Shown here piece by piece: positions 1 through 64,000 of a stretch of 64,000 bases of DNA (position 1 is the first letter of the stretch; every line of letters starts with the position of its first letter). This stretch comes from Bacteroidaceae bacterium. Its GTDB lineage: Bacteria; Bacteroidota; Bacteroidia; Bacteroidales; Bacteroidaceae. A model generated the notes under the pieces. That model saw nothing but the letters and a program-made list of their open reading frames with translations, had not been told where the DNA came from and ran no database searches. Made by a program: the position numbers and the translations under genes. The stretch lies in the NCBI GenBank assembly GCA_017938245.1, contig JAGBBX010000049.1, positions 21,902 to 85,901 on the forward strand, written 5' to 3'.

Positions 1-140
1 TTCTTGGGATTATTCTATTTTTATCGGACAGTAATAATTTTTTTTAAAGGGCTAACAGTCGGGATGTGCGGGCGATTAGAAACAGCGAAGAATAACCGAG
101 AAACAAAGGAAATCTCGGTTAAAAAGCGCGTGTGCATAAA

Positions 141-184
141 ACAGTAAAGACTGCCAATTATCAATTAATTGACAGTCTTTACTG
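141..184 (-). terminator. Hairpin terminator of the tmRNA gene
   Basis: Perfect 13-bp inverted repeat (141-153 with 172-184) around an A/T-rich loop. Read on the minus strand it lies just past the tmRNA 3' end and is followed by TTTTATG. This is the expected place for the intrinsic terminator. Bases 1-130 hold no gene I can support. Confidence 0.7.
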
Positions 185-192
185 TGAAATAG

Positions 193-587
193 TGGAGCTA
201 GAGGGAGTCGAACCCTCGTCCAAACGAGGAAACAATACGCTTTCTACACGCTTAGTCATCGGTGAGATTTTCGAGTATGCGCAAGACCGCGACAACCAAC
301 ACATACCTTATCCTCTAAAATTTCGCCGCAGCATCGAGGCCTGCAACGGCTAGTCCCGAGTTGCCTGCACCACCATATCGGATTGCTTCGGAACAACTGC
401 GTCCGGGTGATGTCTCGTCCCAATACCTGGTATCGGGATAAAGCTAATCTACTGTACTTCGATTAAGCAGCGAGAGCATAATTGTTTTCGCCAGATAATT
501 GTTGACGGCTCGGATTATAGTGCAAACCGGACGAGGCACTGCGTGCTTACGTACCTTTTCTGCCCGCTGTCAAAACCAAATAGCCCC
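193..587 (-). ncRNA. ssrA: tmRNA (transfer-messenger RNA)
   Basis: tmRNA rescues stalled ribosomes together with SmpB by acting first as tRNA and then as a short mRNA. On the minus strand the 5' end GGGGCTA (587 downward), followed by TTTGGTTTTGACAGCGGGC, and the 3' end with a T-arm-like GGGTTCGACTCCC and AGCTCCA form the tRNA-like acceptor domain. The tag reading frame runs from 492 down to 463: GGC GAA AAC AAT TAT GCT CTC GCT GCT TAA, giving GENNYALAA. The terminal CCA is not encoded (CTA follows the discriminator A), so it would be added after transcription. The length of about 395 nt is normal. Ends are set by pairing of GGGGCT with AGCTCC. Confidence 0.95.
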
Positions 588-624
588 AAGCGCGAGAAAA
601 AGTATCTTTTTCTAATAAGGTCTG

Positions 625-632
625 CAAAGTTA
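625..632 (-). promoter_or_regulatory. -7 box of the tmRNA promoter
   Basis: Minus-strand TAACTTTG matches the Bacteroidota -7 consensus TAnnTTTG. The expected start point lies about 25 nt upstream of the mature tmRNA 5' end, leaving a short leader to be removed by RNase P. It is divergent from the mntP promoter. Confidence 0.6.
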
Positions 633-641
633 ATCATTTAA

Positions 642-673
642 TTTGTAAGTGCAATAAATTTAGTATATTTTTG
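642..673 (+). promoter_or_regulatory. Promoter of mntP
   Basis: TTTG at 642-645, 20 bases, then TATTTTTG at 666-673. This fits the Bacteroidota sigma-ABfr consensus. The start codon of mntP follows 50 bases later. No Mn riboswitch-like structure was recognised in the short leader. Confidence 0.6.
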
Positions 674-722
674 CATTGCTACACTATGTAGAATGATTGC
701 ATTATTGTATAAATAGTTGTGT

Positions 723-1298
723 ATGAGTAATATTGAAGCCTGGATTCTGGCTTTTGCACTGGCGATGGATTGCTTTGCAGTCTCTATTGCTGCCGGGGTT
801 ATTCTTAAGCGTGTCAAGTGGCGCCCTATGCTGCTTATGGCTCTCTCTTTCGGATTATTTCAGGCGGTTAATCCCATCATAGGATGGGTGGGAACCGATT
901 ATTGTCGTCATCTTATAGAGAGTGTCGACCATTGGATTGCTTTTGCGATTCTTGCTTTTCTGGGTGGACGTATGATTATAGAATCGTTCAAAGATGAGGA
1001 GGATAAAAGTTTTAATCCCGAGTCGCTCAAAGTTATCCTTACGATGGCTGTGGCTACCAGTATCGATGCCTTTGCAGTGGGAATATCGTTTTCCTGTATG
1101 GGTATTCTCTCTTTTGCTCATCTTCTTTATCCTGTCGTGGTTATTGGCTTTGTTTCGTTGGCTCTCTCTCTTGCAGGTCTCTTCCTGGGAATAAAATTCG
1201 GCAAACGTTATGCGCAGCGCATCCGTGCCGAGCTATGGGGGGGAATTATCCTTATTATCATTGGTGTAAAGGTGCTTATGGAACATCTTGCGGGATAA
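723..1298 (+). CDS. mntP: Manganese efflux pump MntP
   Basis: A 191-residue inner-membrane protein of the MntP (DUF204) family, which exports Mn(II). The family's twin repeated helical pattern is visible: an N-terminal half with ALAMDCFAVSIAAG and a C-terminal half with MAVATSIDAFAVGIS. Each half carries the conserved acidic residue (D in AMDCF and in SIDAF) used for metal passage. About six membrane segments fit the hydrophobicity. The start is the ATG at 723; a TTG two codons upstream is possible but less likely. It is transcribed alone, divergent from tmRNA. Assignment rests on family resemblance; other divalent cations cannot be excluded. Confidence 0.9.
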   Translation: MSNIEAWILAFALAMDCFAVSIAAGVILKRVKWRPMLLMALSFGLFQAVNPIIGWVGTDYCRHLIESVDHWIAFAILAFLGGRMIIESFKDEEDKSFNPESLKVILTMAVATSIDAFAVGISFSCMGILSFAHLLYPVVVIGFVSLALSLAGLFLGIKFGKRYAQRIRAELWGGIILIIIGVKVLMEHLAG

Positions 1299-1371
1299 CG
1301 GTATGGGGGTTATGTTTCTATATTAACACATAATATTTTTTTAAAATAAACATATATTTATCTTTTGTTGC

Positions 1372-1379
1372 TATATTCG
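1372..1379 (+). promoter_or_regulatory. -7 box ahead of the GH20 gene
   Basis: TATATTCG fits TAnnTTYG and lies 33 bases ahead of the chosen start ATG at 1413. No convincing -33 TTTG is present at the usual spacing, so support is moderate. Confidence 0.4.
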
Positions 1380-1412
1380 CAAAATACAGTAAAAAATATA
1401 CACACTATTTTT

Positions 1413-3071
1413 ATGAGATCGCTTTTTAGTATTTCTATCCTCCTGACAATGTTCGTTTATGCAGGAACTATAAATGCCCAGCGCGCTAATTATGATGTTA
1501 TTCCATTGCCAAAATCGGTGAAGGTCGATTCGGTAAAGGTGTTTAATCTATGCAAGGATGCAGGTGTGGCTTTTGATGCAACTAATCCCGAAGTCTATCG
1601 CAATGTGCTTTTCCTATGTGAGTGGGTCAAAGAGATGACGGGTATTGAGCTTAAACTTACTCCTAATGATAAGAAAGCAGCAATTAAATTCAGCCTCGAT
1701 TATCCGGTGAAGATTGATGCTGCCGAAATAACCGAACAGCAAAAGGAGGCCTATATAATAAAGGTCGATAAGAAGGGTGTCTCTATTATTGCTCGTGAGC
1801 CTGCCGGATTGTTCCGCGCGGCACAGACACTGCGTAAGTCGCTGCCCGTTATAAAGGGTGCTGTCAAGCCGGTAGAACTGCCGTTTGCCGAGATTAAGGA
1901 CGAGCCGCGTTTCGAGTATCGCGGTGTGTTGCTCGATTGCGGACGACACTATTTCTCGGTCGACTTTATTAAGAAATTCATTGATGTGATGGCGCTGCAC
2001 GGTAGCAACCAGTTGCATTGGCATCTTACCGAAGACCAGGGTTGGCGCTTCGAGGTAAAGGCCTATCCTACATTGGCTACGCAGGGTAGTGTACGTGCCG
2101 AGACCGTTATTGGCCCCGGAAACTCGGGAATATACGATGGAGTGCCATACGGTGGATATTATACACAAGAAGAGTGTCGCGAGGTGGTGCGCTATGCTGC
2201 CGAACGCTACGTGAACGTTGTTCCCGAGATTGACCTCCCCGGACATATGCAGAGCGCTCTGCACGTATTTCCACATCTTGGTTGCACCGGTGGTCCCTAT
2301 CCTGTTCGTACCTATTGGGGCGTCAGCCGCGAGGTGCTTTGCGGCGGTAATCCCGAGACACTCACTTTCCTGAAGACCGTGCTAGGTGAGTTGTGCGATG
2401 TGTTCCCCTCGAAGATAATTCATATTGGTGGCGATGAGTGTCCCAAGCACCGATGGAAAGATTGTCCCAAATGTCAGGCAAAAATCAAAGAACTCGGATT
2501 AAAGAGCAACGATAAGCACACTGCCGAGAATCAGTTGCAGAGCTATATAAATCGCGAGGTAGAGGCATTTATGAAAGAGCGCGGTCGCGATATTATCGGT
2601 TGGGACGAGATTCTCGAGGGTGGACTCTCGGGGCGTTCAATAGTAATGTCTTGGCGCGGAATAAAGGGGGGAATTGCTGCGGCGCGTCAGGGGCACAGGG
2701 TTATTATGAGTCCCAATGTATATAGTTACATCGACCATCCTCAGTTGAAGGATTATGGCAAGCAGCCACGTACCACCGACAGCTATTTAGTATCGGCAAG
2801 CAAAGTATACTCATTTGAACCGCTTATCCCCGACAGCCTTACCGCTGAGCAACAGAAATTGATTCTTGGCCCGCAGGTAAACCTCTGGACCGAGCACGTA
2901 GCTTATCCTCAACACGCATTCTATCAGCTTCTTCCGAGACTGGGTGCATCGAGCGAAGTGCAGTGGTGTCTGCCCGAACAAAAAGACTTTGAGCAGTTTA
3001 AAAAACGCCTGCCCCGCCTGAAAAAAGTTTACGATATAATGGGTGTCAACTACTGTAGACAGATAGAGTAG
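1413..3071 (+). CDS. Beta-N-acetylhexosaminidase, glycoside hydrolase family 20
   Basis: A 552-residue secreted enzyme that removes terminal N-acetylglucosamine or N-acetylgalactosamine from glycans by substrate-assisted catalysis. A signal peptide ends at NAQ near residue 23. The GH20b accessory domain covers roughly 25-155 and the catalytic barrel 160-520. The catalytic pair is Asp341-Glu342 in HIGGDECPKHRW. Other family motifs are FEYRGVLLDCGRHYF, EDQGWRFEVK, EIDLPGHMQSAL and IGWDEILEGG. The start at 1413 (MRSLFSIS) gives a proper signal peptide; an in-frame TTG at 1365 would put extra residues before it and overlap the -7 box. Likely periplasmic or surface, for host mucin or N-glycan foraging. 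No partner SusC/D genes are adjacent. Confidence 0.93.
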   Translation: MRSLFSISILLTMFVYAGTINAQRANYDVIPLPKSVKVDSVKVFNLCKDAGVAFDATNPEVYRNVLFLCEWVKEMTGIELKLTPNDKKAAIKFSLDYPVKIDAAEITEQQKEAYIIKVDKKGVSIIAREPAGLFRAAQTLRKSLPVIKGAVKPVELPFAEIKDEPRFEYRGVLLDCGRHYFSVDFIKKFIDVMALHGSNQLHWHLTEDQGWRFEVKAYPTLATQGSVRAETVIGPGNSGIYDGVPYGGYYTQEECREVVRYAAERYVNVVPEIDLPGHMQSALHVFPHLGCTGGPYPVRTYWGVSREVLCGGNPETLTFLKTVLGELCDVFPSKIIHIGGDECPKHRWKDCPKCQAKIKELGLKSNDKHTAENQLQSYINREVEAFMKERGRDIIGWDEILEGGLSGRSIVMSWRGIKGGIAAARQGHRVIMSPNVYSYIDHPQLKDYGKQPRTTDSYLVSASKVYSFEPLIPDSLTAEQQKLILGPQVNLWTEHVAYPQHAFYQLLPRLGASSEVQWCLPEQKDFEQFKKRLPRLKKVYDIMGVNYCRQIE

Positions 3072-3089
3072 GAGGAACTATTGTGTAAT

Positions 3090-3182
3090 ATGAAATTTCA
3101 ATATTTATGGCTTTGTTATACTCTGCTATTCTTTTACTCTCTTCGGAATCAGATGGAACAATTTCATAAGAAGAACGATTAA
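3090..3182 (+). other. Possible 30-residue membrane peptide ORF
   Basis: ATG at 3090 opens a 30-codon frame (MKFQYLWLCYTLLFFYS then a charged tail ending KKND) with one hydrophobic stretch. A GGAGGA lies at 3072-3077, right at the GH20 stop, but it is 12 bases from the ATG. No family is recognised and it may be chance; recorded because it is too short for standard gene calling. Confidence 0.2.
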
Positions 3183-3236
3183 AATTCGTCTGTGCAAATC
3201 ACAACCATAGAATTCTTTATTTTGGAATATATTTAA

Positions 3237-3244
3237 TACTTTTG
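3237..3244 (+). promoter_or_regulatory. -7 box at the left edge of the accessory island
   Basis: TACTTTTG matches TAnnTTTG. It lies 28 bases ahead of the ATG of the small HTH gene at 3272. The -33 element is not clear (a TTTG at 3221 is too close). It may drive the HTH remnant and the GHKL-nuclease gene behind it. Confidence 0.4.
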
Positions 3245-3271
3245 CGTTAGGATTAAATATATTTGGGAATA

Positions 3272-3421
3272 ATGGCAAATCTAAATCGTATCAAAGTAGT
3301 ACTTGTTGAACAGCAAAAGACAGGTAAATGGCTGGCAGAACAAATGGGTAAATCCGCTTGTACAGTCAGCAAATGGTGTAGCAACTACAGTCAGCCAGAT
3401 TTGGCTGGGTTTGGCTTGTAA
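3272..3421 (+). pseudogene. Truncated XRE-type helix-turn-helix regulator
   Basis: A 49-codon frame encoding a short cro/C1-type helix-turn-helix: RIKVVLVEQQKTGKWLAEQM then GKSACTVSKWCSNYSQPDL. The recognition-helix part resembles the small Bacteroidota regulators that usually end SKWC.N..QPDLETLxxIAxxLxVDxxxLL. Here the frame stops after QPDLAGFGL, so the last helices are missing. Two further in-frame stops follow within 15 bases, while the +1 frame reads on for about 18 codons, so a frameshift is likely. Such regulators often precede restriction and defence genes. Here it sits 165 bases ahead of the GHKL-nuclease gene and may once have controlled it. Confidence 0.6.
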
Positions 3422-3585
3422 ATGTTTTGATTGTAATTGCCTGTTGCAGCTAACTTTGACAAACAGTTAAAACTACTATTTGGAGATAAGAAATAATCTT
3501 TACTAACCTTCTGCGATTTTTTATTATTACCTCTTAACCAGTAGGGATTGCAGCAATATCACATTTGGCGAAAAAATAAAAAAAT

Positions 3586-6500
3586 ATGACACAAGAAGAG
3601 TATCTCGCTTCGGTAAAAAAATCACAAAACGAAGCGCATGACGAAACAATGTGGGGCAAACCTGCACGTGACATTATAACAGGTATAGGTAACAATGGTG
3701 GCATCCGTCCAGTACGTGCCATTTGGGAGTTAGTGCAGAATGCACGTGATGTGGTATGTGATGGAAAGAGAGCTAAAATTGTTTTTACGCGCAATGAAAA
3801 TTCTCTGGATTTTATGCACGATGGCATACCATTTACTCATAAGACCATAGAGGCACTAATCATGCAGACAAGTTCCAAAGTCAGCAGTAACAATGTGCAG
3901 GTAGGTCAGTACGGAACAGGATTCTTGACAACTCATTTGTTCGGATTGAAATTCAAACTGACAGCCCCACTTCTTACGTCTGAAGAATATCCTCGTTATT
4001 ATAAGATATCTGATTTTGAAATTGACAGATCGGCAACCGACAAGGAAGTAATGCGAGGAAAATTGAAAGATCAATGGAAAGATACTCAAGACTGGGGAAA
4101 GGATTTTTCGCAAACCACAGAGGATCCTTTTGAACATACTCTGTTCAGTTATCAGCACGAAGGCAAACAAGCGCAACTGAATGCTGAGAGCGCATTCATG
4201 GATGCGCCAGACATGGTGCCTTTCGTGTTAAGTATAAATCCTAATATTGAGAGTATCTGTTTCGATGATAAGTTGAAAAAAGAAAAAGTCACTTATGTGC
4301 GAGATAGTCATGAAATGGACTTTGTCGAATATTTAACCGATGGAAAAATTTATAAGACAAAGGTTCATCGTACAAAAAACACGAATGCGGGTAAAGACGA
4401 TAAAGACTATTACATATATTGCATAGTCAGTAATGCAGAAACTGATGATGAACCCAAACGCTGTAAAGTGATTGTAACTTTGCCAATCACAGAAGACAAA
4501 GATGGCGTGTTACGTGTTATACGCTTTGACAAGACATTGCCACAAGTGTATATTTATCTGCCTCTGTTAGGTACAGAGGAATGGGGATTCAACTATTTGC
4601 TTCATTCTTCTCTGTTTACATGCGACAAGGATAGCCGTGATAGCTTACGATTGGTTGGTAATGGTCAGAATAACGATGACCAGGCAGAAGCTAATCGGAG
4701 CATCATAGACCTTGCGAACAAACTTATCTGTCAGTTCATTGACAAGAAAGTAACTACCTTGCGTGATGCTAAGTATTTGTGCAGAGCGTCATTCAAGACA
4801 CAACAAGCAGATGCCAAATTGGGTGACTACTACAAAACTTTGCAAACATTTTGGCGAAACAAGTTCGAGAGTCTGTGCATTGTAGATGGTACTGATTCTG
4901 CCAAGCATTCTGTCTGTGAAACAAAAGTGTTGGATGAGACATTAGCCAAGGCTTGTGAAGAGGACCCAGAACTCCTTGATGCTATTTATGGATTGTTTGC
5001 AAAAGTGAATACTTGGATAGTTCCAAAGAAGGACGATATGGTGTATTGGAGCAACACGATCAATCGTTGGTATCGAGATGAAGAAAAGAACGAACACCAG
5101 CTAGCCATAACAAAACTGGCAGCTGCTATCCCAGCACTAATGATAGTGGCCACTGACCTCACTTGGCTCCATAAGATTGATAAGTACATTTCTGACAATC
5201 AGGATGCTCTACTCGATACTTACACTTTGATACCGAACGAAGTTCTAAAACTCCAGAAGAAAGCTCCTCTGGTGAAACCTGTAGCTTTCGATAATGTAGT
5301 GAAAGAGGCTCTTGCTTTGATGGATGCAGATAATGTAGCTAATTTTGCACATGCAGACTTCTTTGATATTGTAAATGATACTGTTTTTGACTATGCAAAA
5401 GCCAAGGATAGTATTACAAATTACATAAACAATCATAATGCAGAGCAGAATGGAGTACGAGGGTCGATTATGACCAACAAACTACATGACTTACAAAATC
5501 CTCAATCAACACGACTTTTCAACGCAAGCAGTTATGAAGCAAAGAAACTAAGTGATGATGCGGTTGTTGTCATACTAAAACTTTATAAGTCTCTGTTGCC
5601 AGAGGATAGCGAAGCTATTCCAGCTAGGTTGCTGCCGATAATAGCTGATTACTATGGAATTACCTTACTAGAGAATGTTGTGCGATTGGATAAGAAGTAT
5701 GAGCTTGATGTCCGTCAGTTCTATACAACATTGATATATGATTCGCTCTTCAAATTCACATTGATGAGTGACAAGACCACAAAGGCTGCATGGCTAAAAC
5801 AGATAGTTGAGTTGGTGTACAGTTATTCTGATACTAAGAGTTACCTGTCGTACTATCAAGTGTATCCAGATCAGCAAGGCAATTACAAATATGCAGAATG
5901 GTTGAAGAAGAAATCACCTGCTCTGCCTGTACGTGCCTTGGAAATCTACGACACTATTATCAAGAAAGTGACTGATATAAACAAATCTGCTAGCATCAAG
6001 AAGGACATAGTTGATGAGGATTTTTCCAAGTGGTTTGTTGGTACAAATGTACTTGATGGACTCAGCCAATGTAAAGAGATAGAGGAGGAAGTGCAGAAGA
6101 AAGGTTATTCTATAACAGCGTACGAGCATCAGAAACTGATTGTAGAGATTATTGAGAAACTTACCAGTGGCGGAATAGAACGTGAACAATGGCATGTATT
6201 ATTTGGTGACATAGACAAGAACAAAGGGCAGATAATGTTTTCCGTCATCCAAAGCCAGACAAAGAAAGACAGCATCTTCGCATTGATGAAAGTGAAGGAT
6301 GACTCCAAACTGAAGGCTATAGCTGATCTTGTGAACAATCCTAATTTTGACTATATTCTAAAGATTAGCAAAGAAATTATTGATCAAGAAGCAAGAGAAG
6401 CTAACGATTTCTACTTCAAGAAGGAGCTTGGCAACTATGTAGAGGAACTTCTGCTGAAAGAACTAAACGAAGAATTGGGTGAAAATGTTGTGGAAATTCC

Positions 6501-6972
6501 AGAACCTGTAACTAACGAGCAAGGTGGTCAGGATTTGATATTACGTCTTAACGGAAATGACTTCTACTACTTTGAAATCAAGTCAAGATGGACAAGCGAT
6601 CGTTCTGTGCTGATGAGCACAATGCAGCATAGACGATCTTACGAGAATAGTGATAACTACGCTTTGCTGGCAACAGATATGGTTGGCTATGATATGGATC
6701 GCGTGCGAAGACACGATTACCCGAGTTTTGAAGAAGTTAAGCCTAGAATTACGGTTTTGGATAATATCGGTAAACTTAACGATCGCTTGAAGGATGCAAC
6801 TTTGAATGATGATAACAAAGTACATGTAGCTGGTGGTTATCAAGTTCTCATTTCGCAAGATGTAATTCAGCATGAAGGCAAAACTTTTGATTTGTTCATT
6901 GACTCTCTAAAAGATAAAATCAAGCAAAAATTGCAAAGCCAAAAGTCAGCATCTCAAAATTTTTATGGATAA
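3586..6972 (+). CDS. GHKL (Hsp90/sacsin-type) ATPase with C-terminal PD-(D/E)XK-like nuclease domain
   Basis: A 1128-residue intact protein. The N-terminus carries a Bergerat ATP-binding fold: N-box ELVQNARD (Glu48, Asn52, Asp55), a D-G motif in FMHDGIPF and the lid motif GQYGTGF at about 107-113, close to sacsin-N-type ATPase domains. A long, mostly helical middle of about 750 residues has no motif I recognise. The C-terminus holds GGQD (Asp983), then FEIKSR (Glu997, Lys999), spaced as in PD-(D/E)XK nucleases and the DUF3883/NO VEIN C-terminal family. GHKL-plus-nuclease architectures occur in bacterial anti-phage loci; that role is inferred from domains and neighbours. A/T-rich codon use contrasts with flanking housekeeping genes, suggesting acquisition. 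Start ATG follows an A-rich stretch. Confidence 0.75.
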   Translation: MTQEEYLASVKKSQNEAHDETMWGKPARDIITGIGNNGGIRPVRAIWELVQNARDVVCDGKRAKIVFTRNENSLDFMHDGIPFTHKTIEALIMQTSSKVSSNNVQVGQYGTGFLTTHLFGLKFKLTAPLLTSEEYPRYYKISDFEIDRSATDKEVMRGKLKDQWKDTQDWGKDFSQTTEDPFEHTLFSYQHEGKQAQLNAESAFMDAPDMVPFVLSINPNIESICFDDKLKKEKVTYVRDSHEMDFVEYLTDGKIYKTKVHRTKNTNAGKDDKDYYIYCIVSNAETDDEPKRCKVIVTLPITEDKDGVLRVIRFDKTLPQVYIYLPLLGTEEWGFNYLLHSSLFTCDKDSRDSLRLVGNGQNNDDQAEANRSIIDLANKLICQFIDKKVTTLRDAKYLCRASFKTQQADAKLGDYYKTLQTFWRNKFESLCIVDGTDSAKHSVCETKVLDETLAKACEEDPELLDAIYGLFAKVNTWIVPKKDDMVYWSNTINRWYRDEEKNEHQLAITKLAAAIPALMIVATDLTWLHKIDKYISDNQDALLDTYTLIPNEVLKLQKKAPLVKPVAFDNVVKEALALMDADNVANFAHADFFDIVNDTVFDYAKAKDSITNYINNHNAEQNGVRGSIMTNKLHDLQNPQSTRLFNASSYEAKKLSDDAVVVILKLYKSLLPEDSEAIPARLLPIIADYYGITLLENVVRLDKKYELDVRQFYTTLIYDSLFKFTLMSDKTTKAAWLKQIVELVYSYSDTKSYLSYYQVYPDQQGNYKYAEWLKKKSPALPVRALEIYDTIIKKVTDINKSASIKKDIVDEDFSKWFVGTNVLDGLSQCKEIEEEVQKKGYSITAYEHQKLIVEIIEKLTSGGIEREQWHVLFGDIDKNKGQIMFSVIQSQTKKDSIFALMKVKDDSKLKAIADLVNNPNFDYILKISKEIIDQEAREANDFYFKKELGNYVEELLLKELNEELGENVVEIPEPVTNEQGGQDLILRLNGNDFYYFEIKSRWTSDRSVLMSTMQHRRSYENSDNYALLATDMVGYDMDRVRRHDYPSFEEVKPRITVLDNIGKLNDRLKDATLNDDNKVHVAGGYQVLISQDVIQHEGKTFDLFIDSLKDKIKQKLQSQKSASQNFYG

Positions 6973-7125
6973 ATGCTCTTGTTTGTGCAAATTATCATAA
7001 CCCACAGAAGGGGATACAACCTGACAAATTTGCTATCACCTAAGAAGCAAGATATGCAATTATTTTGAAGAATGCAAAGTTACGTATTGTTTGGAATGGC
7101 AAAATCTGATAAACTGAACTTAAAA

Positions 7126-7305
7126 ATGAGCGAAGACAATATCCAATCAAATAACAACATCCCCGAACTCCAATCTCCTTTTGAGCAATTGAGAGAGATT
7201 GCTGCCGATGGCAAGGTATGGTGGAACTCGCGGAAATTGGAACTAATGATGGGCTATGGGAAGTACTGTCTGAAAACAACTAATATTTTAGATACCTTCG
7301 AATAA
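7126..7305 (+). pseudogene. Truncated DinD/Bro-N-like fragment
   Basis: A 59-codon frame starting at ATG 7126 encodes FEQLREIAADGKVWWNSRKL followed by ELMMGYGKY. This matches the start of DinD (DNA-damage-inducible protein D) and Bro-N antirepressor proteins, where the motif F..IR..D..G...W.AR.L...LGY is diagnostic. Similarity ends after GYGKY, and a stop follows 13 codons later, whereas DinD is normally near 280 residues. The rest of the gene is absent before rhuM begins at 7364. An in-frame ATG at 7072 exists but would add non-homologous residues. Most likely a deletion remnant in the island. Confidence 0.6.
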
Positions 7306-7316
7306 ATGAATGATTG

Positions 7317-7324
7317 TAATTTCG
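7317..7324 (+). promoter_or_regulatory. -7 box ahead of rhuM
   Basis: TAATTTCG fits TAnnTTYG and lies 40 bases before the rhuM ATG. No strong -33 element is visible, so support is weak to moderate. Confidence 0.35.
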
Positions 7325-7363
7325 AGAATACTACTCATGATTCATACATAAAGCAATAATTTC

Positions 7364-8398
7364 ATGGCAAATCGAAAAGAAATAAGAAATAGCACAGCAG
7401 AGTTCCTAATCTTTCAAATTGAAGGGAAGGAACAAGGTGTTGAAGTCTATTATAAAGATAAAACAGTGTGGTGTACACAGAAGGCAATGGGAATGCTTTT
7501 CGATGTGAACATACCTGCAATAAGCAAGCACCTTAAAAACATTTATGAGCAAGGGGAGCTCACAGAAGAGCGAACTGTTTCCAAAATGGAAATAGTTCGA
7601 ATGGAAGGTAATAGGCAGGTTAAACGAGAAACTGTGTTCTACAACCTTGATGCTGTCATTAGTGTTGGTTATCGTGTGAACAGCATTCGTGCCACCCAGT
7701 TCCGTCAATGGGCAACGAGCGTATTGCGAGAGTTTGCTATACGTGGATATGTTTTGGATAAGAAGAGAATGGAGAACGGTTCGTTCCTTGGCGAAGATTA
7801 TTTTGAGCATCTGTTAGCTGAGATACGGGAGATTAGACTATCTGAACGTAGATTCTACCAAAAACTGACAGATATCTATGCCACTGCCGTTGACTACAAT
7901 CGGGATGCACCGACCACGCGATTATTCTTCAAGATGATGCAAAACAAGATGCATTATGCTGTTCACGGACGTACAGCTGCAGAACTGATTGTAGAACGAG
8001 CTGATGCAGAGCAGGAACACATGGGGTTGACTTCGTGGGAGAATGCACCAGATGGTAAAATCGTAAAGACTGACGTGGTGATTGCCAAAAACTATCTCAA
8101 AGAAGCAGAATTGGCAGATATGGGACAGTTGGTGAATGGTGTGCTTGAATTGGCTGAAAGAATGGCAAAACGTCATATTCCAATGACAATGGAGGATTGG
8201 GCCAAACAGATAGATACCATTTTGGCTGCCGGTGGTAACGAAGTTCTTCAAACGACAGGACAAGTGTCTGCCGAACAAGCAAAAGAACATGCAGAAACGG
8301 AGTTTGAAAAGTATCGTATCATACAAGACCGCCTATTCCAAAGTGACTTCGATAGGTTTATGGATGCTCTTCCTTTTGAAGAAAATCCTAAAGAATAA
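7364..8398 (+). CDS. rhuM: RhuM-family protein
   Basis: A 344-residue protein of the Virulence_RhuM family (named from a Salmonella pathogenicity island; biochemical role unknown). Recognised by the N-terminal block VEVYYKDKTVWCTQKAMGML followed by FDVNIPAISKHLKNI, the conserved YNLDAVISVGYRVNS then RATQFRQWA, and LREFAIRGYVLDKKRM. The first two suggest an antirepressor-like DNA-binding part. The C-terminal half is helical. Full-length and intact. In Bacteroidota, rhuM genes are often embedded in type I restriction or other defence loci, which fits the GHKL-nuclease upstream. No restriction subunits are present here. It has its own -7 box and a hairpin behind it. Confidence 0.85.
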   Translation: MANRKEIRNSTAEFLIFQIEGKEQGVEVYYKDKTVWCTQKAMGMLFDVNIPAISKHLKNIYEQGELTEERTVSKMEIVRMEGNRQVKRETVFYNLDAVISVGYRVNSIRATQFRQWATSVLREFAIRGYVLDKKRMENGSFLGEDYFEHLLAEIREIRLSERRFYQKLTDIYATAVDYNRDAPTTRLFFKMMQNKMHYAVHGRTAAELIVERADAEQEHMGLTSWENAPDGKIVKTDVVIAKNYLKEAELADMGQLVNGVLELAERMAKRHIPMTMEDWAKQIDTILAAGGNEVLQTTGQVSAEQAKEHAETEFEKYRIIQDRLFQSDFDRFMDALPFEENPKE

Positions 8399-8408
8399 AA
8401 CACATGAC

Positions 8409-8456
8409 CATTTGTCCGATGTTATCCAATAAATTGGGGTAACCTTCGGACAAATG
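8409..8456 (+). terminator. Terminator hairpin after rhuM
   Basis: Perfect 11-bp arms CATTTGTCCGA (8409-8419) and TCGGACAAATG (8446-8456), with further pairing inside and a T-rich tail. It closes the accessory island before the convergent dnaK gene. Confidence 0.6.
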
Positions 8457-8500
8457 CTCTTAATTTTAGATCCAAGGATGAAAAATTGTTTAAAAAGAAA

Positions 8501-8529
8501 TAGAGCGTAACTCATTGAGCTACACTCTA
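8501..8529 (-). terminator. Terminator hairpin of dnaK
   Basis: Near-perfect inverted repeat (TAGAGNGTANCTCA type arms) located past the dnaK stop; on the minus strand it is followed by TTTCTTTTTA. Confidence 0.65.
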
Positions 8530-8564
8530 TTTAGTTGTCGATTTTTATCGTTTGTTATCTCAGA

Positions 8565-10463
8565 CTACTTGACCTCCTCGAAATCGGCGTCTTGTACGTT
8601 GTCGCCGCTGTTCTGCTGGTTGCTTTGTGCACCGCCGGCGTTGGGCTGTCCCTGAGCGCCACCCTGTGCATACATCTCGGCGCTTGCAGTCTGCCAAGCA
8701 GCGTTCAGTTCGGCAATGGCTGCGTCGATGGCTGCGATGTCCTGTGCTTTGTGTGCCTCTCTCAGCTTCTGTGCTGCAGCCTCGATGGGGGCCTTTTTGT
8801 CGGCAGGAATCTTGTCGCCAAGCTCTTTGAGCTGGTTCTCGGTCTGGAACACCATTGAGTCGGCCTCGTTCAGTTTGTCAATCTTCTCGCGCTCCTTCTT
8901 GTCGGCATCGGCATTTGCCTCGGCCTCGGCTTTCATACGCTCAATCTCTTCCTTGCTAAGGCCTGATGATGCCTCGATGCGGATTGCCTGCTCCTTGCCT
9001 GTTGCCTTGTCTTTTGCAGATACTTTAAGGATACCGTTGGCGTCGATGTCGAATGTTACCTCAATCTGGGGAACGCCACGACGTGCGGGGGCAATGCCTG
9101 TGAGGTTGAACTGTCCGATGGACTTGTTCTGTGCTGCCATAGGACGCTCGCCCTGAAGTACGTGGATTGTTACCTCGGTCTGATTGTCGGCTGCGGTAGA
9201 GAATACCTGGCTCTTGTTGCAGGGGATTGTGCTGTTTGCGTCGATGAGCTTTGTCATTACACCACCGAGTGTCTCGATACCCATTGAGAGGGGAGTTACG
9301 TCGAGCAACAGAATGTCGCTTACGCCCTCTTCCTTGTTAAGGATGGCGCCCTGGATGGCTGCACCTACTGCTACTACCTCGTCGGGGTTAACACCCTTTG
9401 AGGGAGCCTTACCGAAGTAATCCTCAACAAGCTTCTGAACAGCGGGGATACGGCTTGAACCACCTACGAGGATAACCTCGTCAATCTCTGAGGTACTGAG
9501 ACCGGCATCGTTCATTGCCTTCATACAGGGCTCGAGACAAGCCTGGATAAGACTGTGAGCCAATGACTCGAACTTGGCACGTGTAAGTGTCTTTACAAGG
9601 TGCTTGGGGCCGCTTGCTGTTGCTGTGATATAGGGGAGATTTATCTCGGTTGATGTTGTCGATGACAACTCAATCTTTGCCTTCTCGGCAGCCTCCTTAA
9701 GGCGCTGCAGTGCCATAGGATCTTGCTTAAGGTCCATTCCCTCCTCGGCCTTGAACTCCTCGGCAAGCCAGTCGATGATTACCTGGTCGAAGTCGTCACC
9801 ACCAAGGTGTGTGTCACCGTTTGTCGAGAGTACCTCGAATACGCCACTGCCGAACTCTAGGATTGAGATATCGAATGTACCACCACCGAGGTCGAACACT
9901 GCAATCTTCATATCCTTATCGGCTTTGTCGATGCCGTAAGCAAGGGCTGCTGCTGTGGGCTCGTTTACGATACGCTTAACATCGAGTCCTGCAATGGCAC
10001 CTGCCTCCTTTGTTGCCTGACGCTGGCTGTCGCTGAAGTATGCAGGTACTGTGATAACAGCCTCGGTAACCTCCTGGCCAAGATAGTCCTCGGCTGTCTT
10101 CTTCATCTTCTGAAGTATCATAGCCGAAATCTCCTGAGGTGTGTAAAGACGACCGTCGATGTCGACACGAGGCATATTGTTCTCGTTAACTACTGTATAA
10201 GGTACGCGTGAGATCTCTTTGCTCACCTGTGCCCAGTTCTCACCCATAAAACGCTTGATAGAGAAAATGGTGCGCTTGGGGTTTGTGATTGCCTGACGCT
10301 TTGCAGGGTCACCTACTTTACGCTCGCCGTTGTTGTCGAACGATACGATAGAAGGGGTAGTGCGCTTGCCCTCGCTGTTGGTGATAACAACGGGCTCGTT
10401 ACCCTCGAAAACTGCAACACAAGAGTTTGTTGTACCTAAGTCAATTCCAATAATCTTTCCCAT
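8565..10463 (-). CDS. dnaK: Molecular chaperone DnaK (Hsp70)
   Basis: A 632-residue cytoplasmic Hsp70 that binds unfolded peptides in an ATP-controlled cycle with DnaJ and GrpE. The nucleotide-binding domain (about 1-375) shows [15 protein letters not shown] at the start, [12 protein letters not shown] and [12 protein letters not shown]. The interdomain linker [17 protein letters not shown] follows at about 385-400, then the substrate-binding beta domain and helical lid. A Gly/Gln-rich tail ends DADFEEVK, typical of bacterial DnaK. Length is normal. grpE and dnaJ are not adjacent. No CIRCE element is seen upstream. Codon use is strongly biased, as expected for a highly expressed gene. Confidence 0.98.
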
Positions 10464-10690
10464 AATATTCTGTTTTTAATTTTAATTTATTCAACTTATA
10501 ATATAGCGCTTTTGTTCAAACTGCCTATCGGGCAGCGATTGCGCTTCACCGATATAGTTACAAAGTCCGTGCCAACCACATTTTATGTCTCATTTTGTGG
10601 TCTCATCTGACGTAATTGGCAAGATTATGGGGTAAAAATGTCTCAAAACGACTGACAAAGTGGCAGAATGTGATAGATACACAAGGTGTC

Positions 10691-10756
10691 TTTCATTCAA
10701 AATGATTCAAAATGGTTCAAAATGATTCGAAATGACTCGAAATGATTTAAAATAAT
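10691..10756 (+). repeat. 10-bp tandem iterons (AATGATTCAA type)
   Basis: Five and a half consecutive 10-bp units with consensus AATGATTCAA at 10701, 10711, 10721, 10731 and 10741, plus a partial unit before and a degenerate one after. The period is one helical turn. The array ends 10 bases before the -33 element of the next gene's promoter. The rest of the 414-bp gap between dnaK and that gene holds no other gene I can support. Confidence 0.85.
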
Positions 10757-10765
10757 CTCTTTAAA

Positions 10766-10797
10766 TTTGTATTTACACATCTTTTACGTTATCTTCG
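10766..10797 (+). promoter_or_regulatory. Promoter of the saccharopine-dehydrogenase-family gene
   Basis: TTTG at 10766-10769, 20 bases, then TATCTTCG at 10790-10797: a strong match to the Bacteroidota consensus. The 10-bp iterons lie immediately upstream. Confidence 0.75.
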
Positions 10798-10809
10798 CAT
10801 CTTATAATG

Positions 10810-10834
10810 TATAGTGCGCTTAAACTGCACTATA
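10810..10834 (+). promoter_or_regulatory. Perfect hairpin in the 5' UTR
   Basis: TATAGTGC (10810-10817) and GCACTATA (10827-10834) form an 8-bp stem with a 9-base loop. It begins within a few bases of the predicted transcription start. It has no T-tract, so a 5'-stabilising or protein-binding role is more likely than termination. Confidence 0.5.
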
Positions 10835-10877
10835 ATAAGACTGACTATTATTTGTTTTTTTAATATCTTAAAAGAAA

Positions 10878-12071
10878 ATGGCAAAAGTTTTAATCATTGG
10901 CGCAGGTGGAGTAGGCACCGTAGCCGCTTTTAAGGTCGCTCAGAACAGCGATGTCTTTACCGAGATTATGATTGCAAGCCGCACAAAGTCGAAGTGCGAC
11001 GCGATAGTAAAGGCAATTGGTAACCCCTCAATTCAGACTGCTGCGGTTGATGCCGACAGTGTAGAGGAACTTGTGGCGCTGTTTAACAGCTTTAAACCCG
11101 AAATTGTGATTAACGTGGCACTGCCTTATCAGGATCTTACAATTATGGAGGCTTGCTTGCAGTGTGGAGTAAACTATCTTGATACAGCAAACTACGAGCC
11201 TAAGGATGAGGCTCATTTCGAGTACAGTTGGCAGTGGGCCTACCACGAGCGTTTCAAAGAGGCCGGTCTTACGGCTATTCTTGGTTGCGGATTCGACCCG
11301 GGCGTGAGTGGAGTGTATACAGCATACGCTGCAAAGCACTATTTCGACGAGATTCATTATCTTGACATAGTCGATTGCAACGCCGGTAACCACCACAAGG
11401 CATTTGCAACTAACTTCAACCCCGAGATTAATATCCGTGAGATTACTCAGAAAGGACGTTACTACGAGGACGGCAAATGGATTGAGACAGGCGCGCTTGA
11501 GATTCACAAGCCTCTGACATATCCCAATATCGGTCCTCGCGAGTCGTATCTGCTGTTTCACGAGGAGCTCGAGTCTCTGACAAAGAACTTCCCCACAATC
11601 AAGCGTGCTCGCTTCTGGATGACATTCGGTCAGGAGTATCTTACTCACCTGCGCGTAATTCAGAACATCGGTATGGCTCGTATCGACGAGATTGACTATA
11701 ACGGAATGAAGATTGTTCCTTTGCAGTTCCTTAAGGCTGTTCTTCCCAATCCTCAGGACCTTGGCGAGAACTACGAAGGTGAGACATCTATCGGTTGCCG
11801 TATTCGTGGTGTCAAGGATGGTAAAGAGCGCACATACTATGTCTACAACAACTGTAGCCATCAAGAGGCATACAAAGAGACCGGTATGCAGGGCGTAAGC
11901 TATACCACCGGTGTGCCTGCGATGATTGGTGCAATGATGTTTGTTAAGGGATTGTGGCGTAAGCCCGGTGTATGGAATGTAGAACAGTTCGATCCCGATC
12001 CATTTATGGAGCAGCTAAACAAGCAGGGACTTCCCTGGCACGAGGAGTTTGATAAAGATCTTGAGCTCTAA
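10878..12071 (+). CDS. Saccharopine dehydrogenase family; probable carboxynorspermidine dehydrogenase
   Basis: A 397-residue NAD(P)-dependent oxidoreductase. The Rossmann start VLIIGAGGVGTVAAFKVAQ is clear. The segments ALPYQDLTIMEACLQCGVNY and GCGFDPGVSGVYTAYAAKHY are characteristic of the Lys1/carboxynorspermidine synthase branch. In Bacteroidales this branch makes carboxyspermidine from putrescine and aspartate semialdehyde, the step before the decarboxylase NspC in spermidine synthesis. True saccharopine dehydrogenase is less likely because the lysine alpha-aminoadipate route is not expected here. The decarboxylase gene is not in the window. Transcribed alone from a strong promoter with an upstream iteron array. 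Confidence 0.8.
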   Translation: MAKVLIIGAGGVGTVAAFKVAQNSDVFTEIMIASRTKSKCDAIVKAIGNPSIQTAAVDADSVEELVALFNSFKPEIVINVALPYQDLTIMEACLQCGVNYLDTANYEPKDEAHFEYSWQWAYHERFKEAGLTAILGCGFDPGVSGVYTAYAAKHYFDEIHYLDIVDCNAGNHHKAFATNFNPEINIREITQKGRYYEDGKWIETGALEIHKPLTYPNIGPRESYLLFHEELESLTKNFPTIKRARFWMTFGQEYLTHLRVIQNIGMARIDEIDYNGMKIVPLQFLKAVLPNPQDLGENYEGETSIGCRIRGVKDGKERTYYVYNNCSHQEAYKETGMQGVSYTTGVPAMIGAMMFVKGLWRKPGVWNVEQFDPDPFMEQLNKQGLPWHEEFDKDLEL

Positions 12072-12088
12072 TATTTAGGAGTTATATA

Positions 12089-12139
12089 ATAAAGAGGTGT
12101 AACTGCGTATTTATGTTATTTGTGGTTACACATCTTTAT
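12089..12139 (+). terminator. Hairpin between the saccharopine-dehydrogenase-family gene and recA
   Basis: Arms ATAAAGAGGTGTAAC (12089-12103) and GTTACACATCTTTAT (12125-12139) pair with one mismatch. The tail is A/T-rich without a clean T-run. Likely a weak terminator or mRNA 3' stabiliser ahead of recA. Confidence 0.45.
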
Positions 12140-12169
12140 GTAATAATTAAACAGCATAAGAAAATTTAA

Positions 12170-13225
12170 ATGGCAAAGAAAGAAGAGGTGCAGAATATTG
12201 CAGCGTCCGAGAAACTAAAGGCGTTGCAGGCTGCAATGGATAAGATAGAGAAGAACTTTGGTAAAGGTTCTATTATGAAATTGGGCGACGACAACTTCGA
12301 GGAGGTTGATGTAATTCCCTCGGGTTCGGTGGGCTTGAATGCTGCGCTTGGTGTTGGAGGTTATCCCCGCGGTCGTATAATTGAGATTTATGGTCCCGAA
12401 TCGTCGGGTAAGACAACACTTGCAATTCACGCCATTGCCGAGGCACAGAGAATGGGTGGTATTGCGGCAATAATTGATGCCGAGCACGCATTCGACCGTT
12501 TCTATGCACAGAAGTTGGGTGTTGATATCGATAATCTGCTAATTTCGCAGCCCGATTGTGGTGAGCAGGCTTTGGAGATTGCCGAACAGCTTATTCGTTC
12601 GTCGGCAATTGACATAATCGTTATCGACTCGGTGGCAGCGCTTACTCCCAAAGCCGAGATTGAGGGCGAGATGGGCGACAACAAAGTGGGCCTTCAGGCA
12701 CGTCTTATGTCGCAGGCATTGCGTAAGTTGACATCTGCCATCAGCAAGACAAAGACCACCTGTATCTTTATCAACCAGTTGCGCGAGAAGATTGGTGTGA
12801 TGTTCGGTAATCCCGAGACAACAACCGGTGGTAATGCGCTGAAATTCTATGCATCGGTGCGTCTCGATATTCGTCGTGTGAGTCAGCTGAAAGATGGCGA
12901 GGATGCCATTGGAAACTCGGTGCGTGTAAAAGTTGTCAAGAATAAAGTGGCGCCTCCCTTCCGCAAAGCCGAGTTTGATATTATGTTCGGCGAGGGTATC
13001 TCACGCGTGGGCGAGATTGTCGACCTTGGCGTGGCATACGGCGTGATTAAGAAGAGTGGTTCCTTCTTTAGCTACAACGATACAAAATTGGCACAGGGAC
13101 GCGACCGTACAAAATCGCTCATAGCCGATAATCCCGAGCTTGCCGAGGAACTTGAGGCAAAAATTGCTGCCGCCATGAAAGGTATAGAGCCTGAGGCAGA
13201 ACCCGAAGTCGTTGACGAGGATTAA
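12170..13225 (+). CDS. recA: Recombinase RecA
   Basis: A 351-residue RecA that forms filaments on single-stranded DNA for homologous recombination and SOS-type repair. The Walker A motif GPESSGKTT is at about 68-76, the MAW-type catalytic Glu lies in IIDAEHAFD and the Walker B in [10 protein letters not shown]. The L1 loop [20 protein letters not shown] and L2 region [20 protein letters not shown] are intact. The C-terminus is acidic ([12 protein letters not shown]), as in most RecA proteins. No LexA-type operator was recognised upstream. recJ and recQ lie downstream on the same strand. Confidence 0.98.
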
Positions 13226-13284
13226 GTTCCTATTTGATATCGTGAATATTGTAAACAGAAAACATTCAATAAATTAGAAAAACT

Positions 13285-14472
13285 ATGAAGAAAACAATTC
13301 TATTGGCAATGGCTGCTTTTGCAAGCCTTAACCTCTTTGCTCAGAACGAGGAGCCACAGTTTACCGTTGTAAAGGAGAATCCTATTACAAGTATCAAGAA
13401 TCAGAATCGCGCAGGTACCTGCTGGTGCTATTCGTCACTCGCATTCATCGAGTCGGAGCTTCTGCGTATGGGTAAGGGCGAGTATGACTTCTCAGAGATG
13501 TTTATCGTTCACAACACCTATCTCGATCGTGCCGACAAGGCAGTTCGTACACACGGCGATGTATCTTTCTCACAGGGTGGTTCTTTCTATGATGTGATTT
13601 ATGGAATGGAGCAGTTTGGTCTCGTTCCCGAGGCTGAGATGCGTCCCGGTGTTATGTATGGCGAGACACTCAGTAATCACAATGAGCTTACAGCTGTCAG
13701 TGACGCAGTTGTAGCTGCTATTGCTAAGGGTAAGCACCGCAGTTTGCAGGTAGGTACCGATGGTCAGCCTCTTTGGAAGAAGGCTATCGCTGCTATACAC
13801 GATATTTACCTTGGTGTGCGTCCCGAGAAGTTCACCTACAATGGTAAGGAGTATACTCCCAAGTCTTTCTATGAGTCAACAGGTTTAAAGGCAAGCGACT
13901 ATGTATCACTTACCTCTTATACTCACCATCCTTTCTACAGCTCATTCGTTCTTGAAATTCAGGACAACTGGCGTTGGGCTCAGTCTTACAACCTTCCTAT
14001 CGACGAGCTTCTCGAGGTATTCGACAATGCTATCGACAAAGGTTATACAATTGCTTGGGGTAGCGACGTAAGTGAGGCAGGATTTACACGCAACGGTACA
14101 GCTGTGATGCCCGACGATGCAAAAAGCGGCGACCTTCAGGGTTCTGATATGGCACGTTGGTTGAAACTGAGCGAGGAGGAGAAGAAAGTTACTCCCAAGC
14201 CCTCTTCAGAGAAATGGTGCACACAGGAGGAGCGTCAGATAGCTTACGACAATTGGGAAACAACCGATGATCACGGTATGCAAATCTATGGTAAGGCAAA
14301 AGACCAGAATGGTACCGAGTACTATATGGTTAAGAACTCTTGGGGTGAGAGTGGCAAGTACAAAGGTATTTGGTATGCTTCAAAGGCATTTGTTCGCTAC
14401 AAAACAATGAATATTGTTGTTCATAAGGATGCTCTTCCCAAGCACATTGCAAAAAAACTAGGCCTGAAGTAA
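13285..14472 (+). CDS. Secreted C1-family cysteine aminopeptidase (bleomycin hydrolase-like)
   Basis: A 395-residue papain-superfamily (C1B) peptidase. The catalytic Cys lies in QNRAGTCWCYSS, the His in TTDDHGMQIYG and the Asn in KNSWGESG, so the triad is complete. A signal peptide (MKKTILLAMAAFASLNLFAQ) precedes it, which is unusual next to the cytosolic PepC of other phyla but common in Bacteroidota; the enzyme is likely periplasmic. It would trim N-terminal residues from peptides. It starts 60 bases after recA and is followed by two tandem terminators. Confidence 0.88.
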   Translation: MKKTILLAMAAFASLNLFAQNEEPQFTVVKENPITSIKNQNRAGTCWCYSSLAFIESELLRMGKGEYDFSEMFIVHNTYLDRADKAVRTHGDVSFSQGGSFYDVIYGMEQFGLVPEAEMRPGVMYGETLSNHNELTAVSDAVVAAIAKGKHRSLQVGTDGQPLWKKAIAAIHDIYLGVRPEKFTYNGKEYTPKSFYESTGLKASDYVSLTSYTHHPFYSSFVLEIQDNWRWAQSYNLPIDELLEVFDNAIDKGYTIAWGSDVSEAGFTRNGTAVMPDDAKSGDLQGSDMARWLKLSEEEKKVTPKPSSEKWCTQEERQIAYDNWETTDDHGMQIYGKAKDQNGTEYYMVKNSWGESGKYKGIWYASKAFVRYKTMNIVVHKDALPKHIAKKLGLK

Positions 14473-14485
14473 TAGGTGAAATATA

Positions 14486-14514
14486 AAATTTAAGAGGCGC
14501 AGCCTCTTAAATTT
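14486..14514 (+). terminator. Intrinsic terminator 1 after the C1 peptidase
   Basis: Perfect 13-bp stem AAATTTAAGAGGC / GCCTCTTAAATTT with a 3-base loop, followed by TTTAT. Confidence 0.8.
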
Positions 14515-14526
14515 TTATAAAAAAGT

Positions 14527-14566
14527 CCTATTTCCCAAAAAAAAACGGGAAATAGGCTTTTTTTTT
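14527..14566 (+). terminator. Intrinsic terminator 2 after the C1 peptidase
   Basis: Perfect 10-bp stem CCTATTTCCC / GGGAAATAGG with an A-rich loop, then C and nine T. A classical Rho-independent terminator 13 bases behind terminator 1. The remaining 230 bases up to recJ hold nothing else I can support. Confidence 0.9.
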
Positions 14567-14795
14567 GTCTCTTTTCTGTAACTTTACAAATTGAAATAGA
14601 ATTATCCTGCCGAAAAAGCGGCCATACGATGGTTAGTTTTTGTATGTGGTTATATCAGACCAAAGCTAAAAGGATGATTAATAAGTAGATAATCGCTTTA
14701 AGGGTATTTGTGCCAACGGTTGTTGAATAGTGGAGTAGAAGCATACCCCGGTCGATTATTGCAAAAGCAGCGAAAAAATAAAAAATAATATATAA

Positions 14796-16520
14796 ATGGG
14801 TCAGAAATGGAAATATCAACCTTCGACAGACAAACAGCAAGAGGAGGCCCGGGGGCTTTCTGAAGAGTTGGACATTAGTCCCATTCTTTGCGGTCTGCTT
14901 GTTGCGAGAGGTGTAACGACGGCCGCCGCTGCCCGACAATTCTTCCGCCCCAAATTGGCCAATCTGCACGACCCGTTCTTAATGAACGATATGGATGTGG
15001 CTGTAAAGCGTCTGAATAAGGCATTGGGACGCAAGGAACGTATTTTGGTATACGGCGACTATGATGTTGATGGAACAACGGCTGTGGCACTTGTGTATAA
15101 GTTCTTGCAGCAGTTCTCATCGAACATCGATTATTATATCCCCGACAGAAACGAGGATGGATATGGTATCTCTAAACGAGGTATCGATTATGCTCACTCT
15201 ACAGGAGTGAAACTTGTTATTGTGCTCGATTGCGGTATAAAAGCAATCGAGGAGATTGCCTATGCAAAGGAGAAAGGCATCGATTTTATTGTGTGTGATC
15301 ACCACGTCCCCGACGACGAACTGCCTTGTGCTGTGGCTATACTTAATCCCAAACGTTTCGATAATACTTATCCCTATCCCCATCTTTCGGGTTGTGGTGT
15401 GGGCTTCAAGTTTATGCAGGCGTTTGCAATTGATAATGGCATCCCCGGAGAACAGCTATATTCGTTGCTCGACCTTGTAGCAGTGAGCATCGCATCGGAT
15501 TTGGTGCCTATAATGGGCGAGAATCGTATTTTAGCCTTTCACGGTCTGAAACAGATAAATCACGCTCCGAGTATAGGACTGAAGGCGATTATTCAGGTGT
15601 GTGGCCTGCGCGACAAGGAGATTAGTATGAATGATATAATCTTCAAAATAGGGCCGCGTATAAATGCGTCGGGACGTATTCAGCAGGGTAAGGTGGCGGT
15701 CGACCTCCTTATCGAGAATAATCTTAGGGCTGCGCTTGCAATGAGTGAGCAGATAAATGAATTTAACGAGACGCGTAAAGACCTTGACAAGAGTATGACC
15801 GAAGAGGCCAACCGCATTGTCGAGAATCTCGATAACTTCGATGAGAAACGTGCCATAGTAATCTTCAACGAAGATTGGCATCGCGGTGTGATAGGAATTG
15901 TCGCTTCGCGTCTCACCGAGGTGTATCATCGTCCTGCAGTGGTACTCACCTGTTCGGGAGACATAGCAACAGGCTCGGCACGCTCGGTAACTGGTTTCGA
16001 TGTCTACAAGGCAATAGAGAGCTGTCGTCATCTCCTCGAGAATTTTGGTGGACATACATACGCAGCAGGCTTTTCACTAAAGGTCGAGAATATCTCCGGT
16101 TTTGCGCGCGCTTTCGAAGAGTATGTAACAGGTAATATACTGCCCGAGCAGACCGACCCTATAATTGAGATAGAGGCTGAACTTGACTTTCAGGATATCA
16201 CTCGTAAATTCTTTGCCGATTTAAAGAAATTTGCACCACACGGTCCCGATAACCCAAAGCCCATCTTCTGTACGCATAATGTGTATGATTATGGTACAAG
16301 TAAGGTCGTTGGACGCCGTCAAGAGCATATCAAATTAGAGCTTGTGGATAATAAGTCGAGCAATGTAATAAACGGTATCGCATTCGGGCAGAGCGAGCAG
16401 GCAAAATATATAAAGTCGAAACAATCTTTCGACATCTGCTACACACTCGAGGATAATACCTATAAACACGGCGAGGTACAGTTACAGATAGAGAGTATAC
16501 GGACAAAAAAACACTCTTGA
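14796..16520 (+). CDS. recJ: Single-stranded-DNA-specific exonuclease RecJ
   Basis: A 574-residue DHH-family 5'-3' exonuclease acting in RecF-pathway recombination, mismatch and base-excision repair. The metal-binding motifs run in order: LVYGDYDVDGTTAVAL, LVIVLDCGIKA, FIVCDHHVPDD, and later SGCGVGFKF, the DHHA1-type NFGGHTYAAGFSL, and a C-terminal OB-type region. Length matches bacterial RecJ. The start codon ATG is the first of the frame and precedes a conserved WKYQPSTD. The next gene, recQ, begins 12 bases after its stop, so the two are co-transcribed; RecJ and RecQ act together in end resection. Confidence 0.97.
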   Translation: MGQKWKYQPSTDKQQEEARGLSEELDISPILCGLLVARGVTTAAAARQFFRPKLANLHDPFLMNDMDVAVKRLNKALGRKERILVYGDYDVDGTTAVALVYKFLQQFSSNIDYYIPDRNEDGYGISKRGIDYAHSTGVKLVIVLDCGIKAIEEIAYAKEKGIDFIVCDHHVPDDELPCAVAILNPKRFDNTYPYPHLSGCGVGFKFMQAFAIDNGIPGEQLYSLLDLVAVSIASDLVPIMGENRILAFHGLKQINHAPSIGLKAIIQVCGLRDKEISMNDIIFKIGPRINASGRIQQGKVAVDLLIENNLRAALAMSEQINEFNETRKDLDKSMTEEANRIVENLDNFDEKRAIVIFNEDWHRGVIGIVASRLTEVYHRPAVVLTCSGDIATGSARSVTGFDVYKAIESCRHLLENFGGHTYAAGFSLKVENISGFARAFEEYVTGNILPEQTDPIIEIEAELDFQDITRKFFADLKKFAPHGPDNPKPIFCTHNVYDYGTSKVVGRRQEHIKLELVDNKSSNVINGIAFGQSEQAKYIKSKQSFDICYTLEDNTYKHGEVQLQIESIRTKKHS

Positions 16521-16532
16521 CGACACAGTCTT

Positions 16533-18434
16533 TTGAAATACAGAGAGATACTTAAAAAATATTGGGGATACGACGATTTTCGCGGCATACAACGCGAGAT
16601 TATCGAGAGTATAGGGGCCGGGCGTGATACGCTCGGCCTTATGCCTACCGGTGGTGGAAAAAGTATTACATTTCAGGTGCCTACGCTTGCAGCACCGGGG
16701 CTATGTATTGTTGTGACACCACTTATCGCTTTGATGAAAGACCAGGTTGCAAATCTGCGCAGCAGAGGCATTAAAGCTGCCGCAGTGTATAGCGGTATGC
16801 GTGGTAGTGAGGTGATTACAGCACTCGAGAATTGTATTTTTGGCGATTATAAATTTCTATACGTCTCGCCCGAGCGTCTCTCTTCGGAAATCTTTATAAA
16901 TAAGGTGCAGAAGATGCCTGTCGCACTGATTACGGTAGATGAGGCACACTGTATCTCGCAGTGGGGACACGATTTTCGTCCTGCTTACCGTCAGATTGCA
17001 GAACTCAGAAAGCTCTTTTCATCGGTGCCCGTGTTGGCACTTACGGCGACGGCAACAGCTGACGTTGTACGCGATATTCAGCAACAACTTGCTTTTCCCG
17101 AGGAGAACTGCTACAGGATGAGTTTTGAAAGAAAGAATCTGGTGTATGTTGTGCGACGTACCGAGAATAAACTTCAAGAACTGTTGCATATACTTGCAGG
17201 CGTAGATGGTTCGGCTATAATTTATGTCCCTAATAGAAAAAAGACCAAAGAGGTTTATGACGAACTTGTGGCTCGAGGAATAACTGCCGAGTACTATCAC
17301 GCCGGTCTATCACCCGATGCAAAAGATGGTAAGGAGGAGCGTTGGCGCAGTGGAAAGTCGCGTGTTATGGTCTCTACCAATGCCTTCGGAATGGGTATCG
17401 ATAAGCCTGATGTCCGCCTTGTGATACATACCGACCTGCCAAATTCCATTGAGGCATATTTTCAGGAGGCGGGACGTGCCGGTCGCGACGGTAACAGGGC
17501 GTATGCTGTTGCACTATACAGCAAGGTAGATAAGGCGACCCTCTCGCGTCGTCTTGCCGACAACTATCCGCTACCTCCCTTTATTCGAAATGTATATGAT
17601 TCTCTATGCTACTATTACTCGATGGCTTTAGGAGATGGTCTGAACTGTACTTTCGAGTTTGCACTAAATGATTTTTGCCATAAATATCATTTGCCTATAC
17701 TGCCAACCGACAGTGCCTTAAGGATTCTTACGAGAATGGGGTATATAGAATATGTCGAGGAGATGGAGTACTCGTCACGTCTGTTATTTATTATAAATCG
17801 AGACGACCTTTACCGTCTCTCGGGGCTTTCTAATGAGTATGAGGCACTGATAACAATTCTTCTGCGTAATTATAGCGGACTGTTTACCGATTATGCATTT
17901 ATCGATGAGCGTTATATTGCCCGCTTAATGAAGGTGACGCGTCACAGACTGTATGAGATGCTTGTTTCGCTGTCGAAAAAGCGTATAATAGACTATGCTC
18001 CATCGAAGAAATGTCCCATTGTGACATTCTCGCGTCATCGTGTTCTTGGCGAGGAACTGCGTTTTGCTCCCGAGGTTTACGAGGAGCGACGAGAGGCTTT
18101 CTCGGCACGTCTTAATGCTATGATAGGGTATGCAACCTGCGATAGCGAGTGCCGCAGCCGTATGCTTCTTCGTTACTTCGATGAACCGAATGCGGCAGCC
18201 TGTGGCTGTTGTGATGTTTGTCGAGGGCAAGGGGGTAGGGTAGGAGGTGAACAACTTTCGGCTGATGTAGAGCGTGTTCTATCTTTGCTGGCCGATGGTG
18301 CTATGCACTCTGTTGTCGAGGTCGAGGCGCTTGGTCTGCCACGTGAGAGACTCTCGGCAGTACTGCGTCATTTGTGCGACGAAGAACGCGTTGCGGTTGT
18401 GGATGGCGGTGTCAGGATTATTTCTCGAGTATAG
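16533..18434 (+). CDS. recQ: ATP-dependent DNA helicase RecQ
   Basis: A 633-residue superfamily-2 3'-5' helicase. Motif I is GLMPTGGGKSITFQ, motif II DEAHCISQWGHDFRPAY, motif III ALTATAT and motif VI QEAGRAGRDGN. The RecQ-C-terminal zinc-binding cysteines are present (CDSECRSRM and ACGCCDVC), followed by a winged helix. A short C-terminal segment of about 60 residues replaces a full HRDC domain. The only reasonable start is a TTG at 16533, 12 bases after recJ, which supports translational coupling. Works with RecJ to resect DNA ends. Confidence 0.95.
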   Translation: MKYREILKKYWGYDDFRGIQREIIESIGAGRDTLGLMPTGGGKSITFQVPTLAAPGLCIVVTPLIALMKDQVANLRSRGIKAAAVYSGMRGSEVITALENCIFGDYKFLYVSPERLSSEIFINKVQKMPVALITVDEAHCISQWGHDFRPAYRQIAELRKLFSSVPVLALTATATADVVRDIQQQLAFPEENCYRMSFERKNLVYVVRRTENKLQELLHILAGVDGSAIIYVPNRKKTKEVYDELVARGITAEYYHAGLSPDAKDGKEERWRSGKSRVMVSTNAFGMGIDKPDVRLVIHTDLPNSIEAYFQEAGRAGRDGNRAYAVALYSKVDKATLSRRLADNYPLPPFIRNVYDSLCYYYSMALGDGLNCTFEFALNDFCHKYHLPILPTDSALRILTRMGYIEYVEEMEYSSRLLFIINRDDLYRLSGLSNEYEALITILLRNYSGLFTDYAFIDERYIARLMKVTRHRLYEMLVSLSKKRIIDYAPSKKCPIVTFSRHRVLGEELRFAPEVYEERREAFSARLNAMIGYATCDSECRSRMLLRYFDEPNAAACGCCDVCRGQGGRVGGEQLSADVERVLSLLADGAMHSVVEVEALGLPRERLSAVLRHLCDEERVAVVDGGVRIISRV

Positions 18435-18485
18435 TCTTTTGGTTTTTTGCCTTTATTATGTTATCGGCCTATAAAATAAGAAAAA

Positions 18486-18519
18486 GGAGAAGATGCAGGG
18501 TTTATATGACATCTTCTCC
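18486..18519. terminator. Bidirectional terminator between recQ and the secreted unknown
   Basis: Perfect 10-bp stem GGAGAAGATG / CATCTTCTCC. On the plus strand it is followed by ATTTTCT; on the minus strand by TTTTTCTTATTTT. It sits between two convergent genes. Confidence 0.85.
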
Positions 18520-18541
18520 ATTTTCTATAAGAGTTACATAT

Positions 18542-19102
18542 TTACTCCTTTTTCTTTATACTAAAAGTATACACTTTTGCAGACTTGGAATTAGTCATTG
18601 AATTTGTAATACTCAAGCAGTATTCTCCCTCTTCCAGACTAGACAACGGAATGAGAACACTATTCTTACCGTATTTTTTGTAACGGAATTCTTTGGCTGC
18701 TTCATCGTTATTAGAAGAGGCTCCTGTGAACGTGCCAACCTCGCCATTTTGGAAGCGGCGTTTTGATTGTAGAACCTCGAATTTATTGATTGAGATAGTC
18801 TGCAATGGAGACTGTCCGCCCAAATTTATAACAATGCTTTGGTCGTTACTCAAAACTAAAGAACTACGTACACCATTTACGTAATAGTAACTTTTGACTT
18901 TTCCTATTCCTACTAAATAAACGCTAGCACCGGCCTTGGCTTTGATGTATGCATTCTCGCAAGGTAGAGGTGCTCCCAAAATTGAATCTTGAAGATTGAC
19001 AACAAATGGTTCGAATTCAAATTCGGGCTCTTCTATATTTTGCGCATTTATGGTTAGTACAGAAGTGAATATTATAGTTATAAGCAGTGCAAACTTTTTC
19101 AT
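18542..19102 (-). CDS. Secreted protein of unknown function
   Basis: A 186-residue protein with a signal peptide (MKKFALLITIIFTSVLTINAQ). The mature part is rich in beta-prone residues, has a single Cys pair candidate (PCENAY and EYCLSI) and ends in SFSIKKKE, resembling small beta-sandwich exported proteins. I do not recognise a family. Its C-terminal segment, LIPLSSLEEGEYCLSITNS then KVYTFSIK, looks like a carbohydrate-binding or adhesin-type strand pattern, but that is only an impression. What stands out is its leader: about 430 bases separate it from the nearest good promoter, and that leader contains a strongly structured element ending in a terminator-like hairpin. Confidence 0.7.
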   Translation of the reverse strand: MKKFALLITIIFTSVLTINAQNIEEPEFEFEPFVVNLQDSILGAPLPCENAYIKAKAGASVYLVGIGKVKSYYYVNGVRSSLVLSNDQSIVINLGGQSPLQTISINKFEVLQSKRRFQNGEVGTFTGASSNNDEAAKEFRYKKYGKNSVLIPLSSLEEGEYCLSITNSMTNSKSAKVYTFSIKKKE

Positions 19103-19193
19103 ATTTTCTTTATTTAGTAATTATCCCTTACTCTTTTTTGGTTTTTCAGGTTACACCGTTGTTCCTCTTGTATGATACTTGGGTAATACACAC

Positions 19194-19343
19194 AAAAAAA
19201 GCGCGGAACATTTAGTGTATTCCCTATCTGAGGTGTTTGGCGTAACCTACTAACAGAACAACTAAATGCCCACGCCAATCCAGCGTGAGCATTCCAGCAT
19301 CATTCACGTTAGTATCTTTTGAGTCGCCAAACTTTCAGATAGG
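19194..19343 (-). ncRNA. Structured RNA element with alternative aptamer-like and terminator folds
   Basis: Read on the minus strand, a closing stem P1 (19325-19343 with 19223-19242), an inner stem P2 (TACTAAC 19248-19254 with GTTAGTA 19308-19314) and a hairpin P3 (19267-19275 with 19283-19291) nest into one domain of about 120 nt. The 3' strand of P3 (19261-19275) can instead pair with 19201-19216 through about 15 pairs and one bulge, directly ahead of seven T (19194-19200). The two folds exclude each other, as in riboswitches or attenuators. No known riboswitch motif was recognised, and no SRP, RNase P or tmRNA signature. It could also be a stand-alone sRNA, including a 6S-type RNA. Confidence 0.6.
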
Positions 19344-19540
19344 ATGAATAAAGCTAAAACGCTTTTCCAATATGTCTAAATGTGCGTATTTTGCTATACG
19401 CTATGCTTCATAGGCAAAATATTTTGTTAATTTAATAAAGTGTAATAGTTCGTAAATTAGGCGATTGCTAAATTTTGTTGGCATTTGTAAACGCTTAAAT
19501 ATGTACGTTGACAAACAAAAATTGTTATAATCGCTGAAAG

Positions 19541-19574
19541 CAAAGTTAGTAAATAATTCTGTATAATTGACAAG
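19541..19574 (-). promoter_or_regulatory. Promoter of the structured RNA / secreted-protein transcript
   Basis: Minus-strand TAACTTTG at 19541-19548, with CTTG at 19571-19574 as a near -33 element (22-base spacing). It would start transcription near 19534, about 190 bases before the P1 stem. The intervening leader can form small hairpins (for example GCGTAT/ATACGC near 19384-19401). Confidence 0.5.
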
Positions 19575-19697
19575 TTCTGTTAGTAATTTTGTAAAATAAA
19601 GAAAAAAGTGCTTGGTTGTCGAAAAATCTACATCCCAAGGTTGCGTCGGTTGGAAGGATTGAATGCCGGATTAGTTGTAAAAGGTCTTCTCTTTATA

Positions 19698-19739
19698 TAA
19701 ACAAATTCCCCACAGCTTCATTTGCTATGGGGAATTGTT
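19698..19739 (-). terminator. Terminator hairpin of rny
   Basis: Long stem between 19698-19715 and 19723-19739 (core ATTCCCCA.AGC / GCT.TGGGGAAT) just past the rny stop, followed on the minus strand by TATATAAAG. Stable hairpin with a weak T-tract. Confidence 0.6.
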
Positions 19740-19756
19740 TATAAGGATATAATCTC

Positions 19757-21298
19757 TTATCGAGCGTAGTTTACTGCGCGTGTCTCGCGAATAACAGTGA
19801 TTTTTACCTGCCCGGGATATGTCATCTCGTCTTGAATCTTCTTCGCAATCTCACCCGATAGTTGCTCGGTCTGCTTGTCGTCTATCTTGTCGGCACCGAC
19901 AATTACACGTAGCTCGCGGCCGGCCTGTATTGCGTATGTCTTTGTTACACCGGGATATGACATTGCAAGCTGCTCGAGGTCGTGCAGACGTTTGATGTAT
20001 GCCTCTACAATCTCTCGACGTGCGCCGGGACGTGCACCCGAGATGGCATCGCACACCTGAACAATGGGTGCGATGAGGCTTGTCATCTCTATCTCGTCGT
20101 GGTGGGCGCCTATGGCATTGCAAATATCGGGTTTCTCCTTATACTTTTCGGCAATCTTCATACCATACTCTGCGTGTGGAAGCTCGGTCTCTTCGTCGGG
20201 TACCTTGCCGATATCGTGCAAAAGTCCTGCTCGTTTAGCTTTCTTGGGGTTAAGACCAAGTTCTGCTGCCATAATGGCACATAGGTTGGCGGTTTCTCGG
20301 GCGTGCTGCAACAGGTTCTGGCCGTATGAGGAACGGTATTTCATCTTTCCTATTATGCGTATCAGCTCGGGGTGCATACCGTGTATACCAAGGTCTATTG
20401 TGGTGCGTTTTCCGGTCTCTATTATCTCCTCCTCGATTTGCTTCTTCACTTTTGCAACAACCTCCTCGATGCGGGCGGGGTGTATACGTCCGTCGGCTAC
20501 TAGCTGGTGGAGTGCAAGGCGTGCAATCTCACGGCGAACGGGGTCGAAAGCACTGAGGACGATTGCCTCGGGGGTGTCATCAACAACAATTTCTACGCCT
20601 GTGGCGGCCTCTAATGCGCGTATGTTACGGCCCTCGCGACCGATGATACGGCCTTTCATCTCGTCGTTCTCTATATGGAACACTGTTACAGAGTTCTCTA
20701 TAGCGGTCTCGGTTGCTACACGCTGTATTGTTTGAATTACAATCTTCTTTGCTTCGCGGCCTGCTGTCATCTTGGCATCGTCGATAATATAGTTGATGTA
20801 CGACTCTGCCTGTGCCTTTGCCTCCTCTTTGAGTGACTCTACGAGGCGCTCTTTTGCTTCGTCGACCGATAGGCCGCTTATTGTCTCAAGTTTTTCGCGT
20901 TCTTGCTGGTGCAGCTTGTCAAGTTCCTCTTGCTTGCGCTCGAGTATGCCTTTCTGTGCTTCGAGGTTTTCTTTGAACGACTCAATTTCGTTTTTGCGAC
21001 GCTGTAGGTCTTCGTTACGCTGGTTTAGCTGAATCTCGCGCTGCTTTAAATGGTTCTCGGCCTGTTGCAACTTGTGGTTGCGCTGCGAAATCTCTTTCTC
21101 AAGTTCTGCTTTCTTGTTGAGGAATTTCTCTTTGACCTCGAGCAACTTGTTTTTCTTTATTACCTCGGCCTCTTTTTGGGCCTCATCGATAATGCGCTCG
21201 CGCTTCGATTTTAGCGCAAAGTGGTTTATCAGGTATAGGCAGACACAACCAATTACTATTCCAATGATTGCGCCAATGGTTAATGATGTGAAATCCAT
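19757..21298 (-). CDS. rny: Ribonuclease Y
   Basis: A 513-residue membrane-anchored endoribonuclease that starts bulk mRNA decay. Order of parts: one N-terminal membrane helix (about 5-27), a long charged coiled coil (30-180), a KH RNA-binding domain with [20 protein letters not shown] (about 215-280) and an HD domain with LLHDIGK and GAHHDEIE (about 330-430). All metal-binding His and Asp of the HD domain are present. Length matches the family. Upstream on the same strand is zapA, separated by a terminator-like RNA structure only 20 nt before the start codon, so expression may be attenuated. Confidence 0.97.
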
Positions 21299-21318
21299 AA
21301 TGTTTTAATTTTATATAT

Positions 21319-21382
21319 AAAAAAAGCACACCGCAATATTATGGTAGTGGATTGTCTCCACTCTCCTAATATGGCAATGCGC
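21319..21382 (-). promoter_or_regulatory. Attenuator-like hairpin ahead of rny
   Basis: On the minus strand, 21367-21382 pairs with 21326-21341 (16 positions, one mismatch, three G-U). It encloses a second perfect hairpin (TCCACT 21357-21362 with AGTGGA 21346-21351) and is followed by seven T (21319-21325). A separate hairpin (21400-21418) precedes it, right after the zapA stop. Either the terminator of the zapA unit or an attenuator for rny, whose ATG is 20 nt further on. A small RNA released from this gap is also possible. Confidence 0.65.
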
Positions 21383-21429
21383 GAAAATCCTAAATAATTG
21401 CATTGTAATTTACAATGCTTTGCTGTGGG

Positions 21430-21726
21430 TTACTCCTCTGCTTTAAGAGTGTCGTCTACCAAGTTCGACAATTCAGTTATCTTACGCATAGTCTGCGTCA
21501 GACCGGTGTCGTCGGTCTTGGTGGCAAGTCTGTATGCAATATCTATGGCTACCATTGTAATCACTCTCACTGAGCCTTCGCCCGAGAATGCTTGTTTATA
21601 TGGTGTCAGCGTTTCGTTAATCAAACGAGCCGCATCGCGGTAGTAGGGTTCCTCTCTTACGGGAACTGTAAGCGGATACGATACTCCGTCGATAATAAGG
21701 TTAATTACCACTTCTCTATCTTCCAT
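21430..21726 (-). CDS. zapA: Cell division protein ZapA
   Basis: A 98-residue ZapA-like protein, which bundles FtsZ filaments at mid-cell. The N-terminal part (VVINLIIDGVSYPLTVPVRE) matches the beta-rich head that folds into the ZapA dimer. The conserved YRDAARLINETLTPYK and the helical tail (VRVITMVAIDIAYRLATK) follow. Length is typical. It lies 27 bases after a small coiled-coil gene, and the two are probably co-transcribed, in line with a ZapB-like partner upstream. Confidence 0.85.
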   Translation of the reverse strand: MEDREVVINLIIDGVSYPLTVPVREEPYYRDAARLINETLTPYKQAFSGEGSVRVITMVAIDIAYRLATKTDDTGLTQTMRKITELSNLVDDTLKAEE

Positions 21727-21753
21727 AGTGCTTGGTCATTTTTTAAATATGTA

Positions 21754-22047
21754 CTATTTTGTCAGTGACTCGATGCACCGGTCGATTTCGCGCACAAGTG
21801 CGGTAAGCCTCTCTCTTGTGGTGTCTATTTCGGCATCACTTAGTGAGATTACCTTTGCTTGCTTTAGATTGTTGTAGTTCAGTTCGAGTGTGGCGCAACG
21901 TTCTTCTAATTCTTGTATGTGGCGATTCTTCTGCTCAAGGGTCTCTGTCAGTTCCTTGATGTGCAGAAGTGCTTGTTGGTGGTTGTGTACCAATAGGCGA
22001 AGCCTCTGTTCGAATTGGGTTAGTGTCGCTCTCTCTCTTTCGGTCAT
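21754..22047 (-). CDS. Small coiled-coil protein, possible ZapB-like partner
   Basis: A 97-residue protein predicted to be almost entirely coiled coil (QRLRLLVHNHQQALLHIKEL then TETLEQKNRHIQELEERCATLE). The start is taken at ATG 22047 (MTERERATL); an upstream in-frame ATG at 22068 would add seven residues. No sequence family is recognised. Position immediately ahead of zapA in the same unit and its coiled-coil nature suggest a division role like ZapB, but this is inference from context only. Confidence 0.65.
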   Translation of the reverse strand: MTERERATLTQFEQRLRLLVHNHQQALLHIKELTETLEQKNRHIQELEERCATLELNYNNLKQAKVISLSDAEIDTTRERLTALVREIDRCIESLTK

Positions 22048-22135
22048 AATACGACAATCTTTCTGCAAATATGGATTTTCAATCGAAAAAGGTAGTTAGG
22101 TCTGTCGATTGTTTATAAAATATTCGCAGTTACTG

Positions 22136-22143
22136 CAAATATA
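22136..22143 (-). promoter_or_regulatory. -7 box of the coiled-coil/zapA operon
   Basis: Minus-strand TATATTTG matches TAnnTTTG, about 90 bases ahead of the start at 22047. The -33 element is unclear. Confidence 0.45.
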
Positions 22144-22241
22144 TACTATTTTTGGGAAATCTGAAAGATTTATATGCTTTTTTGCATCAATGTGCAAAAA
22201 AATCATTGTTTACGGTGCTTGGAGAGTCACTTTTATGCTCT

Positions 22242-22841
22242 TTAGACTCTTTTGTGTATAATACCTACCTCGGTAAAAAGTTCTCGATAGTATGCAGCTT
22301 TTTTATCAAGGGCAATAGGATAGGCTCGTGATGTCGATGGCATTCTGAATAATCTTATTCCATTGTTTATTTGTGAAATCTCTACACTTTTACCTATAGC
22401 AGGGGCTGCAATTTTGTATGGTGCCAATACGGTCTGTGCCGATTTTTCTCCGGTAACGGCTATTGTACGACACTGCGGAATTTTAGAGAGCAGTGAGGGT
22501 ATATCTGTCGCCTCTATGATTCTTAGATGCAGGTCCGAGGCGTTGCCTTTTTCGCGTTGTATGGCTGTTGCTGCATCGTATAGTGCGATACCTCTTTCTT
22601 CTAAGAATAGTTTTATAGCCGGTTGGTCGAACTGTTTACTCTCTTTTATGATAAAGTGTTTGTCGTCGTTAAAGAAGATGAGCCCTATCATTTTCCAGAA
22701 GTCGTTTGTTATGTTTGGATAGTAAAAATCCATAGACCAACGTGTGCGCGGAGGAGGAAAACTGCCAAGAATCAGTAACTTTGCATTTTGTGGTAGAAAA
22801 GGTTCCCACGGATGGCGTTCAATATCTAATGAGCTATTCAT
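22242..22841 (-). CDS. Uracil-DNA glycosylase superfamily protein (hypoxanthine/mug-like)
   Basis: A 199-residue member of the UDG fold superfamily. The active-site block KLLILGSFPPPRTRWSMDFY followed by YPNITNDFWKMIG matches the motif 1 region of the Mug/UDG-like and hypoxanthine-DNA glycosylase group (GSxP.....YY....N.FW). The C-terminal block (FRMPSTSRAYP) corresponds to motif 3, with Ser-Thr-Ser where other families show H-PS. Exact substrate (uracil or hypoxanthine) cannot be set. The start at ATG 22841 leaves 4 bases after the DUF2156 stop; an in-frame upstream ATG would overlap that gene by 41 bases. Co-transcribed with DUF2156. Confidence 0.75.
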   Translation of the reverse strand: MNSSLDIERHPWEPFLPQNAKLLILGSFPPPRTRWSMDFYYPNITNDFWKMIGLIFFNDDKHFIIKESKQFDQPAIKLFLEERGIALYDAATAIQREKGNASDLHLRIIEATDIPSLLSKIPQCRTIAVTGEKSAQTVLAPYKIAAPAIGKSVEISQINNGIRLFRMPSTSRAYPIALDKKAAYYRELFTEVGIIHKRV

Positions 22842-22845
22842 TGTC

Positions 22846-23757
22846 TTACTCTTTAATTGTAAACTCATAGCGGTGGAGTAGTTCAATGGGGTTATATGCG
22901 CGCTTTACCTGTCTTAGACCCGGGTCGCCGAGGTCCTCTTCGCGGTTGACGTGGGTTATATGAGGATATTGCGATAGTATATCGTTGATGAACATACGGT
23001 TTATTGCTTCTCCTGCTCCAACGACGGTGCGACTTGCCTTTTCTATATGAACATACAGCGTGTCACCGAAAATTTCGCCTAATGTAAATGCGGCAATCTT
23101 ACCATCTACCCGAAGTATGCCGGCCGGTTGATGGAAACGTTGCTGATTGCGTACCGTTGCCATACATTGCCATTGCTCATAACAGCGCATCGTCTCTTCG
23201 CGGTTGTGCTGACAATCGCGGTCGGTTGCAAGGAACTTAATTACCTCCTGTGTATCATCGATTGTGAATCGAGAGTACTCGTGTACGGGGTTCTCGACAA
23301 GGAATTTATTGTATCTGTTTCGCTTTTTGTTCAGAGCCTTGCCCTGTAGCGTGGCAAGCGATTGGGCGCTGTAAATATAGTCACTCCAATTATCGAGTGT
23401 GTTTGCTTGGTGGTGAGGGAGAAGTGTCTCAATTTTCTCTTTGAAAGGCTCGGGAACAGCTGTCAGACGAAGTGTCTCGCCTGTGGCTGCACAATGCTCT
23501 ATTAAAATTTCGATTGACTTTTCGAGGGGCAGCTTGCCTATTGGCATAAGAAAAGAGGGAGTGCTTATGTCGGCTTGCGATTTAGCAGCAATGAAAAGCG
23601 TCTCTTGCTCTATTGCGTACCGATAGTCCATAAATCGCGCCCACATAATGAGATTACCCGTTGTGTAGTCGCACGAGCGTGTGGGGATATACTGTGTAAA
23701 AGGTTGTATTTCCTCTATTGATTCTATAGTTATTGGTTTTAGTGTGAGCACGGTCAA
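22846..23757 (-). CDS. DUF2156 (phosphatidylglycerol lysyltransferase C-terminal-like) protein
   Basis: A 303-residue cytosolic protein with the twin GNAT-like fold of DUF2156, related to the catalytic part of MprF-type aminoacyl transferases but lacking the membrane domain. Typical segments are CDYTTGNLIMWARFMDYRYA near the start, LQGKALNKKRNRYNKFL in the middle, and VGAGEAINRMFINDI and NREEDLGDPGLRQVKRAYNP near the end. The family may use aminoacyl-tRNA to modify a small molecule or lipid; the substrate here is unknown. Co-directional with the glycosylase gene 4 bases downstream. Confidence 0.8.
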   Translation of the reverse strand: MTVLTLKPITIESIEEIQPFTQYIPTRSCDYTTGNLIMWARFMDYRYAIEQETLFIAAKSQADISTPSFLMPIGKLPLEKSIEILIEHCAATGETLRLTAVPEPFKEKIETLLPHHQANTLDNWSDYIYSAQSLATLQGKALNKKRNRYNKFLVENPVHEYSRFTIDDTQEVIKFLATDRDCQHNREETMRCYEQWQCMATVRNQQRFHQPAGILRVDGKIAAFTLGEIFGDTLYVHIEKASRTVVGAGEAINRMFINDILSQYPHITHVNREEDLGDPGLRQVKRAYNPIELLHRYEFTIKE

Positions 23758-23778
23758 CTCTTTTTTGTTGTGTAAAAT

Positions 23779-23816
23779 AAGAGGATGCTCCTATAAATGA
23801 ATTGGTGCATCCTCTT
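23779..23816 (-). terminator. Terminator hairpin after the 210-residue unknown
   Basis: Perfect 10-bp stem AAGAGGATGC / GCATCCTCTT. On the minus strand it is followed by ATTTTAC. It separates the yidC unit from the DUF2156 unit. Confidence 0.75.
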
Positions 23817-23835
23817 GTGTAGTGTATGCCTGCTT

Positions 23836-24468
23836 TTATTTCTTATCAAAATCCTCGGCCTGCTGACGTGGTTCTTTCTTGGCGAGTGTTACCAAACGGT
23901 ATACATAATCGACCATCCACTGCTCCGAGTATCCAAGCTTCTCTTTATATTGACGTATGGCATAAACTGTCTTGAATGTAGCCTCGTCCTTCCAACTGTT
24001 TTTTGTGAGGATGTCGTTTACAGTCTTTTCAGTTAATGAGCGCAGAGCCTTGTTCATAAAAGAGGGTAGGCGCAACTTCCAACTAAGCAGGTTTCCGACA
24101 AGTATCATAAGATCGTTGTTGAATCCTTGGAAAGCAAAGAGGTAGGGTTGGGCGCTGTTTATGTTTTTGCAGTTTTTCTTTACCGATGCATCAATCTCTT
24201 TGAAGAATGATTCGCTCATTCCGTATATCTGCTCAAGCATCTTCTTGCAGCGGCTGCGTTCGGCTACACCTAATTTGTTGTTCTGTGTAGGAACCTTTAG
24301 TGTACGCTTGAATGTAGCCATATCGGGTAGCATCGCAAGATTGGTAATACCTAAATTAGATGCAAGTACCGATTGGTAATACACGCGGATAAGGGTCATA
24401 AAATCCTCCATTCCGCCAACGTTTTCGGTCTCTTTATTTTTCTTTTTGAAAAAGCTGAAAATTCCCAT
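23836..24468 (-). CDS. Conserved hypothetical protein, 210 residues
   Basis: No family recognised. The protein starts MGIFSFFKKKNKE, a short hydrophobic and basic stretch like a membrane-surface anchor, followed by a mainly helical soluble part. There is no signal peptide or clear membrane helix. It lies 22 bases after yidC on the same strand and before a terminator, so it is probably co-transcribed with the insertase and may act at the membrane surface; this is inference from context. Confidence 0.65.
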   Translation of the reverse strand: MGIFSFFKKKNKETENVGGMEDFMTLIRVYYQSVLASNLGITNLAMLPDMATFKRTLKVPTQNNKLGVAERSRCKKMLEQIYGMSESFFKEIDASVKKNCKNINSAQPYLFAFQGFNNDLMILVGNLLSWKLRLPSFMNKALRSLTEKTVNDILTKNSWKDEATFKTVYAIRQYKEKLGYSEQWMVDYVYRLVTLAKKEPRQQAEDFDKK

Positions 24469-24490
24469 TATCGTTTTCTGTTATTTCGTT

Positions 24491-26419
24491 TTATTGTTTT
24501 CTTCTTTTTTGTTGTTCCTCGAGTATTCTCTGTTGCTCTTGTTGCAGAGCCTCAAGGCGTGCCATCATTCCACTGCGTTTCTTGGGGTTGTTCTTGTTTG
24601 CCTCGTGGTAGGCCTGCATCTTACGCAGCAACTCGTCCTCTTTTACGGCGCGTCTTAGGTAGATGAATGTAAATACGCTGATTAGTGTCGATAGGAAATA
24701 GTAGTAGTTAAGCCCCGATGAGTAGTCGTTGAATATGAAGAAGAATACTACGGGCATTATATACATCATCCAACGCATAATCTTCATCTGCTGCTCCTGC
24801 TCGGGCGAACCACCCATATTGGGCTGCATCTTCGAGGTATAATAGGTGTTGAGTATCTGTGTAACACAGAACAAAAGACAGAAGATGCTGATGTGGTTGC
24901 CGATAGGCCATATTGATGTTCCCCAACTAATGAGCGCATCGTACGATGAGAGGTCGTGTGCCCATAGGAAACTCTGCTGACGAAGCTCTATTGCATTGGG
25001 AACAAAATTGAACAATGCAATAAAGATTGGCATCTGTATGAGCATCGGCAGACAACCACCCATAGGACTTGCACCATACTTACTGTAGAGCCCCATAATC
25101 TCCTGCTGTTTGCGCATTGCATCCTCGGGCTTGGGGTACTTGGCGTTAATCTCGTCGATGTAAGGTTTAAGAGCTCGCATCTTCGCCGAAGAGACATACG
25201 ATTTGTAGGTAAAGGGATATACGGCTGCTTTTACAATTAATGTGAGAAGAAGCAGAACTATACCCATACTGATACCCCAATTTGTGAGCCAGTCGAACAG
25301 GTAAATTATGAAGTAACGGTTGATGAGACGCACAATGGGCCAACCAAAGTATATCAACTCGTGCAGATTGATATCTTTGTCGGGATTGATACTTAGCTTG
25401 TTGCTCTCTTTAAGTGTGCTGTATTTGTTGGGTCCGAAATAGAACTGTAGCTCTGTCGGTGTCTTTCCTGTGGGGTCGAACTCGGTATACATCGATGCCG
25501 AGCAGTTTTTCATAAATCCACGACCCTCGTGCAATGTGTCAGATGCCAATGACACGTCGTTGAAACGGTCGCCTGCAATGAGTATGCACGAGAAGAACTG
25601 GTTTTTGAAGGCAATCCAGTCTACGGGTTCTTTAACCTCCTCTTTGTCGTTGTCGCGCTCGTTGAGGTTTTCGGTATCGTCGTCGTAAATCTTATAAGTG
25701 ATATTCGTATACTGCTGCTCGAATGTGAATCCCTTCTCCTGCTGACGTATCAACTGCTCCCAATTGATGCCAAGCTCACGTGTTGAACCGGGGAAGAAAC
25801 TGCTCATATTGTGGGCATCAATATAGAGATTGACCATATAACTATCCGACAACAGATTGTAGCAGAAATCTATGTACTTGTCATCGGTGAAGGCCAGACG
25901 CATAATTACGCTGCTGTCGCTCTGCTCCACAGGTGTGAAGTACATATCGCTTGTATTAATGTTCTCCTCTTTTCCGTCGAAAGTGAAATAGAACTGATTC
26001 TGTAGCTCATCGATATTACGACGCGATTTTCTTATTTCAATCTTATCGTTATCGTCGAAGAGGGTGATGGGGTTACCCTGCTGGTTCTTATAGTCGGCGA
26101 GGGTGGCAGATGTTATACGAGCTCCGAGAGTCGAAATGTCTACACTCAGTTTTTCGTTCTTAAGAGTGATATTTTTCTCCTCACCTTGCAATGCATTGAA
26201 AAGGAATGATGTGCTATCCTTGCTCTGTTCGGCCAGTTTAGCTTCGCGCGCCTCGTTCTCCCTAATCTCGGCCTGCTCTTGTTCGTACAGGACTGCTGCG
26301 ATAGAGTCCTGATGACGCTTCTGTGCCTCTATTTTGTCGGGGTCGGGTTGGTTAAAGTAGAAAAAGCCTCCTAATACTAATGCAATAAGCACATATCCGA
26401 TAATACTATTCTTGTCCAT
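24491..26419 (-). CDS. yidC: Membrane protein insertase YidC
   Basis: A 642-residue YidC/Oxa1 insertase that places proteins in the inner membrane with or without SecYEG. It has an N-terminal membrane helix (SIIGYVLIALVLGGFFYFN), a large periplasmic domain (about 60-360) and the C-terminal five-helix core with the family block KAAVYPFTYKSYVSSAKMRA and LIQMPIFIALFNF. The tail is basic and Gln-rich (QEQQRILEEQQKRRKQ), as in Bacteroidota, where it can contact the ribosome. Full-length. Confidence 0.97.
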   Translation of the reverse strand: MDKNSIIGYVLIALVLGGFFYFNQPDPDKIEAQKRHQDSIAAVLYEQEQAEIRENEAREAKLAEQSKDSTSFLFNALQGEEKNITLKNEKLSVDISTLGARITSATLADYKNQQGNPITLFDDNDKIEIRKSRRNIDELQNQFYFTFDGKEENINTSDMYFTPVEQSDSSVIMRLAFTDDKYIDFCYNLLSDSYMVNLYIDAHNMSSFFPGSTRELGINWEQLIRQQEKGFTFEQQYTNITYKIYDDDTENLNERDNDKEEVKEPVDWIAFKNQFFSCILIAGDRFNDVSLASDTLHEGRGFMKNCSASMYTEFDPTGKTPTELQFYFGPNKYSTLKESNKLSINPDKDINLHELIYFGWPIVRLINRYFIIYLFDWLTNWGISMGIVLLLLTLIVKAAVYPFTYKSYVSSAKMRALKPYIDEINAKYPKPEDAMRKQQEIMGLYSKYGASPMGGCLPMLIQMPIFIALFNFVPNAIELRQQSFLWAHDLSSYDALISWGTSIWPIGNHISIFCLLFCVTQILNTYYTSKMQPNMGGSPEQEQQMKIMRWMMYIMPVVFFFIFNDYSSGLNYYYFLSTLISVFTFIYLRRAVKEDELLRKMQAYHEANKNNPKKRSGMMARLEALQQEQQRILEEQQKRRKQ

Positions 26420-26458
26420 TTTTTAGATTTAAATTCTCCGTTTTTTGATAATTGCCTG

Positions 26459-26466
26459 CAAAGTTA
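26459..26466 (-). promoter_or_regulatory. -7 box of yidC
   Basis: Minus-strand TAACTTTG, 40 bases ahead of the yidC ATG. The 302-base gap between yidC and the DUF3078 gene holds this box, the divergent -7 box near 26692 and otherwise only A/T-rich sequence without a supported gene. Confidence 0.55.
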
Positions 26467-26691
26467 GCAAAAATAAACCTAATAAAAAGAGTTTATGCTT
26501 AAAAAAAAGTGACTATGCTGTGTTGCTATACGGTAAAAAGATGTTTTCACTTGTAAATTTATATACTATAGCATTGACAAATAAAAAAATGCTCTCAAAC
26601 GAGAAACGTTTGTTCAAGTATTTTTGTGTAAAATTTAAACTACTCCTAAATTTAAACCGCTTCTTAATTTTACATTATGCTCGAAATGTAT

Positions 26692-26699
26692 TATCTTCG
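26692..26699 (+). promoter_or_regulatory. -7 box of the DUF3078 gene
   Basis: TATCTTCG lies 22 bases ahead of the ATG at 26722. An in-frame ATG at 26677 lies before this box, so it cannot be the start of a transcript made here; this decides the start. Confidence 0.55.
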
Positions 26700-26721
26700 C
26701 ACGAAATTAACACAAACTACT

Positions 26722-28020
26722 ATGAAACATATATCTTTCTGTCTATTCTTCTTGGTTGCAGCAATTACAATGAATGCGCAGAATCAGGATGCAGTGAAAA
26801 AATACTTCGACAAATGCCTTGACGAGCTTGTAGCAGATAGTCGTTTATCGGCCAAAGATAACACCTATAGCAGAGCAGATGAAGAGGAGAGAACCGACCC
26901 TACATATTTTAGGATGTTCACTCCTACGGTTCTATATGAGTCGACAATTAAGCAGGGATTCAATAGTGGGTTCGATTTAACAAAACAGGGTGACAGCGAG
27001 ATAGAACTATACGAGCATCGTAAGATGATGATTGATCGTTTATTGCTTAATGTCTATAAACTTCGTCCCGATATGGTGAATATTACCGAGGCCGATATGC
27101 GTAGTCTTGTAACACCGGCCGAGTTGGAGGAAAAGCAGAGAGCCCTTCTCGACGAGAAGAAGGATAAACCTTTGGTTATCCCCGATAATGTGCAGGGAAA
27201 CCTCGAAACAAAAGTGGTAAAACCTAACTATTGGCGCACATCGGGTAGCTTCTCTTTCAGTTTTACACAGAACTACTTCTCGGGTAACTGGGCACAGGGT
27301 GGTGATAACAATAAGACGTTGATTACAATACTCAAACTGCATCTTAATTATAACGACAAAAAGAAAATTTCTTTCGAGAATACTTTTGAAGCAAAATTGG
27401 GATTTGTCACTGTATCGGGAGACACGCTTCACAACTACAAGACTAACAACGATATGTTGCGTCTCGACTCTAAATTCGGTTATAAGATTCTGAATAATGT
27501 GAATCTCTCGGCTAAAATGACATTGCAGACACAGTCTATGCCAAACTATCCGACAAATAACCGTGATTTTGTATCTAATTTTATGGCGCCTTTTGATGCC
27601 AACTTCTCGGTCGGTCTCGACTATAAGCGTAGCGGAAAGAATTGGAATCTGTCGCTTTATTTCGCTCCATTGTCGGCATATAATTACAAGTTTGTACGTT
27701 ACGGCTATCTGGCATCGCGTTATGGTATACGTGCCGGTCGTCAGCATAAAGAGGATTTCGGTACTCAGATACAGCCCACATTCAATGCTACCATCTGCAA
27801 GAATGTAACACTTAATTCGCGTATGGAGTATTATACCAACTATTCTCGTGCTTATTTCAATTGGGAGAATACATTTAAAATGAAGATAAACAAATACCTC
27901 GATGCAACACTCTTTATGCACGGTCGTTTCGATGACAGTTCTCGTGGGCTATACAGCGATTCGTATGGATATTGGCAGTTTAAAGAGTATATGACATTGG
28001 GATTGACATATTCGTGGTAA
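26722..28020 (+). CDS. DUF3078 outer-membrane beta-barrel protein
   Basis: A 432-residue exported protein with a signal peptide (MKHISFCLFFLVAAITMNAQ). A helical N-terminal region (about 20-150) is followed by a run of alternating hydrophobic strands starting at NYWRTSGSFSFSFTQNYFSG and finishing in MTLGLTYSW. A terminal aromatic residue is typical of proteins assembled by BamA. The W.SG..S...Q...NW..GG.N block (SGNWAQGGDNN) is the DUF3078 signature. Function unknown; likely a barrel in the outer membrane. Divergent from yidC. Confidence 0.85.
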   Translation: MKHISFCLFFLVAAITMNAQNQDAVKKYFDKCLDELVADSRLSAKDNTYSRADEEERTDPTYFRMFTPTVLYESTIKQGFNSGFDLTKQGDSEIELYEHRKMMIDRLLLNVYKLRPDMVNITEADMRSLVTPAELEEKQRALLDEKKDKPLVIPDNVQGNLETKVVKPNYWRTSGSFSFSFTQNYFSGNWAQGGDNNKTLITILKLHLNYNDKKKISFENTFEAKLGFVTVSGDTLHNYKTNNDMLRLDSKFGYKILNNVNLSAKMTLQTQSMPNYPTNNRDFVSNFMAPFDANFSVGLDYKRSGKNWNLSLYFAPLSAYNYKFVRYGYLASRYGIRAGRQHKEDFGTQIQPTFNATICKNVTLNSRMEYYTNYSRAYFNWENTFKMKINKYLDATLFMHGRFDDSSRGLYSDSYGYWQFKEYMTLGLTYSW

Positions 28021-28094
28021 TCAACCGAACGAATAATTGTGTTATAGAATAAAATGATATTAAGAAACAACTTAAGACTCTGAATATAATTTAG

Positions 28095-30122
28095 ATGAAT
28101 TGGTCTTCCCTTTTTCCTATAGCCGACCCGACGTGGATATTTTTTTGGGTATTGTGCATAATTCTGTTTGCGCCGCTTCTGTTCCAGAAATTGCGTCTGC
28201 CGCATATTATAGGTATGATTTTGGCGGGATTGTTGGTAGGCCCAAACGGACTCAATATTTTGGAAAGGGACGATAGCTTCGAACTCTTTGGTAAGGTAGG
28301 ACTATATTATATAATGTTCCTTGCGAGTCTCGAGATAAATATGCAGGAACTGAAAGAACACAAGGGTGGTGCGCTCACTTTAGGCCTGTTGGCATTCATT
28401 GTCCCCATTCTTTTAGGACTCTTTACCAATATCATAGTGCTCGATTTTAATATAATAACGGCTGTACTGCTTGCAAGTATGTATGCCTCGTACACGCTGA
28501 TTTCCTATCCCATTGTCGCACGATATGGTCTATCGCGCTTGAAATGTGTGAACTTTGTGGTAGGAGGAACGGTGATAACAGATACTTTGACGCTTTTTGT
28601 ACTTGCTGTGGTTGGTGGACTATTCAGTGGCGAGTCGGATGGCTGGTTCTTTGTGCTTCTGCTGTTGAAACTCATATTGCTCACAGCTGCTATAATATTT
28701 TTCTTCCCGCGTATTGCCCGATATTTCTTTCGCAAATATAACGACGGAACAATACAATATATCTTTGTAATGGCAATGCTCTTTCTGGGGGCCGGAATGA
28801 TGGAACTTGTGGGAATGGAAGGCATATTAGGTGCATTTATAGCAGGACTTGTGCTCAATAGGCTCATTCCGCACTCCTCGCCTCTTATGCGTAGAATAGA
28901 GTTTATTGGTAACGCTATCTTTATTCCCTATTTTCTTATAGGAGTGGGAATGATTATCAATGTAAAGGTTCTTTTCTCCGGTTCAGGAGCTTTGCTTGTT
29001 ATGTTGGCAATGGTGATTACGGCGCTTACAGGAAAATGGCTTGCCTCTTGGTTTACAGCAAAAGCATTCAAGCTGAAGGGTGATGAGCAACGCCTGATGT
29101 TTGGTTTGAGCAGTTCGCAGGCTGCGGCAACATTGGCTGCCGCACTTGTGGGACACGGCATAAAATTATCTGATGGTACACCGCTGCTTAACGACGATGT
29201 TCTCAATGGTACTATTCTGCTTATTCTTGTCTCGTGTATCGTGAGTTCAATAACAACCGACAGGGCATCGCGTAGCATTATTGTCTCGGGTGCCGACCTT
29301 GACAAGCCTGTCAATACATCTAAAAAGACGCTCTTGGCGCTTGCCAATCCCAATATGGTTGACAAACTTATGGACCTTGCGCTGCTTATGCGCAAAGAGA
29401 ACTCCACAATTCCTCTTTCGGCTGTAACGGTAGTGCTTGATGAGGATGTGACGATGCAGAATCGTGCAACCCGATTGCTCGACACTGCCGCGCAGATAGC
29501 TGCCTCGGTAAATGTCCCTCTGCTCACAAAAAAACGTCTCACAACCAACCTCTCTAATGGTATCATCCACGAGATGAAGGAGAATGACTATCGCGAACTA
29601 ATCGTGGGATTCCATAAGAAAGAGACGGCAAACGATACTTTCCTGGGAAATGTATTGCCCGAACTACTGAAGAATCTGCATTGTCAGATAATTATGGCAC
29701 GTATAACAATGCCGCTTAATACCATAAGACGCATACATATTACCTTCCCCGCAAAAGCCGAGTTTGAGGCCGGATTCAATAATTGGGTTGAGCAGACTGT
29801 TCGTATGGCATCGGGACTGGGATGTAAAGTCTATTATCACGGACATCCCGATACAATGATGCTTATAGAGCGATACATAAAGTCGAATGCCACCATAGAA
29901 GCCGAGTTTTGCCCCACAGACGGCGGAAACGACCTTAAACGTCTGGCAAAGATAATAAGAAATGACCATCTGCTTGTAATTGTGAGTGCACGAAAGGGCT
30001 CAATTTCGTTCCGTCCGTCACTCGACCACGTATTTACCCAGTTACAGCGCGATTATCAAGAGACAAGCATTCTACTCATATATCCTAATGGTTATTCGGT
30101 CGATAGTGAGACGAATAAATAA
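28095..30122 (+). CDS. Kef/CPA2-type cation:proton antiporter with C-terminal USP-like domains
   Basis: A 675-residue membrane protein. Residues 1-385 form the Na+/H+ exchanger domain with about 12 helices; visible family blocks include LRLPHIIGMILAGLLVGPNG, GALTLGLLAFIVPILLG and GILGAFIAGLVLNRLIP. The C-terminal 290 residues are soluble and hold two universal-stress-protein-like halves (for example LALANPNMVDKLMDLALLMR, and IIRNDHLLVIVSARKGSISF near the end). It probably exchanges K+ or Na+ for H+, with nucleotide control through the USP part. It is convergent with doxX, with only 4 bases between the stops. Confidence 0.87.
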   Translation: MNWSSLFPIADPTWIFFWVLCIILFAPLLFQKLRLPHIIGMILAGLLVGPNGLNILERDDSFELFGKVGLYYIMFLASLEINMQELKEHKGGALTLGLLAFIVPILLGLFTNIIVLDFNIITAVLLASMYASYTLISYPIVARYGLSRLKCVNFVVGGTVITDTLTLFVLAVVGGLFSGESDGWFFVLLLLKLILLTAAIIFFFPRIARYFFRKYNDGTIQYIFVMAMLFLGAGMMELVGMEGILGAFIAGLVLNRLIPHSSPLMRRIEFIGNAIFIPYFLIGVGMIINVKVLFSGSGALLVMLAMVITALTGKWLASWFTAKAFKLKGDEQRLMFGLSSSQAAATLAAALVGHGIKLSDGTPLLNDDVLNGTILLILVSCIVSSITTDRASRSIIVSGADLDKPVNTSKKTLLALANPNMVDKLMDLALLMRKENSTIPLSAVTVVLDEDVTMQNRATRLLDTAAQIAASVNVPLLTKKRLTTNLSNGIIHEMKENDYRELIVGFHKKETANDTFLGNVLPELLKNLHCQIIMARITMPLNTIRRIHITFPAKAEFEAGFNNWVEQTVRMASGLGCKVYYHGHPDTMMLIERYIKSNATIEAEFCPTDGGNDLKRLAKIIRNDHLLVIVSARKGSISFRPSLDHVFTQLQRDYQETSILLIYPNGYSVDSETNK

Positions 30123-30126
30123 TTTC

Positions 30127-30570
30127 TCAGTTACTCCTTCGTCGTGTTATTCTTTGGTGAATTACAGCGTCTAATGAGAAATATCCGGGTCCGGCAAGCA
30201 AAAGGATAAAAAATATCGTAAGGTACATAAGGGCCGGCTCGCGTACGATGAACGGGTCGTTCGTGTGTATGGCAATAAGTGCTACCGCCATTGCAAATAT
30301 CATTGGTAAAAGTGCCAAGCGAAACAAAAGTCCGAAAATAAGACACAGCGAGCAGATGACCTCGGCAAAGATAGTACAGAGTAATGAAAGGGTATTTCCT
30401 ATGCCCAAAGGGTCGGGAAAACTCGTTGATAGCATCTCAAATGCCATCATTTTCTCGATTCCGTGATTAAGGAACATCATACCAAAGAACAACCGAGACA
30501 TAAGAATCAATGCTGATGTTGCCATAGGGGTTGGCGGTGCAGGAAAGAGAATCTTTAAAAAACGGTTCAT
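30127..30570 (-). CDS. DoxX family membrane protein
   Basis: A 147-residue protein with four membrane helices. The DoxX signature is seen in ILMSRLFFGMMFLNHGIEKM and in the helix LLPMIFAMAVALIAIHTNDP. DoxX proteins act in quinone- or thiol-linked redox processes at the membrane; the exact role is unknown. It follows the SIMPL gene on the same strand, but a very stable hairpin lies between them with its base 3 nt from this start codon. Confidence 0.85.
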   Translation of the reverse strand: MNRFLKILFPAPPTPMATSALILMSRLFFGMMFLNHGIEKMMAFEMLSTSFPDPLGIGNTLSLLCTIFAEVICSLCLIFGLLFRLALLPMIFAMAVALIAIHTNDPFIVREPALMYLTIFFILLLAGPGYFSLDAVIHQRITRRRSN

Positions 30571-30573
30571 AAT

Positions 30574-30617
30574 AATACAGGGTGTAATGTTTTTTATATA
30601 ACACTACACCCTGTATT
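30574..30617 (-). terminator. Long hairpin between the SIMPL and doxX genes
   Basis: Arms AATACAGGGTGTA (30574-30586) and TACACCCTGTATT (30605-30617) are perfect, and pairing continues to about 17 pairs with one mismatch. The plus-strand side is followed by TTGTTTTTA. The minus-strand side runs straight into the doxX start. It could end the SIMPL transcript or mask the doxX ribosome-binding region. Confidence 0.6.
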
Positions 30618-30635
30618 TTGTTTTTATTCTTAGGC

Positions 30636-31361
30636 CTACTTAAGTTCAAATTTTACGTTTACGTGTACCGTATAGGTAAGTTTACCTATTGCAATACTCT
30701 CCTGGGGAAGGCTACCTGCGCTATCCTCTGAACTCTCCTCAACCAATATTGCGTTTCGGCTCTTGTATATACGCGGCTGTGGGGAACTGTTTGTATTCCA
30801 GGAACTAACTCTTATGGCTTTTCCAATACTCTGTCCGACGGCTCCTGCGTATGCCGTTGCTTGTCGCTGTGCTTTTTGCATAGCCTCTATGCCTAACTCG
30901 GTAATAAGTTGCTCCTCTTTTGTGAATCGGGTCTTTGCAAGTTGTATGTTGGTAATCTCTTTCTCTTCGAGCTCATATATTATTTTTTGCATAATGGTTG
31001 CGTCGCTTAGTTTGAGCATATAGCTCGCATTGCTTCGTGGTGCCACACGTTTCGAGAATGTCTTATAATCGAGAGTGCTGCCCATATAATCGAGTGTGAG
31101 AGCCTCGGAAATATCTATCTTATTGGCTTTCAGTACGGAAACCATTGCGTCCTGTTGTTGTTGAAGCGTCTTTTTGCCTTTGTAGTCGCTCTCCTTAATT
31201 GTTATAGAGAGGTATAACTCGTCGGGAGTTACCTCGCGCTGTGCCTCGGCCTGCATATCGATGTTGGGTACTTCGCTTTGCGCCGATGTCGTAAGTGGTA
31301 CTATGAGCATTAATGCGGCTATGATAATTGCTCTGCCGATAATTGTTACTTCTCTTTTCAT
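30636..31361 (-). CDS. SIMPL (DUF541) periplasmic protein
   Basis: A 241-residue protein with a signal peptide ending TTSAQ. The mature part has the SIMPL pattern: an early EAQREVTPDELYLSITIKE strand, a central helical block (AMQKAQRQATAYAGAVGQSI) and a closing beta segment (KLTYTVHVNVKFELK). Members include the E. coli oxidative-stress protein YggE; biochemical role is not established. It lies 66 bases ahead of doxX on the same strand. Confidence 0.85.
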   Translation of the reverse strand: MKREVTIIGRAIIIAALMLIVPLTTSAQSEVPNIDMQAEAQREVTPDELYLSITIKESDYKGKKTLQQQQDAMVSVLKANKIDISEALTLDYMGSTLDYKTFSKRVAPRSNASYMLKLSDATIMQKIIYELEEKEITNIQLAKTRFTKEEQLITELGIEAMQKAQRQATAYAGAVGQSIGKAIRVSSWNTNSSPQPRIYKSRNAILVEESSEDSAGSLPQESIAIGKLTYTVHVNVKFELK

Positions 31362-31484
31362 AATTTTACTTTTTAGTACAACGAATAGTGTTGCAATATA
31401 TGATAACTTTCTCGAAAGCTGGTGACTCGCCTCTGATATTTTGTTAAATTTAACGGGGTGGCCAAGATTTTAAACTCTGTTTGC

Positions 31485-32360
31485 TTATAGGTTATATGTT
31501 TTTCGGTATTCGAGTGGAGGAATGCCTTCGCGTTTCCTGAAAAACGTTGAAAACTGTCCTGCTGAGTCGAAATTTAGCTCTTTTGCAATCTGAGCTATAC
31601 TATCCGTACTCGATATAAGCAGTTCTTTTGCTTTCTGCAGACGGTGTTGCTGACGATATTCACCGGGTGATATGCCGCATATACGGCGAAACTCCCGTCG
31701 GAAATAGGAGTAGCCGATGCCTAAAACACCTGCAATCTCTTCAATGGTTTTTTCGGCATAACTTTCCGATGTTATCATTCTTTTTGCTTGGTTTATGGTG
31801 CGTGCAGTAAGACTTTCGCCGAGAGCTTTGCTTTGGCTTTCGTAGAGGATTCGTCCCAAAAGCATCAGCACAAGACTTGCTGCATATTGTGCCGCTCCGG
31901 GGATGTCTTGTGTCGAGTAGTTATATATATCATCGAAAATTTGGCTTACCTCCTTAAAGTCATTTGTGTAGAAGATGCACTGCTTGAATGTGAAGAATCC
32001 CGACCTTATGAGTTCGTCCATTCCTCGCCCGTTGAATCCGACCCAATACTCTTCCCAACCGGTCTCGCTGTCGGGACGGTATCTGTGCCACTCTCCCGGA
32101 AAAAGCAATAGCAATGTGCCTGCCTCAACAGTGGTGCGTGAGCACGATGCACTCTCGAATGTCCCTCGCCCTCGTGCAATGTAAACTATCTGGTATTCAT
32201 TGAGGGTGCGGCTTCCATCACTTCCAAAAAGATGGTTTTCGGGGTGTCCGACAGCGGGGTAGGGTGCATTGCTCTCGATATACTGCCCGCCAATGGTTGT
32301 TACCGCCACTCCCCAAGCAAGGTCGCGTGCCGATGGTTGTAGATATTTGAAACGGTTCAT
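31485..32360 (-). CDS. AraC-family transcriptional regulator
   Basis: A 291-residue regulator with an N-terminal cupin-type sensing domain (IVYIARGRGTFESAS, LLLLFPGEWHRYRPD) and a C-terminal double helix-turn-helix (TIEEIAGVLGIGYSYFRREF then SIAQIAKELNFDSAGQFSTF followed by FRKREGIPPLEYR). The cupin His and acidic residues suggest it senses a sugar or related ligand. The start at ATG 32360 (MNRFKYLQPSARDL) is set by a -7 box at 32388-32395; an in-frame ATG at 32441 lies upstream of that box. It is divergent from a DcaP-like porin gene, its likely target. Confidence 0.87.
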   Translation of the reverse strand: MNRFKYLQPSARDLAWGVAVTTIGGQYIESNAPYPAVGHPENHLFGSDGSRTLNEYQIVYIARGRGTFESASCSRTTVEAGTLLLLFPGEWHRYRPDSETGWEEYWVGFNGRGMDELIRSGFFTFKQCIFYTNDFKEVSQIFDDIYNYSTQDIPGAAQYAASLVLMLLGRILYESQSKALGESLTARTINQAKRMITSESYAEKTIEEIAGVLGIGYSYFRREFRRICGISPGEYRQQHRLQKAKELLISSTDSIAQIAKELNFDSAGQFSTFFRKREGIPPLEYRKTYNL

Positions 32361-32387
32361 TCTTTTTTGACATATATTATGTGTGTG

Positions 32388-32395
32388 CGAAGATA
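32388..32395 (-). promoter_or_regulatory. -7 box of the AraC-family gene
   Basis: Minus-strand TATCTTCG, 27 bases ahead of the ATG at 32360, within the 124-bp gap shared with the divergent porin gene. The porin's own promoter is not clear. Confidence 0.5.
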
Positions 32396-32484
32396 CATTT
32401 TTTTTCTTCCTTATGACGCCTGTTGCTAAACATTTTCTCACTTATATGCGTTTTCAGCCTTGTAAACAATTAAATTCTAAGATT

Positions 32485-33762
32485 ATGAAAAAAATCTTCA
32501 ATTTGGCTATTTTAACTGTATTGCTTTTGCAATTTGCACAGCCGGTAAAAGCGCAACGCTGGGCACGTATCTATGATTCGCCCGTCACAGTCTACAATTT
32601 CACCGAGACGGTAAATACTGCGCCCGAGATTGTGAATATCTTCTATAATACTCAGGGAGAACATTTCAGAGACCCTCTTGCGCCGCGTTTTATTCTTACC
32701 GACCGCGAGGGTCGGTGGGGATTAGGTATTGGTGGTTATCTGATGGGACGTGCCGAGGTCGACTTTGATAAGGTGTTGGATAATGTAGACTTCCTACCCT
32801 CGCAGATACAGCGCGGTTCGGGACCATCGAGCCAATATCAAATGGATATTACTACCTCGACTTTGTTCTTGAAATTGGTCGGTCGCAGTCGTATGCTTGG
32901 AGATTTTCAGCTCTTTACATCGGCCGATTGGCGCGGTGACGGAAAAACGTTACGCCTGCTTAATGCCTATATGCGTACCAAGCACGTGACATTGGGATAT
33001 ACAACGGGAAATTTTATGGACCTCGCAGCCTATCCGGCTACGGTGGATAATGCAGGCCCCTGCGGTATGACATTCTATCGTACAACACAGCTGGCACTTA
33101 ATTTTAATCTTTTCAGAGGTATGACGATGGGTATTGCAGTGGAGTCGCCCAATGTTTCTGCTGCTGATGATGAGTTTACAAACGTGGGAGCACAGACTTT
33201 CCCTAATATCCCAATCTATCTTAAATATAAACTATATGACGACGCTCACATACGCGTAGGTGGTATCCTGCGCGATATGTCCTACCGCAATCTTGTATCG
33301 GGTGGCAAGAGTCAGAAGATTGCTTGGGGAGCACAGGCAAGTACTCTTATGACATTCGGTAATTTTCAGGTAAGCGGACAATATTCTATTGGCGAGGGAA
33401 TAGGCTCTCTTGTGAATAATATTTCTAATGTGGGTGTAGACCTTGTTCCCGTCCCCGATAATAACGGTCAGATGATGTTGTTGCTCTCCAATGCCTGGTT
33501 TGCCTCTTTGCACTACAATTTCTCGAACAGTACATTTGTCTCGGCTACATACAGCCAGACTAACCTCTATTCGCGTCGCGGATATGCAGGCAATAATCCC
33601 GATATGTATAAGCGTGGGCAGTACCTTGCCGTGAATATGTTTACGATGGCAAGCGATAATCTCCAGCTGGGTCTTGAGTATCTGCACGGGTGGCGTGTCG
33701 ATTTTGACGAACATACATATAATGCTAATCGTATAAATGTTTCTGCAAGATACAATTTCTGA
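32485..33762 (+). CDS. DcaP-like outer-membrane porin
   Basis: A 425-residue protein with a signal peptide (MKKIFNLAILTVLLLQFAQPVKAQ) and a barrel made of alternating strands, ending in INVSARYNF with a terminal Phe. The block FLKLVGRSRMLGDFQLFTSA then DWRGDGKTLRLLNAYMRTKH followed by VTLGYTTGNFMDLAAYPATVD resembles the DcaP-type trimeric porins. These pass negatively charged small molecules; the substrate here is unknown. The start at 32485 is chosen for the signal peptide; an in-frame ATG at 32383 would add 34 unrelated residues. The divergent AraC-type gene may control it. Confidence 0.75.
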   Translation: MKKIFNLAILTVLLLQFAQPVKAQRWARIYDSPVTVYNFTETVNTAPEIVNIFYNTQGEHFRDPLAPRFILTDREGRWGLGIGGYLMGRAEVDFDKVLDNVDFLPSQIQRGSGPSSQYQMDITTSTLFLKLVGRSRMLGDFQLFTSADWRGDGKTLRLLNAYMRTKHVTLGYTTGNFMDLAAYPATVDNAGPCGMTFYRTTQLALNFNLFRGMTMGIAVESPNVSAADDEFTNVGAQTFPNIPIYLKYKLYDDAHIRVGGILRDMSYRNLVSGGKSQKIAWGAQASTLMTFGNFQVSGQYSIGEGIGSLVNNISNVGVDLVPVPDNNGQMMLLLSNAWFASLHYNFSNSTFVSATYSQTNLYSRRGYAGNNPDMYKRGQYLAVNMFTMASDNLQLGLEYLHGWRVDFDEHTYNANRINVSARYNF

Positions 33763-33782
33763 TTTTTTGTCATTTAGTTTGT

Positions 33783-33810
33783 GGGGCTGTATCACTCTTG
33801 GTACAGCCTC
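33783..33810 (+). terminator. Terminator hairpin after the porin gene
   Basis: Nine-pair stem GGGGCTGTA / TACAGCCTC with one G-U, 20 bases after the porin stop. T-tract weak. Confidence 0.5.
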
Positions 33811-33881
33811 ATTCTGTTATCCTTAGAAACTTCTAACAACTATATTGTATTTGCGTTGTAGAAAAAAACAGTTACAAGTGT

Positions 33882-33911
33882 ATTGCAATTTAATACTTTT
33901 TTATATATTTG
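33882..33911 (+). promoter_or_regulatory. Promoter of the Pit phosphate transporter gene
   Basis: ATTG at 33882-33885 as near -33, 18 bases, then TATATTTG at 33904-33911. The start codon lies 95 bases further on. Confidence 0.5.
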
Positions 33912-34005
33912 CGCTAACGTGCGAATATGTGCTGCTGACGTTGGTAGATATTCAAGTTTGTTTGTGAATTAAATAAACACAAAATATAACTAATTATTTT
34001 AGATT

Positions 34006-36288
34006 ATGGACTTTGACATTTCGTATCTGTTAATTGTCGCCTTTATGTTTATGCTGGCGATAATCGACTTGACGGTTGGAGTGAGTAATGATGCTGTTAA
34101 CTTTCTGAGTTCGGCTGTCGGTAGTAGGGCTGCTAAATTGCGTACAGTACTTATTGTGGCATCTATCGGCGTATTTGTAGGAGCTGCTTTCAGTAGCGGT
34201 ATGATGGATATTGCCCGACACGGAATTTTCCAACCACAGTATTTCTATTTCAGCGAGGTAATGTGTATCTTCCTTGCAGTGGTGATAAGCGACGTTTTTT
34301 TGCTCGACCTCTTTAACTCTTTAGGATTGCCGACATCTACAACGGTGTCTATGGTTTTCGAGCTTTTGGGAGCGGCGTTCATAATCTCAATCATTAAAAT
34401 GTCTACCGACACTATGCCCGAGATTCCCGATGAAGGTATTCTTGCTCTGCTAAACACCGAGAAGGCATTGACAATGATTATCTCTATCTTCCTCTCGGTG
34501 GCAATAGCGTTTGTTTTTGGTCTTATCGTACAGTGGATTTCACGTCTTATTTTCACTTTCCATTTCCGTCGTAATTTGGCGGCTAAGATAGGTATTTTCG
34601 GTGGTATTGCGGTAACTGCTATCCTTTATTTTATGCTTATGAAGGGCCTTAAAGGCAGTACATTGGTACCTGCTGATGTAAAAGAGTTTATCGACAATAA
34701 TACTTTGATGCTCATTGGTGCCTCTTTTGTCTTCTTTACAGTACTGATGCAAATACTTCATTGGTTAAAGGTGAATGTGCTTAAGATTGTTGTACTTATC
34801 GGAACATTCTCTTTGGCATTGGCTTTTGCCGGTAACGACCTGGTGAACTTTATCGGTGTAACATTGGCGGGCTTATCTTCTTTTATGGACTTTACCGAGA
34901 ATGCTACCGGTGTTGCTGCCGACCAATATGTAATGACATCACTTACCGAATCGGCCAAGACGCCTGTATACTACCTTATAGGAGCAGGTGCGATAATGGT
35001 ATTTGCTCTTTGTACAAGCAAGAAAGCCAAGAAAGTGCTCCAGACATCTATAAATCTCACAAGCCAGAAGAATGATGAGAACGATATGTTCGGCTCTTCA
35101 CCTTTGGCACGTAATATTGTGCGTGTTACAACAAATATGGTAACTGCAATCTCGCGTAAGACCCCCGAAAATGTTAAGGCTTGGGTGAATAAGCGTTTTG
35201 CGCCGCTTGAGGAACGCGAGGATGTGGCATTCGATCTTGTTCGTGCATCGGTTAATCTGGTGCTTGCCGGTCTGCTCATTGCGTTGGGTACATCATTGAA
35301 ACTTCCTCTCTCTACCACTTACGTTACATTTATGGTGGGTATGGGTTCTTCACTTGCCGACCGTGCTTGGGGACGCGAGAGTGCTGTGTATCGTGTAACC
35401 GGTGTTGTATCGGTAATAGGTGGATGGTTTATTACTGCGGGTGCAGCGTTTATTCTTGCGGCGTTGGTTGCTACCATTATGTACTTTGGTGGCATTGTGG
35501 CAATGTATATAATGATTGCTGTTGTAATCTATCTGCTTATCCAGAGTCACATCAACTATAATAAGAAGCAGAGCGCCGAAAAACAGGATACTAAGATGGA
35601 GGTTATTATGTCATCCGATAATCCCGAGGAGGTTTGGGATTTGCTTAAGCAGCACTCTGCCGAGACTCTCTCAAAGACTCTGACATTCTCGGCTGAAACT
35701 TATAAACTGATGTTCGATGCTTTTGCCAAAGACGACCATCGCCCGCTGCGTAGCTCGCTCATTAAGATAGATGATGAAAAGAATCTAATGAAGAAGATGC
35801 GCCGTTTCGAGACTCGCGGAATGCAGCGTATAGATAAGTCTATTGTATTTGAGCGCAGTACTTGGTATCATCTGTGTACAAACAGCTGTCAGCAGATGTT
35901 GAATACTCTTACACGCATTGGTAAACCGATGAAAGAGCACGCCGAGAATAGCTTCAGCCCTCTTTCTAAGGAGTATATCGAGGAGTTTACACCATATTGT
36001 ATGGATGTTTACAAGGTGCTAGCAGATATTAATAATATAATCGCCACAGGTGATTACTCGGGTGCCGATGAGGTTTCCGACCGAGGTAAGAATCTTAAGC
36101 ACGCACTTGCCAACCTGCGTAAGACTCAGACAATGCGTCTGCATCAGAGTCCCGGCAGCTTGCGTATGGATTTTGTTTATCTGAATCTTATCCAGGAGTC
36201 GCACGAGTTGCTTAGTGAGGTGCGTAACCTCTTGCGTGGAGGACAGAAGTTCTTCTCGGAGGTTAGCGCCCCCAAGACTATTGAATAA
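34006..36288 (+). CDS. Pit-family inorganic phosphate transporter with PhoU-like C-terminus
   Basis: A 760-residue membrane protein. The two Pit signatures with paired Asn/Asp residues are seen: VGVSNDAVNFLSSAVGS at the start and ALAFAGNDLVNFIGVTLAG near residue 285, plus GLPTSTTVSMVFELLGAAF and LPLSTTYVTFMVGMGSS. These mark the inverted repeats that move phosphate with H+ or Na+. Residues about 515-760 form a helical soluble domain resembling PhoU, which may gate transport. This extended form is typical of Bacteroidota; classic PitA is about 500 residues. Transcribed alone. Confidence 0.9.
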   Translation: MDFDISYLLIVAFMFMLAIIDLTVGVSNDAVNFLSSAVGSRAAKLRTVLIVASIGVFVGAAFSSGMMDIARHGIFQPQYFYFSEVMCIFLAVVISDVFLLDLFNSLGLPTSTTVSMVFELLGAAFIISIIKMSTDTMPEIPDEGILALLNTEKALTMIISIFLSVAIAFVFGLIVQWISRLIFTFHFRRNLAAKIGIFGGIAVTAILYFMLMKGLKGSTLVPADVKEFIDNNTLMLIGASFVFFTVLMQILHWLKVNVLKIVVLIGTFSLALAFAGNDLVNFIGVTLAGLSSFMDFTENATGVAADQYVMTSLTESAKTPVYYLIGAGAIMVFALCTSKKAKKVLQTSINLTSQKNDENDMFGSSPLARNIVRVTTNMVTAISRKTPENVKAWVNKRFAPLEEREDVAFDLVRASVNLVLAGLLIALGTSLKLPLSTTYVTFMVGMGSSLADRAWGRESAVYRVTGVVSVIGGWFITAGAAFILAALVATIMYFGGIVAMYIMIAVVIYLLIQSHINYNKKQSAEKQDTKMEVIMSSDNPEEVWDLLKQHSAETLSKTLTFSAETYKLMFDAFAKDDHRPLRSSLIKIDDEKNLMKKMRRFETRGMQRIDKSIVFERSTWYHLCTNSCQQMLNTLTRIGKPMKEHAENSFSPLSKEYIEEFTPYCMDVYKVLADINNIIATGDYSGADEVSDRGKNLKHALANLRKTQTMRLHQSPGSLRMDFVYLNLIQESHELLSEVRNLLRGGQKFFSEVSAPKTIE

Positions 36289-36297
36289 TCTAAATTT

Positions 36298-36324
36298 TCT
36301 CCCTCGCTTTTATGGCGGGGGAGA
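36298..36324 (+). terminator. Hairpin between the Pit gene and nfo
   Basis: Ten-pair stem TCTCCCTCGC / GCGGGGGAGA with one G-U, 9 bases after the phosphate-transporter stop. Confidence 0.5.
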
Positions 36325-36359
36325 GTTGTAATAATTAAACCTTAAAATGTAAATAGAGT

Positions 36360-37199
36360 ATGAAAAAACATATAGGAGCGCACGTATCGGCGAGTGGAGG
36401 AGTAGAGAATGCTCCGCTGAATGCCACGAAAATTGGAGCCGATGCTTTTGCACTTTTTACAAAGAATCAGCGTCAGTGGGTATCGGCACCACTTGCAGCG
36501 AAGAGTATCGAACAGTTTAAGCAGCGATGTGACGATGGTGGGTTCGATGCACGTTACATTCTGCCGCACGATAGCTATCTCATAAATCTGGGTAATCCCG
36601 ATGAGGAGGCTCAGCAAAAGTCGCGTGCAGCATTCATCGACGAAATGAAGCGCTGCGAGCAACTTGGTCTTAAACTGCTTAATTTTCATCCGGGAAGCCA
36701 TCTGAATAAGATTTCCATAGAGGAGTGCCTCGACAAGATAGCCGCTAATATAAACCTCGCGCTCTCGATGACAAACGGTGTTACAGCTGTAATTGAGAAT
36801 ACTGCAGGACAGGGTAGTAATCTTGGTAACCGTTTCGAGGAGATACGTTACATTATCGACCGTGTCGAGGATAAGAGCCGTGTGGGTTACTGCATCGATA
36901 CTTGTCATACCTACTCGGCGGGATACGATATTGTGGGCGACTACGAAGGGGTATTTACAAAACTTGATGAGATAGTAGGCCTGGAATATCTGCGTGGTAT
37001 ACACCTCAATGATACAAAGAAAACGTTAGGTTCGCGTGTCGACCGTCACGAAAGCATAGGATTAGGACTGTTGGGTGAGGATTTCTTCAAGCGTTTTATG
37101 AGGGATAGCCGTTTCGATAATGTTCCAATTATTCTGGAAACACCCGATGAGAGCCGTTGGGCCGAGGAGATTGCACTTCTAAGAAGTTACGAGGAGTAA
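36360..37199 (+). CDS. nfo: Endonuclease IV
   Basis: A 279-residue TIM-barrel AP endonuclease with three Zn ions, which cuts 5' of abasic sites in base-excision repair. Typical blocks are [17 protein letters not shown] at the start, [55 protein letters not shown] and [19 protein letters not shown], holding the metal-binding His, Glu and Asp residues. Length is normal. The UDG-like gene in this window could make its substrate. Confidence 0.97.
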
Positions 37200-37228
37200 A
37201 TACGTCTCTTATGGATATTTTTATAGAA

Positions 37229-37259
37229 GCAGTGTAAGCGTCTAAAACGCTTACACTGC
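37229..37259 (+). terminator. Terminator hairpin after nfo
   Basis: Perfect 12-bp stem GCAGTGTAAGCG / CGCTTACACTGC with a 7-base loop. T-tract weak (ATCTATCTT). The rest of the 285-base gap to the next gene shows no other feature. Confidence 0.65.
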
Positions 37260-37484
37260 ATCTATCTTATAGCTTTGGCAAATGTTAATTTTGAATTTTT
37301 AACAATTTTGTAAATTATTGGAAACTAATAAAATAGGTCTGTTATATTGTCTTTTGTATATACTCAATAGCATTTTAAACTTTCCTTTTTTTTGATTAAA
37401 TTTACATAGGAAATGGCTGTTGGAGGGGTAAGATTGGTTCTTGATTTCCAACGCAGCCCGGTATTTATAATCAATAAAAGTAAT

Positions 37485-37793
37485 ATGAATAAAATTTATC
37501 AGGAGCCTATAAATAAGGCTGAGTCACTTATCGTTGGTGTGAAGAAATGTGCCGATTCTCTTGCAAAGAAAGGTATTGTCATTAATGTGGATGCACTAAG
37601 CAATGCTTGTCGTGTTCTTGAGGATGCAGGTGCAGCGCAGGATGCTGCCGAGGTTAAACTTAAAGAGGCACGCGAAACTGCTCATCGCTGTCTCGATGAA
37701 CTTAAGGAGATTTTCAATGCCTCTAAAGCTCCCATCAAGCAAAATTACTCTCCCGAGGCCTGGGCGTCGTTTGGTATTACCGACAAAAAATAA
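37485..37793 (+). CDS. Small helical protein of unknown function
   Basis: A 102-residue protein, predicted mostly helical with a coiled-coil middle (AAQDAAEVKLKEARETAHRC) and a basic C-terminal part (APIKQNYSPEAWASFGITDKK). It resembles short Bacteroidota proteins whose ends read NYPQEKW..FG..DKR, but no function is known to me. The start at ATG 37485 (MNKIYQEP) is preferred over an in-frame ATG at 37413. It stands alone, closed by a palindromic terminator. Confidence 0.6.
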   Translation: MNKIYQEPINKAESLIVGVKKCADSLAKKGIVINVDALSNACRVLEDAGAAQDAAEVKLKEARETAHRCLDELKEIFNASKAPIKQNYSPEAWASFGITDKK

Positions 37794-37885
37794 TTGCTTG
37801 TTTATAGAAAAAAGATAACTCCCTTACAATGTTCGGTCTCCTAAGCGCTATGAATAATTAAGTAAAAGCGCAGTTATTAGTATGA

Positions 37886-37919
37886 AAAAAGCAGAATATG
37901 CGCGCATATTCTGCTTTTT
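37886..37919. terminator. Bidirectional palindromic terminator
   Basis: A perfect 24-base palindrome around GCAGAATATG.CATATTCTGC (37891-37914), flanked by A5-6 on the left and T5 on the right, between two convergent genes. It can end transcription on both strands. Confidence 0.85.
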
Positions 37920-37920
37920 C

Positions 37921-39084
37921 TTATCTCTTTTCCATTATCAGGAGTTCTTTCCAGACTGGTTTAAATTGAAATTGGTCTATAGTACCTCGTGCAACATAAA
38001 TCTTAGCCGGTTTTTGTGGCAGTGCACCGTCGGGGGCAATATGAAATGCTTTGTTACCAAGTATCTCTATCTCTTTTATAGCGCCACATACTCCAAGGGC
38101 CAGCGACTCAATGCTTTTTATGCTTTTAGGTAGTGTTATTTTGCTTAGTGAGATACAGCCTGCAAAAGCACCCTCGCCAATCATTTCAAGACCTTCGTTT
38201 AACGATACGTTGGTAAGTGAGGTGCATCCCTCAAATGCCCAGCTATCTATTCTCTTTACACTCTTGGGTAGTTTAATCTCTTTGAGAGAACTGCAACGGT
38301 TGAATATATCCATAGGAAGAGATTTTATTCCATCGGGCAGTGTAACTGTCTCGAGGCTCTCGCACATTGCAAAAAGACCATTAGCAAGGCTGTCGAGCGA
38401 GGCGGGAAGCTCAATTTCCTTTAGCGATAGGCAGTTGCTGAAGGCTTCGGGGCCTATATTCTCGATGCAGTTAGGTAGTTCAACCCTTTCTATTGAGGCG
38501 CAGCCGAAGAATGTTCCCTCTGGGAGTTTCTTGATATTCCTTCCCAATGATATGTTATTTAGCGATACGCAGTTTCTGAAGCAGTAGTCGCCTATGCTCT
38601 TGGTGCTTTCGGGTAGGGTAATGTCGGTAATTCTTTTGCAGCGCGAGAATGCCTCTTCGCCTAAAGAGGCTGTTCCATCGGGAATGTTAATCTCTACGAC
38701 TTTATCGCAACCCGAAAAAGATTTTGTTCCTATAGACTTTATTCCATCGGGTAGTGAGATTCTGTTTAATTGCCGTTGCTGGTAGAGGGCATAATCATCT
38801 ATCGAGGTTACACGATACTCTTTGTCGTTGGCACTAACTGTAGTGGGGATTATCAGCTCTCCTTTATGAAAATATCTCGTTGGCGAGTTGTAGTTCTTTC
38901 CATTGCTGTTATCCCACGTCAGTGCAACCTCGCTCTCGCCGATAATCTTGAAGTGCAGTGTTGTTGTGTCGTTGAAAGTTGCTGTTATTCGTTCTCCATT
39001 TATGGTTACGTCAGTTTGTGACGGGTTTTTTGTTCCGCAGGATGCAATTATTGCCGCCGTAAGTGCTATTAAAATTTTGCGCAT
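37921..39084 (-). CDS. BspA-type leucine-rich repeat lipoprotein
   Basis: A 387-residue surface lipoprotein. Signal peptide and lipobox IIASC give a lipidated Cys16. From about residue 105 to 330 there are roughly ten repeats of 23 residues of the LRR_5 (BspA/Treponema) type with the pattern L..I.LP.SVK.I...AF.GC.SL..I. A C-terminal cap with VPAGT-like IYVARGTIDQFQ and a W end the protein. Such proteins mediate binding to host matrix or other bacteria; the partner here is unknown. Transcribed alone. Confidence 0.88.
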   Translation of the reverse strand: MRKILIALTAAIIASCGTKNPSQTDVTINGERITATFNDTTTLHFKIIGESEVALTWDNSNGKNYNSPTRYFHKGELIIPTTVSANDKEYRVTSIDDYALYQQRQLNRISLPDGIKSIGTKSFSGCDKVVEINIPDGTASLGEEAFSRCKRITDITLPESTKSIGDYCFRNCVSLNNISLGRNIKKLPEGTFFGCASIERVELPNCIENIGPEAFSNCLSLKEIELPASLDSLANGLFAMCESLETVTLPDGIKSLPMDIFNRCSSLKEIKLPKSVKRIDSWAFEGCTSLTNVSLNEGLEMIGEGAFAGCISLSKITLPKSIKSIESLALGVCGAIKEIEILGNKAFHIAPDGALPQKPAKIYVARGTIDQFQFKPVWKELLIMEKR

Positions 39085-39241
39085 TGTCTTTCTCTTTTTT
39101 TTCTTGTGTGCGAAGATAGTTCAAACAGCGCTTATAAACAATAATAATGAAAATCTTTCTCTATAGTTCAACCTTTCCCTGGTGCACATAATGTTATTTA
39201 TCCTTCAAAAACTAGTAAAAATTCTTTGATAACTAAAAAAT

Positions 39242-39254
39242 ATCGTTATTGAAC
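39242..39254 (+). repeat. Left arm of the inverted repeat flanking the blaI promoter
   Basis: ATCGTTATTGAAC is an exact reverse complement of the copy at 39348-39360. The two arms straddle the promoter and could be operator half-sites. Confidence 0.6.
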
Positions 39255-39274
39255 GAAAAATAATCATTCAAATG

Positions 39275-39306
39275 TTTGCTTTTTTAAAAATTAATACTTT
39301 CCTTTG
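39275..39306 (+). promoter_or_regulatory. Promoter of the blaI-blaR operon
   Basis: TTTG at 39275-39278, 20 bases, then TTCCTTTG at 39299-39306 (one mismatch in the TA). It lies between the two arms of the inverted repeat. The start point would be near 39313. Confidence 0.5.
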
Positions 39307-39347
39307 CGCAGAAACTAATTCTTTTAGTTAAGGGAAAAGAGAAAATA

Positions 39348-39360
39348 GTTCAATAACGAT
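39348..39360 (+). repeat. Right arm of the inverted repeat flanking the blaI promoter
   Basis: GTTCAATAACGAT, exact reverse complement of 39242-39254. It would fall in the 5' UTR about 35 bases after the start point and 21 bases before the blaI ATG. Confidence 0.6.
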
Positions 39361-39381
39361 TTATTAGAAACCTATTATATT

Positions 39382-39738
39382 ATGAAAAGTCTGACTAATC
39401 GTGAAGAGGAGATAATGAAAATCTTTTGGGAGCGTGGGCCTCAGTTTGTTAGGGAGATGCTCCAGTATTTCGACGAGCCTAAACCTCATTTTAATACAGT
39501 GTCTACCATTGTGCGTGGACTCGAAGAGAAAGGGTTTGTTTCGCATAAATCCTACGGGCCTACGTACCGGTATTTTGCAGCAATAAGTGAGGAGGAGTAT
39601 GGCTGTCGCAGTATAAAGAGCGTTGTGGGACGATACTTTAAAAATTCTTATCTCAGTGCTGTGTCGTCGCTTGTCGAAGATGAGAAAATCTCGCTTGACG
39701 AATTGCGCGAACTTATCGAGAAGGTTAAAAAACAGTAG
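39382..39738 (+). CDS. blaI: BlaI/MecI-family repressor
   Basis: A 118-residue winged-helix repressor. The N-terminal block SLTNREEEIMKIFWERGPQF and FNTVSTIVRGLEEKGFVSHK is the BlaI DNA-binding domain; the helical tail (SLDELRELIEKVKKQ) forms the dimer. BlaI repressors are cut by a membrane metalloprotease of the BlaR type, which is the next gene, 29 bases downstream. In Bacteroidota such pairs are common and not tied to beta-lactamase. An inverted repeat on both sides of the promoter is a candidate operator. Confidence 0.9.
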   Translation: MKSLTNREEEIMKIFWERGPQFVREMLQYFDEPKPHFNTVSTIVRGLEEKGFVSHKSYGPTYRYFAAISEEEYGCRSIKSVVGRYFKNSYLSAVSSLVEDEKISLDELRELIEKVKKQ

Positions 39739-39767
39739 TAACTATTATATAGCGGTAGGTTATCATT

Positions 39768-41543
39768 ATGGCTGCAATTCTTATATACCTTATTAAATGG
39801 GCAATATTGCTTGCGTCGGGAGTGGCGCTGTTTATGCTGCTTATGAGAGGTGAGACATTTCATCGTTTCAACCGTTGGCTATTGCTTGCTATTGCAGCAT
39901 TTTCAATGGTATTGCCTGCTGTGAATTTCTCTATCGATTCTCCAATGGCTCGTTTCTCGTCTGTTATTGAGCAGCTTGTCGTGGGTGACACAGATGGAAA
40001 TGTCGAGGTATCAATAGTAGTAGAGGAACCATTGGCGCAAATGCTTGTTGCGGATAATGTTCCCGAGGATGGAGTAACGCTGTGGCAGCATATAACTTCA
40101 TTGGACACATTGGAGTGGGTGCTTGTAGTCTATGCTGTTGTGGCTCTTCTGCTTGTTGTGCGTCTGCTATATATGTATGTTCGAATTGTGGCTATTCTGC
40201 GCAGTGGAGTGAGCGGGGATATATCTCTGTATGGTGTCAATAGTAGTGCACGTCTTACTGTGCATAATGCCGATTATAAACCTTTCAGTTGGTTTTGTTG
40301 GATGTCAATCTCACGTACCGACCTCGAAGAATGTGGTCGTGAAATACTCACTCACGAGGCTGCTCACGTACAGTGTGGTCACTCTTACGATATTCTTTTT
40401 GCTGACCTTATAATTATTCTTCAGTGGTTCAATCCAATGGCCTGGATTATGAAGAGTCTGCTTAAGGATATTCACGAATATGAAGCCGATAGCGCGGTGT
40501 TGACTGCCGGCGTCGATGCCAAAAGCTATCAGCTGCTTATAATAAAAAAAGCCGTTGGCGCAAGGCTCTACTCAATTGCCAACAGCTTTAATCACAGTTT
40601 AACCAAAAAACGTATCACTATGATGTACAAAGAAAAATCAAGTTTGTGGCGCTGTACAAAAGCATTGTACATTGTGCCGTTGGCGGTTCTTGCCGCCTGC
40701 AGTTTCTCGTCGCCCAAAAGCGAAACCGAGGACAAAGGTAATGAAAAAATTGTAAACACTGCTACCGATGGCGAAATAAGTAACCTTGATGTGCAGGTTT
40801 CAAGAGACGGGCGTGAAGTTGTCGAGGTGTTAAATGTTAGGAAATACCCTGAGGTTGCTGCCGAGTATCCCGGTGGAACACCCGCATTGATGAGATTTCT
40901 GTCAACGAAAGTAAAGTACCCCAAGGAGGCCGAGAAAAGAGGCGAACAGGGTAAGGCGTATGTGAAATTTGTGGTAAAGAGTGATGGTAATGTCGATTAT
41001 GTTCAAATAGCCAAGACTTCAGGCTCTAAGGTGCTCGACGATGAGGCTGTACGTGTGGTAAAATCGATGCCTCGCTGGACGCCTGCCAAGCAGGATGGTG
41101 AGAATGTAAATTCGGAGCTTACCTTACCCGTCGCCTTTAAATTAGGCGGTGTACCAACGGTTGCAGTCGATGCTCCCGAGGGTAAAAATGAGGTTGTCGA
41201 TGTAAAGATTACTGCGGTTGATGAAGAAATTTATCAGGTTGTGGAGCAGATGCCCGAGTTTAAGGGTGGTATGCAGGCGCTTATGAAGTATTTGACAAGC
41301 AATATCAACTACCCTCAGGAGGCGAAAGATAAGAATATTCAAGGAAGGTCTTTGATTGGTTTTGTAGTTGAGAAAGATGGCTCGATAACAGATGTAGAGG
41401 TTATGAGATCCTCGGGTAACGACTTGCTCGACCAGGAGTCAATGCGTGTGGTAAAGTCAATGCCCAAATGGAATCCGGGTAAACAGAGTGGCAGGGCAGT
41501 GCGTACGCGTTTCGTACTACCTGTAATGTTCCGACTGCAATAA
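39768..41543 (+). CDS. BlaR1-like M56 metallopeptidase with two TonB C-terminal domains
   Basis: A 591-residue membrane protein. Membrane helices at about 3-20, 34-50 and 105-145 precede the M56 zinc-peptidase motif HEAAH (196-200) and the downstream EYEADS. A fourth membrane segment (about 300-315, ALYIVPLAVLAACSFSS) follows. The periplasmic end has two TonB_C-type domains (about 355-450 and 490-591), each with YP..A...G..G......V..DG....V...SG...LD.EA.RVV..MP.W.P. It should sense a signal and cut the BlaI repressor encoded just upstream. The twin TonB domains suggest a link to an outer-membrane receptor. Confidence 0.87.
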   Translation: MAAILIYLIKWAILLASGVALFMLLMRGETFHRFNRWLLLAIAAFSMVLPAVNFSIDSPMARFSSVIEQLVVGDTDGNVEVSIVVEEPLAQMLVADNVPEDGVTLWQHITSLDTLEWVLVVYAVVALLLVVRLLYMYVRIVAILRSGVSGDISLYGVNSSARLTVHNADYKPFSWFCWMSISRTDLEECGREILTHEAAHVQCGHSYDILFADLIIILQWFNPMAWIMKSLLKDIHEYEADSAVLTAGVDAKSYQLLIIKKAVGARLYSIANSFNHSLTKKRITMMYKEKSSLWRCTKALYIVPLAVLAACSFSSPKSETEDKGNEKIVNTATDGEISNLDVQVSRDGREVVEVLNVRKYPEVAAEYPGGTPALMRFLSTKVKYPKEAEKRGEQGKAYVKFVVKSDGNVDYVQIAKTSGSKVLDDEAVRVVKSMPRWTPAKQDGENVNSELTLPVAFKLGGVPTVAVDAPEGKNEVVDVKITAVDEEIYQVVEQMPEFKGGMQALMKYLTSNINYPQEAKDKNIQGRSLIGFVVEKDGSITDVEVMRSSGNDLLDQESMRVVKSMPKWNPGKQSGRAVRTRFVLPVMFRLQ

Positions 41544-41591
41544 TTCACTATTATAGCAGCAAATAAAGTTTTAGTTATTGTTTTAAAAGAG

Positions 41592-41619
41592 AGCGGCTGT
41601 AGCACGTGCTACAGCCGCT
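41592..41619. terminator. Palindromic terminator between blaR-like and S4-domain genes
   Basis: Perfect 12-bp stem AGCGGCTGTAGC / GCTACAGCCGCT around ACGT, between two convergent genes. On the minus strand CTCTTTTAAAAC follows. Confidence 0.75.
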
Positions 41620-41646
41620 TGATATTGTATGAATGTTTGAACGCGT

Positions 41647-42069
41647 TTAAAGCTCGTCGAAATCGAACTCGTCGAAAAAGTCGCTGTCGTAGCCGCTGTC
41701 GATGAAACAGTCAATCTCGCGGCGCTCTTTCTTAGTGGGGCGACCTGTGCCTCGCATACGGTCGACAAAGCCGCTTATCTTGCTCATCTCAAGAATTTCG
41801 TATTGCTCTTTGGAGGTTACATTCTCCATCAGGTCGGGGACAAGTTTGGCGCCTACACGATTTTCGGCAGCTTTCAGTACCTTGAACGAGTAGGTGATGG
41901 GCGATTTCTTCACGTTTACAATGTCGCCTACACGCACTGTGTGGGCGGGCTTTACAGTGCGCTCGCCAATAGATATATGCCCTTTCTTGCAGGCCTCGGC
42001 TGCTATGCTGCGTGTCTTGTATATGCGCACAGCCCACAGCCATTTGTCTATTCTTGCCTGGTCGCTCAT
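41647..42069 (-). CDS. hslR: S4-domain RNA-binding protein, Hsp15-like
   Basis: A 140-residue protein whose first 60 residues form an S4 domain ([20 protein letters not shown] followed by [20 protein letters not shown]), as in heat-shock protein Hsp15. Hsp15 binds 50S subunits carrying a stuck peptidyl-tRNA and helps recycle them. The C-terminus is very acidic ([17 protein letters not shown]). It overlaps the pth stop region by 4 bases, a strong sign of translational coupling with peptidyl-tRNA hydrolase, which fits a shared role in rescue. Confidence 0.88.
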
Positions 42070-42644
42070 TCTTTGCCCACTCCTTTTTTGTTGAACTGAT
42101 TCATTGTGCGGGCAAGCCCTGCAAAGCAGAAACTTTTTATAATCTCGCCAACGGTCTCGGCTTGTGCATCGACAATTTTCTGCTCATCGCTATCGAATGT
42201 GCCCAGAACAAAATCTACCTGACGTCCTTTGCTGAAATCGTTGCCGATACCGAATCGCAGACGAGCGTAATTGGTTGTACCAAGTATCGTTGCAATGTGC
42301 TTGAGTCCATTGTGGCCACCGTCACTGCCTTGTCCCTTAAGTCGAAGCGCACCTACAGGTAGAGCAAGGTCATCTACTATGATAAGGACGTTTTCAAGAG
42401 GAATTTTCTCTTGCTGCATCCAGTAGCGTACTGCATTGCCGCTAAGGTTCATATAGGTCGATGGCTTAAGCAGTATAAGTTTGCGTCCGCGACACGAGGT
42501 CTCGGCGACAAAACCGTAACGCTTATCGGCAAAAACAGTATTGGATGCTTTTGCAAAAGCATCCAATACTGTAAAACCTATATTGTGGCGGGTTCCTTCG
42601 TACTCGTAGCCGATATTACCCAATCCGACAATCAAATATTTCAT
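42066..42644 (-). CDS. pth: Peptidyl-tRNA hydrolase
   Basis: A 192-residue enzyme that frees tRNA from prematurely released peptidyl-tRNA. Family motifs: [21 protein letters not shown] (catalytic His in TRHNIGF), [14 protein letters not shown] and [20 protein letters not shown] then HNGLKHI. Length is normal. The next gene downstream is the S4-domain protein with a 4-base overlap; rplY lies 16 bases upstream on the same strand, so all three form an operon, as in many bacteria. Confidence 0.97.
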
Positions 42645-42660
42645 TCTGTAATTCTAATGA

Positions 42661-43251
42661 TTACTTACCCTGTGCAGCCTGCTGTGATGCACGTGTTGTC
42701 TTAACGGCACATACAAGTGACTCCTTAGCGCTAACGAGCTGAAGGTTCTCGAAAGAGAGGTCGCCTACCTTGATAGACTTACCAAGACCAAGTGCTGTTA
42801 CGTCGATGAAGAGCTTCTCGGGGATAAGGCTGTAAACAGCCTTTACCTTAAGCTTGCGCTGAAGCTGAACGAGCTTACCACCGGCACGAACACCATCGGC
42901 AAGACCCTCGAGCTTAACGGGAACGGCCATTACGATGGGCTTTGTCTCTGTTACCTCATAGAAGTCTACGTGAAGGATTGTGTCCTTAACAGGGTGGAAC
43001 TGAATATCTTTCATAACGGCCTTAACTGTAACACCGTCGATTGTAAGGTCTACAACGTGAATGTCGGGAGTGTAAACGAGCTTGCGAAGATCTGCTGATT
43101 TAACTGTAAATGCTTTGCTGATGGGGTTGCCCTTTTCGTCTCTTGCCTCGCCATAGATACAGCAGGGTACAAGGTTCTCGTGACGAAGTGCTGTGGTTGA
43201 CTTCTTGCCAACCTCGGTTCTTGCCGAACCGCTGATGCTTAATGATTTCAT
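42661..43251 (-). CDS. rplY: Ribosomal protein L25 (Ctc type)
   Basis: A 196-residue long-form L25/Ctc, which binds 5S rRNA. The N-terminal L25 fold includes SISGSARTEVGKKSTTALRH and LVPCCIYGEARDEKGNPISK; the C-terminal beta domain (PIVMAVPVKLEGLADGVRAG) is the Ctc part. The promoter and leader lie directly upstream. Placement ahead of pth is a widely conserved arrangement. Confidence 0.95.
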   Translation of the reverse strand: MKSLSISGSARTEVGKKSTTALRHENLVPCCIYGEARDEKGNPISKAFTVKSADLRKLVYTPDIHVVDLTIDGVTVKAVMKDIQFHPVKDTILHVDFYEVTETKPIVMAVPVKLEGLADGVRAGGKLVQLQRKLKVKAVYSLIPEKLFIDVTALGLGKSIKVGDLSFENLQLVSAKESLVCAVKTTRASQQAAQGK

Positions 43252-43334
43252 TGTTTGTAAAATTTGTGTTACTCTAAATTAAGTTAATTCTCTATTGCTT
43301 AATTCGCCATCACACGATGTCTTTAAAGCGGGCA

Positions 43335-43366
43335 CAAAGGTACGCTTTTTATTGTAAATTAGCAAA
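43335..43366 (-). promoter_or_regulatory. Promoter of the rplY-pth-hslR operon
   Basis: Minus-strand TTTG (43363-43366), exactly 20 bases, then TACCTTTG (43335-43342): a near-ideal Bacteroidota promoter. The 5' UTR would be about 77 bases. Confidence 0.8.
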
Positions 43367-43453
43367 TTTATCGTACTTATTTATGTCGTAGAAATACAAA
43401 TTATGCTATTCAACGGCAAAATATAGATTCTAAAACTGTAAATACCGGTTGTC

Positions 43454-43816
43454 TTAGAACTCAATGTCTATTTTAAGGTCGCTATCGCTTAGTGTGTTAT
43501 CTTCGGCAGGTGTTTCATCAATGTTGCGAGGTTTATATTCGCCCTGCTCGGCAACAACAAATTCTATGGCTTTTTGAAGACTGTTTATGAACTTCTCGAA
43601 GTCCTCGCGGTAGAGGAATATTTTGTGCTTCTCGAATGAAACTTGTGCGTCATCGCCCGATACAATTTTCTTGCTCTCGGTTATAGACAGATACATCTCC
43701 TCTTTCCTGTTTTTCTTTACATCTATGTAATAGATTCTCTTTCCGGCTTTTATCGCCTGTGAGAAAACAATCTCTTTCTCATTCTCGTAGGAACCATTCT
43801 TCTTGTATTCTTCCAT
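43454..43816 (-). CDS. DUF3276, Pur-alpha-like nucleic-acid-binding protein
   Basis: A 120-residue protein beginning MEEYKKNGSYENEKEIVFSQ. The PUR-type repeat KAGKRIYYIDVKKNRKEEMY then LSITESKK and the helix FLYREDFEKFINSLQKAIEF match the Pur-alpha/DUF3276 family, which binds single-stranded DNA or RNA. The tail is acidic (DSDLKIDIEF). The start at ATG 43816 is supported by AGGAAAG just upstream; the in-frame ATG at 43864 adds unrelated residues. Transcribed alone. Confidence 0.85.
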   Translation of the reverse strand: MEEYKKNGSYENEKEIVFSQAIKAGKRIYYIDVKKNRKEEMYLSITESKKIVSGDDAQVSFEKHKIFLYREDFEKFINSLQKAIEFVVAEQGEYKPRNIDETPAEDNTLSDSDLKIDIEF

Positions 43817-43995
43817 GTCTTTCCTAAAATAATCCTTTGTGTTTGTAATTTGCTCCAACTGCAAATTTGTGGAAAATTTTTTTAAAAATCAATTATTATT
43901 CTGTTTTTCTGTATAAAATGTTGACATATAGCCGTAAGAATGGCTGTAGTGAGGTTATTTTTATTAATTTAGCACCGTTTTTTGTGTAAAAGAGT

Positions 43996-45447
43996 ATGAA
44001 TGTTGATGAAACAATCTTGTCTATGAGGGATGGCATTGCGCGTGCTTCCGAGGTGCGTTTCGCTCATCCGTTGAATATAGACATATTAAAAGGTGAGAAT
44101 ATTGCTGTGGTAGGTTGCAATGGTGCGGGAAAAAGTATATTGGTCGATACGCTTCTTGGACGCTATCCGCTGAGAGAGGGCAGTGTGGTCTATGATTTCT
44201 CTCCGTCTGAATCAGATGCTGTCTATAAAAATGTGCAGAGCATAACATTTCGTGATATTTATGGCTCTTCCGAAGCGAATTATTGTTATCAGCTGCGATG
44301 GAATCTGCACGAGCAGGAGGATATTCCAATAGTACGTGAGATACTTGGATGCATCGACGATGATGCCTATGCTTTGTTACAGCGGTTTCATTTAGTTGAC
44401 TTTATTAACGAACCGGTGGTTCAGTTAAGTAGTGGCGAATTGCGTAAACTGCAAATTGTGAAGGCGTTGCTCGCTCGACCGCGTCTTTTGGTGTTGGATA
44501 ATCCATATATAGGATTGGATGCACCGACACGTTCTATGCTCGACAAGGCACTTGTTGAATTGGCCGACTCGGAAAGCTTGCAGATGATTATTATATTAGG
44601 TTCGCGCGAGGAGATTCCATCTTTTGTCGATTCTGTCTTTGTGGTCGAGAATCGCGCTGTGCTTGGGAAATTCAAACGCGAGGAAATTGGCACTGTCGAC
44701 TCATTACCGGATGAATCTTCCGTTGATGTTTTAAGAGAAAAAGTGTTGAGCTTGTCATCTGATAATGTCGATTTTTCTTGCGACGAGGTTCTTGCAATGA
44801 ATAATATAACAGTGCGTTATGGCGAACGTACCATCTTGCGCGATTTTTCGTGGAGAGTCGGGTGTGGCGAGGTGTGGGCTCTCAGTGGTGAGAATGGCTC
44901 GGGAAAATCTACGCTGCTCAGCCTTGTATGTGCCGATAATCTTCAGTCGTATGCTTGTGATATTACTCTTTTTGCTCGTCGACGTGGTACGGGTGAGAGT
45001 ATCTGGGAGATAAAAAAGCGTATAGGATATGTGAGCCCCGAGATGCACCGCTCTTATTTGCGTAATCTACCTGTGATAGAGATTGTTGCGTCGGGACTGC
45101 ACGACAGTATAGGTCTCTATCGACGCTCTACCGATGCTCAGATGCAGAGTTGTATGCAGTGGATGGAGATTTTTGGCATAGCACATTTGCGCGACAGCTC
45201 CTTTATCCGTCTCTCGAGTGGAGAGCAACGTTTGGTGCTTCTTGCTCGTGCCTTTGTGAAAGACCCTCGGTTACTTATTTTGGATGAACCTATGCACGGA
45301 CTCGACCCACAGAACCGTGCAAGGGCAAAGGCGGTGATAGAGGCTTTTTCTCGACGTAAAGGAAAAACGGTGATAATGGTTTCGCACTACGAAGAGGATT
45401 TTCCATCGACGCTAAGCAACAGACTGACGCTGAAAAAAGTGAAGTAA
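43996..45447 (+). CDS. Double ABC ATPase, ModF-like
   Basis: A 483-residue cytosolic protein with two ABC nucleotide-binding domains and no membrane part. First domain: Walker A VVGCNGAGKSIL, signature LSSGELRKLQIVKALLARPR and Walker B LLVLDNPYIGLD (Asn where Glu is usual, so probably weak hydrolysis). Second domain: Walker A SGENGSGKSTLL, signature LSSGEQRLVLLARAF and LLILDEPMHGLDP. The arrangement matches ModF/PhrA-type proteins, linked to molybdate handling or other non-transport roles. No permease gene is near. Confidence 0.8.
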   Translation: MNVDETILSMRDGIARASEVRFAHPLNIDILKGENIAVVGCNGAGKSILVDTLLGRYPLREGSVVYDFSPSESDAVYKNVQSITFRDIYGSSEANYCYQLRWNLHEQEDIPIVREILGCIDDDAYALLQRFHLVDFINEPVVQLSSGELRKLQIVKALLARPRLLVLDNPYIGLDAPTRSMLDKALVELADSESLQMIIILGSREEIPSFVDSVFVVENRAVLGKFKREEIGTVDSLPDESSVDVLREKVLSLSSDNVDFSCDEVLAMNNITVRYGERTILRDFSWRVGCGEVWALSGENGSGKSTLLSLVCADNLQSYACDITLFARRRGTGESIWEIKKRIGYVSPEMHRSYLRNLPVIEIVASGLHDSIGLYRRSTDAQMQSCMQWMEIFGIAHLRDSSFIRLSSGEQRLVLLARAFVKDPRLLILDEPMHGLDPQNRARAKAVIEAFSRRKGKTVIMVSHYEEDFPSTLSNRLTLKKVK

Positions 45448-45496
45448 TCGGGCTATGTAACCGAGATAAAGAATAGAATAGACGAATGTAAGAATA

Positions 45497-45728
45497 TTTA
45501 GAAACTGTTTAAATTTCTTTCGAAAAAAATGATTACATTTACCGCGAGTTGTGCTTGCCTTTTTATGCTCTTTTTTGTCTGTTTTCCCCTTTTTCGCAGT
45601 TACATAGCCCGCTATGCGCCTTTGAAAAATGAAAAAACATCCTAAAAAAGACCTATAAAAATTTCAAGGACATAAATTAAAACAGTTTCTAAGAAAAACT
45701 GTTTTTAGAAATTTAAACAGCTTCTAAA
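45497..45728. mobile_element. MITE-like intergenic repeat element
   Basis: TTAGAAACTGTTTAA near 45498 is matched by inverted TTAAAACAGTTTCTAA at 45677-45692 and, with one mismatch over about 21 bases, by TTAGAAATTTAAACAGCTTCTAA at 45705-45727. The ends thus form nested terminal inverted repeats around about 190-230 bp of non-coding DNA, with an internal CATAGC/GCTATG hairpin near 45605. No transposase frame is present. It fills most of the 446-base gap before nusB. Confidence 0.55.
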
Positions 45729-45893
45729 ATTTATTTTGTAAAAAAGAGAGCTGTTTTTCTTGTTTGTATCGTAATAAAGTGCGAACTTTGCAAAGATTTT
45801 GCCGTAAATGCTGCCTTATGTGCTTTTTTCGATTGCATATTAAACATTTTGGCAAATAGTTGCGTAAATGAAATTTTAAGAAAAGAGTTTCTA

Positions 45894-46814
45894 ATGATTA
45901 ACAGAGTTCTTATTCGTCTTAAGGTAGTACAGATTGTGTATGCATACTACAAGAATAGTGGAAAGAGTTTAAAAGCTACCGAGGACGAGGTGTTTTTCAG
46001 CCTCTCAAAGGCTTACGATCTTTACTTGCATCTGCTTCTGCTGATGCCTGCGGTAACACATTATGCCGAGGATCGTATCGCATTCAACAGTACTAAATTG
46101 CGTCCAACCGAGAGCGACCTTAATCCCAATCTTAAATTTGTAAATAACCGTTTCGTTGCTCAGTTGCGCTGTAACGAACAGTTGTCAAAATTTGCCGAGA
46201 AAAGCAAACTTAATTGGGTCGACCACTCCGATTTTCTGCGTCGTCTGCTCGATACAATAGAGGCAAGCGAGGCTTATAAAGAGTATATGGCATCGTCCGA
46301 GGATTCATACGCAGACGACCGCGAAATATGGCGCAAACTATACAAAAGTTTCGTGTTCGACAACGAGGAACTCGATGCTATCCTCGAGGAGCAGAGTCTC
46401 TATTGGAATGACGATAAACAAATTGTCGATACTTTTGTTTTAAAGACAATTAAACGTTTCGAGGAGAGCGAGGGTGCCGGGCAGCAGCTTCTGCCCGAGT
46501 ATAAAGACCTCGATGATATGGATTATGCACGTAAACTGTTGCGCTCAACAATTGCAAATGCCGAGGAGTATCGTTCTCTTATGGGCGGCAGCGCAAAGAA
46601 TTGGGATACATCGCGCTTTGCATTTATGGACATTGTAATAATGCAGACTGCTCTTGCTGAACTTCTTACATTCGATGATATACCTGCAAGCGTAACCCTT
46701 AACGAATATGTCGAGATTGCAAAGTATTACAGTACCCCCAAAAGCAGTTCCTTTGTGAACGGAATGCTCGATAATATCGTAAAGCGTTTGCGCGAAGAGG
46801 GACGTATCGAATAA
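45894..46814 (+). CDS. nusB: Transcription antitermination protein NusB, long form
   Basis: A 306-residue protein, about twice the length of E. coli NusB (139). The N-terminal half (MINRVLIRLKVVQIVYAYYK) carries a NusB-like first helix but then continues with an extended helical region. The C-terminal 140 residues hold the NusB fold, with NWDTSRFAFMDIVIMQTALA followed by ELLTFDDIPASVTLNEYVEI and AKYYSTPKSSSFVNGMLDNI. NusB with NusE (S10) binds boxA in rRNA operons. The long form is typical of Bacteroidota. The start at ATG 45894 is chosen because the homologous block begins there. Confidence 0.92.
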   Translation: MINRVLIRLKVVQIVYAYYKNSGKSLKATEDEVFFSLSKAYDLYLHLLLLMPAVTHYAEDRIAFNSTKLRPTESDLNPNLKFVNNRFVAQLRCNEQLSKFAEKSKLNWVDHSDFLRRLLDTIEASEAYKEYMASSEDSYADDREIWRKLYKSFVFDNEELDAILEEQSLYWNDDKQIVDTFVLKTIKRFEESEGAGQQLLPEYKDLDDMDYARKLLRSTIANAEEYRSLMGGSAKNWDTSRFAFMDIVIMQTALAELLTFDDIPASVTLNEYVEIAKYYSTPKSSSFVNGMLDNIVKRLREEGRIE

Positions 46815-46877
46815 GAACCTCATAGGTCTTTTATAATATATGAATAACTAAATATTAATTTTTTAAAAATATCAACT

Positions 46878-47162
46878 ATGGACTTTCAATCATTATTAGG
46901 TAGCCCCATCACAATGATGATACTTATCTTCGTAATCTTCTATTTTATGATGATTCGCCCTCAGCGTAAGCGTCAGAAAGAGATAGATAACTTCCGCAAT
47001 GGTCTCCAGCCCGGCCAAGATGTTGTAACAAGCGGTGGTATCTATGGTAAGGTAAAGAGCATTGATGGTCAAATTGTAAATGTAGAGGTTGCAAACGGCG
47101 TTGTTATGCGTTTCGACAAGTCGGCTATCTATGCCAGCAGTGCAATGACTCAGGCACAGTAA
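46878..47162 (+). CDS. yajC: Preprotein translocase subunit YajC
   Basis: A 94-residue single-span inner-membrane protein of the SecDF-YajC complex. The membrane helix (TMMILIFVIFYFMMIRPQRK) ends with the family hallmark MIRPQRKRQKE, then the KOW-like GLQPGQDVVTSGGIYGKVKS. It lies 63 bases after nusB and ahead of the YbbR-domain gene on the same strand. Confidence 0.95.
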   Translation: MDFQSLLGSPITMMILIFVIFYFMMIRPQRKRQKEIDNFRNGLQPGQDVVTSGGIYGKVKSIDGQIVNVEVANGVVMRFDKSAIYASSAMTQAQ

Positions 47163-47217
47163 TTACATCGGAAAGGTTAAGTTTTTAGAATAAACTATAG
47201 TTTTCTTTACTCACGCT

Positions 47218-48162
47218 TTGGGAAAGTTTAACCTAAAATCATTGACAGGAAGAGAGACTCTTATCTTCCTGTTTTTCCTATTAGTATCGTGCTGTCTGTG
47301 GCTGATGCTGACTCTTAATCAGGACTATGAAACCGAGATAAAGGTTGCGGTGAATGTTAAGGATATTCCCGAAGATGTCGGTTTCTCTTCTTCGGGTGAA
47401 GAGGTGGTCACTGTGCGTGTGCGTGACCGAGGTACTACTCTCATAAACTATACTTTCGCATCATTTTTGCCAATAGCTGTAGATTATAGAGAACTCATCA
47501 ATCGCAAGGGACGCCTTACTCTTCCTACATCTTTATTGCGTCGTCACGTTGAGGGACAGCTGGTCTCGTCTACTGCAATTATTACGATGCAACCCGATAC
47601 GTTTGTCTATTATATACGCGAGAGTGCCTTGCGGTTTCCTGTGAGGCTGAATGCAAATTACACTGTAGCCAAACAGTATGTCTCAGGTGCGCCAAGAATA
47701 ACTCCGGACTCGGTGTGGGTATATGCTCCCAAATATATAACCGATACTCTTAAGGCTGTAAGTGTAGAGCTGAGAGCCGAGGAGGAGTTGCGCGATTCGT
47801 TGATAGTAACAGTGCCAATAACTCCTGTTTCGGGTGTAAAATGCTCACCATCGACGGTGCGCGTTGTTGTTCCTGTATCTCCGTTTGCCGAAAAGGGTTT
47901 CGAGATACCCATCATTGGTGTGGGCCTCCCCGAGAATTGTCGTCTGCGTACATTCCCCTCGCACGTAAAGGTGCTTATGAATGTGAATATGGCGATGTAC
48001 GACAAGGTGTCGGCTACCGATTTCGAGGTTGGCGTAGACTATTCGTCTATTCAGGGTAGTGCCTCTCCTCGAGCAAAATTGCGTATTCTGTCGGCACCCG
48101 ATAATGTGCGCGATATTCGCATTGTTCCTACTGAAGTTGAATACCTTATTGAACAGCTATGA
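47218..48162 (+). CDS. YbbR-domain protein
   Basis: A 314-residue protein with one N-terminal membrane helix (LIFLFFLLVSCCLWLMLTL) and repeated YbbR-like beta domains outside the membrane. In Firmicutes, YbbR/CdaR regulates the c-di-AMP cyclase; a similar link in this phylum is not shown. The only usable start is a TTG at 47218. The stop overlaps the coaE start by 4 bases (ATGA), so the two are translationally coupled. Confidence 0.8.
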   Translation: MGKFNLKSLTGRETLIFLFFLLVSCCLWLMLTLNQDYETEIKVAVNVKDIPEDVGFSSSGEEVVTVRVRDRGTTLINYTFASFLPIAVDYRELINRKGRLTLPTSLLRRHVEGQLVSSTAIITMQPDTFVYYIRESALRFPVRLNANYTVAKQYVSGAPRITPDSVWVYAPKYITDTLKAVSVELRAEEELRDSLIVTVPITPVSGVKCSPSTVRVVVPVSPFAEKGFEIPIIGVGLPENCRLRTFPSHVKVLMNVNMAMYDKVSATDFEVGVDYSSIQGSASPRAKLRILSAPDNVRDIRIVPTEVEYLIEQL

Positions 48163-48740
48163 GTGAAAAAAGATTCGCGATAACAGGTGGTATTGGTAGC
48201 GGAAAATCGGTTGTCTCTCATCTGCTTACAATAATGGGTGTGCCTGTATACGACTGCGACAGTCGTGCCCGACAACTTATGGAAGAGGATAGCTACATTC
48301 ATCAAGGGCTTGTGCGTATGTTCGGAGAGGAATGTTACGACTGCGAGGGGCATCTTAACCGTAAATGGTTGGCATCGCGCATATTCGTCGATAAAGATGC
48401 TGTGCAGCGCGTGAATGCATTGGTGCATCCGCGTGTAAAGGCCGATTTTGTAGAGTGGGCCGATGCGCAGAGCAATCCTGTGGTTGGCGTAGAGACTGCC
48501 ATTCTGTTCGAGTCGGGAATAAACGAGGAAGTAGACAGAACTTTGCTTGTATGGGCCGATAAAGAGACTTGTATAAAGCGTGTCGAGGGACGTAATGGAA
48601 TGACGCGTCAACAGATAATAAACCGTATGGCCAATCAGATGTCACTCGACGACCTGCTGCTATTGTGCGATTATAATATCTGTAATGATAACGAGAAGGC
48701 TGTATTCCCGCAGTTACAGGAGTTTCTCGAAATGTTGTAA
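48159..48740 (+). CDS. coaE: Dephospho-CoA kinase
   Basis: A 193-residue P-loop kinase that makes the last step of coenzyme A synthesis. It shows FAITGGIGSGKSVVSHLL, the conserved VYDCDSRARQLM, LVHPRVKADF, and AILFESGINEEVDRTLLVWA. Length is normal. Start ATG overlaps the YbbR gene stop. A strong hairpin follows. Confidence 0.96.
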   Translation: MSEKRFAITGGIGSGKSVVSHLLTIMGVPVYDCDSRARQLMEEDSYIHQGLVRMFGEECYDCEGHLNRKWLASRIFVDKDAVQRVNALVHPRVKADFVEWADAQSNPVVGVETAILFESGINEEVDRTLLVWADKETCIKRVEGRNGMTRQQIINRMANQMSLDDLLLLCDYNICNDNEKAVFPQLQEFLEML

Positions 48741-48765
48741 AGATAAAATGCTTTGTGAGTTATAT

Positions 48766-48797
48766 ATGATGGTCGGCAATGCGTTGCCGACCATCAT
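48766..48797 (+). terminator. Terminator after coaE
   Basis: Perfect 14-bp stem ATGATGGTCGGCAA / TTGCCGACCATCAT with loop TGCG and an A/T-rich tail. Confidence 0.75.
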
Positions 48798-48851
48798 TAT
48801 TATAAAAATAATAAAAATAATTAACAGATGGTTTTTAACTACTTGTAAAAT

Positions 48852-48882
48852 TTTGATTTTTTATAACTTCGTTATATCTTCG
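48852..48882 (+). promoter_or_regulatory. Promoter of the DUF5606-DUF4923 unit
   Basis: TTTG at 48852-48855, 19 bases, then TATCTTCG at 48875-48882. The start codon lies 75 bases further on. Confidence 0.65.
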
Positions 48883-48956
48883 CGTTGCAAAAATTATGTA
48901 GCAGTTTTTCAATTCAGATTTTTACAGAAATAATTAATTGATAAAAATTTTCACTT

Positions 48957-49385
48957 ATGTTTGAAAGAATCCTTACTGTTTCCGGAAAACCCGGACTATA
49001 CCGTTTGCTGTCAAGCGGTCGTAATATGTTCGTAGTAGAGGCTGTTGATGCCACTCACAAGCGTATGCCTGTTTATAACAATGATAAAGTGGTTATGCTC
49101 GATGATATAGCAATATATACCGATACCGAGGAGGTTCCCTTGCGTAATGTATTTGCGGCTATCTATAAGAAAGAGCAGGCGGTTCTGCCTTTCGATATAA
49201 AAATGTCGACTCCCGAGGAACTTGTTGCTTATTTCGAGGAGGTTATGCCCGACTACGACCGTGAGCGTGTGTACCTTACACATATAAAGAAAATGTATAG
49301 TTGGTACAATATCCTCGTTGCCAATGGTGTGACAGACTTTGTTGATGCTGAGGCTGAGGGTGCTGACGAAGAGACTGCAGAATAA
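48957..49385 (+). CDS. DUF5606 protein
   Basis: A 142-residue cytosolic protein starting MFERILTVSGKPGLYRLLSS followed by GRNMFVVEAVD, the signature of DUF5606, which is widespread in Bacteroidota. The N-terminal part looks like a small SH3-type barrel, followed by a helical region and an acidic tail (DAEAEGADEETAE). Function unknown. It shares a unit with the DUF4923 gene 26 bases downstream. Confidence 0.8.
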   Translation: MFERILTVSGKPGLYRLLSSGRNMFVVEAVDATHKRMPVYNNDKVVMLDDIAIYTDTEEVPLRNVFAAIYKKEQAVLPFDIKMSTPEELVAYFEEVMPDYDRERVYLTHIKKMYSWYNILVANGVTDFVDAEAEGADEETAE

Positions 49386-49411
49386 GTTTTTCACTTTCTA
49401 TATCTAAAGCT

Positions 49412-50092
49412 ATGAAAAAGATATTTTCATTAATTATCGTGGCATTGTTGCTGGGTGTGACTAATGCATCGGCACAAGGTTTTTTGAGCAAGTTGTTCGG
49501 CGGTGGTAACTCATCGGAAACGGAGAATACTATCTCAAATGTTCTTGGTTCTCTAATAGGAAATTCGGTAACACTTTCCGAGAAAATGCTCGAGGGTACC
49601 TGGAACTATACCGGTACAGCCTGTGTGCTTGAGAGCGATGCGGCTCTTGCCAATATCGGTGGAACAGTTGCTACTGCTAAAATAGAGAAAAAACTTGATG
49701 GCTATTTGGCACGTGTAGGTGTAAAAGAGGGTACTTGCTCGTTTACATTCATAGGTAAGGATAGCTGTGTGGTATCTATGGCCGGTCGCGAACTAGGTGG
49801 TCGTTATGCTCTTGATGCTGAAGAAAAGACCATACAATTTACATTCTACGGTCGCTTGAACTTTAACACACATATCGCTTACAATGTCTCATCGGTAAAC
49901 ATAGTTTTTAATGCCGATAAATTGTTGTCGCTTGTAAAGACTGTGACATCTAAAGTATCATCTTCGGCAGGCTCACTAAGTCAGAATGATGCAACAGGTA
50001 ATCTTGGAACGGCTTCGGCTACGCTGAGTACAATCTCATCATTGCTGAGTAACTACGATGGAATGATGCTTGGTGTTAAGATGAAAAAGTAA
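49412..50092 (+). CDS. DUF4923 exported protein
   Basis: A 226-residue protein with a signal peptide (MKKIFSLIIVALLLGVTNASA). The mature part starts with QGFLSKLFGGG and includes the lipocalin-like block LEGTWNYTGTACVLESDAAL then ANIGGTVATAKIEKKL, a DUF4923 mark. It is likely periplasmic; the ligand, if any, is unknown. Confidence 0.8.
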   Translation: MKKIFSLIIVALLLGVTNASAQGFLSKLFGGGNSSETENTISNVLGSLIGNSVTLSEKMLEGTWNYTGTACVLESDAALANIGGTVATAKIEKKLDGYLARVGVKEGTCSFTFIGKDSCVVSMAGRELGGRYALDAEEKTIQFTFYGRLNFNTHIAYNVSSVNIVFNADKLLSLVKTVTSKVSSSAGSLSQNDATGNLGTASATLSTISSLLSNYDGMMLGVKMKK

Positions 50093-50111
50093 AAAGTACT
50101 TAGCATAGAAA

Positions 50112-50148
50112 AATCGGGTAGCTTACTTCAAAAATAAGCTACCCGATT
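50112..50148. terminator. Bidirectional terminator between DUF4923 and clpB
   Basis: Perfect 14-bp stem AATCGGGTAGCTTA / TAAGCTACCCGATT; the plus side is followed by CTTTTTAA and the minus side by TTTCTATG. Lies between two convergent genes. Confidence 0.85.
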
Positions 50149-50152
50149 CTTT

Positions 50153-52741
50153 TTAATTTCGGAATTCGAGACTGCTACCGACAGAGTCTACAACGATTAC
50201 CGAGTCTTTGTGTACTGTTCCTGCAAGAATCTGCTTCGAGAGGTCGTTGAGCAGATAGCGCTGGATGGCTCGTTTTATGGGGCGAGCTCCAAATTCGGGG
50301 TCAAACCCGGCTGAGGCTATAAACTCGATGGCTTTATCTGTTAGCGACAGTTCTATGCCGTTCTCCTTTAACATATTGCTTACTGCACCGGCTTGCAGAC
50401 GAACTATCTCTTTTATCTCCTGCTTGTCGAGTGGGGTAAACATAATCGTCTCGTCGATTCGGTTGAGGAACTCGGGGCGGATACTCTTCTTGAGCATCTC
50501 CATAACCTGTGCCGTCGTTTTTTCGATAACCTCCTCGCGATTGCTGTCGTTCATTCGTGAGAACTCCTCCTGGATGTAAGCACTACCCAAATTGCTCGTC
50601 ATAATTATTATGGTATTCTTGAAGTTTACGGTGCGTCCCTTGTTGTCGGTGAGTCGACCATCGTCAAGAACCTGTAATAGTATGTTGAATACATCGGGGT
50701 GGGCCTTCTCAATCTCGTCGAAGAGTACAACCGAGTAGGGTTTACGGCGCACTGCCTCGGTGAGCTGACCGCCCTCGTCGTAACCGACATATCCCGGAGG
50801 GGCACCGATGAGGCGCGACACCGAGAATTTCTCCTGATATTCGCTCATATCTATTCGAGTCATCAGTGTCTCGTCGTTGAAGAGGTACGAAGCAAGTGCC
50901 TTTGCAAGTTCGGTCTTTCCTACTCCTGTTGTACCTAAGAAGATGAACGAACCGATGGGTCTCTTGGGGTCTTGAAGGCCTGCGCGGCTGCGTCGTACTG
51001 CATCGCTTACGGCTTCGATGGCTCTTGTCTGGCCAATTACTCTCTTGTGCAGTTCATCTTCGAGGTTGAGTAGCTTTTCTCGCTCGCTCTGCAGCATTTT
51101 GCTCACCGGGATTCCTGTCCAACGGGCTACAACCTCGGCAATGTCTTCGGCTGTTACCTCCTCTTTTATCATAGCATTGCCGCCTTGCGCACTGTGCAGT
51201 GTCTCCTGTACGGTGGCTATCTTGTCGTTTAGGGCTTTTATGCGTCCGTAACGTATCTCGGCTACACGTCCGTAGTCACCTTCGCGCTCGGCTTTGTCGG
51301 CCTCGAATTTCAGCTTCTCAATCTCTTGTTTGGCGCTTTGTATGCTGTCGGCAAGCCCTTTCTCGTGTTGCCATTGTGCGCGCATCTCTTTCTCCTGCTC
51401 CTTAAGGGTGCTTATGGCGCGGTTCAGTTGCTGTAGTTTATCATCGTCTTTTTCGCGTTTTATTGCTTCGCGCTCAATCTCTAATTGCTTTATCTGACGC
51501 GAAATTTCGTCAAGCTCTTCGGGGAGTGAGTCGCGTTCCATACGCAGTTTGGCTGCTGCCTCGTCGACAAGGTCGATGGCTTTGTCGGGGAGGAAACGTT
51601 CGGTGATATAGCGGTCGCTAAGGGTTACGGCAGCTATCAGCGCATCGTCCTGAATACGTACCTTGTGATGATTCTCGTAACGCTCTTTAAGTCCTCGGAG
51701 TATCGATATTGTGCTCATCTTGTCGGGCTCGTTTACCATTACCGTCTGGAAACGTCGTTCGAGTGCTTTGTCTTTCTCGAAATACTTCTGGTATTCGTCG
51801 AGGGTAGTGGCACCAATCGAACGTAGCTCGCCTCGCGCCAGTGCCGGCTTAAGGATGTTTGCTGCATCCATAGCTCCCTCTCCTTTTCCTGCGCCCACAA
51901 GTGTGTGTATCTCGTCGATAAAGAGGATGATATTTCCCTCGGACTTCAGTACCTCGTTTATTACGGCTTTCAGTCGCTCCTCGAACTCTCCTTTATACTT
52001 TGCACCTGCCACGAGGGCGCCCATATCGAGCGAATATATCTGCTTCTCACACAGATTATCGGGGACATCACCTCGGACTATGCGGTGTGCAAGTCCCTCG
52101 ACAATGGCGGTCTTTCCTGTTCCCGGTTCGCCAATGAGTATGGGGTTGTTCTTCGTACGTCGGCTCAGAATCTGTAGTATACGGCGAATCTCGTCGTCGC
52201 GGCCTATTACGGGGTCGAGCTTGCCGCTGCGTGCAGCTTCGTTCAGGTTTATCGCATATTTCGAGAGTGACTGATAGCTATCCTCGGCCGATTGCGATGT
52301 TACCTTCTCGCCTTTGCGCAGTTCGGCAATGGCGGCCTTGAGGCTCTTTTCATCTACTCCTGCATTGCGCAACAGTGCCGATGCACGGCTGTTGCATTTG
52401 AGCAGTGCAAGGAGCATAGGCTCAACGGAGATGTACTCGTCGCTCATCTCTTGCGATAGTGTGGTGGCTTTGTTCAGCACCTCGTTACTCTCGCGGCTGA
52501 AATAGGGCTCTCCACCCGATACTTTTGGGCAGGCACTCTCTTCGCGCTCTACCTCTTTTATTATATACTGTGCGTTTGCACCTGTCTTTTGCAGTAGGAA
52601 CGTGGTTGTCTGTTCGGCTGTTCGCAGGATTCCGCCTAACAGATGTATAGGCTCTATAGCCTGCTGACCAAGCTCCTGAACACGGTTCACTGCTGCTTGA
52701 ATGGCTTCTTGCCCTTTGATTGTAAATTTGTTAAAGTTCAT
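50153..52741 (-). CDS. clpB: ATP-dependent disaggregase ClpB
   Basis: An 862-residue Hsp100 that pulls proteins out of aggregates with DnaK. Order of parts: Clp N-domain (1-145), AAA-1 with Walker [14 protein letters not shown] and Walker [13 protein letters not shown], a middle coiled coil (about 400-520), AAA-2 with [16 protein letters not shown] and [13 protein letters not shown], and the C-terminal D2-small domain. The long middle domain distinguishes ClpB from ClpA/ClpC. Full-length. dnaK lies elsewhere in the same window. Confidence 0.98.
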
Positions 52742-52785
52742 AGTCTACTGTTTTTTCTTAAGAAGCTTCTTTTTTGTTATTACAA

Positions 52786-52793
52786 CAAAGTAA
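52786..52793 (-). promoter_or_regulatory. Possible -7 box of clpB
   Basis: Minus-strand TTACTTTG differs by one base from TAnnTTTG. It lies about 45 bases ahead of the clpB ATG, and the long hairpin at 52820-52859 starts 27 bases further upstream, over the expected -33 position. Confidence 0.4.
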
Positions 52794-52819
52794 GAACAAA
52801 TTACGGGCCAAGGCTGTTT

Positions 52820-52859
52820 AAACGACAAAATGGCACTCAGGAGTGCCATTTTGTCGTTT
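52820..52859 (-). terminator. 19-bp perfect inverted repeat between nadE and clpB
   Basis: AAACGACAAAATGGCACTC (52820-52838) and its exact complement (52841-52859), with only two bases between. It can form a stable hairpin in the nadE 3' region, the most likely role. The inner GGCACTC/GAGTGCC resembles halves of the CIRCE element, but spacing (2 rather than 9) is wrong. Confidence 0.6.
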
Positions 52860-52963
52860 GATATGAGTAAGGTGCCATTGCGTGTAGGGGAAATTTCTAA
52901 TCTCCCGCAATCATTACGAAAAATAAAAGTACCAATAGTTGGAACAAATTATTTGCCTAAGAA

Positions 52964-54889
52964 TCAGAGTTTCTCACACTCTTCAATCCACAGAGCATAG
53001 CTTGCATCCGATGGCATTTGCCATCCTCCTCGAGGGCTTAGGCTGCAGCTGCTCACCTGTGGTCCGTCGGGCATACACGAGCGCTTGAACTGTTGGGTGA
53101 AGAATCGACGGAAGAAGGTTGTAATCCATTTTTTTATGGTCTCATCATCGTATTTTCCGGCAAAGGCGTGTTGTGCAACATAGAACATCTTTGTGGGCGA
53201 GTATCCGTTCTGCATAAAATTATATAGGAAGAAGTCGTGCAGTTCGTAGGGGCCTACAAGGTCCTCGGTCTTTTGTTTAATCTCGCCCTTTTCATCGGCG
53301 GGGGTAAGTTCGGGCGATATTGGGGTGTCTACAATGTCTAACAGTATCTTGGCTGTGGCGCTGTCTACTATATTGGCTGCTGCCCACCGTGTCAGATGCT
53401 GCACAAGGGTCTTGGGCACCGATGCGTTTACGCCGTACATACTCATTTGGTCGCCGTTATATGTTGCCCAACCAAGGGCGAGTTCCGATAGGTCGCCTGT
53501 TCCTACAACGAATCCGTTTGTCTGGTTCGAGATGTCCATAAGTATCTGTGTGCGTTCGCGTGCCTGCGAGTTTTCGTATGTGACATCGTGCTGAGAAATA
53601 TCGTGCCCAATATCGCTGAAATGCTGTTTGCAGGCTTCTCGTATGGGTATCTCGCGCACTGTTATCCCGAGGCTCTCCATTAGTTTAAGTGCGTTGGTGT
53701 ATGTGCGGTCGGTTGTTCCGAAGCCGGGCATTGTTACGCCGATAATATCTTTGTGGTCTCTCTTTAAAATGTCGAATGAGTGCGCAATGACAAGCAAGGC
53801 GAGGGTAGAGTCGAGTCCTCCCGATATTCCTATCACGCAGCTTTTTGCATTGGTGTGCTGAATGCGTTTGGCAAGAGCAAGAGCTTGTATCGATAGTATC
53901 TCGCTGCACACGTCGTTCATCTGTTCTCCTTCGGGGATGAATGGTTGTGTGCTGATGCTGCGGGTGAGCTCTGCTATTGCTGTTTGTTCTTGTGCAATGC
54001 GTGTATATCCGATTGAAACTTTCTGCTCGTTGACGGCGGTAGCAAATGTCTTGCTTGCTCTTCGTTTATAACGCAAAAGTTCTACATCTACCTCGGATAT
54101 TGTTAATTGGCTCTCTATTGAGAATCGTCTGTTCTTGGCCAGAATTGTGCCGTTCTCTACAATGAATGCGTTGCCCGAGAATACAACATCGCTTGTCGAT
54201 TCACCATAGCCGCAACCCGAATAGATGTATCCTGCTATACTGCGTTCGCTGCTATTCTTATACGATTGAATGAGTCTGTTGTGCTTGCCTGCTACCTCGC
54301 TGTTTGCTGCAATGCTAACAATAATCTCGGCTCCTTGCAGTGCCAAAAGTGTTCCTGTGGGTTGCGGGCTTGACATATTTTCTCCTATCTCCACCGCGAA
54401 GGTGTAGCTGCCTGTGTCAAAGATTCTGTTGCTGTGTAGTGTTGCCTCTTGTCCGCAAAGTGTGATGGTGCTGCAATCGTTTGCTTGCTCAAGTGAGGTG
54501 AACCGGCGCTCTTCGCCACTCTCGCATTGAGAGGGATAGTTTCTCTTTGCTATAATGCCTGCTATTTTGCCTCTGTGTAGTATTGCAGCGCAGTTCAATA
54601 GTTGGTTCTTATGGGGTAGAGGCATTCCTGCTACTATTATTGTTTCGCAATTACTTGTCTCTCCGAGTAGTGTGGCGAGTGCATCTTCGGCTTTTTTATG
54701 CAGAAGTGGCTGCTGAAAAAGGTCGCCACAACTGTATGATGTTATTCCAAGCTCGGGAAAGGCGATAATTGCTACTCCTTTTTTGTTTGCTTCTTTTATA
54801 ATGGGAAGCATCTGCTGTACGTTGTAGTTGCAGTCGGCTACCTTTACTAATGGTGTTGCTGTTGCAACTTTTATAAATCCGTGACTCAT
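52964..54889 (-). CDS. nadE: NAD synthetase with degenerate glutaminase site
   Basis: A 641-residue two-domain enzyme: an N-terminal nitrilase-type glutaminase (about 1-285) and a C-terminal NAD synthetase (about 320-641) with the PP-loop GISGGLDSTLALLV, GTGDLSELALGWATYNGD and PADEKGEIKQKTED. It converts deamido-NAD to NAD. The glutaminase Glu46 (FPELGI) and Lys115 (IIAKRNYP) are present, but the expected catalytic Cys in EICED reads EIGEN, with Gly169 (codon GGA, 54383-54385). The enzyme may therefore depend on free ammonia or another amidase. The start at ATG 54889 is set by the homologous MSHGFIKVA; an in-frame ATG at 54952 adds 21 unrelated residues. Confidence 0.9.
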   Translation of the reverse strand: MSHGFIKVATATPLVKVADCNYNVQQMLPIIKEANKKGVAIIAFPELGITSYSCGDLFQQPLLHKKAEDALATLLGETSNCETIIVAGMPLPHKNQLLNCAAILHRGKIAGIIAKRNYPSQCESGEERRFTSLEQANDCSTITLCGQEATLHSNRIFDTGSYTFAVEIGENMSSPQPTGTLLALQGAEIIVSIAANSEVAGKHNRLIQSYKNSSERSIAGYIYSGCGYGESTSDVVFSGNAFIVENGTILAKNRRFSIESQLTISEVDVELLRYKRRASKTFATAVNEQKVSIGYTRIAQEQTAIAELTRSISTQPFIPEGEQMNDVCSEILSIQALALAKRIQHTNAKSCVIGISGGLDSTLALLVIAHSFDILKRDHKDIIGVTMPGFGTTDRTYTNALKLMESLGITVREIPIREACKQHFSDIGHDISQHDVTYENSQARERTQILMDISNQTNGFVVGTGDLSELALGWATYNGDQMSMYGVNASVPKTLVQHLTRWAAANIVDSATAKILLDIVDTPISPELTPADEKGEIKQKTEDLVGPYELHDFFLYNFMQNGYSPTKMFYVAQHAFAGKYDDETIKKWITTFFRRFFTQQFKRSCMPDGPQVSSCSLSPRGGWQMPSDASYALWIEECEKL

Positions 54890-54922
54890 ATTTTCCTTAT
54901 TTATATTAGTAATATATAACAC

Positions 54923-54957
54923 AGAGGGTGTGCCAAATATTTTTCGACACACCCTCT
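54923..54957. terminator. Hairpin between the FAS1 lipoprotein gene and nadE
   Basis: Perfect 10-bp stem AGAGGGTGTG / CACACCCTCT with a 15-base loop; T-rich on both sides (TTTTATC on plus, GTGTTATAT on minus). Confidence 0.7.
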
Positions 54958-54986
54958 TTTATCTGTTTACATAGAAACTTATGTTT

Positions 54987-57113
54987 TTAAAGTTTATCCT
55001 CGGGCTTGCTGGGATCGGTAATCACGCTCTTAGGAACAATCTCAAGATAATCTTGTGAGAACTGTCTGAGGTTACCTCCACCTACTGTTACGTCCTTGAA
55101 ACGCAACCAGTGGTCGCCCTTTGTAAGGTGTGCCTGTGTTACGATACGACGGTAAGCAACCTTTGACTCGCGCATCGACTTTGTATCGCTACCGTTGCTG
55201 AATACGCTTGCGGGGCCTTTCATCCATCCACGGTTGCGAAGAATCTTGTCGTACTCGTCAATTGCCTCCTGGTCGCCGTTGAATGCTCCGTCAATGATTG
55301 TTGCCATATCCTCGGCAATCATTGTACGTTTGTTGTCGTAGTAGAACATATCTACGGGGATACCTGTAATCTTGTTGTCGAGGTAGAACTGACAGATACC
55401 GCGTGCCGATGAGAATCCGAATCCGAAACGAATCTCGTATGTACCCTCGGGAACGTATGGTATACGATACTGGAAGTCGTACTGACCGTCGATGAGAATC
55501 TCGTCGCCCTGGTAATTGGCCCAACCGTTCAACTGGTTAGGGTGAGGGGGCAGGTAGAAAGGTATAGTAGACTCGTTGTTCACTTTAAGACGCTTGCAAT
55601 AGCCATCGGGGATGTAAATCTCTTTCCAACCTGCTTTACGCTCGTGCCATCTTACGCCGTTGTTTGTGAGCTCGGGGAATAGTGATGACGAGTCCCAACG
55701 CATACGCTCGTTAAGTACGTTACCCTTCATCTCATCTTCGTTGAAGATAAGGACGCGGTCAATTACGTGGATACTACCGTTAAGGGTGTTATCGTCGAAA
55801 TTCTCGAGTCCGGGAAGAGATGTGGCCTCTGAAATGGGAAGAACACGTGCATTGATGTGGTTCTTCATTGCAGGATTGTTAACACGTGTACCCTCGTCCT
55901 GTGAATAGTTGATAATAAGGTCGTCCTTACGTGGCGAATTGACCGAGGGACGTGTAGCCTTGATTATTGAGTAGGGGTGAAGTGTCTCGAAGTAGTCGTA
56001 ACGGTCGAATACATTGGGAATATTCTCCGATGCCTTGAAACCGTCGTGGATATCATTAAGACCATCCATAACAAAACCACCGGGAGCTGTACCATTGTAG
56101 AGCAACTGACGGTCGATGATGTGATAAGAGATAAGACGGTAGAGTGCGTTGTTGGGGTTCTTGTAGTCGCCCTTAGCCTCCTCGCCATACCAACTCTCGG
56201 CAAACTCAACAAGTTTTTCAAAGCTTGTTATACCCAATGAGGCGTATGTTGTGTTTGTTACCGCAAGAAGAGTATATTTCTGAACGTATGTCTCGGGGTA
56301 GGGTGCTTTGGTACCCATTGCCGAGGTAGACATCTTGATAGGTGATGTCATATAAGGATCGTAGTCGGGGTTAAGTTCGTAGATGCGAAGTACCTCATCG
56401 AGGCCTGTAGCTGTGATAGCCTCGCTGTGCAAACCAAACTCCTCGTACTGTGCAAAGTGGTCGCAAACAAGTTTGTTCGAGGGAGCTACAACGTGGTCTA
56501 CAACGTGTACGATACCATTCTCGGCCTCAACGTCCGATTCGGTAATCTTTGCGCTGTTATTAATCAGAATAACGACATTGCCTTGCTCGTCATTCTCAAA
56601 TGATACAGTTGTAAAGCGGTTGTTGATATTGTTTTTGGGGAAAGCACCGTCACTCTTGATATCGGTTGTGAAGAATGCTGCCTCGATAATGTGGTTCTTG
56701 GCAATTACTGTTGCCATAGAGTCACTTAAATCCTCGAGGTAGGGTGAGAAGATACCTGTAATCTCTTCCTCACCTGTAGCAAGCGAATTCTGCCAAATAT
56801 CGTACTGCTCCTGCAGATAAATGTCGATTGCCTCGTTTGTGGGGGCAAAACAGGTGTAAGCACCATAAGTGGTCAAAGTCTTGAGTACGCTACTCGAAGA
56901 TGACTTACCAATGTGTGCCTTGTCGAGCAGATAACAGAACTTGCTGAACTTCTCGGGACGATTCTCGAGATAATCGGTGATGGTCTCACCGGTGAATGTG
57001 TACCTGTTACTTTGGTCAATGTCCTCGGTACATCCGGTGAAGATGGCTCCGGCAACTCCAATAGCCGAGAAAAGGGCAATGGATTTGATTTTGGTTAGTA
57101 GGCTTTTTTTCAT
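54987..57113 (-). CDS. FAS1 (fasciclin)-domain surface lipoprotein
   Basis: A 708-residue lipoprotein with a signal peptide and lipobox FTGC (Cys28). Residues about 45-220 match a fasciclin domain (KTLTTYGAYTCFAPTNEAID, AKNHIIEAAFFTTD, ENGIVHVVDHVVAPSNK), and a second fasciclin-like block follows at about 225-465 (LLAVTNTTYASLGI, LNGSIHVIDRVLIF). The last 230 residues are beta-rich (YRIPYVPEGTYEIRFGFGFS), resembling a carbohydrate- or ligand-binding module. Such proteins usually accompany SusC/SusD pairs, but none are adjacent here. Likely surface adhesion or glycan binding. Confidence 0.82.
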   Translation of the reverse strand: MKKSLLTKIKSIALFSAIGVAGAIFTGCTEDIDQSNRYTFTGETITDYLENRPEKFSKFCYLLDKAHIGKSSSSSVLKTLTTYGAYTCFAPTNEAIDIYLQEQYDIWQNSLATGEEEITGIFSPYLEDLSDSMATVIAKNHIIEAAFFTTDIKSDGAFPKNNINNRFTTVSFENDEQGNVVILINNSAKITESDVEAENGIVHVVDHVVAPSNKLVCDHFAQYEEFGLHSEAITATGLDEVLRIYELNPDYDPYMTSPIKMSTSAMGTKAPYPETYVQKYTLLAVTNTTYASLGITSFEKLVEFAESWYGEEAKGDYKNPNNALYRLISYHIIDRQLLYNGTAPGGFVMDGLNDIHDGFKASENIPNVFDRYDYFETLHPYSIIKATRPSVNSPRKDDLIINYSQDEGTRVNNPAMKNHINARVLPISEATSLPGLENFDDNTLNGSIHVIDRVLIFNEDEMKGNVLNERMRWDSSSLFPELTNNGVRWHERKAGWKEIYIPDGYCKRLKVNNESTIPFYLPPHPNQLNGWANYQGDEILIDGQYDFQYRIPYVPEGTYEIRFGFGFSSARGICQFYLDNKITGIPVDMFYYDNKRTMIAEDMATIIDGAFNGDQEAIDEYDKILRNRGWMKGPASVFSNGSDTKSMRESKVAYRRIVTQAHLTKGDHWLRFKDVTVGGGNLRQFSQDYLEIVPKSVITDPSKPEDKL

Positions 57114-57219
57114 CTTTTGTGTTATTTTAATAATTTTTTTTGTAACGTTTGTTCGACTAAAGTCGGCTTATAAATTATAAAGGCTCTACTCTATATAATA
57201 TATAATAGGTTAATTCGCC

Positions 57220-57251
57220 CAAAGATAAAGACTAATTATTATAACTGCAAG
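57220..57251 (-). promoter_or_regulatory. Promoter of the FAS1 lipoprotein gene
   Basis: Minus-strand CTTG (57248-57251), 20 bases, TATCTTTG (57220-57227). It lies in the 290-base gap shared with the divergent perR-type gene. Confidence 0.6.
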
Positions 57252-57318
57252 AATTGGGCTGAAAAATTGCGCTTATAAATAAAAAAATCAGAAAAAAATA
57301 AAAAAAATCGCGAAAATA

Positions 57319-57350
57319 TTTGCACAGTATTTAAAATGGTTATATATTTG
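57319..57350 (+). promoter_or_regulatory. Promoter of the perR-rbr operon
   Basis: TTTG at 57319-57322, 20 bases, TATATTTG at 57343-57350: an ideal match. The start point would fall near 57357. Confidence 0.75.
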
Positions 57351-57355
57351 CAATG

Positions 57356-57371
57356 ATTTCAGAAATGAAAT
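57356..57371 (+). promoter_or_regulatory. Candidate Fur/PerR operator
   Basis: ATTTCA-N4-TGAAAT is a perfect dyad centred just past the predicted transcription start of the perR-type gene. Its place and symmetry fit an autoregulatory site that would block transcription start. It is shorter than the classical 19-bp Fur box. Confidence 0.5.
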
Positions 57372-57403
57372 GCGAGAAAACAATAAAAAAAGAGTTTTGA
57401 GTT

Positions 57404-57823
57404 ATGAAAATATTGTCAAGAGCAGAACTGAAAAACAAGTTGATAGATGCCGGGGTGAGACCATCGGTGCAGAGGCTTGCGATATTTGAGTATGTTCATC
57501 GCAGCACTGCTCATCCGACAGCCGAAGCAGTTTACGAGGGTTTGCGCGACGAACTTGGTTCGCTCTCTTTGACAACTGTTTATAGTACTCTTAAACTTTA
57601 TGCCGAGCTTGGATTGGTGACGCCTATTCAGATTGACGACAGCTTTCAGCGTTTCGATGGAAATACAAACATACACGCGCATTTCAGATGCAACACTTGT
57701 GGCGAGATATTTGACCTGCCGGTAAAAGGAGATTATAACTCCTGGTTCGAAGGAGCAGAAGGAACACAGATTACAGATGCGCAGCTTTATTTGCGCGGGG
57801 TATGTAAAAAATGCTTACAATAA
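57404..57823 (+). CDS. Fur-family (PerR-like) regulator
   Basis: A 139-residue metalloregulator. The winged helix ([38 protein letters not shown]) is followed by a dimer domain with [15 protein letters not shown] and a second CxxC (CKKC) that form the structural zinc site. PerR-like type is suggested by the rubrerythrin gene downstream, since PerR controls peroxide defence; a Fur or Zur type cannot be excluded. Start ATG 57404 is 47 bases after the predicted start point. Confidence 0.87.
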
Positions 57824-57875
57824 CATAAATATAAATTTAAAAAAGCTAATTGATAAACTATTAAAATTTACGACT

Positions 57876-58418
57876 ATGAAAAGATTTATTTGTTCAGTAT
57901 GTGGTTATGTACACGATGGTGATTCAGCTCCCGAGAGATGTCCTATGTGTAAGGTTCCCGCCGAGAAATTCAACGAGGTGGTTGAGGGTAAGCTTGAGTT
58001 TGTTCAGGAGCACGTTATTGGCGTTGCAAAGGGTTGTGACGATGAGATGATTAAGGATTTGAACGCACACTTCGTAGGCGAGTGCACCGAGGTTGGTATG
58101 TATCTGGCAATGAGTCGTCAGGCCGACCGTGAGGGTTATCCCGAGGTTGCCGAGGCTTTCAAGCGCTACGCTTGGGAAGAGGCTGAGCACGCTGCAAAGT
58201 TCGCCGAGTTGCTTGGTGACGTTGTTTGGGACACAAAGACAAATCTTGATAAGCGTATGAATGCCGAGTCGGGTGCTTGCGCCGATAAATACAGAATCGC
58301 TAAGCGTGCAAAGGAACTTAACCTCGACGCTATCCACGATACAGTACACGAGATGGCTAAGGACGAGGCTCGTCACGGCAAGGGTTTCGAGGGTCTTTAC
58401 AACAGATACTTCAAGTAA
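57876..58418 (+). CDS. rbr: Rubrerythrin, reverse-domain type
   Basis: A 180-residue non-haem iron protein that reduces hydrogen peroxide in anaerobes. A rubredoxin-type domain comes first (CSVCGYVHD and CPMCKVP), followed by a ferritin-like four-helix domain with the diiron ligands in [21 protein letters not shown] and [11 protein letters not shown]. This order is the reverse of the classical rubrerythrin. The start at ATG 57876 ([11 protein letters not shown]) is fixed by the rubredoxin motif; an upstream in-frame start would overlap the regulator. Co-transcribed with the PerR-like gene. Confidence 0.93.
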
Positions 58419-58502
58419 AAATATAATTCCCTAATAACACTAAACTACTAAGAAATTACATAATGTTGATTTGAAGTTAAATAATGGTTTGAATTGATGA
58501 AA

Positions 58503-58536
58503 TTCGGGAGCCGCTTGTGAAAGTAGCTCCCGAATG
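58503..58536 (+). terminator. Terminator after rubrerythrin
   Basis: Perfect 10-bp stem ATTCGGGAGC / GCTCCCGAAT followed by GTTTTTATT. Between convergent genes. Confidence 0.8.
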
Positions 58537-58584
58537 TTTTTATTCTTGATGATGTGGAAAATATTTTACATTATTGCAGTGCTG

Positions 58585-58959
58585 CTATTTCATAAAAACA
58601 AAATACACTGCAAGTATCAGCAGTAAAAATGCTACAATGTGGTTCCAATGCAGGCTCTCGCCTTTGAACAGTACCGAGACAATGATTCCGAAGATGATGC
58701 ACGACACCACCTCTTGTATCACTTTCAGCTGAACAAGCGAGAATGGGCCGCCGTTGATGTCCGAACCAATGCGGTTTGCTGGGATAAGGAACGAGTACTC
58801 CAACAGCGCTATACCCCAACTGATGAGTACTATAAGATAGAGTGGGGTGTTCGACGAGATAATCTTCATCTCCTGTAGCTTAAGGTTGCCATACCAGGCA
58901 AGTGTCATAAATGTGTTCGAGATGATTAGGAATGTAAGTGTAAGAATTGCTTTACTCAT
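58585..58959 (-). CDS. DMT-family membrane protein (DUF486)
   Basis: A 124-residue protein with four membrane helices. DUF486 marks are NTFMTLAWYGNLK, LISWGIALLEYSFLIPANRI and GPFSLVQLKVIQEVV. The family belongs to the drug/metabolite transporter superfamily; the substrate is unknown. The start at ATG 58959 lies 2 bases after the ttcA stop, so the two are coupled; an in-frame ATG at 59034 would overlap ttcA. Confidence 0.85.
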   Translation of the reverse strand: MSKAILTLTFLIISNTFMTLAWYGNLKLQEMKIISSNTPLYLIVLISWGIALLEYSFLIPANRIGSDINGGPFSLVQLKVIQEVVSCIIFGIIVSVLFKGESLHWNHIVAFLLLILAVYFVFMK

Positions 58960-58961
58960 AT

Positions 58962-59726
58962 TTATTTTTGGTTTGTATTTCTCTTTATATCGGGTGGAAG
59001 AAGCTCGCTCTGTATATTGCTCATAGAGCCCCATAGGTTATAACGTGCTTCGGGATTCAGTTGCTCAAGATGTGCCAAAAGCTCTTTCATCTGCTGGCGG
59101 TTCGAACTGCGCTCGTATGGGCAGTTTCTCTCTTGTGGCGGATATTGCTCCAATGCGGCATATCTGGCAATATCTCTTTCGTTGACAAGACACAGCGGAC
59201 GTATTACCGCGATGGGGAATTTGCGCATCTGCATCATTGGTGCCATCGCGCTGAATGCCCCCTGAAAAGTTATATTCATCAACATCGTCTCGATAAAGTC
59301 ATCCATATTATGCCCCAATGCAATCTTGTTGCATCCCTGCTCTTGTGCTATAGTAAAGAGTGCCTTGCGGCGGTTCCAAGAGCATAGGAAGCAGGGCGAT
59401 TTTCGTGTATCGGTAGATGCGTCGAAACCTGTCGATGTTACTATAAGTTCCACTCCAAGCTCGTCGCAGAAACGTTGCAAAAAATCGAAATTACTCTTGT
59501 AGGGGATATTCGACATCTGTATATGTGCAGCCTTAACCTTTATGCGAGGCTTGTAGATGCGACTGCGCTCGGCAAGCAGTTTCAGCAGCATCAGAGAGTC
59601 TTTGCCTCCCGACAGACCAATGAGTATGCAATCGTCATCCTGTAGCAGAGCATACTCCTTGCTCGCCTTGTTAAAGCGAGTGCGTATCTGTTTAAGCAGT
59701 ATTTCTTTTTCGGTTGGTTTAGGCAT
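58962..59726 (-). CDS. ttcA: tRNA 2-thiocytidine synthetase TtcA-type
   Basis: A 254-residue PP-loop ATPase, which makes 2-thiocytidine at tRNA position 32 using an Fe-S cluster. The PP-loop is LIGLSGGKDSLMLLKLL; the CxxC is in SPCFLCSWNRRKALF and a third Cys lies in ERNCPYE. The block IALGHNMDDFIETMLMNITF is conserved. Length is close to the family minimum. In-operon with the DUF486 gene. Confidence 0.88.
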   Translation of the reverse strand: MPKPTEKEILLKQIRTRFNKASKEYALLQDDDCILIGLSGGKDSLMLLKLLAERSRIYKPRIKVKAAHIQMSNIPYKSNFDFLQRFCDELGVELIVTSTGFDASTDTRKSPCFLCSWNRRKALFTIAQEQGCNKIALGHNMDDFIETMLMNITFQGAFSAMAPMMQMRKFPIAVIRPLCLVNERDIARYAALEQYPPQERNCPYERSSNRQQMKELLAHLEQLNPEARYNLWGSMSNIQSELLPPDIKRNTNQK

Positions 59727-59805
59727 GTTTTTTAGAAACTTTATAAAAAGCGTGCGAAATTACAAAAAAATAAGTTAAAAGCGAATAGGAATCGGACAAT
59801 GTTTG

Positions 59806-59813
59806 TATATTTG
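59806..59813 (+). promoter_or_regulatory. -7 box of the TPR/PD40 gene
   Basis: TATATTTG matches the consensus and lies 87 bases ahead of the chosen start at 59900. The -33 element is unclear. Confidence 0.5.
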
Positions 59814-59899
59814 CGGTAAAGCGCTAACATAGATTGCTTTCAATGAATAGATGTAATCCTACGGTAAGAGATAAAAGTTTAATACTGTGGGGTATAAAA

Positions 59900-61354
59900 A
59901 TGAGGAATATGATGAAACGTTTTTTTATTATACTGTTTGTAGCTTTCCTGTCGTCGGTTGCGTTGCAGGCTCAAATTACAAAGGCAAATGCCCGCAAATT
60001 GTTCCAAGAAGGTAAGTTCGAGGAGGCTAAGCCAATCCTTAAGAAACTTCTGAAAGGTTCTCCCAATAGCGCCGAGTATAACTATTGGTATGCTGCCTGT
60101 TGTTTCGAGACGGGTGATACTACCGCGAATATCGAGGATATGTTGAAGATGGCGGCAAAGCGTCGCGTTCTTAACGCACCCTACTATCTTGGGCGGTTCT
60201 ACAAACAGGCTCTTCGTTACACCGATGCAATAGAGAGTTTCGAGGAGTATCTCGAGGTTGGTAAAGACGAGGATAAAATTCTACAGGCTCACTCCCAACT
60301 CGAGAAATTGAATGCACTGATGCGTATGATGCGCTCCACCGAGCGTGTATGCATTATCGATAGTATAATCGTCGATAAGAAGAATTTTCTACAGGCCTAT
60401 AGAATGGGAAGCGACGTTGGTGTGTTACGCAAGGTATCTGACTATTTCAGTAATCCCGTGCTCGAGGGCGTTCTTTCGATGACCGAGCGTGGTACCGATA
60501 TATACTATCCTCAAAGAGTAGATGCCGAAGGGCTCTCATATCTGAAACTCTTTAAGGCAACAAAGACGGGCGAAGAGTGGGGCAAGCCGTCTCAGCTTCG
60601 TGGCTTCGACACCGGTGGCAACGACGACTATCCCTTTATGTCGGCCGATGGTGCTACATTCTATTTTGCAAGTGACGGCGACGAGTCGGTAGGCGGATAT
60701 GATATTTTCGTGACACGCTACGACAGCGAGAACCGCCGTTTCCTTAAACCTACAAACATTGGAATGCCATTCAACTCCGAGGCCAATGACTATATGATGG
60801 CTGTAAACGAGATGATAAATCTCGGTTGGTTTGCCACCGACCGCCGTATGCCCGAGGGAAAAGTGTGCATATATATATTTATCCCTAACCAGTCGCGTCC
60901 CACCTACGATTATGAGAAGATGGGATACGATGCAATGCTATCGCTCTCGCATCTGTTCTCGATCAAGGAGACACAAAGCGACCCCGAGGCTGTCAGAAAA
61001 GCACGTCAGCAGTATGCTTTGCTACAGTATAATACCACCGACGAGAGCGAAGAAGGCGATTTCCTATTCATTCTCGACGATGCCACCGATTATACAACGC
61101 TAGCAAACTTCAAGAGTCCCGAAGCAAAGAAACTGTTTGTCAAATGGCAGGAAGATACTTCGAAACTATCGAGCAAAATTGCACTCCTTGAGCAGAAACG
61201 CACCCAATATGCCGAAGGCAACAATGCTCAAAAACAGCGTATGACAACAGAAATACTGAATCTTGAACAGACAGTAGAGCAAGAGCAGGAACGCCTCAAG
61301 ACTGTAGAGAAAGAGATACGACGCATAGAACTGGAGCGATTGAACCGACGATGA
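59900..61354 (+). CDS. Exported TPR and PD40 (WD40-like) repeat protein
   Basis: A 484-residue protein. A signal peptide (MMKRFFIILFVAFLSSVALQAQ) is followed by two or three TPR helical pairs (ARKLFQEGKFEEAKPILKKL, YYLGRFYKQALRYTDAIESF), then a beta-propeller-like region with PD40 repeats (NDDYPFMSADGATFYFASDG). The C-terminus is a coiled coil (EILNLEQTVEQEQERLKTVE). Such proteins in Bacteroidota occur with OmpA/PorE-type envelope proteins; here there is no such partner. The start at 59900 gives the best signal peptide; earlier in-frame starts at 59843 (ATG) and 59834 (TTG) cannot be excluded. Confidence 0.75.
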   Translation: MRNMMKRFFIILFVAFLSSVALQAQITKANARKLFQEGKFEEAKPILKKLLKGSPNSAEYNYWYAACCFETGDTTANIEDMLKMAAKRRVLNAPYYLGRFYKQALRYTDAIESFEEYLEVGKDEDKILQAHSQLEKLNALMRMMRSTERVCIIDSIIVDKKNFLQAYRMGSDVGVLRKVSDYFSNPVLEGVLSMTERGTDIYYPQRVDAEGLSYLKLFKATKTGEEWGKPSQLRGFDTGGNDDYPFMSADGATFYFASDGDESVGGYDIFVTRYDSENRRFLKPTNIGMPFNSEANDYMMAVNEMINLGWFATDRRMPEGKVCIYIFIPNQSRPTYDYEKMGYDAMLSLSHLFSIKETQSDPEAVRKARQQYALLQYNTTDESEEGDFLFILDDATDYTTLANFKSPEAKKLFVKWQEDTSKLSSKIALLEQKRTQYAEGNNAQKQRMTTEILNLEQTVEQEQERLKTVEKEIRRIELERLNRR

Positions 61355-61504
61355 AATCACCCTCCTTAGTAAACAATGTTTTTTAAGACTCGGAATTGCT
61401 TCCGTCATAAATAGTCCATAAAAAAGCATAAACATAAGGAACGTGCCGCAACCAACGCATAAAATTCTCTGTTTTATAGACGGTAACAATTAAAATGAAA
61501 TATT

Positions 61505-62377
61505 ATGAAACGCTATTTCCCACCCTCGGAGTTGCTCATCGAGCCCAACGGCGCAGTATATCATCTGGGAGTAAAACCCCAACAGCTTGCCGACAAAATA
61601 ATTCTTGTAGGCGACCCTAACAGGGTACCCAAAGTAGCCGAGTTTTTCGATAGCAAGGAGTGTGATATAAGCGCTCGTGAGTTTCGCACCATCACCGGAA
61701 GCTACAAGGGCAAGCGTATCACCGTTGTCGGAACAGGAATAGGATGCGACAATATCGATATTGTGGTAAACGAACTTGATGCACTTGCAAATATCGATTT
61801 CGAGACACGATACGAGAAAGATACCCTGCGTAGGTTGCAGATGGTGCGCATCGGTACCTGCGGCGGACTGCAAGAGAACACACCCACCGGCTCATATATC
61901 TGCTCGGCAAAGTCAATAGGTTTTGATGGATTGCTCAATTTCTATGCAGGACGCAACGAAGTGTGCGACCTCGACTTCGAGGCAGCCTTCACCAAGCACC
62001 TCAATTGGTCGTCACAGCTGTGTGCTCCCTACACAATAGATTGCGATGCCGAACTGATGGAGCGCATTGCACAGGACGATATGGTGCGAGGAGTTACAAT
62101 CTCGTGCGGAGGATTCTTCGGCCCGCAGGGACGACGTCTGCGTGTGCCCCTTGCATTCCCACATCAGAACGAACTTGTGGTATCGTTCGAGTATAACGGA
62201 TGGCGCATCACCAATTTCGAGATGGAGAGCTCGGCCCTTGCAGGCCTCGCCCGTCTTATGGGACACAGTGCAACCACCGTATGCCTTGTCATTGCACATC
62301 GCATAGCCAAACAGGCAACCGTTGACTACGATGCCAAGATGCGCCAACTGATACAGACTGTGCTAGACAGAATTTAA
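61505..62377 (+). CDS. Nucleoside phosphorylase (uridine phosphorylase-like)
   Basis: A 290-residue phosphorylase of the PNP/UDP family, which splits nucleosides with phosphate. The phosphate-binding GDPNRVPKVAEFF and VGTGIGCDNIDIVVNEL are present, as are MVRIGTCGGLQENTPTGSYI and the active-site NFEMESSALAGLARLMGH (Met-Glu for ribose). It could act on uridine or purine nucleosides. It stands 55 bases ahead of mnmE on the same strand. Confidence 0.85.
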   Translation: MKRYFPPSELLIEPNGAVYHLGVKPQQLADKIILVGDPNRVPKVAEFFDSKECDISAREFRTITGSYKGKRITVVGTGIGCDNIDIVVNELDALANIDFETRYEKDTLRRLQMVRIGTCGGLQENTPTGSYICSAKSIGFDGLLNFYAGRNEVCDLDFEAAFTKHLNWSSQLCAPYTIDCDAELMERIAQDDMVRGVTISCGGFFGPQGRRLRVPLAFPHQNELVVSFEYNGWRITNFEMESSALAGLARLMGHSATTVCLVIAHRIAKQATVDYDAKMRQLIQTVLDRI

Positions 62378-62431
62378 ACAGCAGTTTCAGATACAAACAT
62401 AAGAATCTCGCAAAAAAGAGATACAAGAGAG

Positions 62432-63856
62432 ATGAAAAACAACGACACAATATGCGCCCTTGCCACCGCACAAGGTGGGGCATTGAGCGTAGTAAGAATA
62501 TCGGGTAGCGATGCTGTTGGCATCGCCGCCTCTGTTTTTACCCCTCGTGGCGGTAAATCACTTGAAGAGCGTCGCAGCCACACTGTAGTATTTGGCGACG
62601 TCCTCGATGTGCAAGGCCATCCGTTGGATGAGGTATTGCTAACCATTATGCGCGCTCCCCACAGTTATACAGGCGAAGACACCGTCGAGATAAGCTGCCA
62701 CGCATCGTCCTACATAACACGTGAACTGCTGATAAATCTCATAGAGCACGGCGCACGCCAGGCCGAACCGGGAGAGTTCACAATGCGCGCATTCCTTGCA
62801 GGGAAGATGGACCTTAGTCGCGCCGAAGCCGTTGCCGACCTCATAGCATCGGGCTCACGTGCCACGCACCGCCTTGCACTCAATCAGCTGAAAGGAGGAT
62901 TCAGTCGAGAGTTGTCACAGCTGCGCGACCGCCTGCTGCATCTGACAACACTGATGGAACTCGAACTCGACTTCAGCGAAGAGGATGTCACGTTTGCCGA
63001 CCGCAGCCACCTCATCGACTTATGTACCGAGATAGAGACCGCGATATCGCGCCTCGTTGACTCCTTCGGTGTCGGCAACGCAGTGAAGAACGGAATCCCC
63101 GTAGTGATAGTAGGCGAGACAAACACAGGAAAGAGCACCCTGCTGAATGCTCTCTTGAACGAGGAGCGCGCCATCGTCAGCGATATATGCGGTACTACAC
63201 GCGACACAATAGAGGGTACAATGAATATTGGTGGAACAACATTCCGTTTTATCGATACAGCCGGAGTACGTACCACTACCGACGTTGTCGAGCAGATAGG
63301 CATACAACGCGCCCTGGAACAGCTTGGAAAATCAAATATCGCCCTATGGGTGATAGACCCCACGATGGAGAGTGATGCAATGGATGGCACCGCAGCAAAG
63401 CTGCTCTCACAGTGTCGTGGCAAGCGCCTCGCTGTGTTAGTGAACAAGTGCGACGTAACTGATCCTGTGACACTGAGTCGCACAATGGAGTGGGCAACAA
63501 AGATGATAGCGAAGTATGGCGGTGGAGTAGAGTGGGACAGTGCCGATATGTGGGCAATCTCGGCAAAATTAGGTACCAATATGGATATGTTACAAGATTT
63601 CCTACAAACATCGGCAGCACTGCCCGAGCTATCGGACGACACTGTGGTGGTAACCAATATACGCCACTACGAGGCGCTTCGCGCTGCTCTGGACGATATT
63701 CGTCGCGTGCAACAAGCAATGCACAATGGCTTGCCGGGCGACCTTGTCAGCGAGGATTTACGCCAATGTATCAATCACTTATCCGAAATTGTTGGATGTG
63801 TGTCGTCGGATCTTGTGCTACAAAATATATTCAAGAATTTCTGCATCGGGAAATAA
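62432..63856 (+). CDS. mnmE: tRNA uridine-5-carboxymethylaminomethyl modification GTPase MnmE
   Basis: A 474-residue enzyme that with MnmG modifies U34 of tRNAs. The N-terminal folate-binding domain (TICALATAQGGALSVVRISG, DEVLLTIMRAPHSYTGEDTV) is followed by a helical domain and an inserted GTPase with G1 VGETNTGKSTLLNAL, G2 TTRDTIEG, G3 DTAGVR and G4 NKCD. The C-terminal FCIGK carries the conserved Cys. Full-length and a little longer than E. coli MnmE (454). Confidence 0.97.
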   Translation: MKNNDTICALATAQGGALSVVRISGSDAVGIAASVFTPRGGKSLEERRSHTVVFGDVLDVQGHPLDEVLLTIMRAPHSYTGEDTVEISCHASSYITRELLINLIEHGARQAEPGEFTMRAFLAGKMDLSRAEAVADLIASGSRATHRLALNQLKGGFSRELSQLRDRLLHLTTLMELELDFSEEDVTFADRSHLIDLCTEIETAISRLVDSFGVGNAVKNGIPVVIVGETNTGKSTLLNALLNEERAIVSDICGTTRDTIEGTMNIGGTTFRFIDTAGVRTTTDVVEQIGIQRALEQLGKSNIALWVIDPTMESDAMDGTAAKLLSQCRGKRLAVLVNKCDVTDPVTLSRTMEWATKMIAKYGGGVEWDSADMWAISAKLGTNMDMLQDFLQTSAALPELSDDTVVVTNIRHYEALRAALDDIRRVQQAMHNGLPGDLVSEDLRQCINHLSEIVGCVSSDLVLQNIFKNFCIGK

Positions 63857-63899
63857 GTAGTTGATTATCAATTAGTTAAATCCATCATAAATGATTAAT

Positions 63900-63922
63900 A
63901 TAGCACTCTTTACGGGTGCTAT
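63900..63922 (+). terminator. Terminator after mnmE
   Basis: Stem ATAGCAC / GTGCTAT with loop TCTTTACGG, followed by TTTTATTT. Confidence 0.75.
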
Positions 63923-64000
63923 TTTTATTTGTGCAAGCATCGTTGTTAATCGTTGCTAAGCCTTTTTACGCCTGTTTTTGTACCTCCTGTGTACCTCGCA

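Follow-up and report, generated by a model that had tools for sequence, protein, structure and literature searches.

A multi-copy RNA element of Bacteroidota read as a four-strand transcription attenuator, with a minimal leader ORF in one Bacteroidales subclass

The window, a 64,000-nucleotide stretch of DNA from a Bacteroidaceae bacterium, carries on its minus strand (19343-19194) a copy of an RNA element found in many copies in the phylum Bacteroidota. The reading favoured here is that of a four-strand transcription attenuator located in 5' leaders of this family and gated by the ribosome in the subclass of the window copy. Its two parts differ in strength: attenuation is likely, and ribosome gating has slightly less than even odds, a ribosome being a more probable gate than a ligand in the window element. 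As far as sequences can tell, the mutually exclusive folds of the element are conserved. The attenuator reading is well supported by this conservation; the output direction and the trigger are not.

The element folds with an MFE of -58.7 kcal/mol, compared with -33.9 +/- 3.4 kcal/mol for 200 dinucleotide shuffles (z -7.3), none of which folds as well. The original prediction, made from the window sequence, had drawn a closed domain of three helices, P1 to P3, and these are found where it placed them (Table 1). Its P1, correctly positioned, is not one helix but two, split by an AA/ACC internal loop; its P2 is called P3 here, and its P3 is the apical stem A:B. The alternative terminator proposed with them is recovered as well: strand B can pair with strand C in a 3:4 stem that has a 44-nt loop and is followed by a U run (T7), and the piece from B to C alone folds at -28.0 kcal/mol. 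Missing from that parts list were two partner strands, F upstream and D downstream, as well as the 5-codon ORF ahead of the element and the multi-copy nature of the latter. The spacing of about 90 nt to the gene is also borne out, the ATG of a 186-aa ORF lying 91 nt past the T run. The protein encoded by this ORF has no Pfam match at E<=1.

Table 1. Features of the element and its surroundings in the window, in the direction of transcription
Feature	Position	Strand	Basis or remark
Candidate promoter: perfect -7 box of Bacteroidota type, TAACTTTG	19541..19548	-	TAnnTTTG match
Imperfect -7 box TACACTTTA, alternative promoter	19436..19444	-	33 nt before AUG
Minimal leader ORF ATG AAG CAT AGC GTA TAG (MKHSV*)	19394..19411	-	conserved TTGCCT precedes
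U strand AATACGCACAT	19380..19390	-	complementary to V, which lies after the T run
F strand (region 1) AAAAGCGTTTTAGCTTTATTC and next few bases	19342..19366	-	partner of A in the alternative fold
P1 5' strand CTATCTGA	19335..19342	-	fold and covariation; partner 19231-19224
P2 5' strand GTTTGGCG	19325..19332	-	fold and covariation; partner 19242-19235
P3 5' strand TACTAACGTGAAT	19302..19314	-	fold and covariation
A strand (region 2) GAATGATGCTGGAATGCTCACGC	19283..19305	-	copy-specific complementarity with B and F
B strand (region 3) GCGTGGGCATTTAGT	19261..19275	-	copy-specific complementarity with A and C
P3 3' strand GTTCTGTTAGTA	19248..19259	-	fold and covariation
P2 3' strand CGCCAAAC	19235..19242	-	fold and covariation
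P1 3' strand TCAGATAG	19224..19231	-	fold and covariation
C strand (region 4) ACTAAATGTTCCGCGC	19201..19216	-	3' half of terminator stem B:C
Seven-T run	19194..19200	-	intrinsic-terminator tail
V strand TGTGTGTATT	19185..19194	-	complementary to U
D strand GGAACA	19160..19165	-	complementary to GTTCC of C
DUF805b-like motif (RF02914)	19125..19159	-	conserved tail of the window's subgroup; 33.9 bits, gathering 35.6
Downstream ORF, 186 aa	18542..19102	-	N terminus signal-peptide-like by eye

The element is widespread across Bacteroidales and thinner across the phylum Bacteroidota. BLAST finds it in 14 of 61 genomes, its own included. A covariance model built from 14 sequences (R1) has matches at E<=0.01 in 32 of the 44 genomes of the genus, with up to 10 per genome, a few of them being the opposite strand of another match. 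Across the order, R1 detects it in at least 118 of 392 genomes and in 71 of 205 genera, a lower bound because of the strict filter. With a second model built from 67 copies (R2) and a threshold of E<=0.001, 55 of 392 phylum genomes have matches, spread over 28 of 179 genera, among them families from beyond the order and beyond the class; R2 also has 13 matches at E<0.001 in the window's own genome. An exact-pattern scan returned at least 117 stretches in genome contigs and a single one in viral contigs. Among the matches listed (80 titles), all but four carry what we take to be Bacteroidales names, the exceptions being two Flavobacterium titles and two MAGs titled Paenibacillus and Limnohabitans. 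These MAG copies (L131 and L154) are probably mis-binned Bacteroidota contigs. Two copies of one contig (G000:C59:1592-1751 and 264392-264551) have an equal score and the same downstream protein and lie near both contig ends; they may be one assembly repeat. In copies L002, L005, L008, L009, L010, L013, L098, L111, L113, L133, L141, L156 and L165, R1 also matches the opposite strand with a shift of about 20 nt, which makes these copies quasi-palindromic. The literature searched (titles and passages) yielded no description of this RNA element, and the family is apparently undescribed so far.

Compensatory changes in the stems, which the original prediction had named among its checks, are strong. 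Both partners vary in 31 of the 36 pairs over 67 sequences, with 584 double-changed cells compared with 172.7 +/- 12.3 after shuffling and a score of 0.658 compared with 0.199, no shuffle out of 500 being as good. This alignment was fitted to the model; in an unfitted MAFFT alignment of 14 sequences, both-side changes occur in 21 of 44 pairs. The sequences of P1, P2 and P3 are wholly different between copies while their pairing is kept. The few constant unpaired residues seen by eye are those of the AA/ACC and UUU/GGU loops, beyond which it is the switching strands that are constant.

Many copies were retrieved with a pattern requiring A, B, C and the T run, hence the mere presence of these strands proves nothing and only copy-specific complementarity counts; the T run itself is evidence for the window and for the BLAST-found copies, being part of the pattern elsewhere. 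Duplex energies of each copy's own strands were therefore compared with those of strands taken from other copies, using 96 of 98 copies (B or the T run could not be located in two). Permutation across all copies gives z -12.8 for A:B, -13.5 for B:C, -10.4 for F:A, -7.4 for U:V and -7.0 for C:D, the controls being F:C +0.4, F:D -0.6, A:D +1.3, A:V -0.4, U:C -2.5, B:D -2.4 and F:B +4.3. When strands are permuted within P2 subfamilies, the five pairings persist (A:B -8.8, B:C -10.2, F:A -8.1, U:V -4.5, C:D -4.4), with controls at -0.4 (U:C), -0.2 (B:D), 0.0 (F:D), +0.7 (A:D), +1.9 (F:C) and +3.2 (F:B). The U:C and B:D pairings were dismissed, as their signals vanish in this second test. A perfect C/D helix of at least six pairs is present in 50 of 98 copies, compared with a mean of 21.6 and a maximum of 30 over 50 shuffles. 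An all-against-all scan of 231 window pairs in the same 96 copies is led by P1, P2, P3, A:B, F:A and B:C; U:V reaches z -5.2, and lesser pairs exist, such as C paired to the segment ahead of it (z -4.3), over a background of 199 pairs after the first 32 with a mean z of 0.3 and an sd of 1.1.

Outside the order, 25 of 47 copies could be used, the 22 others being skipped for want of a B or T run by the pattern, and strands were shuffled across all 25. P1 (z -12.7), A:B (-9.5), F:A (-6.4) and B:C (-4.1) recur in this set, with the controls F:C, B:D, F:B and A:C between +0.2 and +1.4. The C:D pairing is weak there (-2.6), the controls F:D (-2.4) and A:D (-2.0) being nearly as low, and U:V is absent (+1.2). 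The switch or attenuator part of the original prediction is thus supported, A:B and B:C being copy-specific and recurring outside the order. A conserved closing helix F:C gives null results in three permutation tests (z +0.4, +1.9 and +1.0), as do leader pairings with D or C (+1.1, +0.5) and a strand pairing with F in ORF-less copies (z -1.4 to +0.5). A side hairpin of the form GGY-(P2 3' strand)-RCC seemed to covary by eye and was not relied on, its regex tally being noisy. The idea that F is a -7 promoter box was also discarded: F reads GCGTCCGCTT in many copies, and TAnnTTTG boxes sit upstream of it.

Stepwise folding places F:A in the MFE structure of 95 of 96 copies once A is complete and A:B in that of all 96 before C is added, while B:C is in the MFE structure of the F-to-T-run segment in none of the 96. 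At equilibrium, every subgroup mean favours the read-through fold, by about 6-12 kcal/mol (-63.8 vs -53.7 kcal/mol in the window), so that termination would need a kinetic trap, with F:A persisting until C is made. In the proposed mechanism, F would pair with A once A is transcribed, after which B would either take A from F or pair with C. Formation of B:C would create a stem followed by a U run and stop transcription before the gene; formation of B:A would close the long P1-P2-P3-A:B hairpin, leave C without B and let the polymerase read into the gene. The sequences show the pairings, how these are conserved and exclude one another, and the placement ahead of co-directional genes; real termination at B:C with its U-tract and the identity of the default state are inferred. 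In the subclass of the window, a ribosome initiating or terminating at the minimal leader ORF (hereafter mini-ORF) would decide whether F is free as A emerges.

The Bacteroidota promoter consensus is TAnnTTTG/TTTG. In the window, the usual place has an imperfect box and the perfect match is situated farther upstream; the latter fits the promoter that the original prediction had set about 190 nt upstream and is probably the one meant. Boxes at -7 and -33 are mentioned in a passage of PMC7366714. TAnnTTTG-like boxes occur upstream of the ATG in 58 leaders, at 29-41 nt before it in 37 of these 58 (raw count), and the mini-ORF can thus be transcribed in many copies.

A GCC(T/A)ATG-like motif precedes F in most of the 98 copies. 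In all 85 anchored leaders of these 98, an AUG is followed by a stop after zero (10 leaders), one (33), two (19), three (1) or four (22) further codons; ORFs of five codons or fewer are found in 20 and 47 of the 85 when the frame is shifted. For comparison, other upstream ATGs meet a stop within four codons in 76 of 153 cases and within one codon in 21 of 153. A non-redundant set (<60% alike) retains the mini-ORF in 41 of 41 leaders, with zero or one further codon in 29. Of the 13 leaders that were not anchored, seven display an AUG mini-ORF by eye, three have AUA at the usual place and three show none that is convincing. The encoded peptides are varied (M*, MK*, MI*, MV*, MKHSV* and others), with one to five codons and no conserved amino acid; an ORF rich in codons of a regulated amino acid, as in trp-type leaders, was not found among them.

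In the window's subclass, spacing to the RNA is kept for the stop codon and not for the start. For mini-ORFs with zero to four further codons (84 leaders), the stop precedes the model start by 46.8, 48.6, 48.0, 52.0 and 48.5 nt, respectively, i.e., about 48 nt, and in the window it precedes F by 30 nt. Its distance is independent of ORF length (r 0.05), whereas that of the ATG grows with length (r 0.65). With its stop at a fixed distance, the mini-ORF speaks for a ribosome and not for a small molecule, and suggests that what counts is a ribosome parked at termination. Since codon identity varies, what is sensed would be the act of translation (its initiation, termination or recycling) and not a particular amino acid. 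About 30 nt before F is probably too far for direct masking, and the ribosome would therefore either move on after termination or act via U, whose pairing with V must await read-through.

The mini-ORF is a trait of one large Bacteroidales subclass, the window copy included, added to an older or wider attenuator. This limitation follows from the divergent copies, the copies outside the order and the restriction-modification subgroup, which mostly lack the ORF. Among 60 divergent copies (47 outside the order, nine of this genome and four of other genomes of the order), a mini-ORF is found by one criterion in 14, compared with 2-12 of 59-60 in shifted windows; all 14 are outside the order, and none is among the 13 inside it, nine of which belong to this genome. 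In 22 of the 25 copies outside the order, 43-49 nt separate the -7 box from the structure. An ORF would hardly fit there, and the leader of these copies probably begins close to F. By eye, the restriction-modification subgroup is mostly devoid of a mini-ORF, and single further mini-ORF cases were seen in L100, L136, L154 and L200. Copies L125, L182, L184, L188, L198, L202, L204 and L215 form a subgroup with a TAGCATTTTGCTA-type F hairpin, in which the mini-ORF is mostly missing by eye, L215 displaying ATGTAA.

The element has a fixed position before co-directional genes. Out of 118 pattern matches listed, 113 have a downstream ORF, which is co-directional for 108 of them, compared with 85 of 113 for the previous ORF. 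The median distance from the element to the co-directional ORF is 68 nt (108 ORFs within 300 nt). A simple hydrophobicity rule assigns a signal-peptide-like N terminus to 78 of 108 downstream ORFs, kept after removing repeats, ORFs more than 300 nt away and the viral contig, compared with 141 of 611 other ORFs. The downstream proteins differ between copies and are small and often secreted. The upstream neighbours, as read from their translations, vary and presumably include rny, dnaG, uvrA and others. A Pfam search with 90 of the 108 proteins, 18 mostly very short, partial or doubtful ORFs having been left out by hand, returned a heterogeneous set of 72 families without a common pathway; among the best 25 of the 72 are BspA leucine-rich repeats (6), dockerin (5), DNA methylase (3), DUF4595 (3) and ResIII (2). 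In single scans, an EcoRI-type methylase follows the copy in L125, type III or N6/N4 methylases are encoded after the copies of L188, L198 and L202, and the copy in L204 is followed by a ResIII protein. In L080 and L272, both of the window's own genome, the ORF after the T run has by eye the look of a short helix-turn-helix regulator, not of a secreted protein; neither protein has a Pfam match at E<=0.001.

At the Rfam gathering score, the window contains tmRNA alone (190-587 on the minus strand, 124.7 bits). In a relaxed search (E up to 10), the sole strong match near the element is DUF805b (RF02914), which falls below its cut-off and lies between the T run and the ORF. The original prediction recognised no known riboswitch core; the Rfam searches found no family at the element, the DUF805b tail apart. 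The hairpin itself has no credible Rfam family either, in gathering searches of 18 and 16 loci and in an E-value search of 14 loci. The DUF805b motif exceeds its gathering score beside two relatives, L003 (41.7 bits) and L097 (38.8 bits), and in L097 this match (2639-2674, plus strand) comes directly after the element copy, which suggests that RF02914 is a fragment of the element family. The motif is shown by 7 of the 14 loci of the E-value search and lies downstream of the element in L002, L003, L004, L010, L012, L013 and L097. In the window, the 35-nt motif is directly downstream of D; the Rfam model, with its 35 positions, covers the tail of one subgroup and leaves out the upstream hairpin, the terminator and the mini-ORF.

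A ligand-binding riboswitch, in which P1-P2-P3 would be an aptamer and a ligand would stabilise the antiterminator, is unlikely. It would account for the switch architecture and for the small constant internal-loop residues seen by eye, and second-messenger riboswitches likewise stand before many genes. The aptamer part of the original prediction is, however, not supported: its closed domain is a long hairpin whose helices vary freely with compensation and in which no large conserved core is seen; the heterogeneous downstream genes share no pathway, and one subclass has a mini-ORF with a fixed stop distance. Less probable again is a ribosome shunting or reinitiation leader, in which U:V would close the structure after read-through and the mini-ORF ribosome would be passed to the main start. 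This would explain why U:V begins a few nt past the stop codon in the window and why the stop-to-structure distance is fixed, and it resembles the short-ORF/hairpin shunt used by plant pararetroviruses. It leaves F:A, B:C and the U tract without explanation, however, and U:V is not seen outside the order; furthermore, we know of no bacterial precedent for shunting of this type.

Two further readings are very improbable. A free-standing sRNA such as a Bacteroidales 6S RNA, with a long hairpin, a promoter-like bubble and its own terminator, would match the long hairpin with its asymmetric bubble and T-run end, as well as the zapA-rny neighbourhood; 6S RNA and pRNAs have been found in B. thetaiotaomicron, according to a passage of PMC7366714. 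The element is nevertheless not a single-copy, free-standing gene: its relatives adjoin other genes and are not syntenic, the genome has its 13 matches, and the copies keep a fixed cis position before co-directional genes, with alternative folds. The 6S models named in the original prediction's checks were run, and neither RF00013 nor RF01685 (6S-Flavo) has a match in this genome, an absence that weighs little as RF00013 also misses the Bacteroides ihuae control. Equally improbable is a mobile or recombination element (a MITE or an attC-like site) with palindromes acting as DNA. Multiple copies, varied genomic positions and the quasi-palindromic nature of those with antisense R1 matches would be expected of it. 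The copies nevertheless keep their structure by compensatory change rather than their sequence, they are consistently found before co-directional ORFs, and the promoter box has a fixed spacing in the copies outside the order. In addition, a single match was found in viral contigs with one exact pattern, and none in a plasmid search with one Paraprevotella copy (L099).

The attenuator reading has close parallels. Attenuators of the trp/his/ilv type possess a leader ORF and strands 1-4, 1:2 and 3:4 (the terminator) excluding 2:3 (the antiterminator), and the window family follows the same logic, a leader ORF being followed by F:A (1:2), A:B (2:3) and B:C (3:4). In contrast, its leader ORF is one to five codons long, shows no conserved amino acid, stops well ahead of strand 1 and is missing in most divergent copies, and many unrelated genes have the element in front of them. 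For the tetQ leader of Bacteroides, a 3-aa leader peptide is reportedly involved; compared by description only, the two, as Bacteroidota leaders, would share a very short leader peptide and alternative RNA folds. For attenuation in the tetQ leader, a passage of PMC5418344 cites Wang 2005; the tetQ case differs in being translational control of a single gene. The ilvB uORF of Corynebacterium is given as an example of a ribosome-mediated attenuator in a passage of PMC11109978. That source also describes, in part, the fthC motif of Streptococcus, in which a leader ORF and a terminator are combined as in the window family and for which its authors suggest the speed of initiation on the ORF as a possible signal; from that description, the motif is found in Streptococcus only, precedes one gene and has another structure. 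Ribosome-mediated attenuation is thus a known kind of control, the apparently new part being a many-gene, phylum-wide family with a minimal, codon-independent leader ORF; such a many-gene attenuator was not found in the Rfam searches or in the literature searched (titles and passages).

A wider suggestion, which is tentative and rather doubtful, is that of a large Bacteroidota regulon in which many unrelated genes share one attenuator and a Bacteroidales subclass reads translation itself. Such a regulon would comprise mostly genes for surface or secreted proteins and some for restriction-modification. Sensing would rest with a start-stop or near-start-stop ORF and need neither an amino-acid code nor a ligand, and slow termination or recycling, or too few initiating ribosomes, would switch these genes together. 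Few cis-regulatory RNAs of Bacteroidota are, to our knowledge, understood. If true, the attenuator would add a new control layer, with one device for many surface or secreted-protein genes and some defence genes, in a regulon that would span gut and environmental Bacteroidota. The position-fixed stop codon makes sensing by an ORF of one to five codons a directly testable question, and the element could explain Rfam DUF805b as a piece of something larger.

Two other RNA features were observed. A strong symmetric hairpin after rny, at 19687-19752 of the window, has low scores with unrelated Rfam models and is probably the rny terminator. The Bacteroidales-1 RNA (RF01693) has a single match in its genome, at G000:C23:25335-25513 on the plus strand (locus L018), with 118.7 bits.
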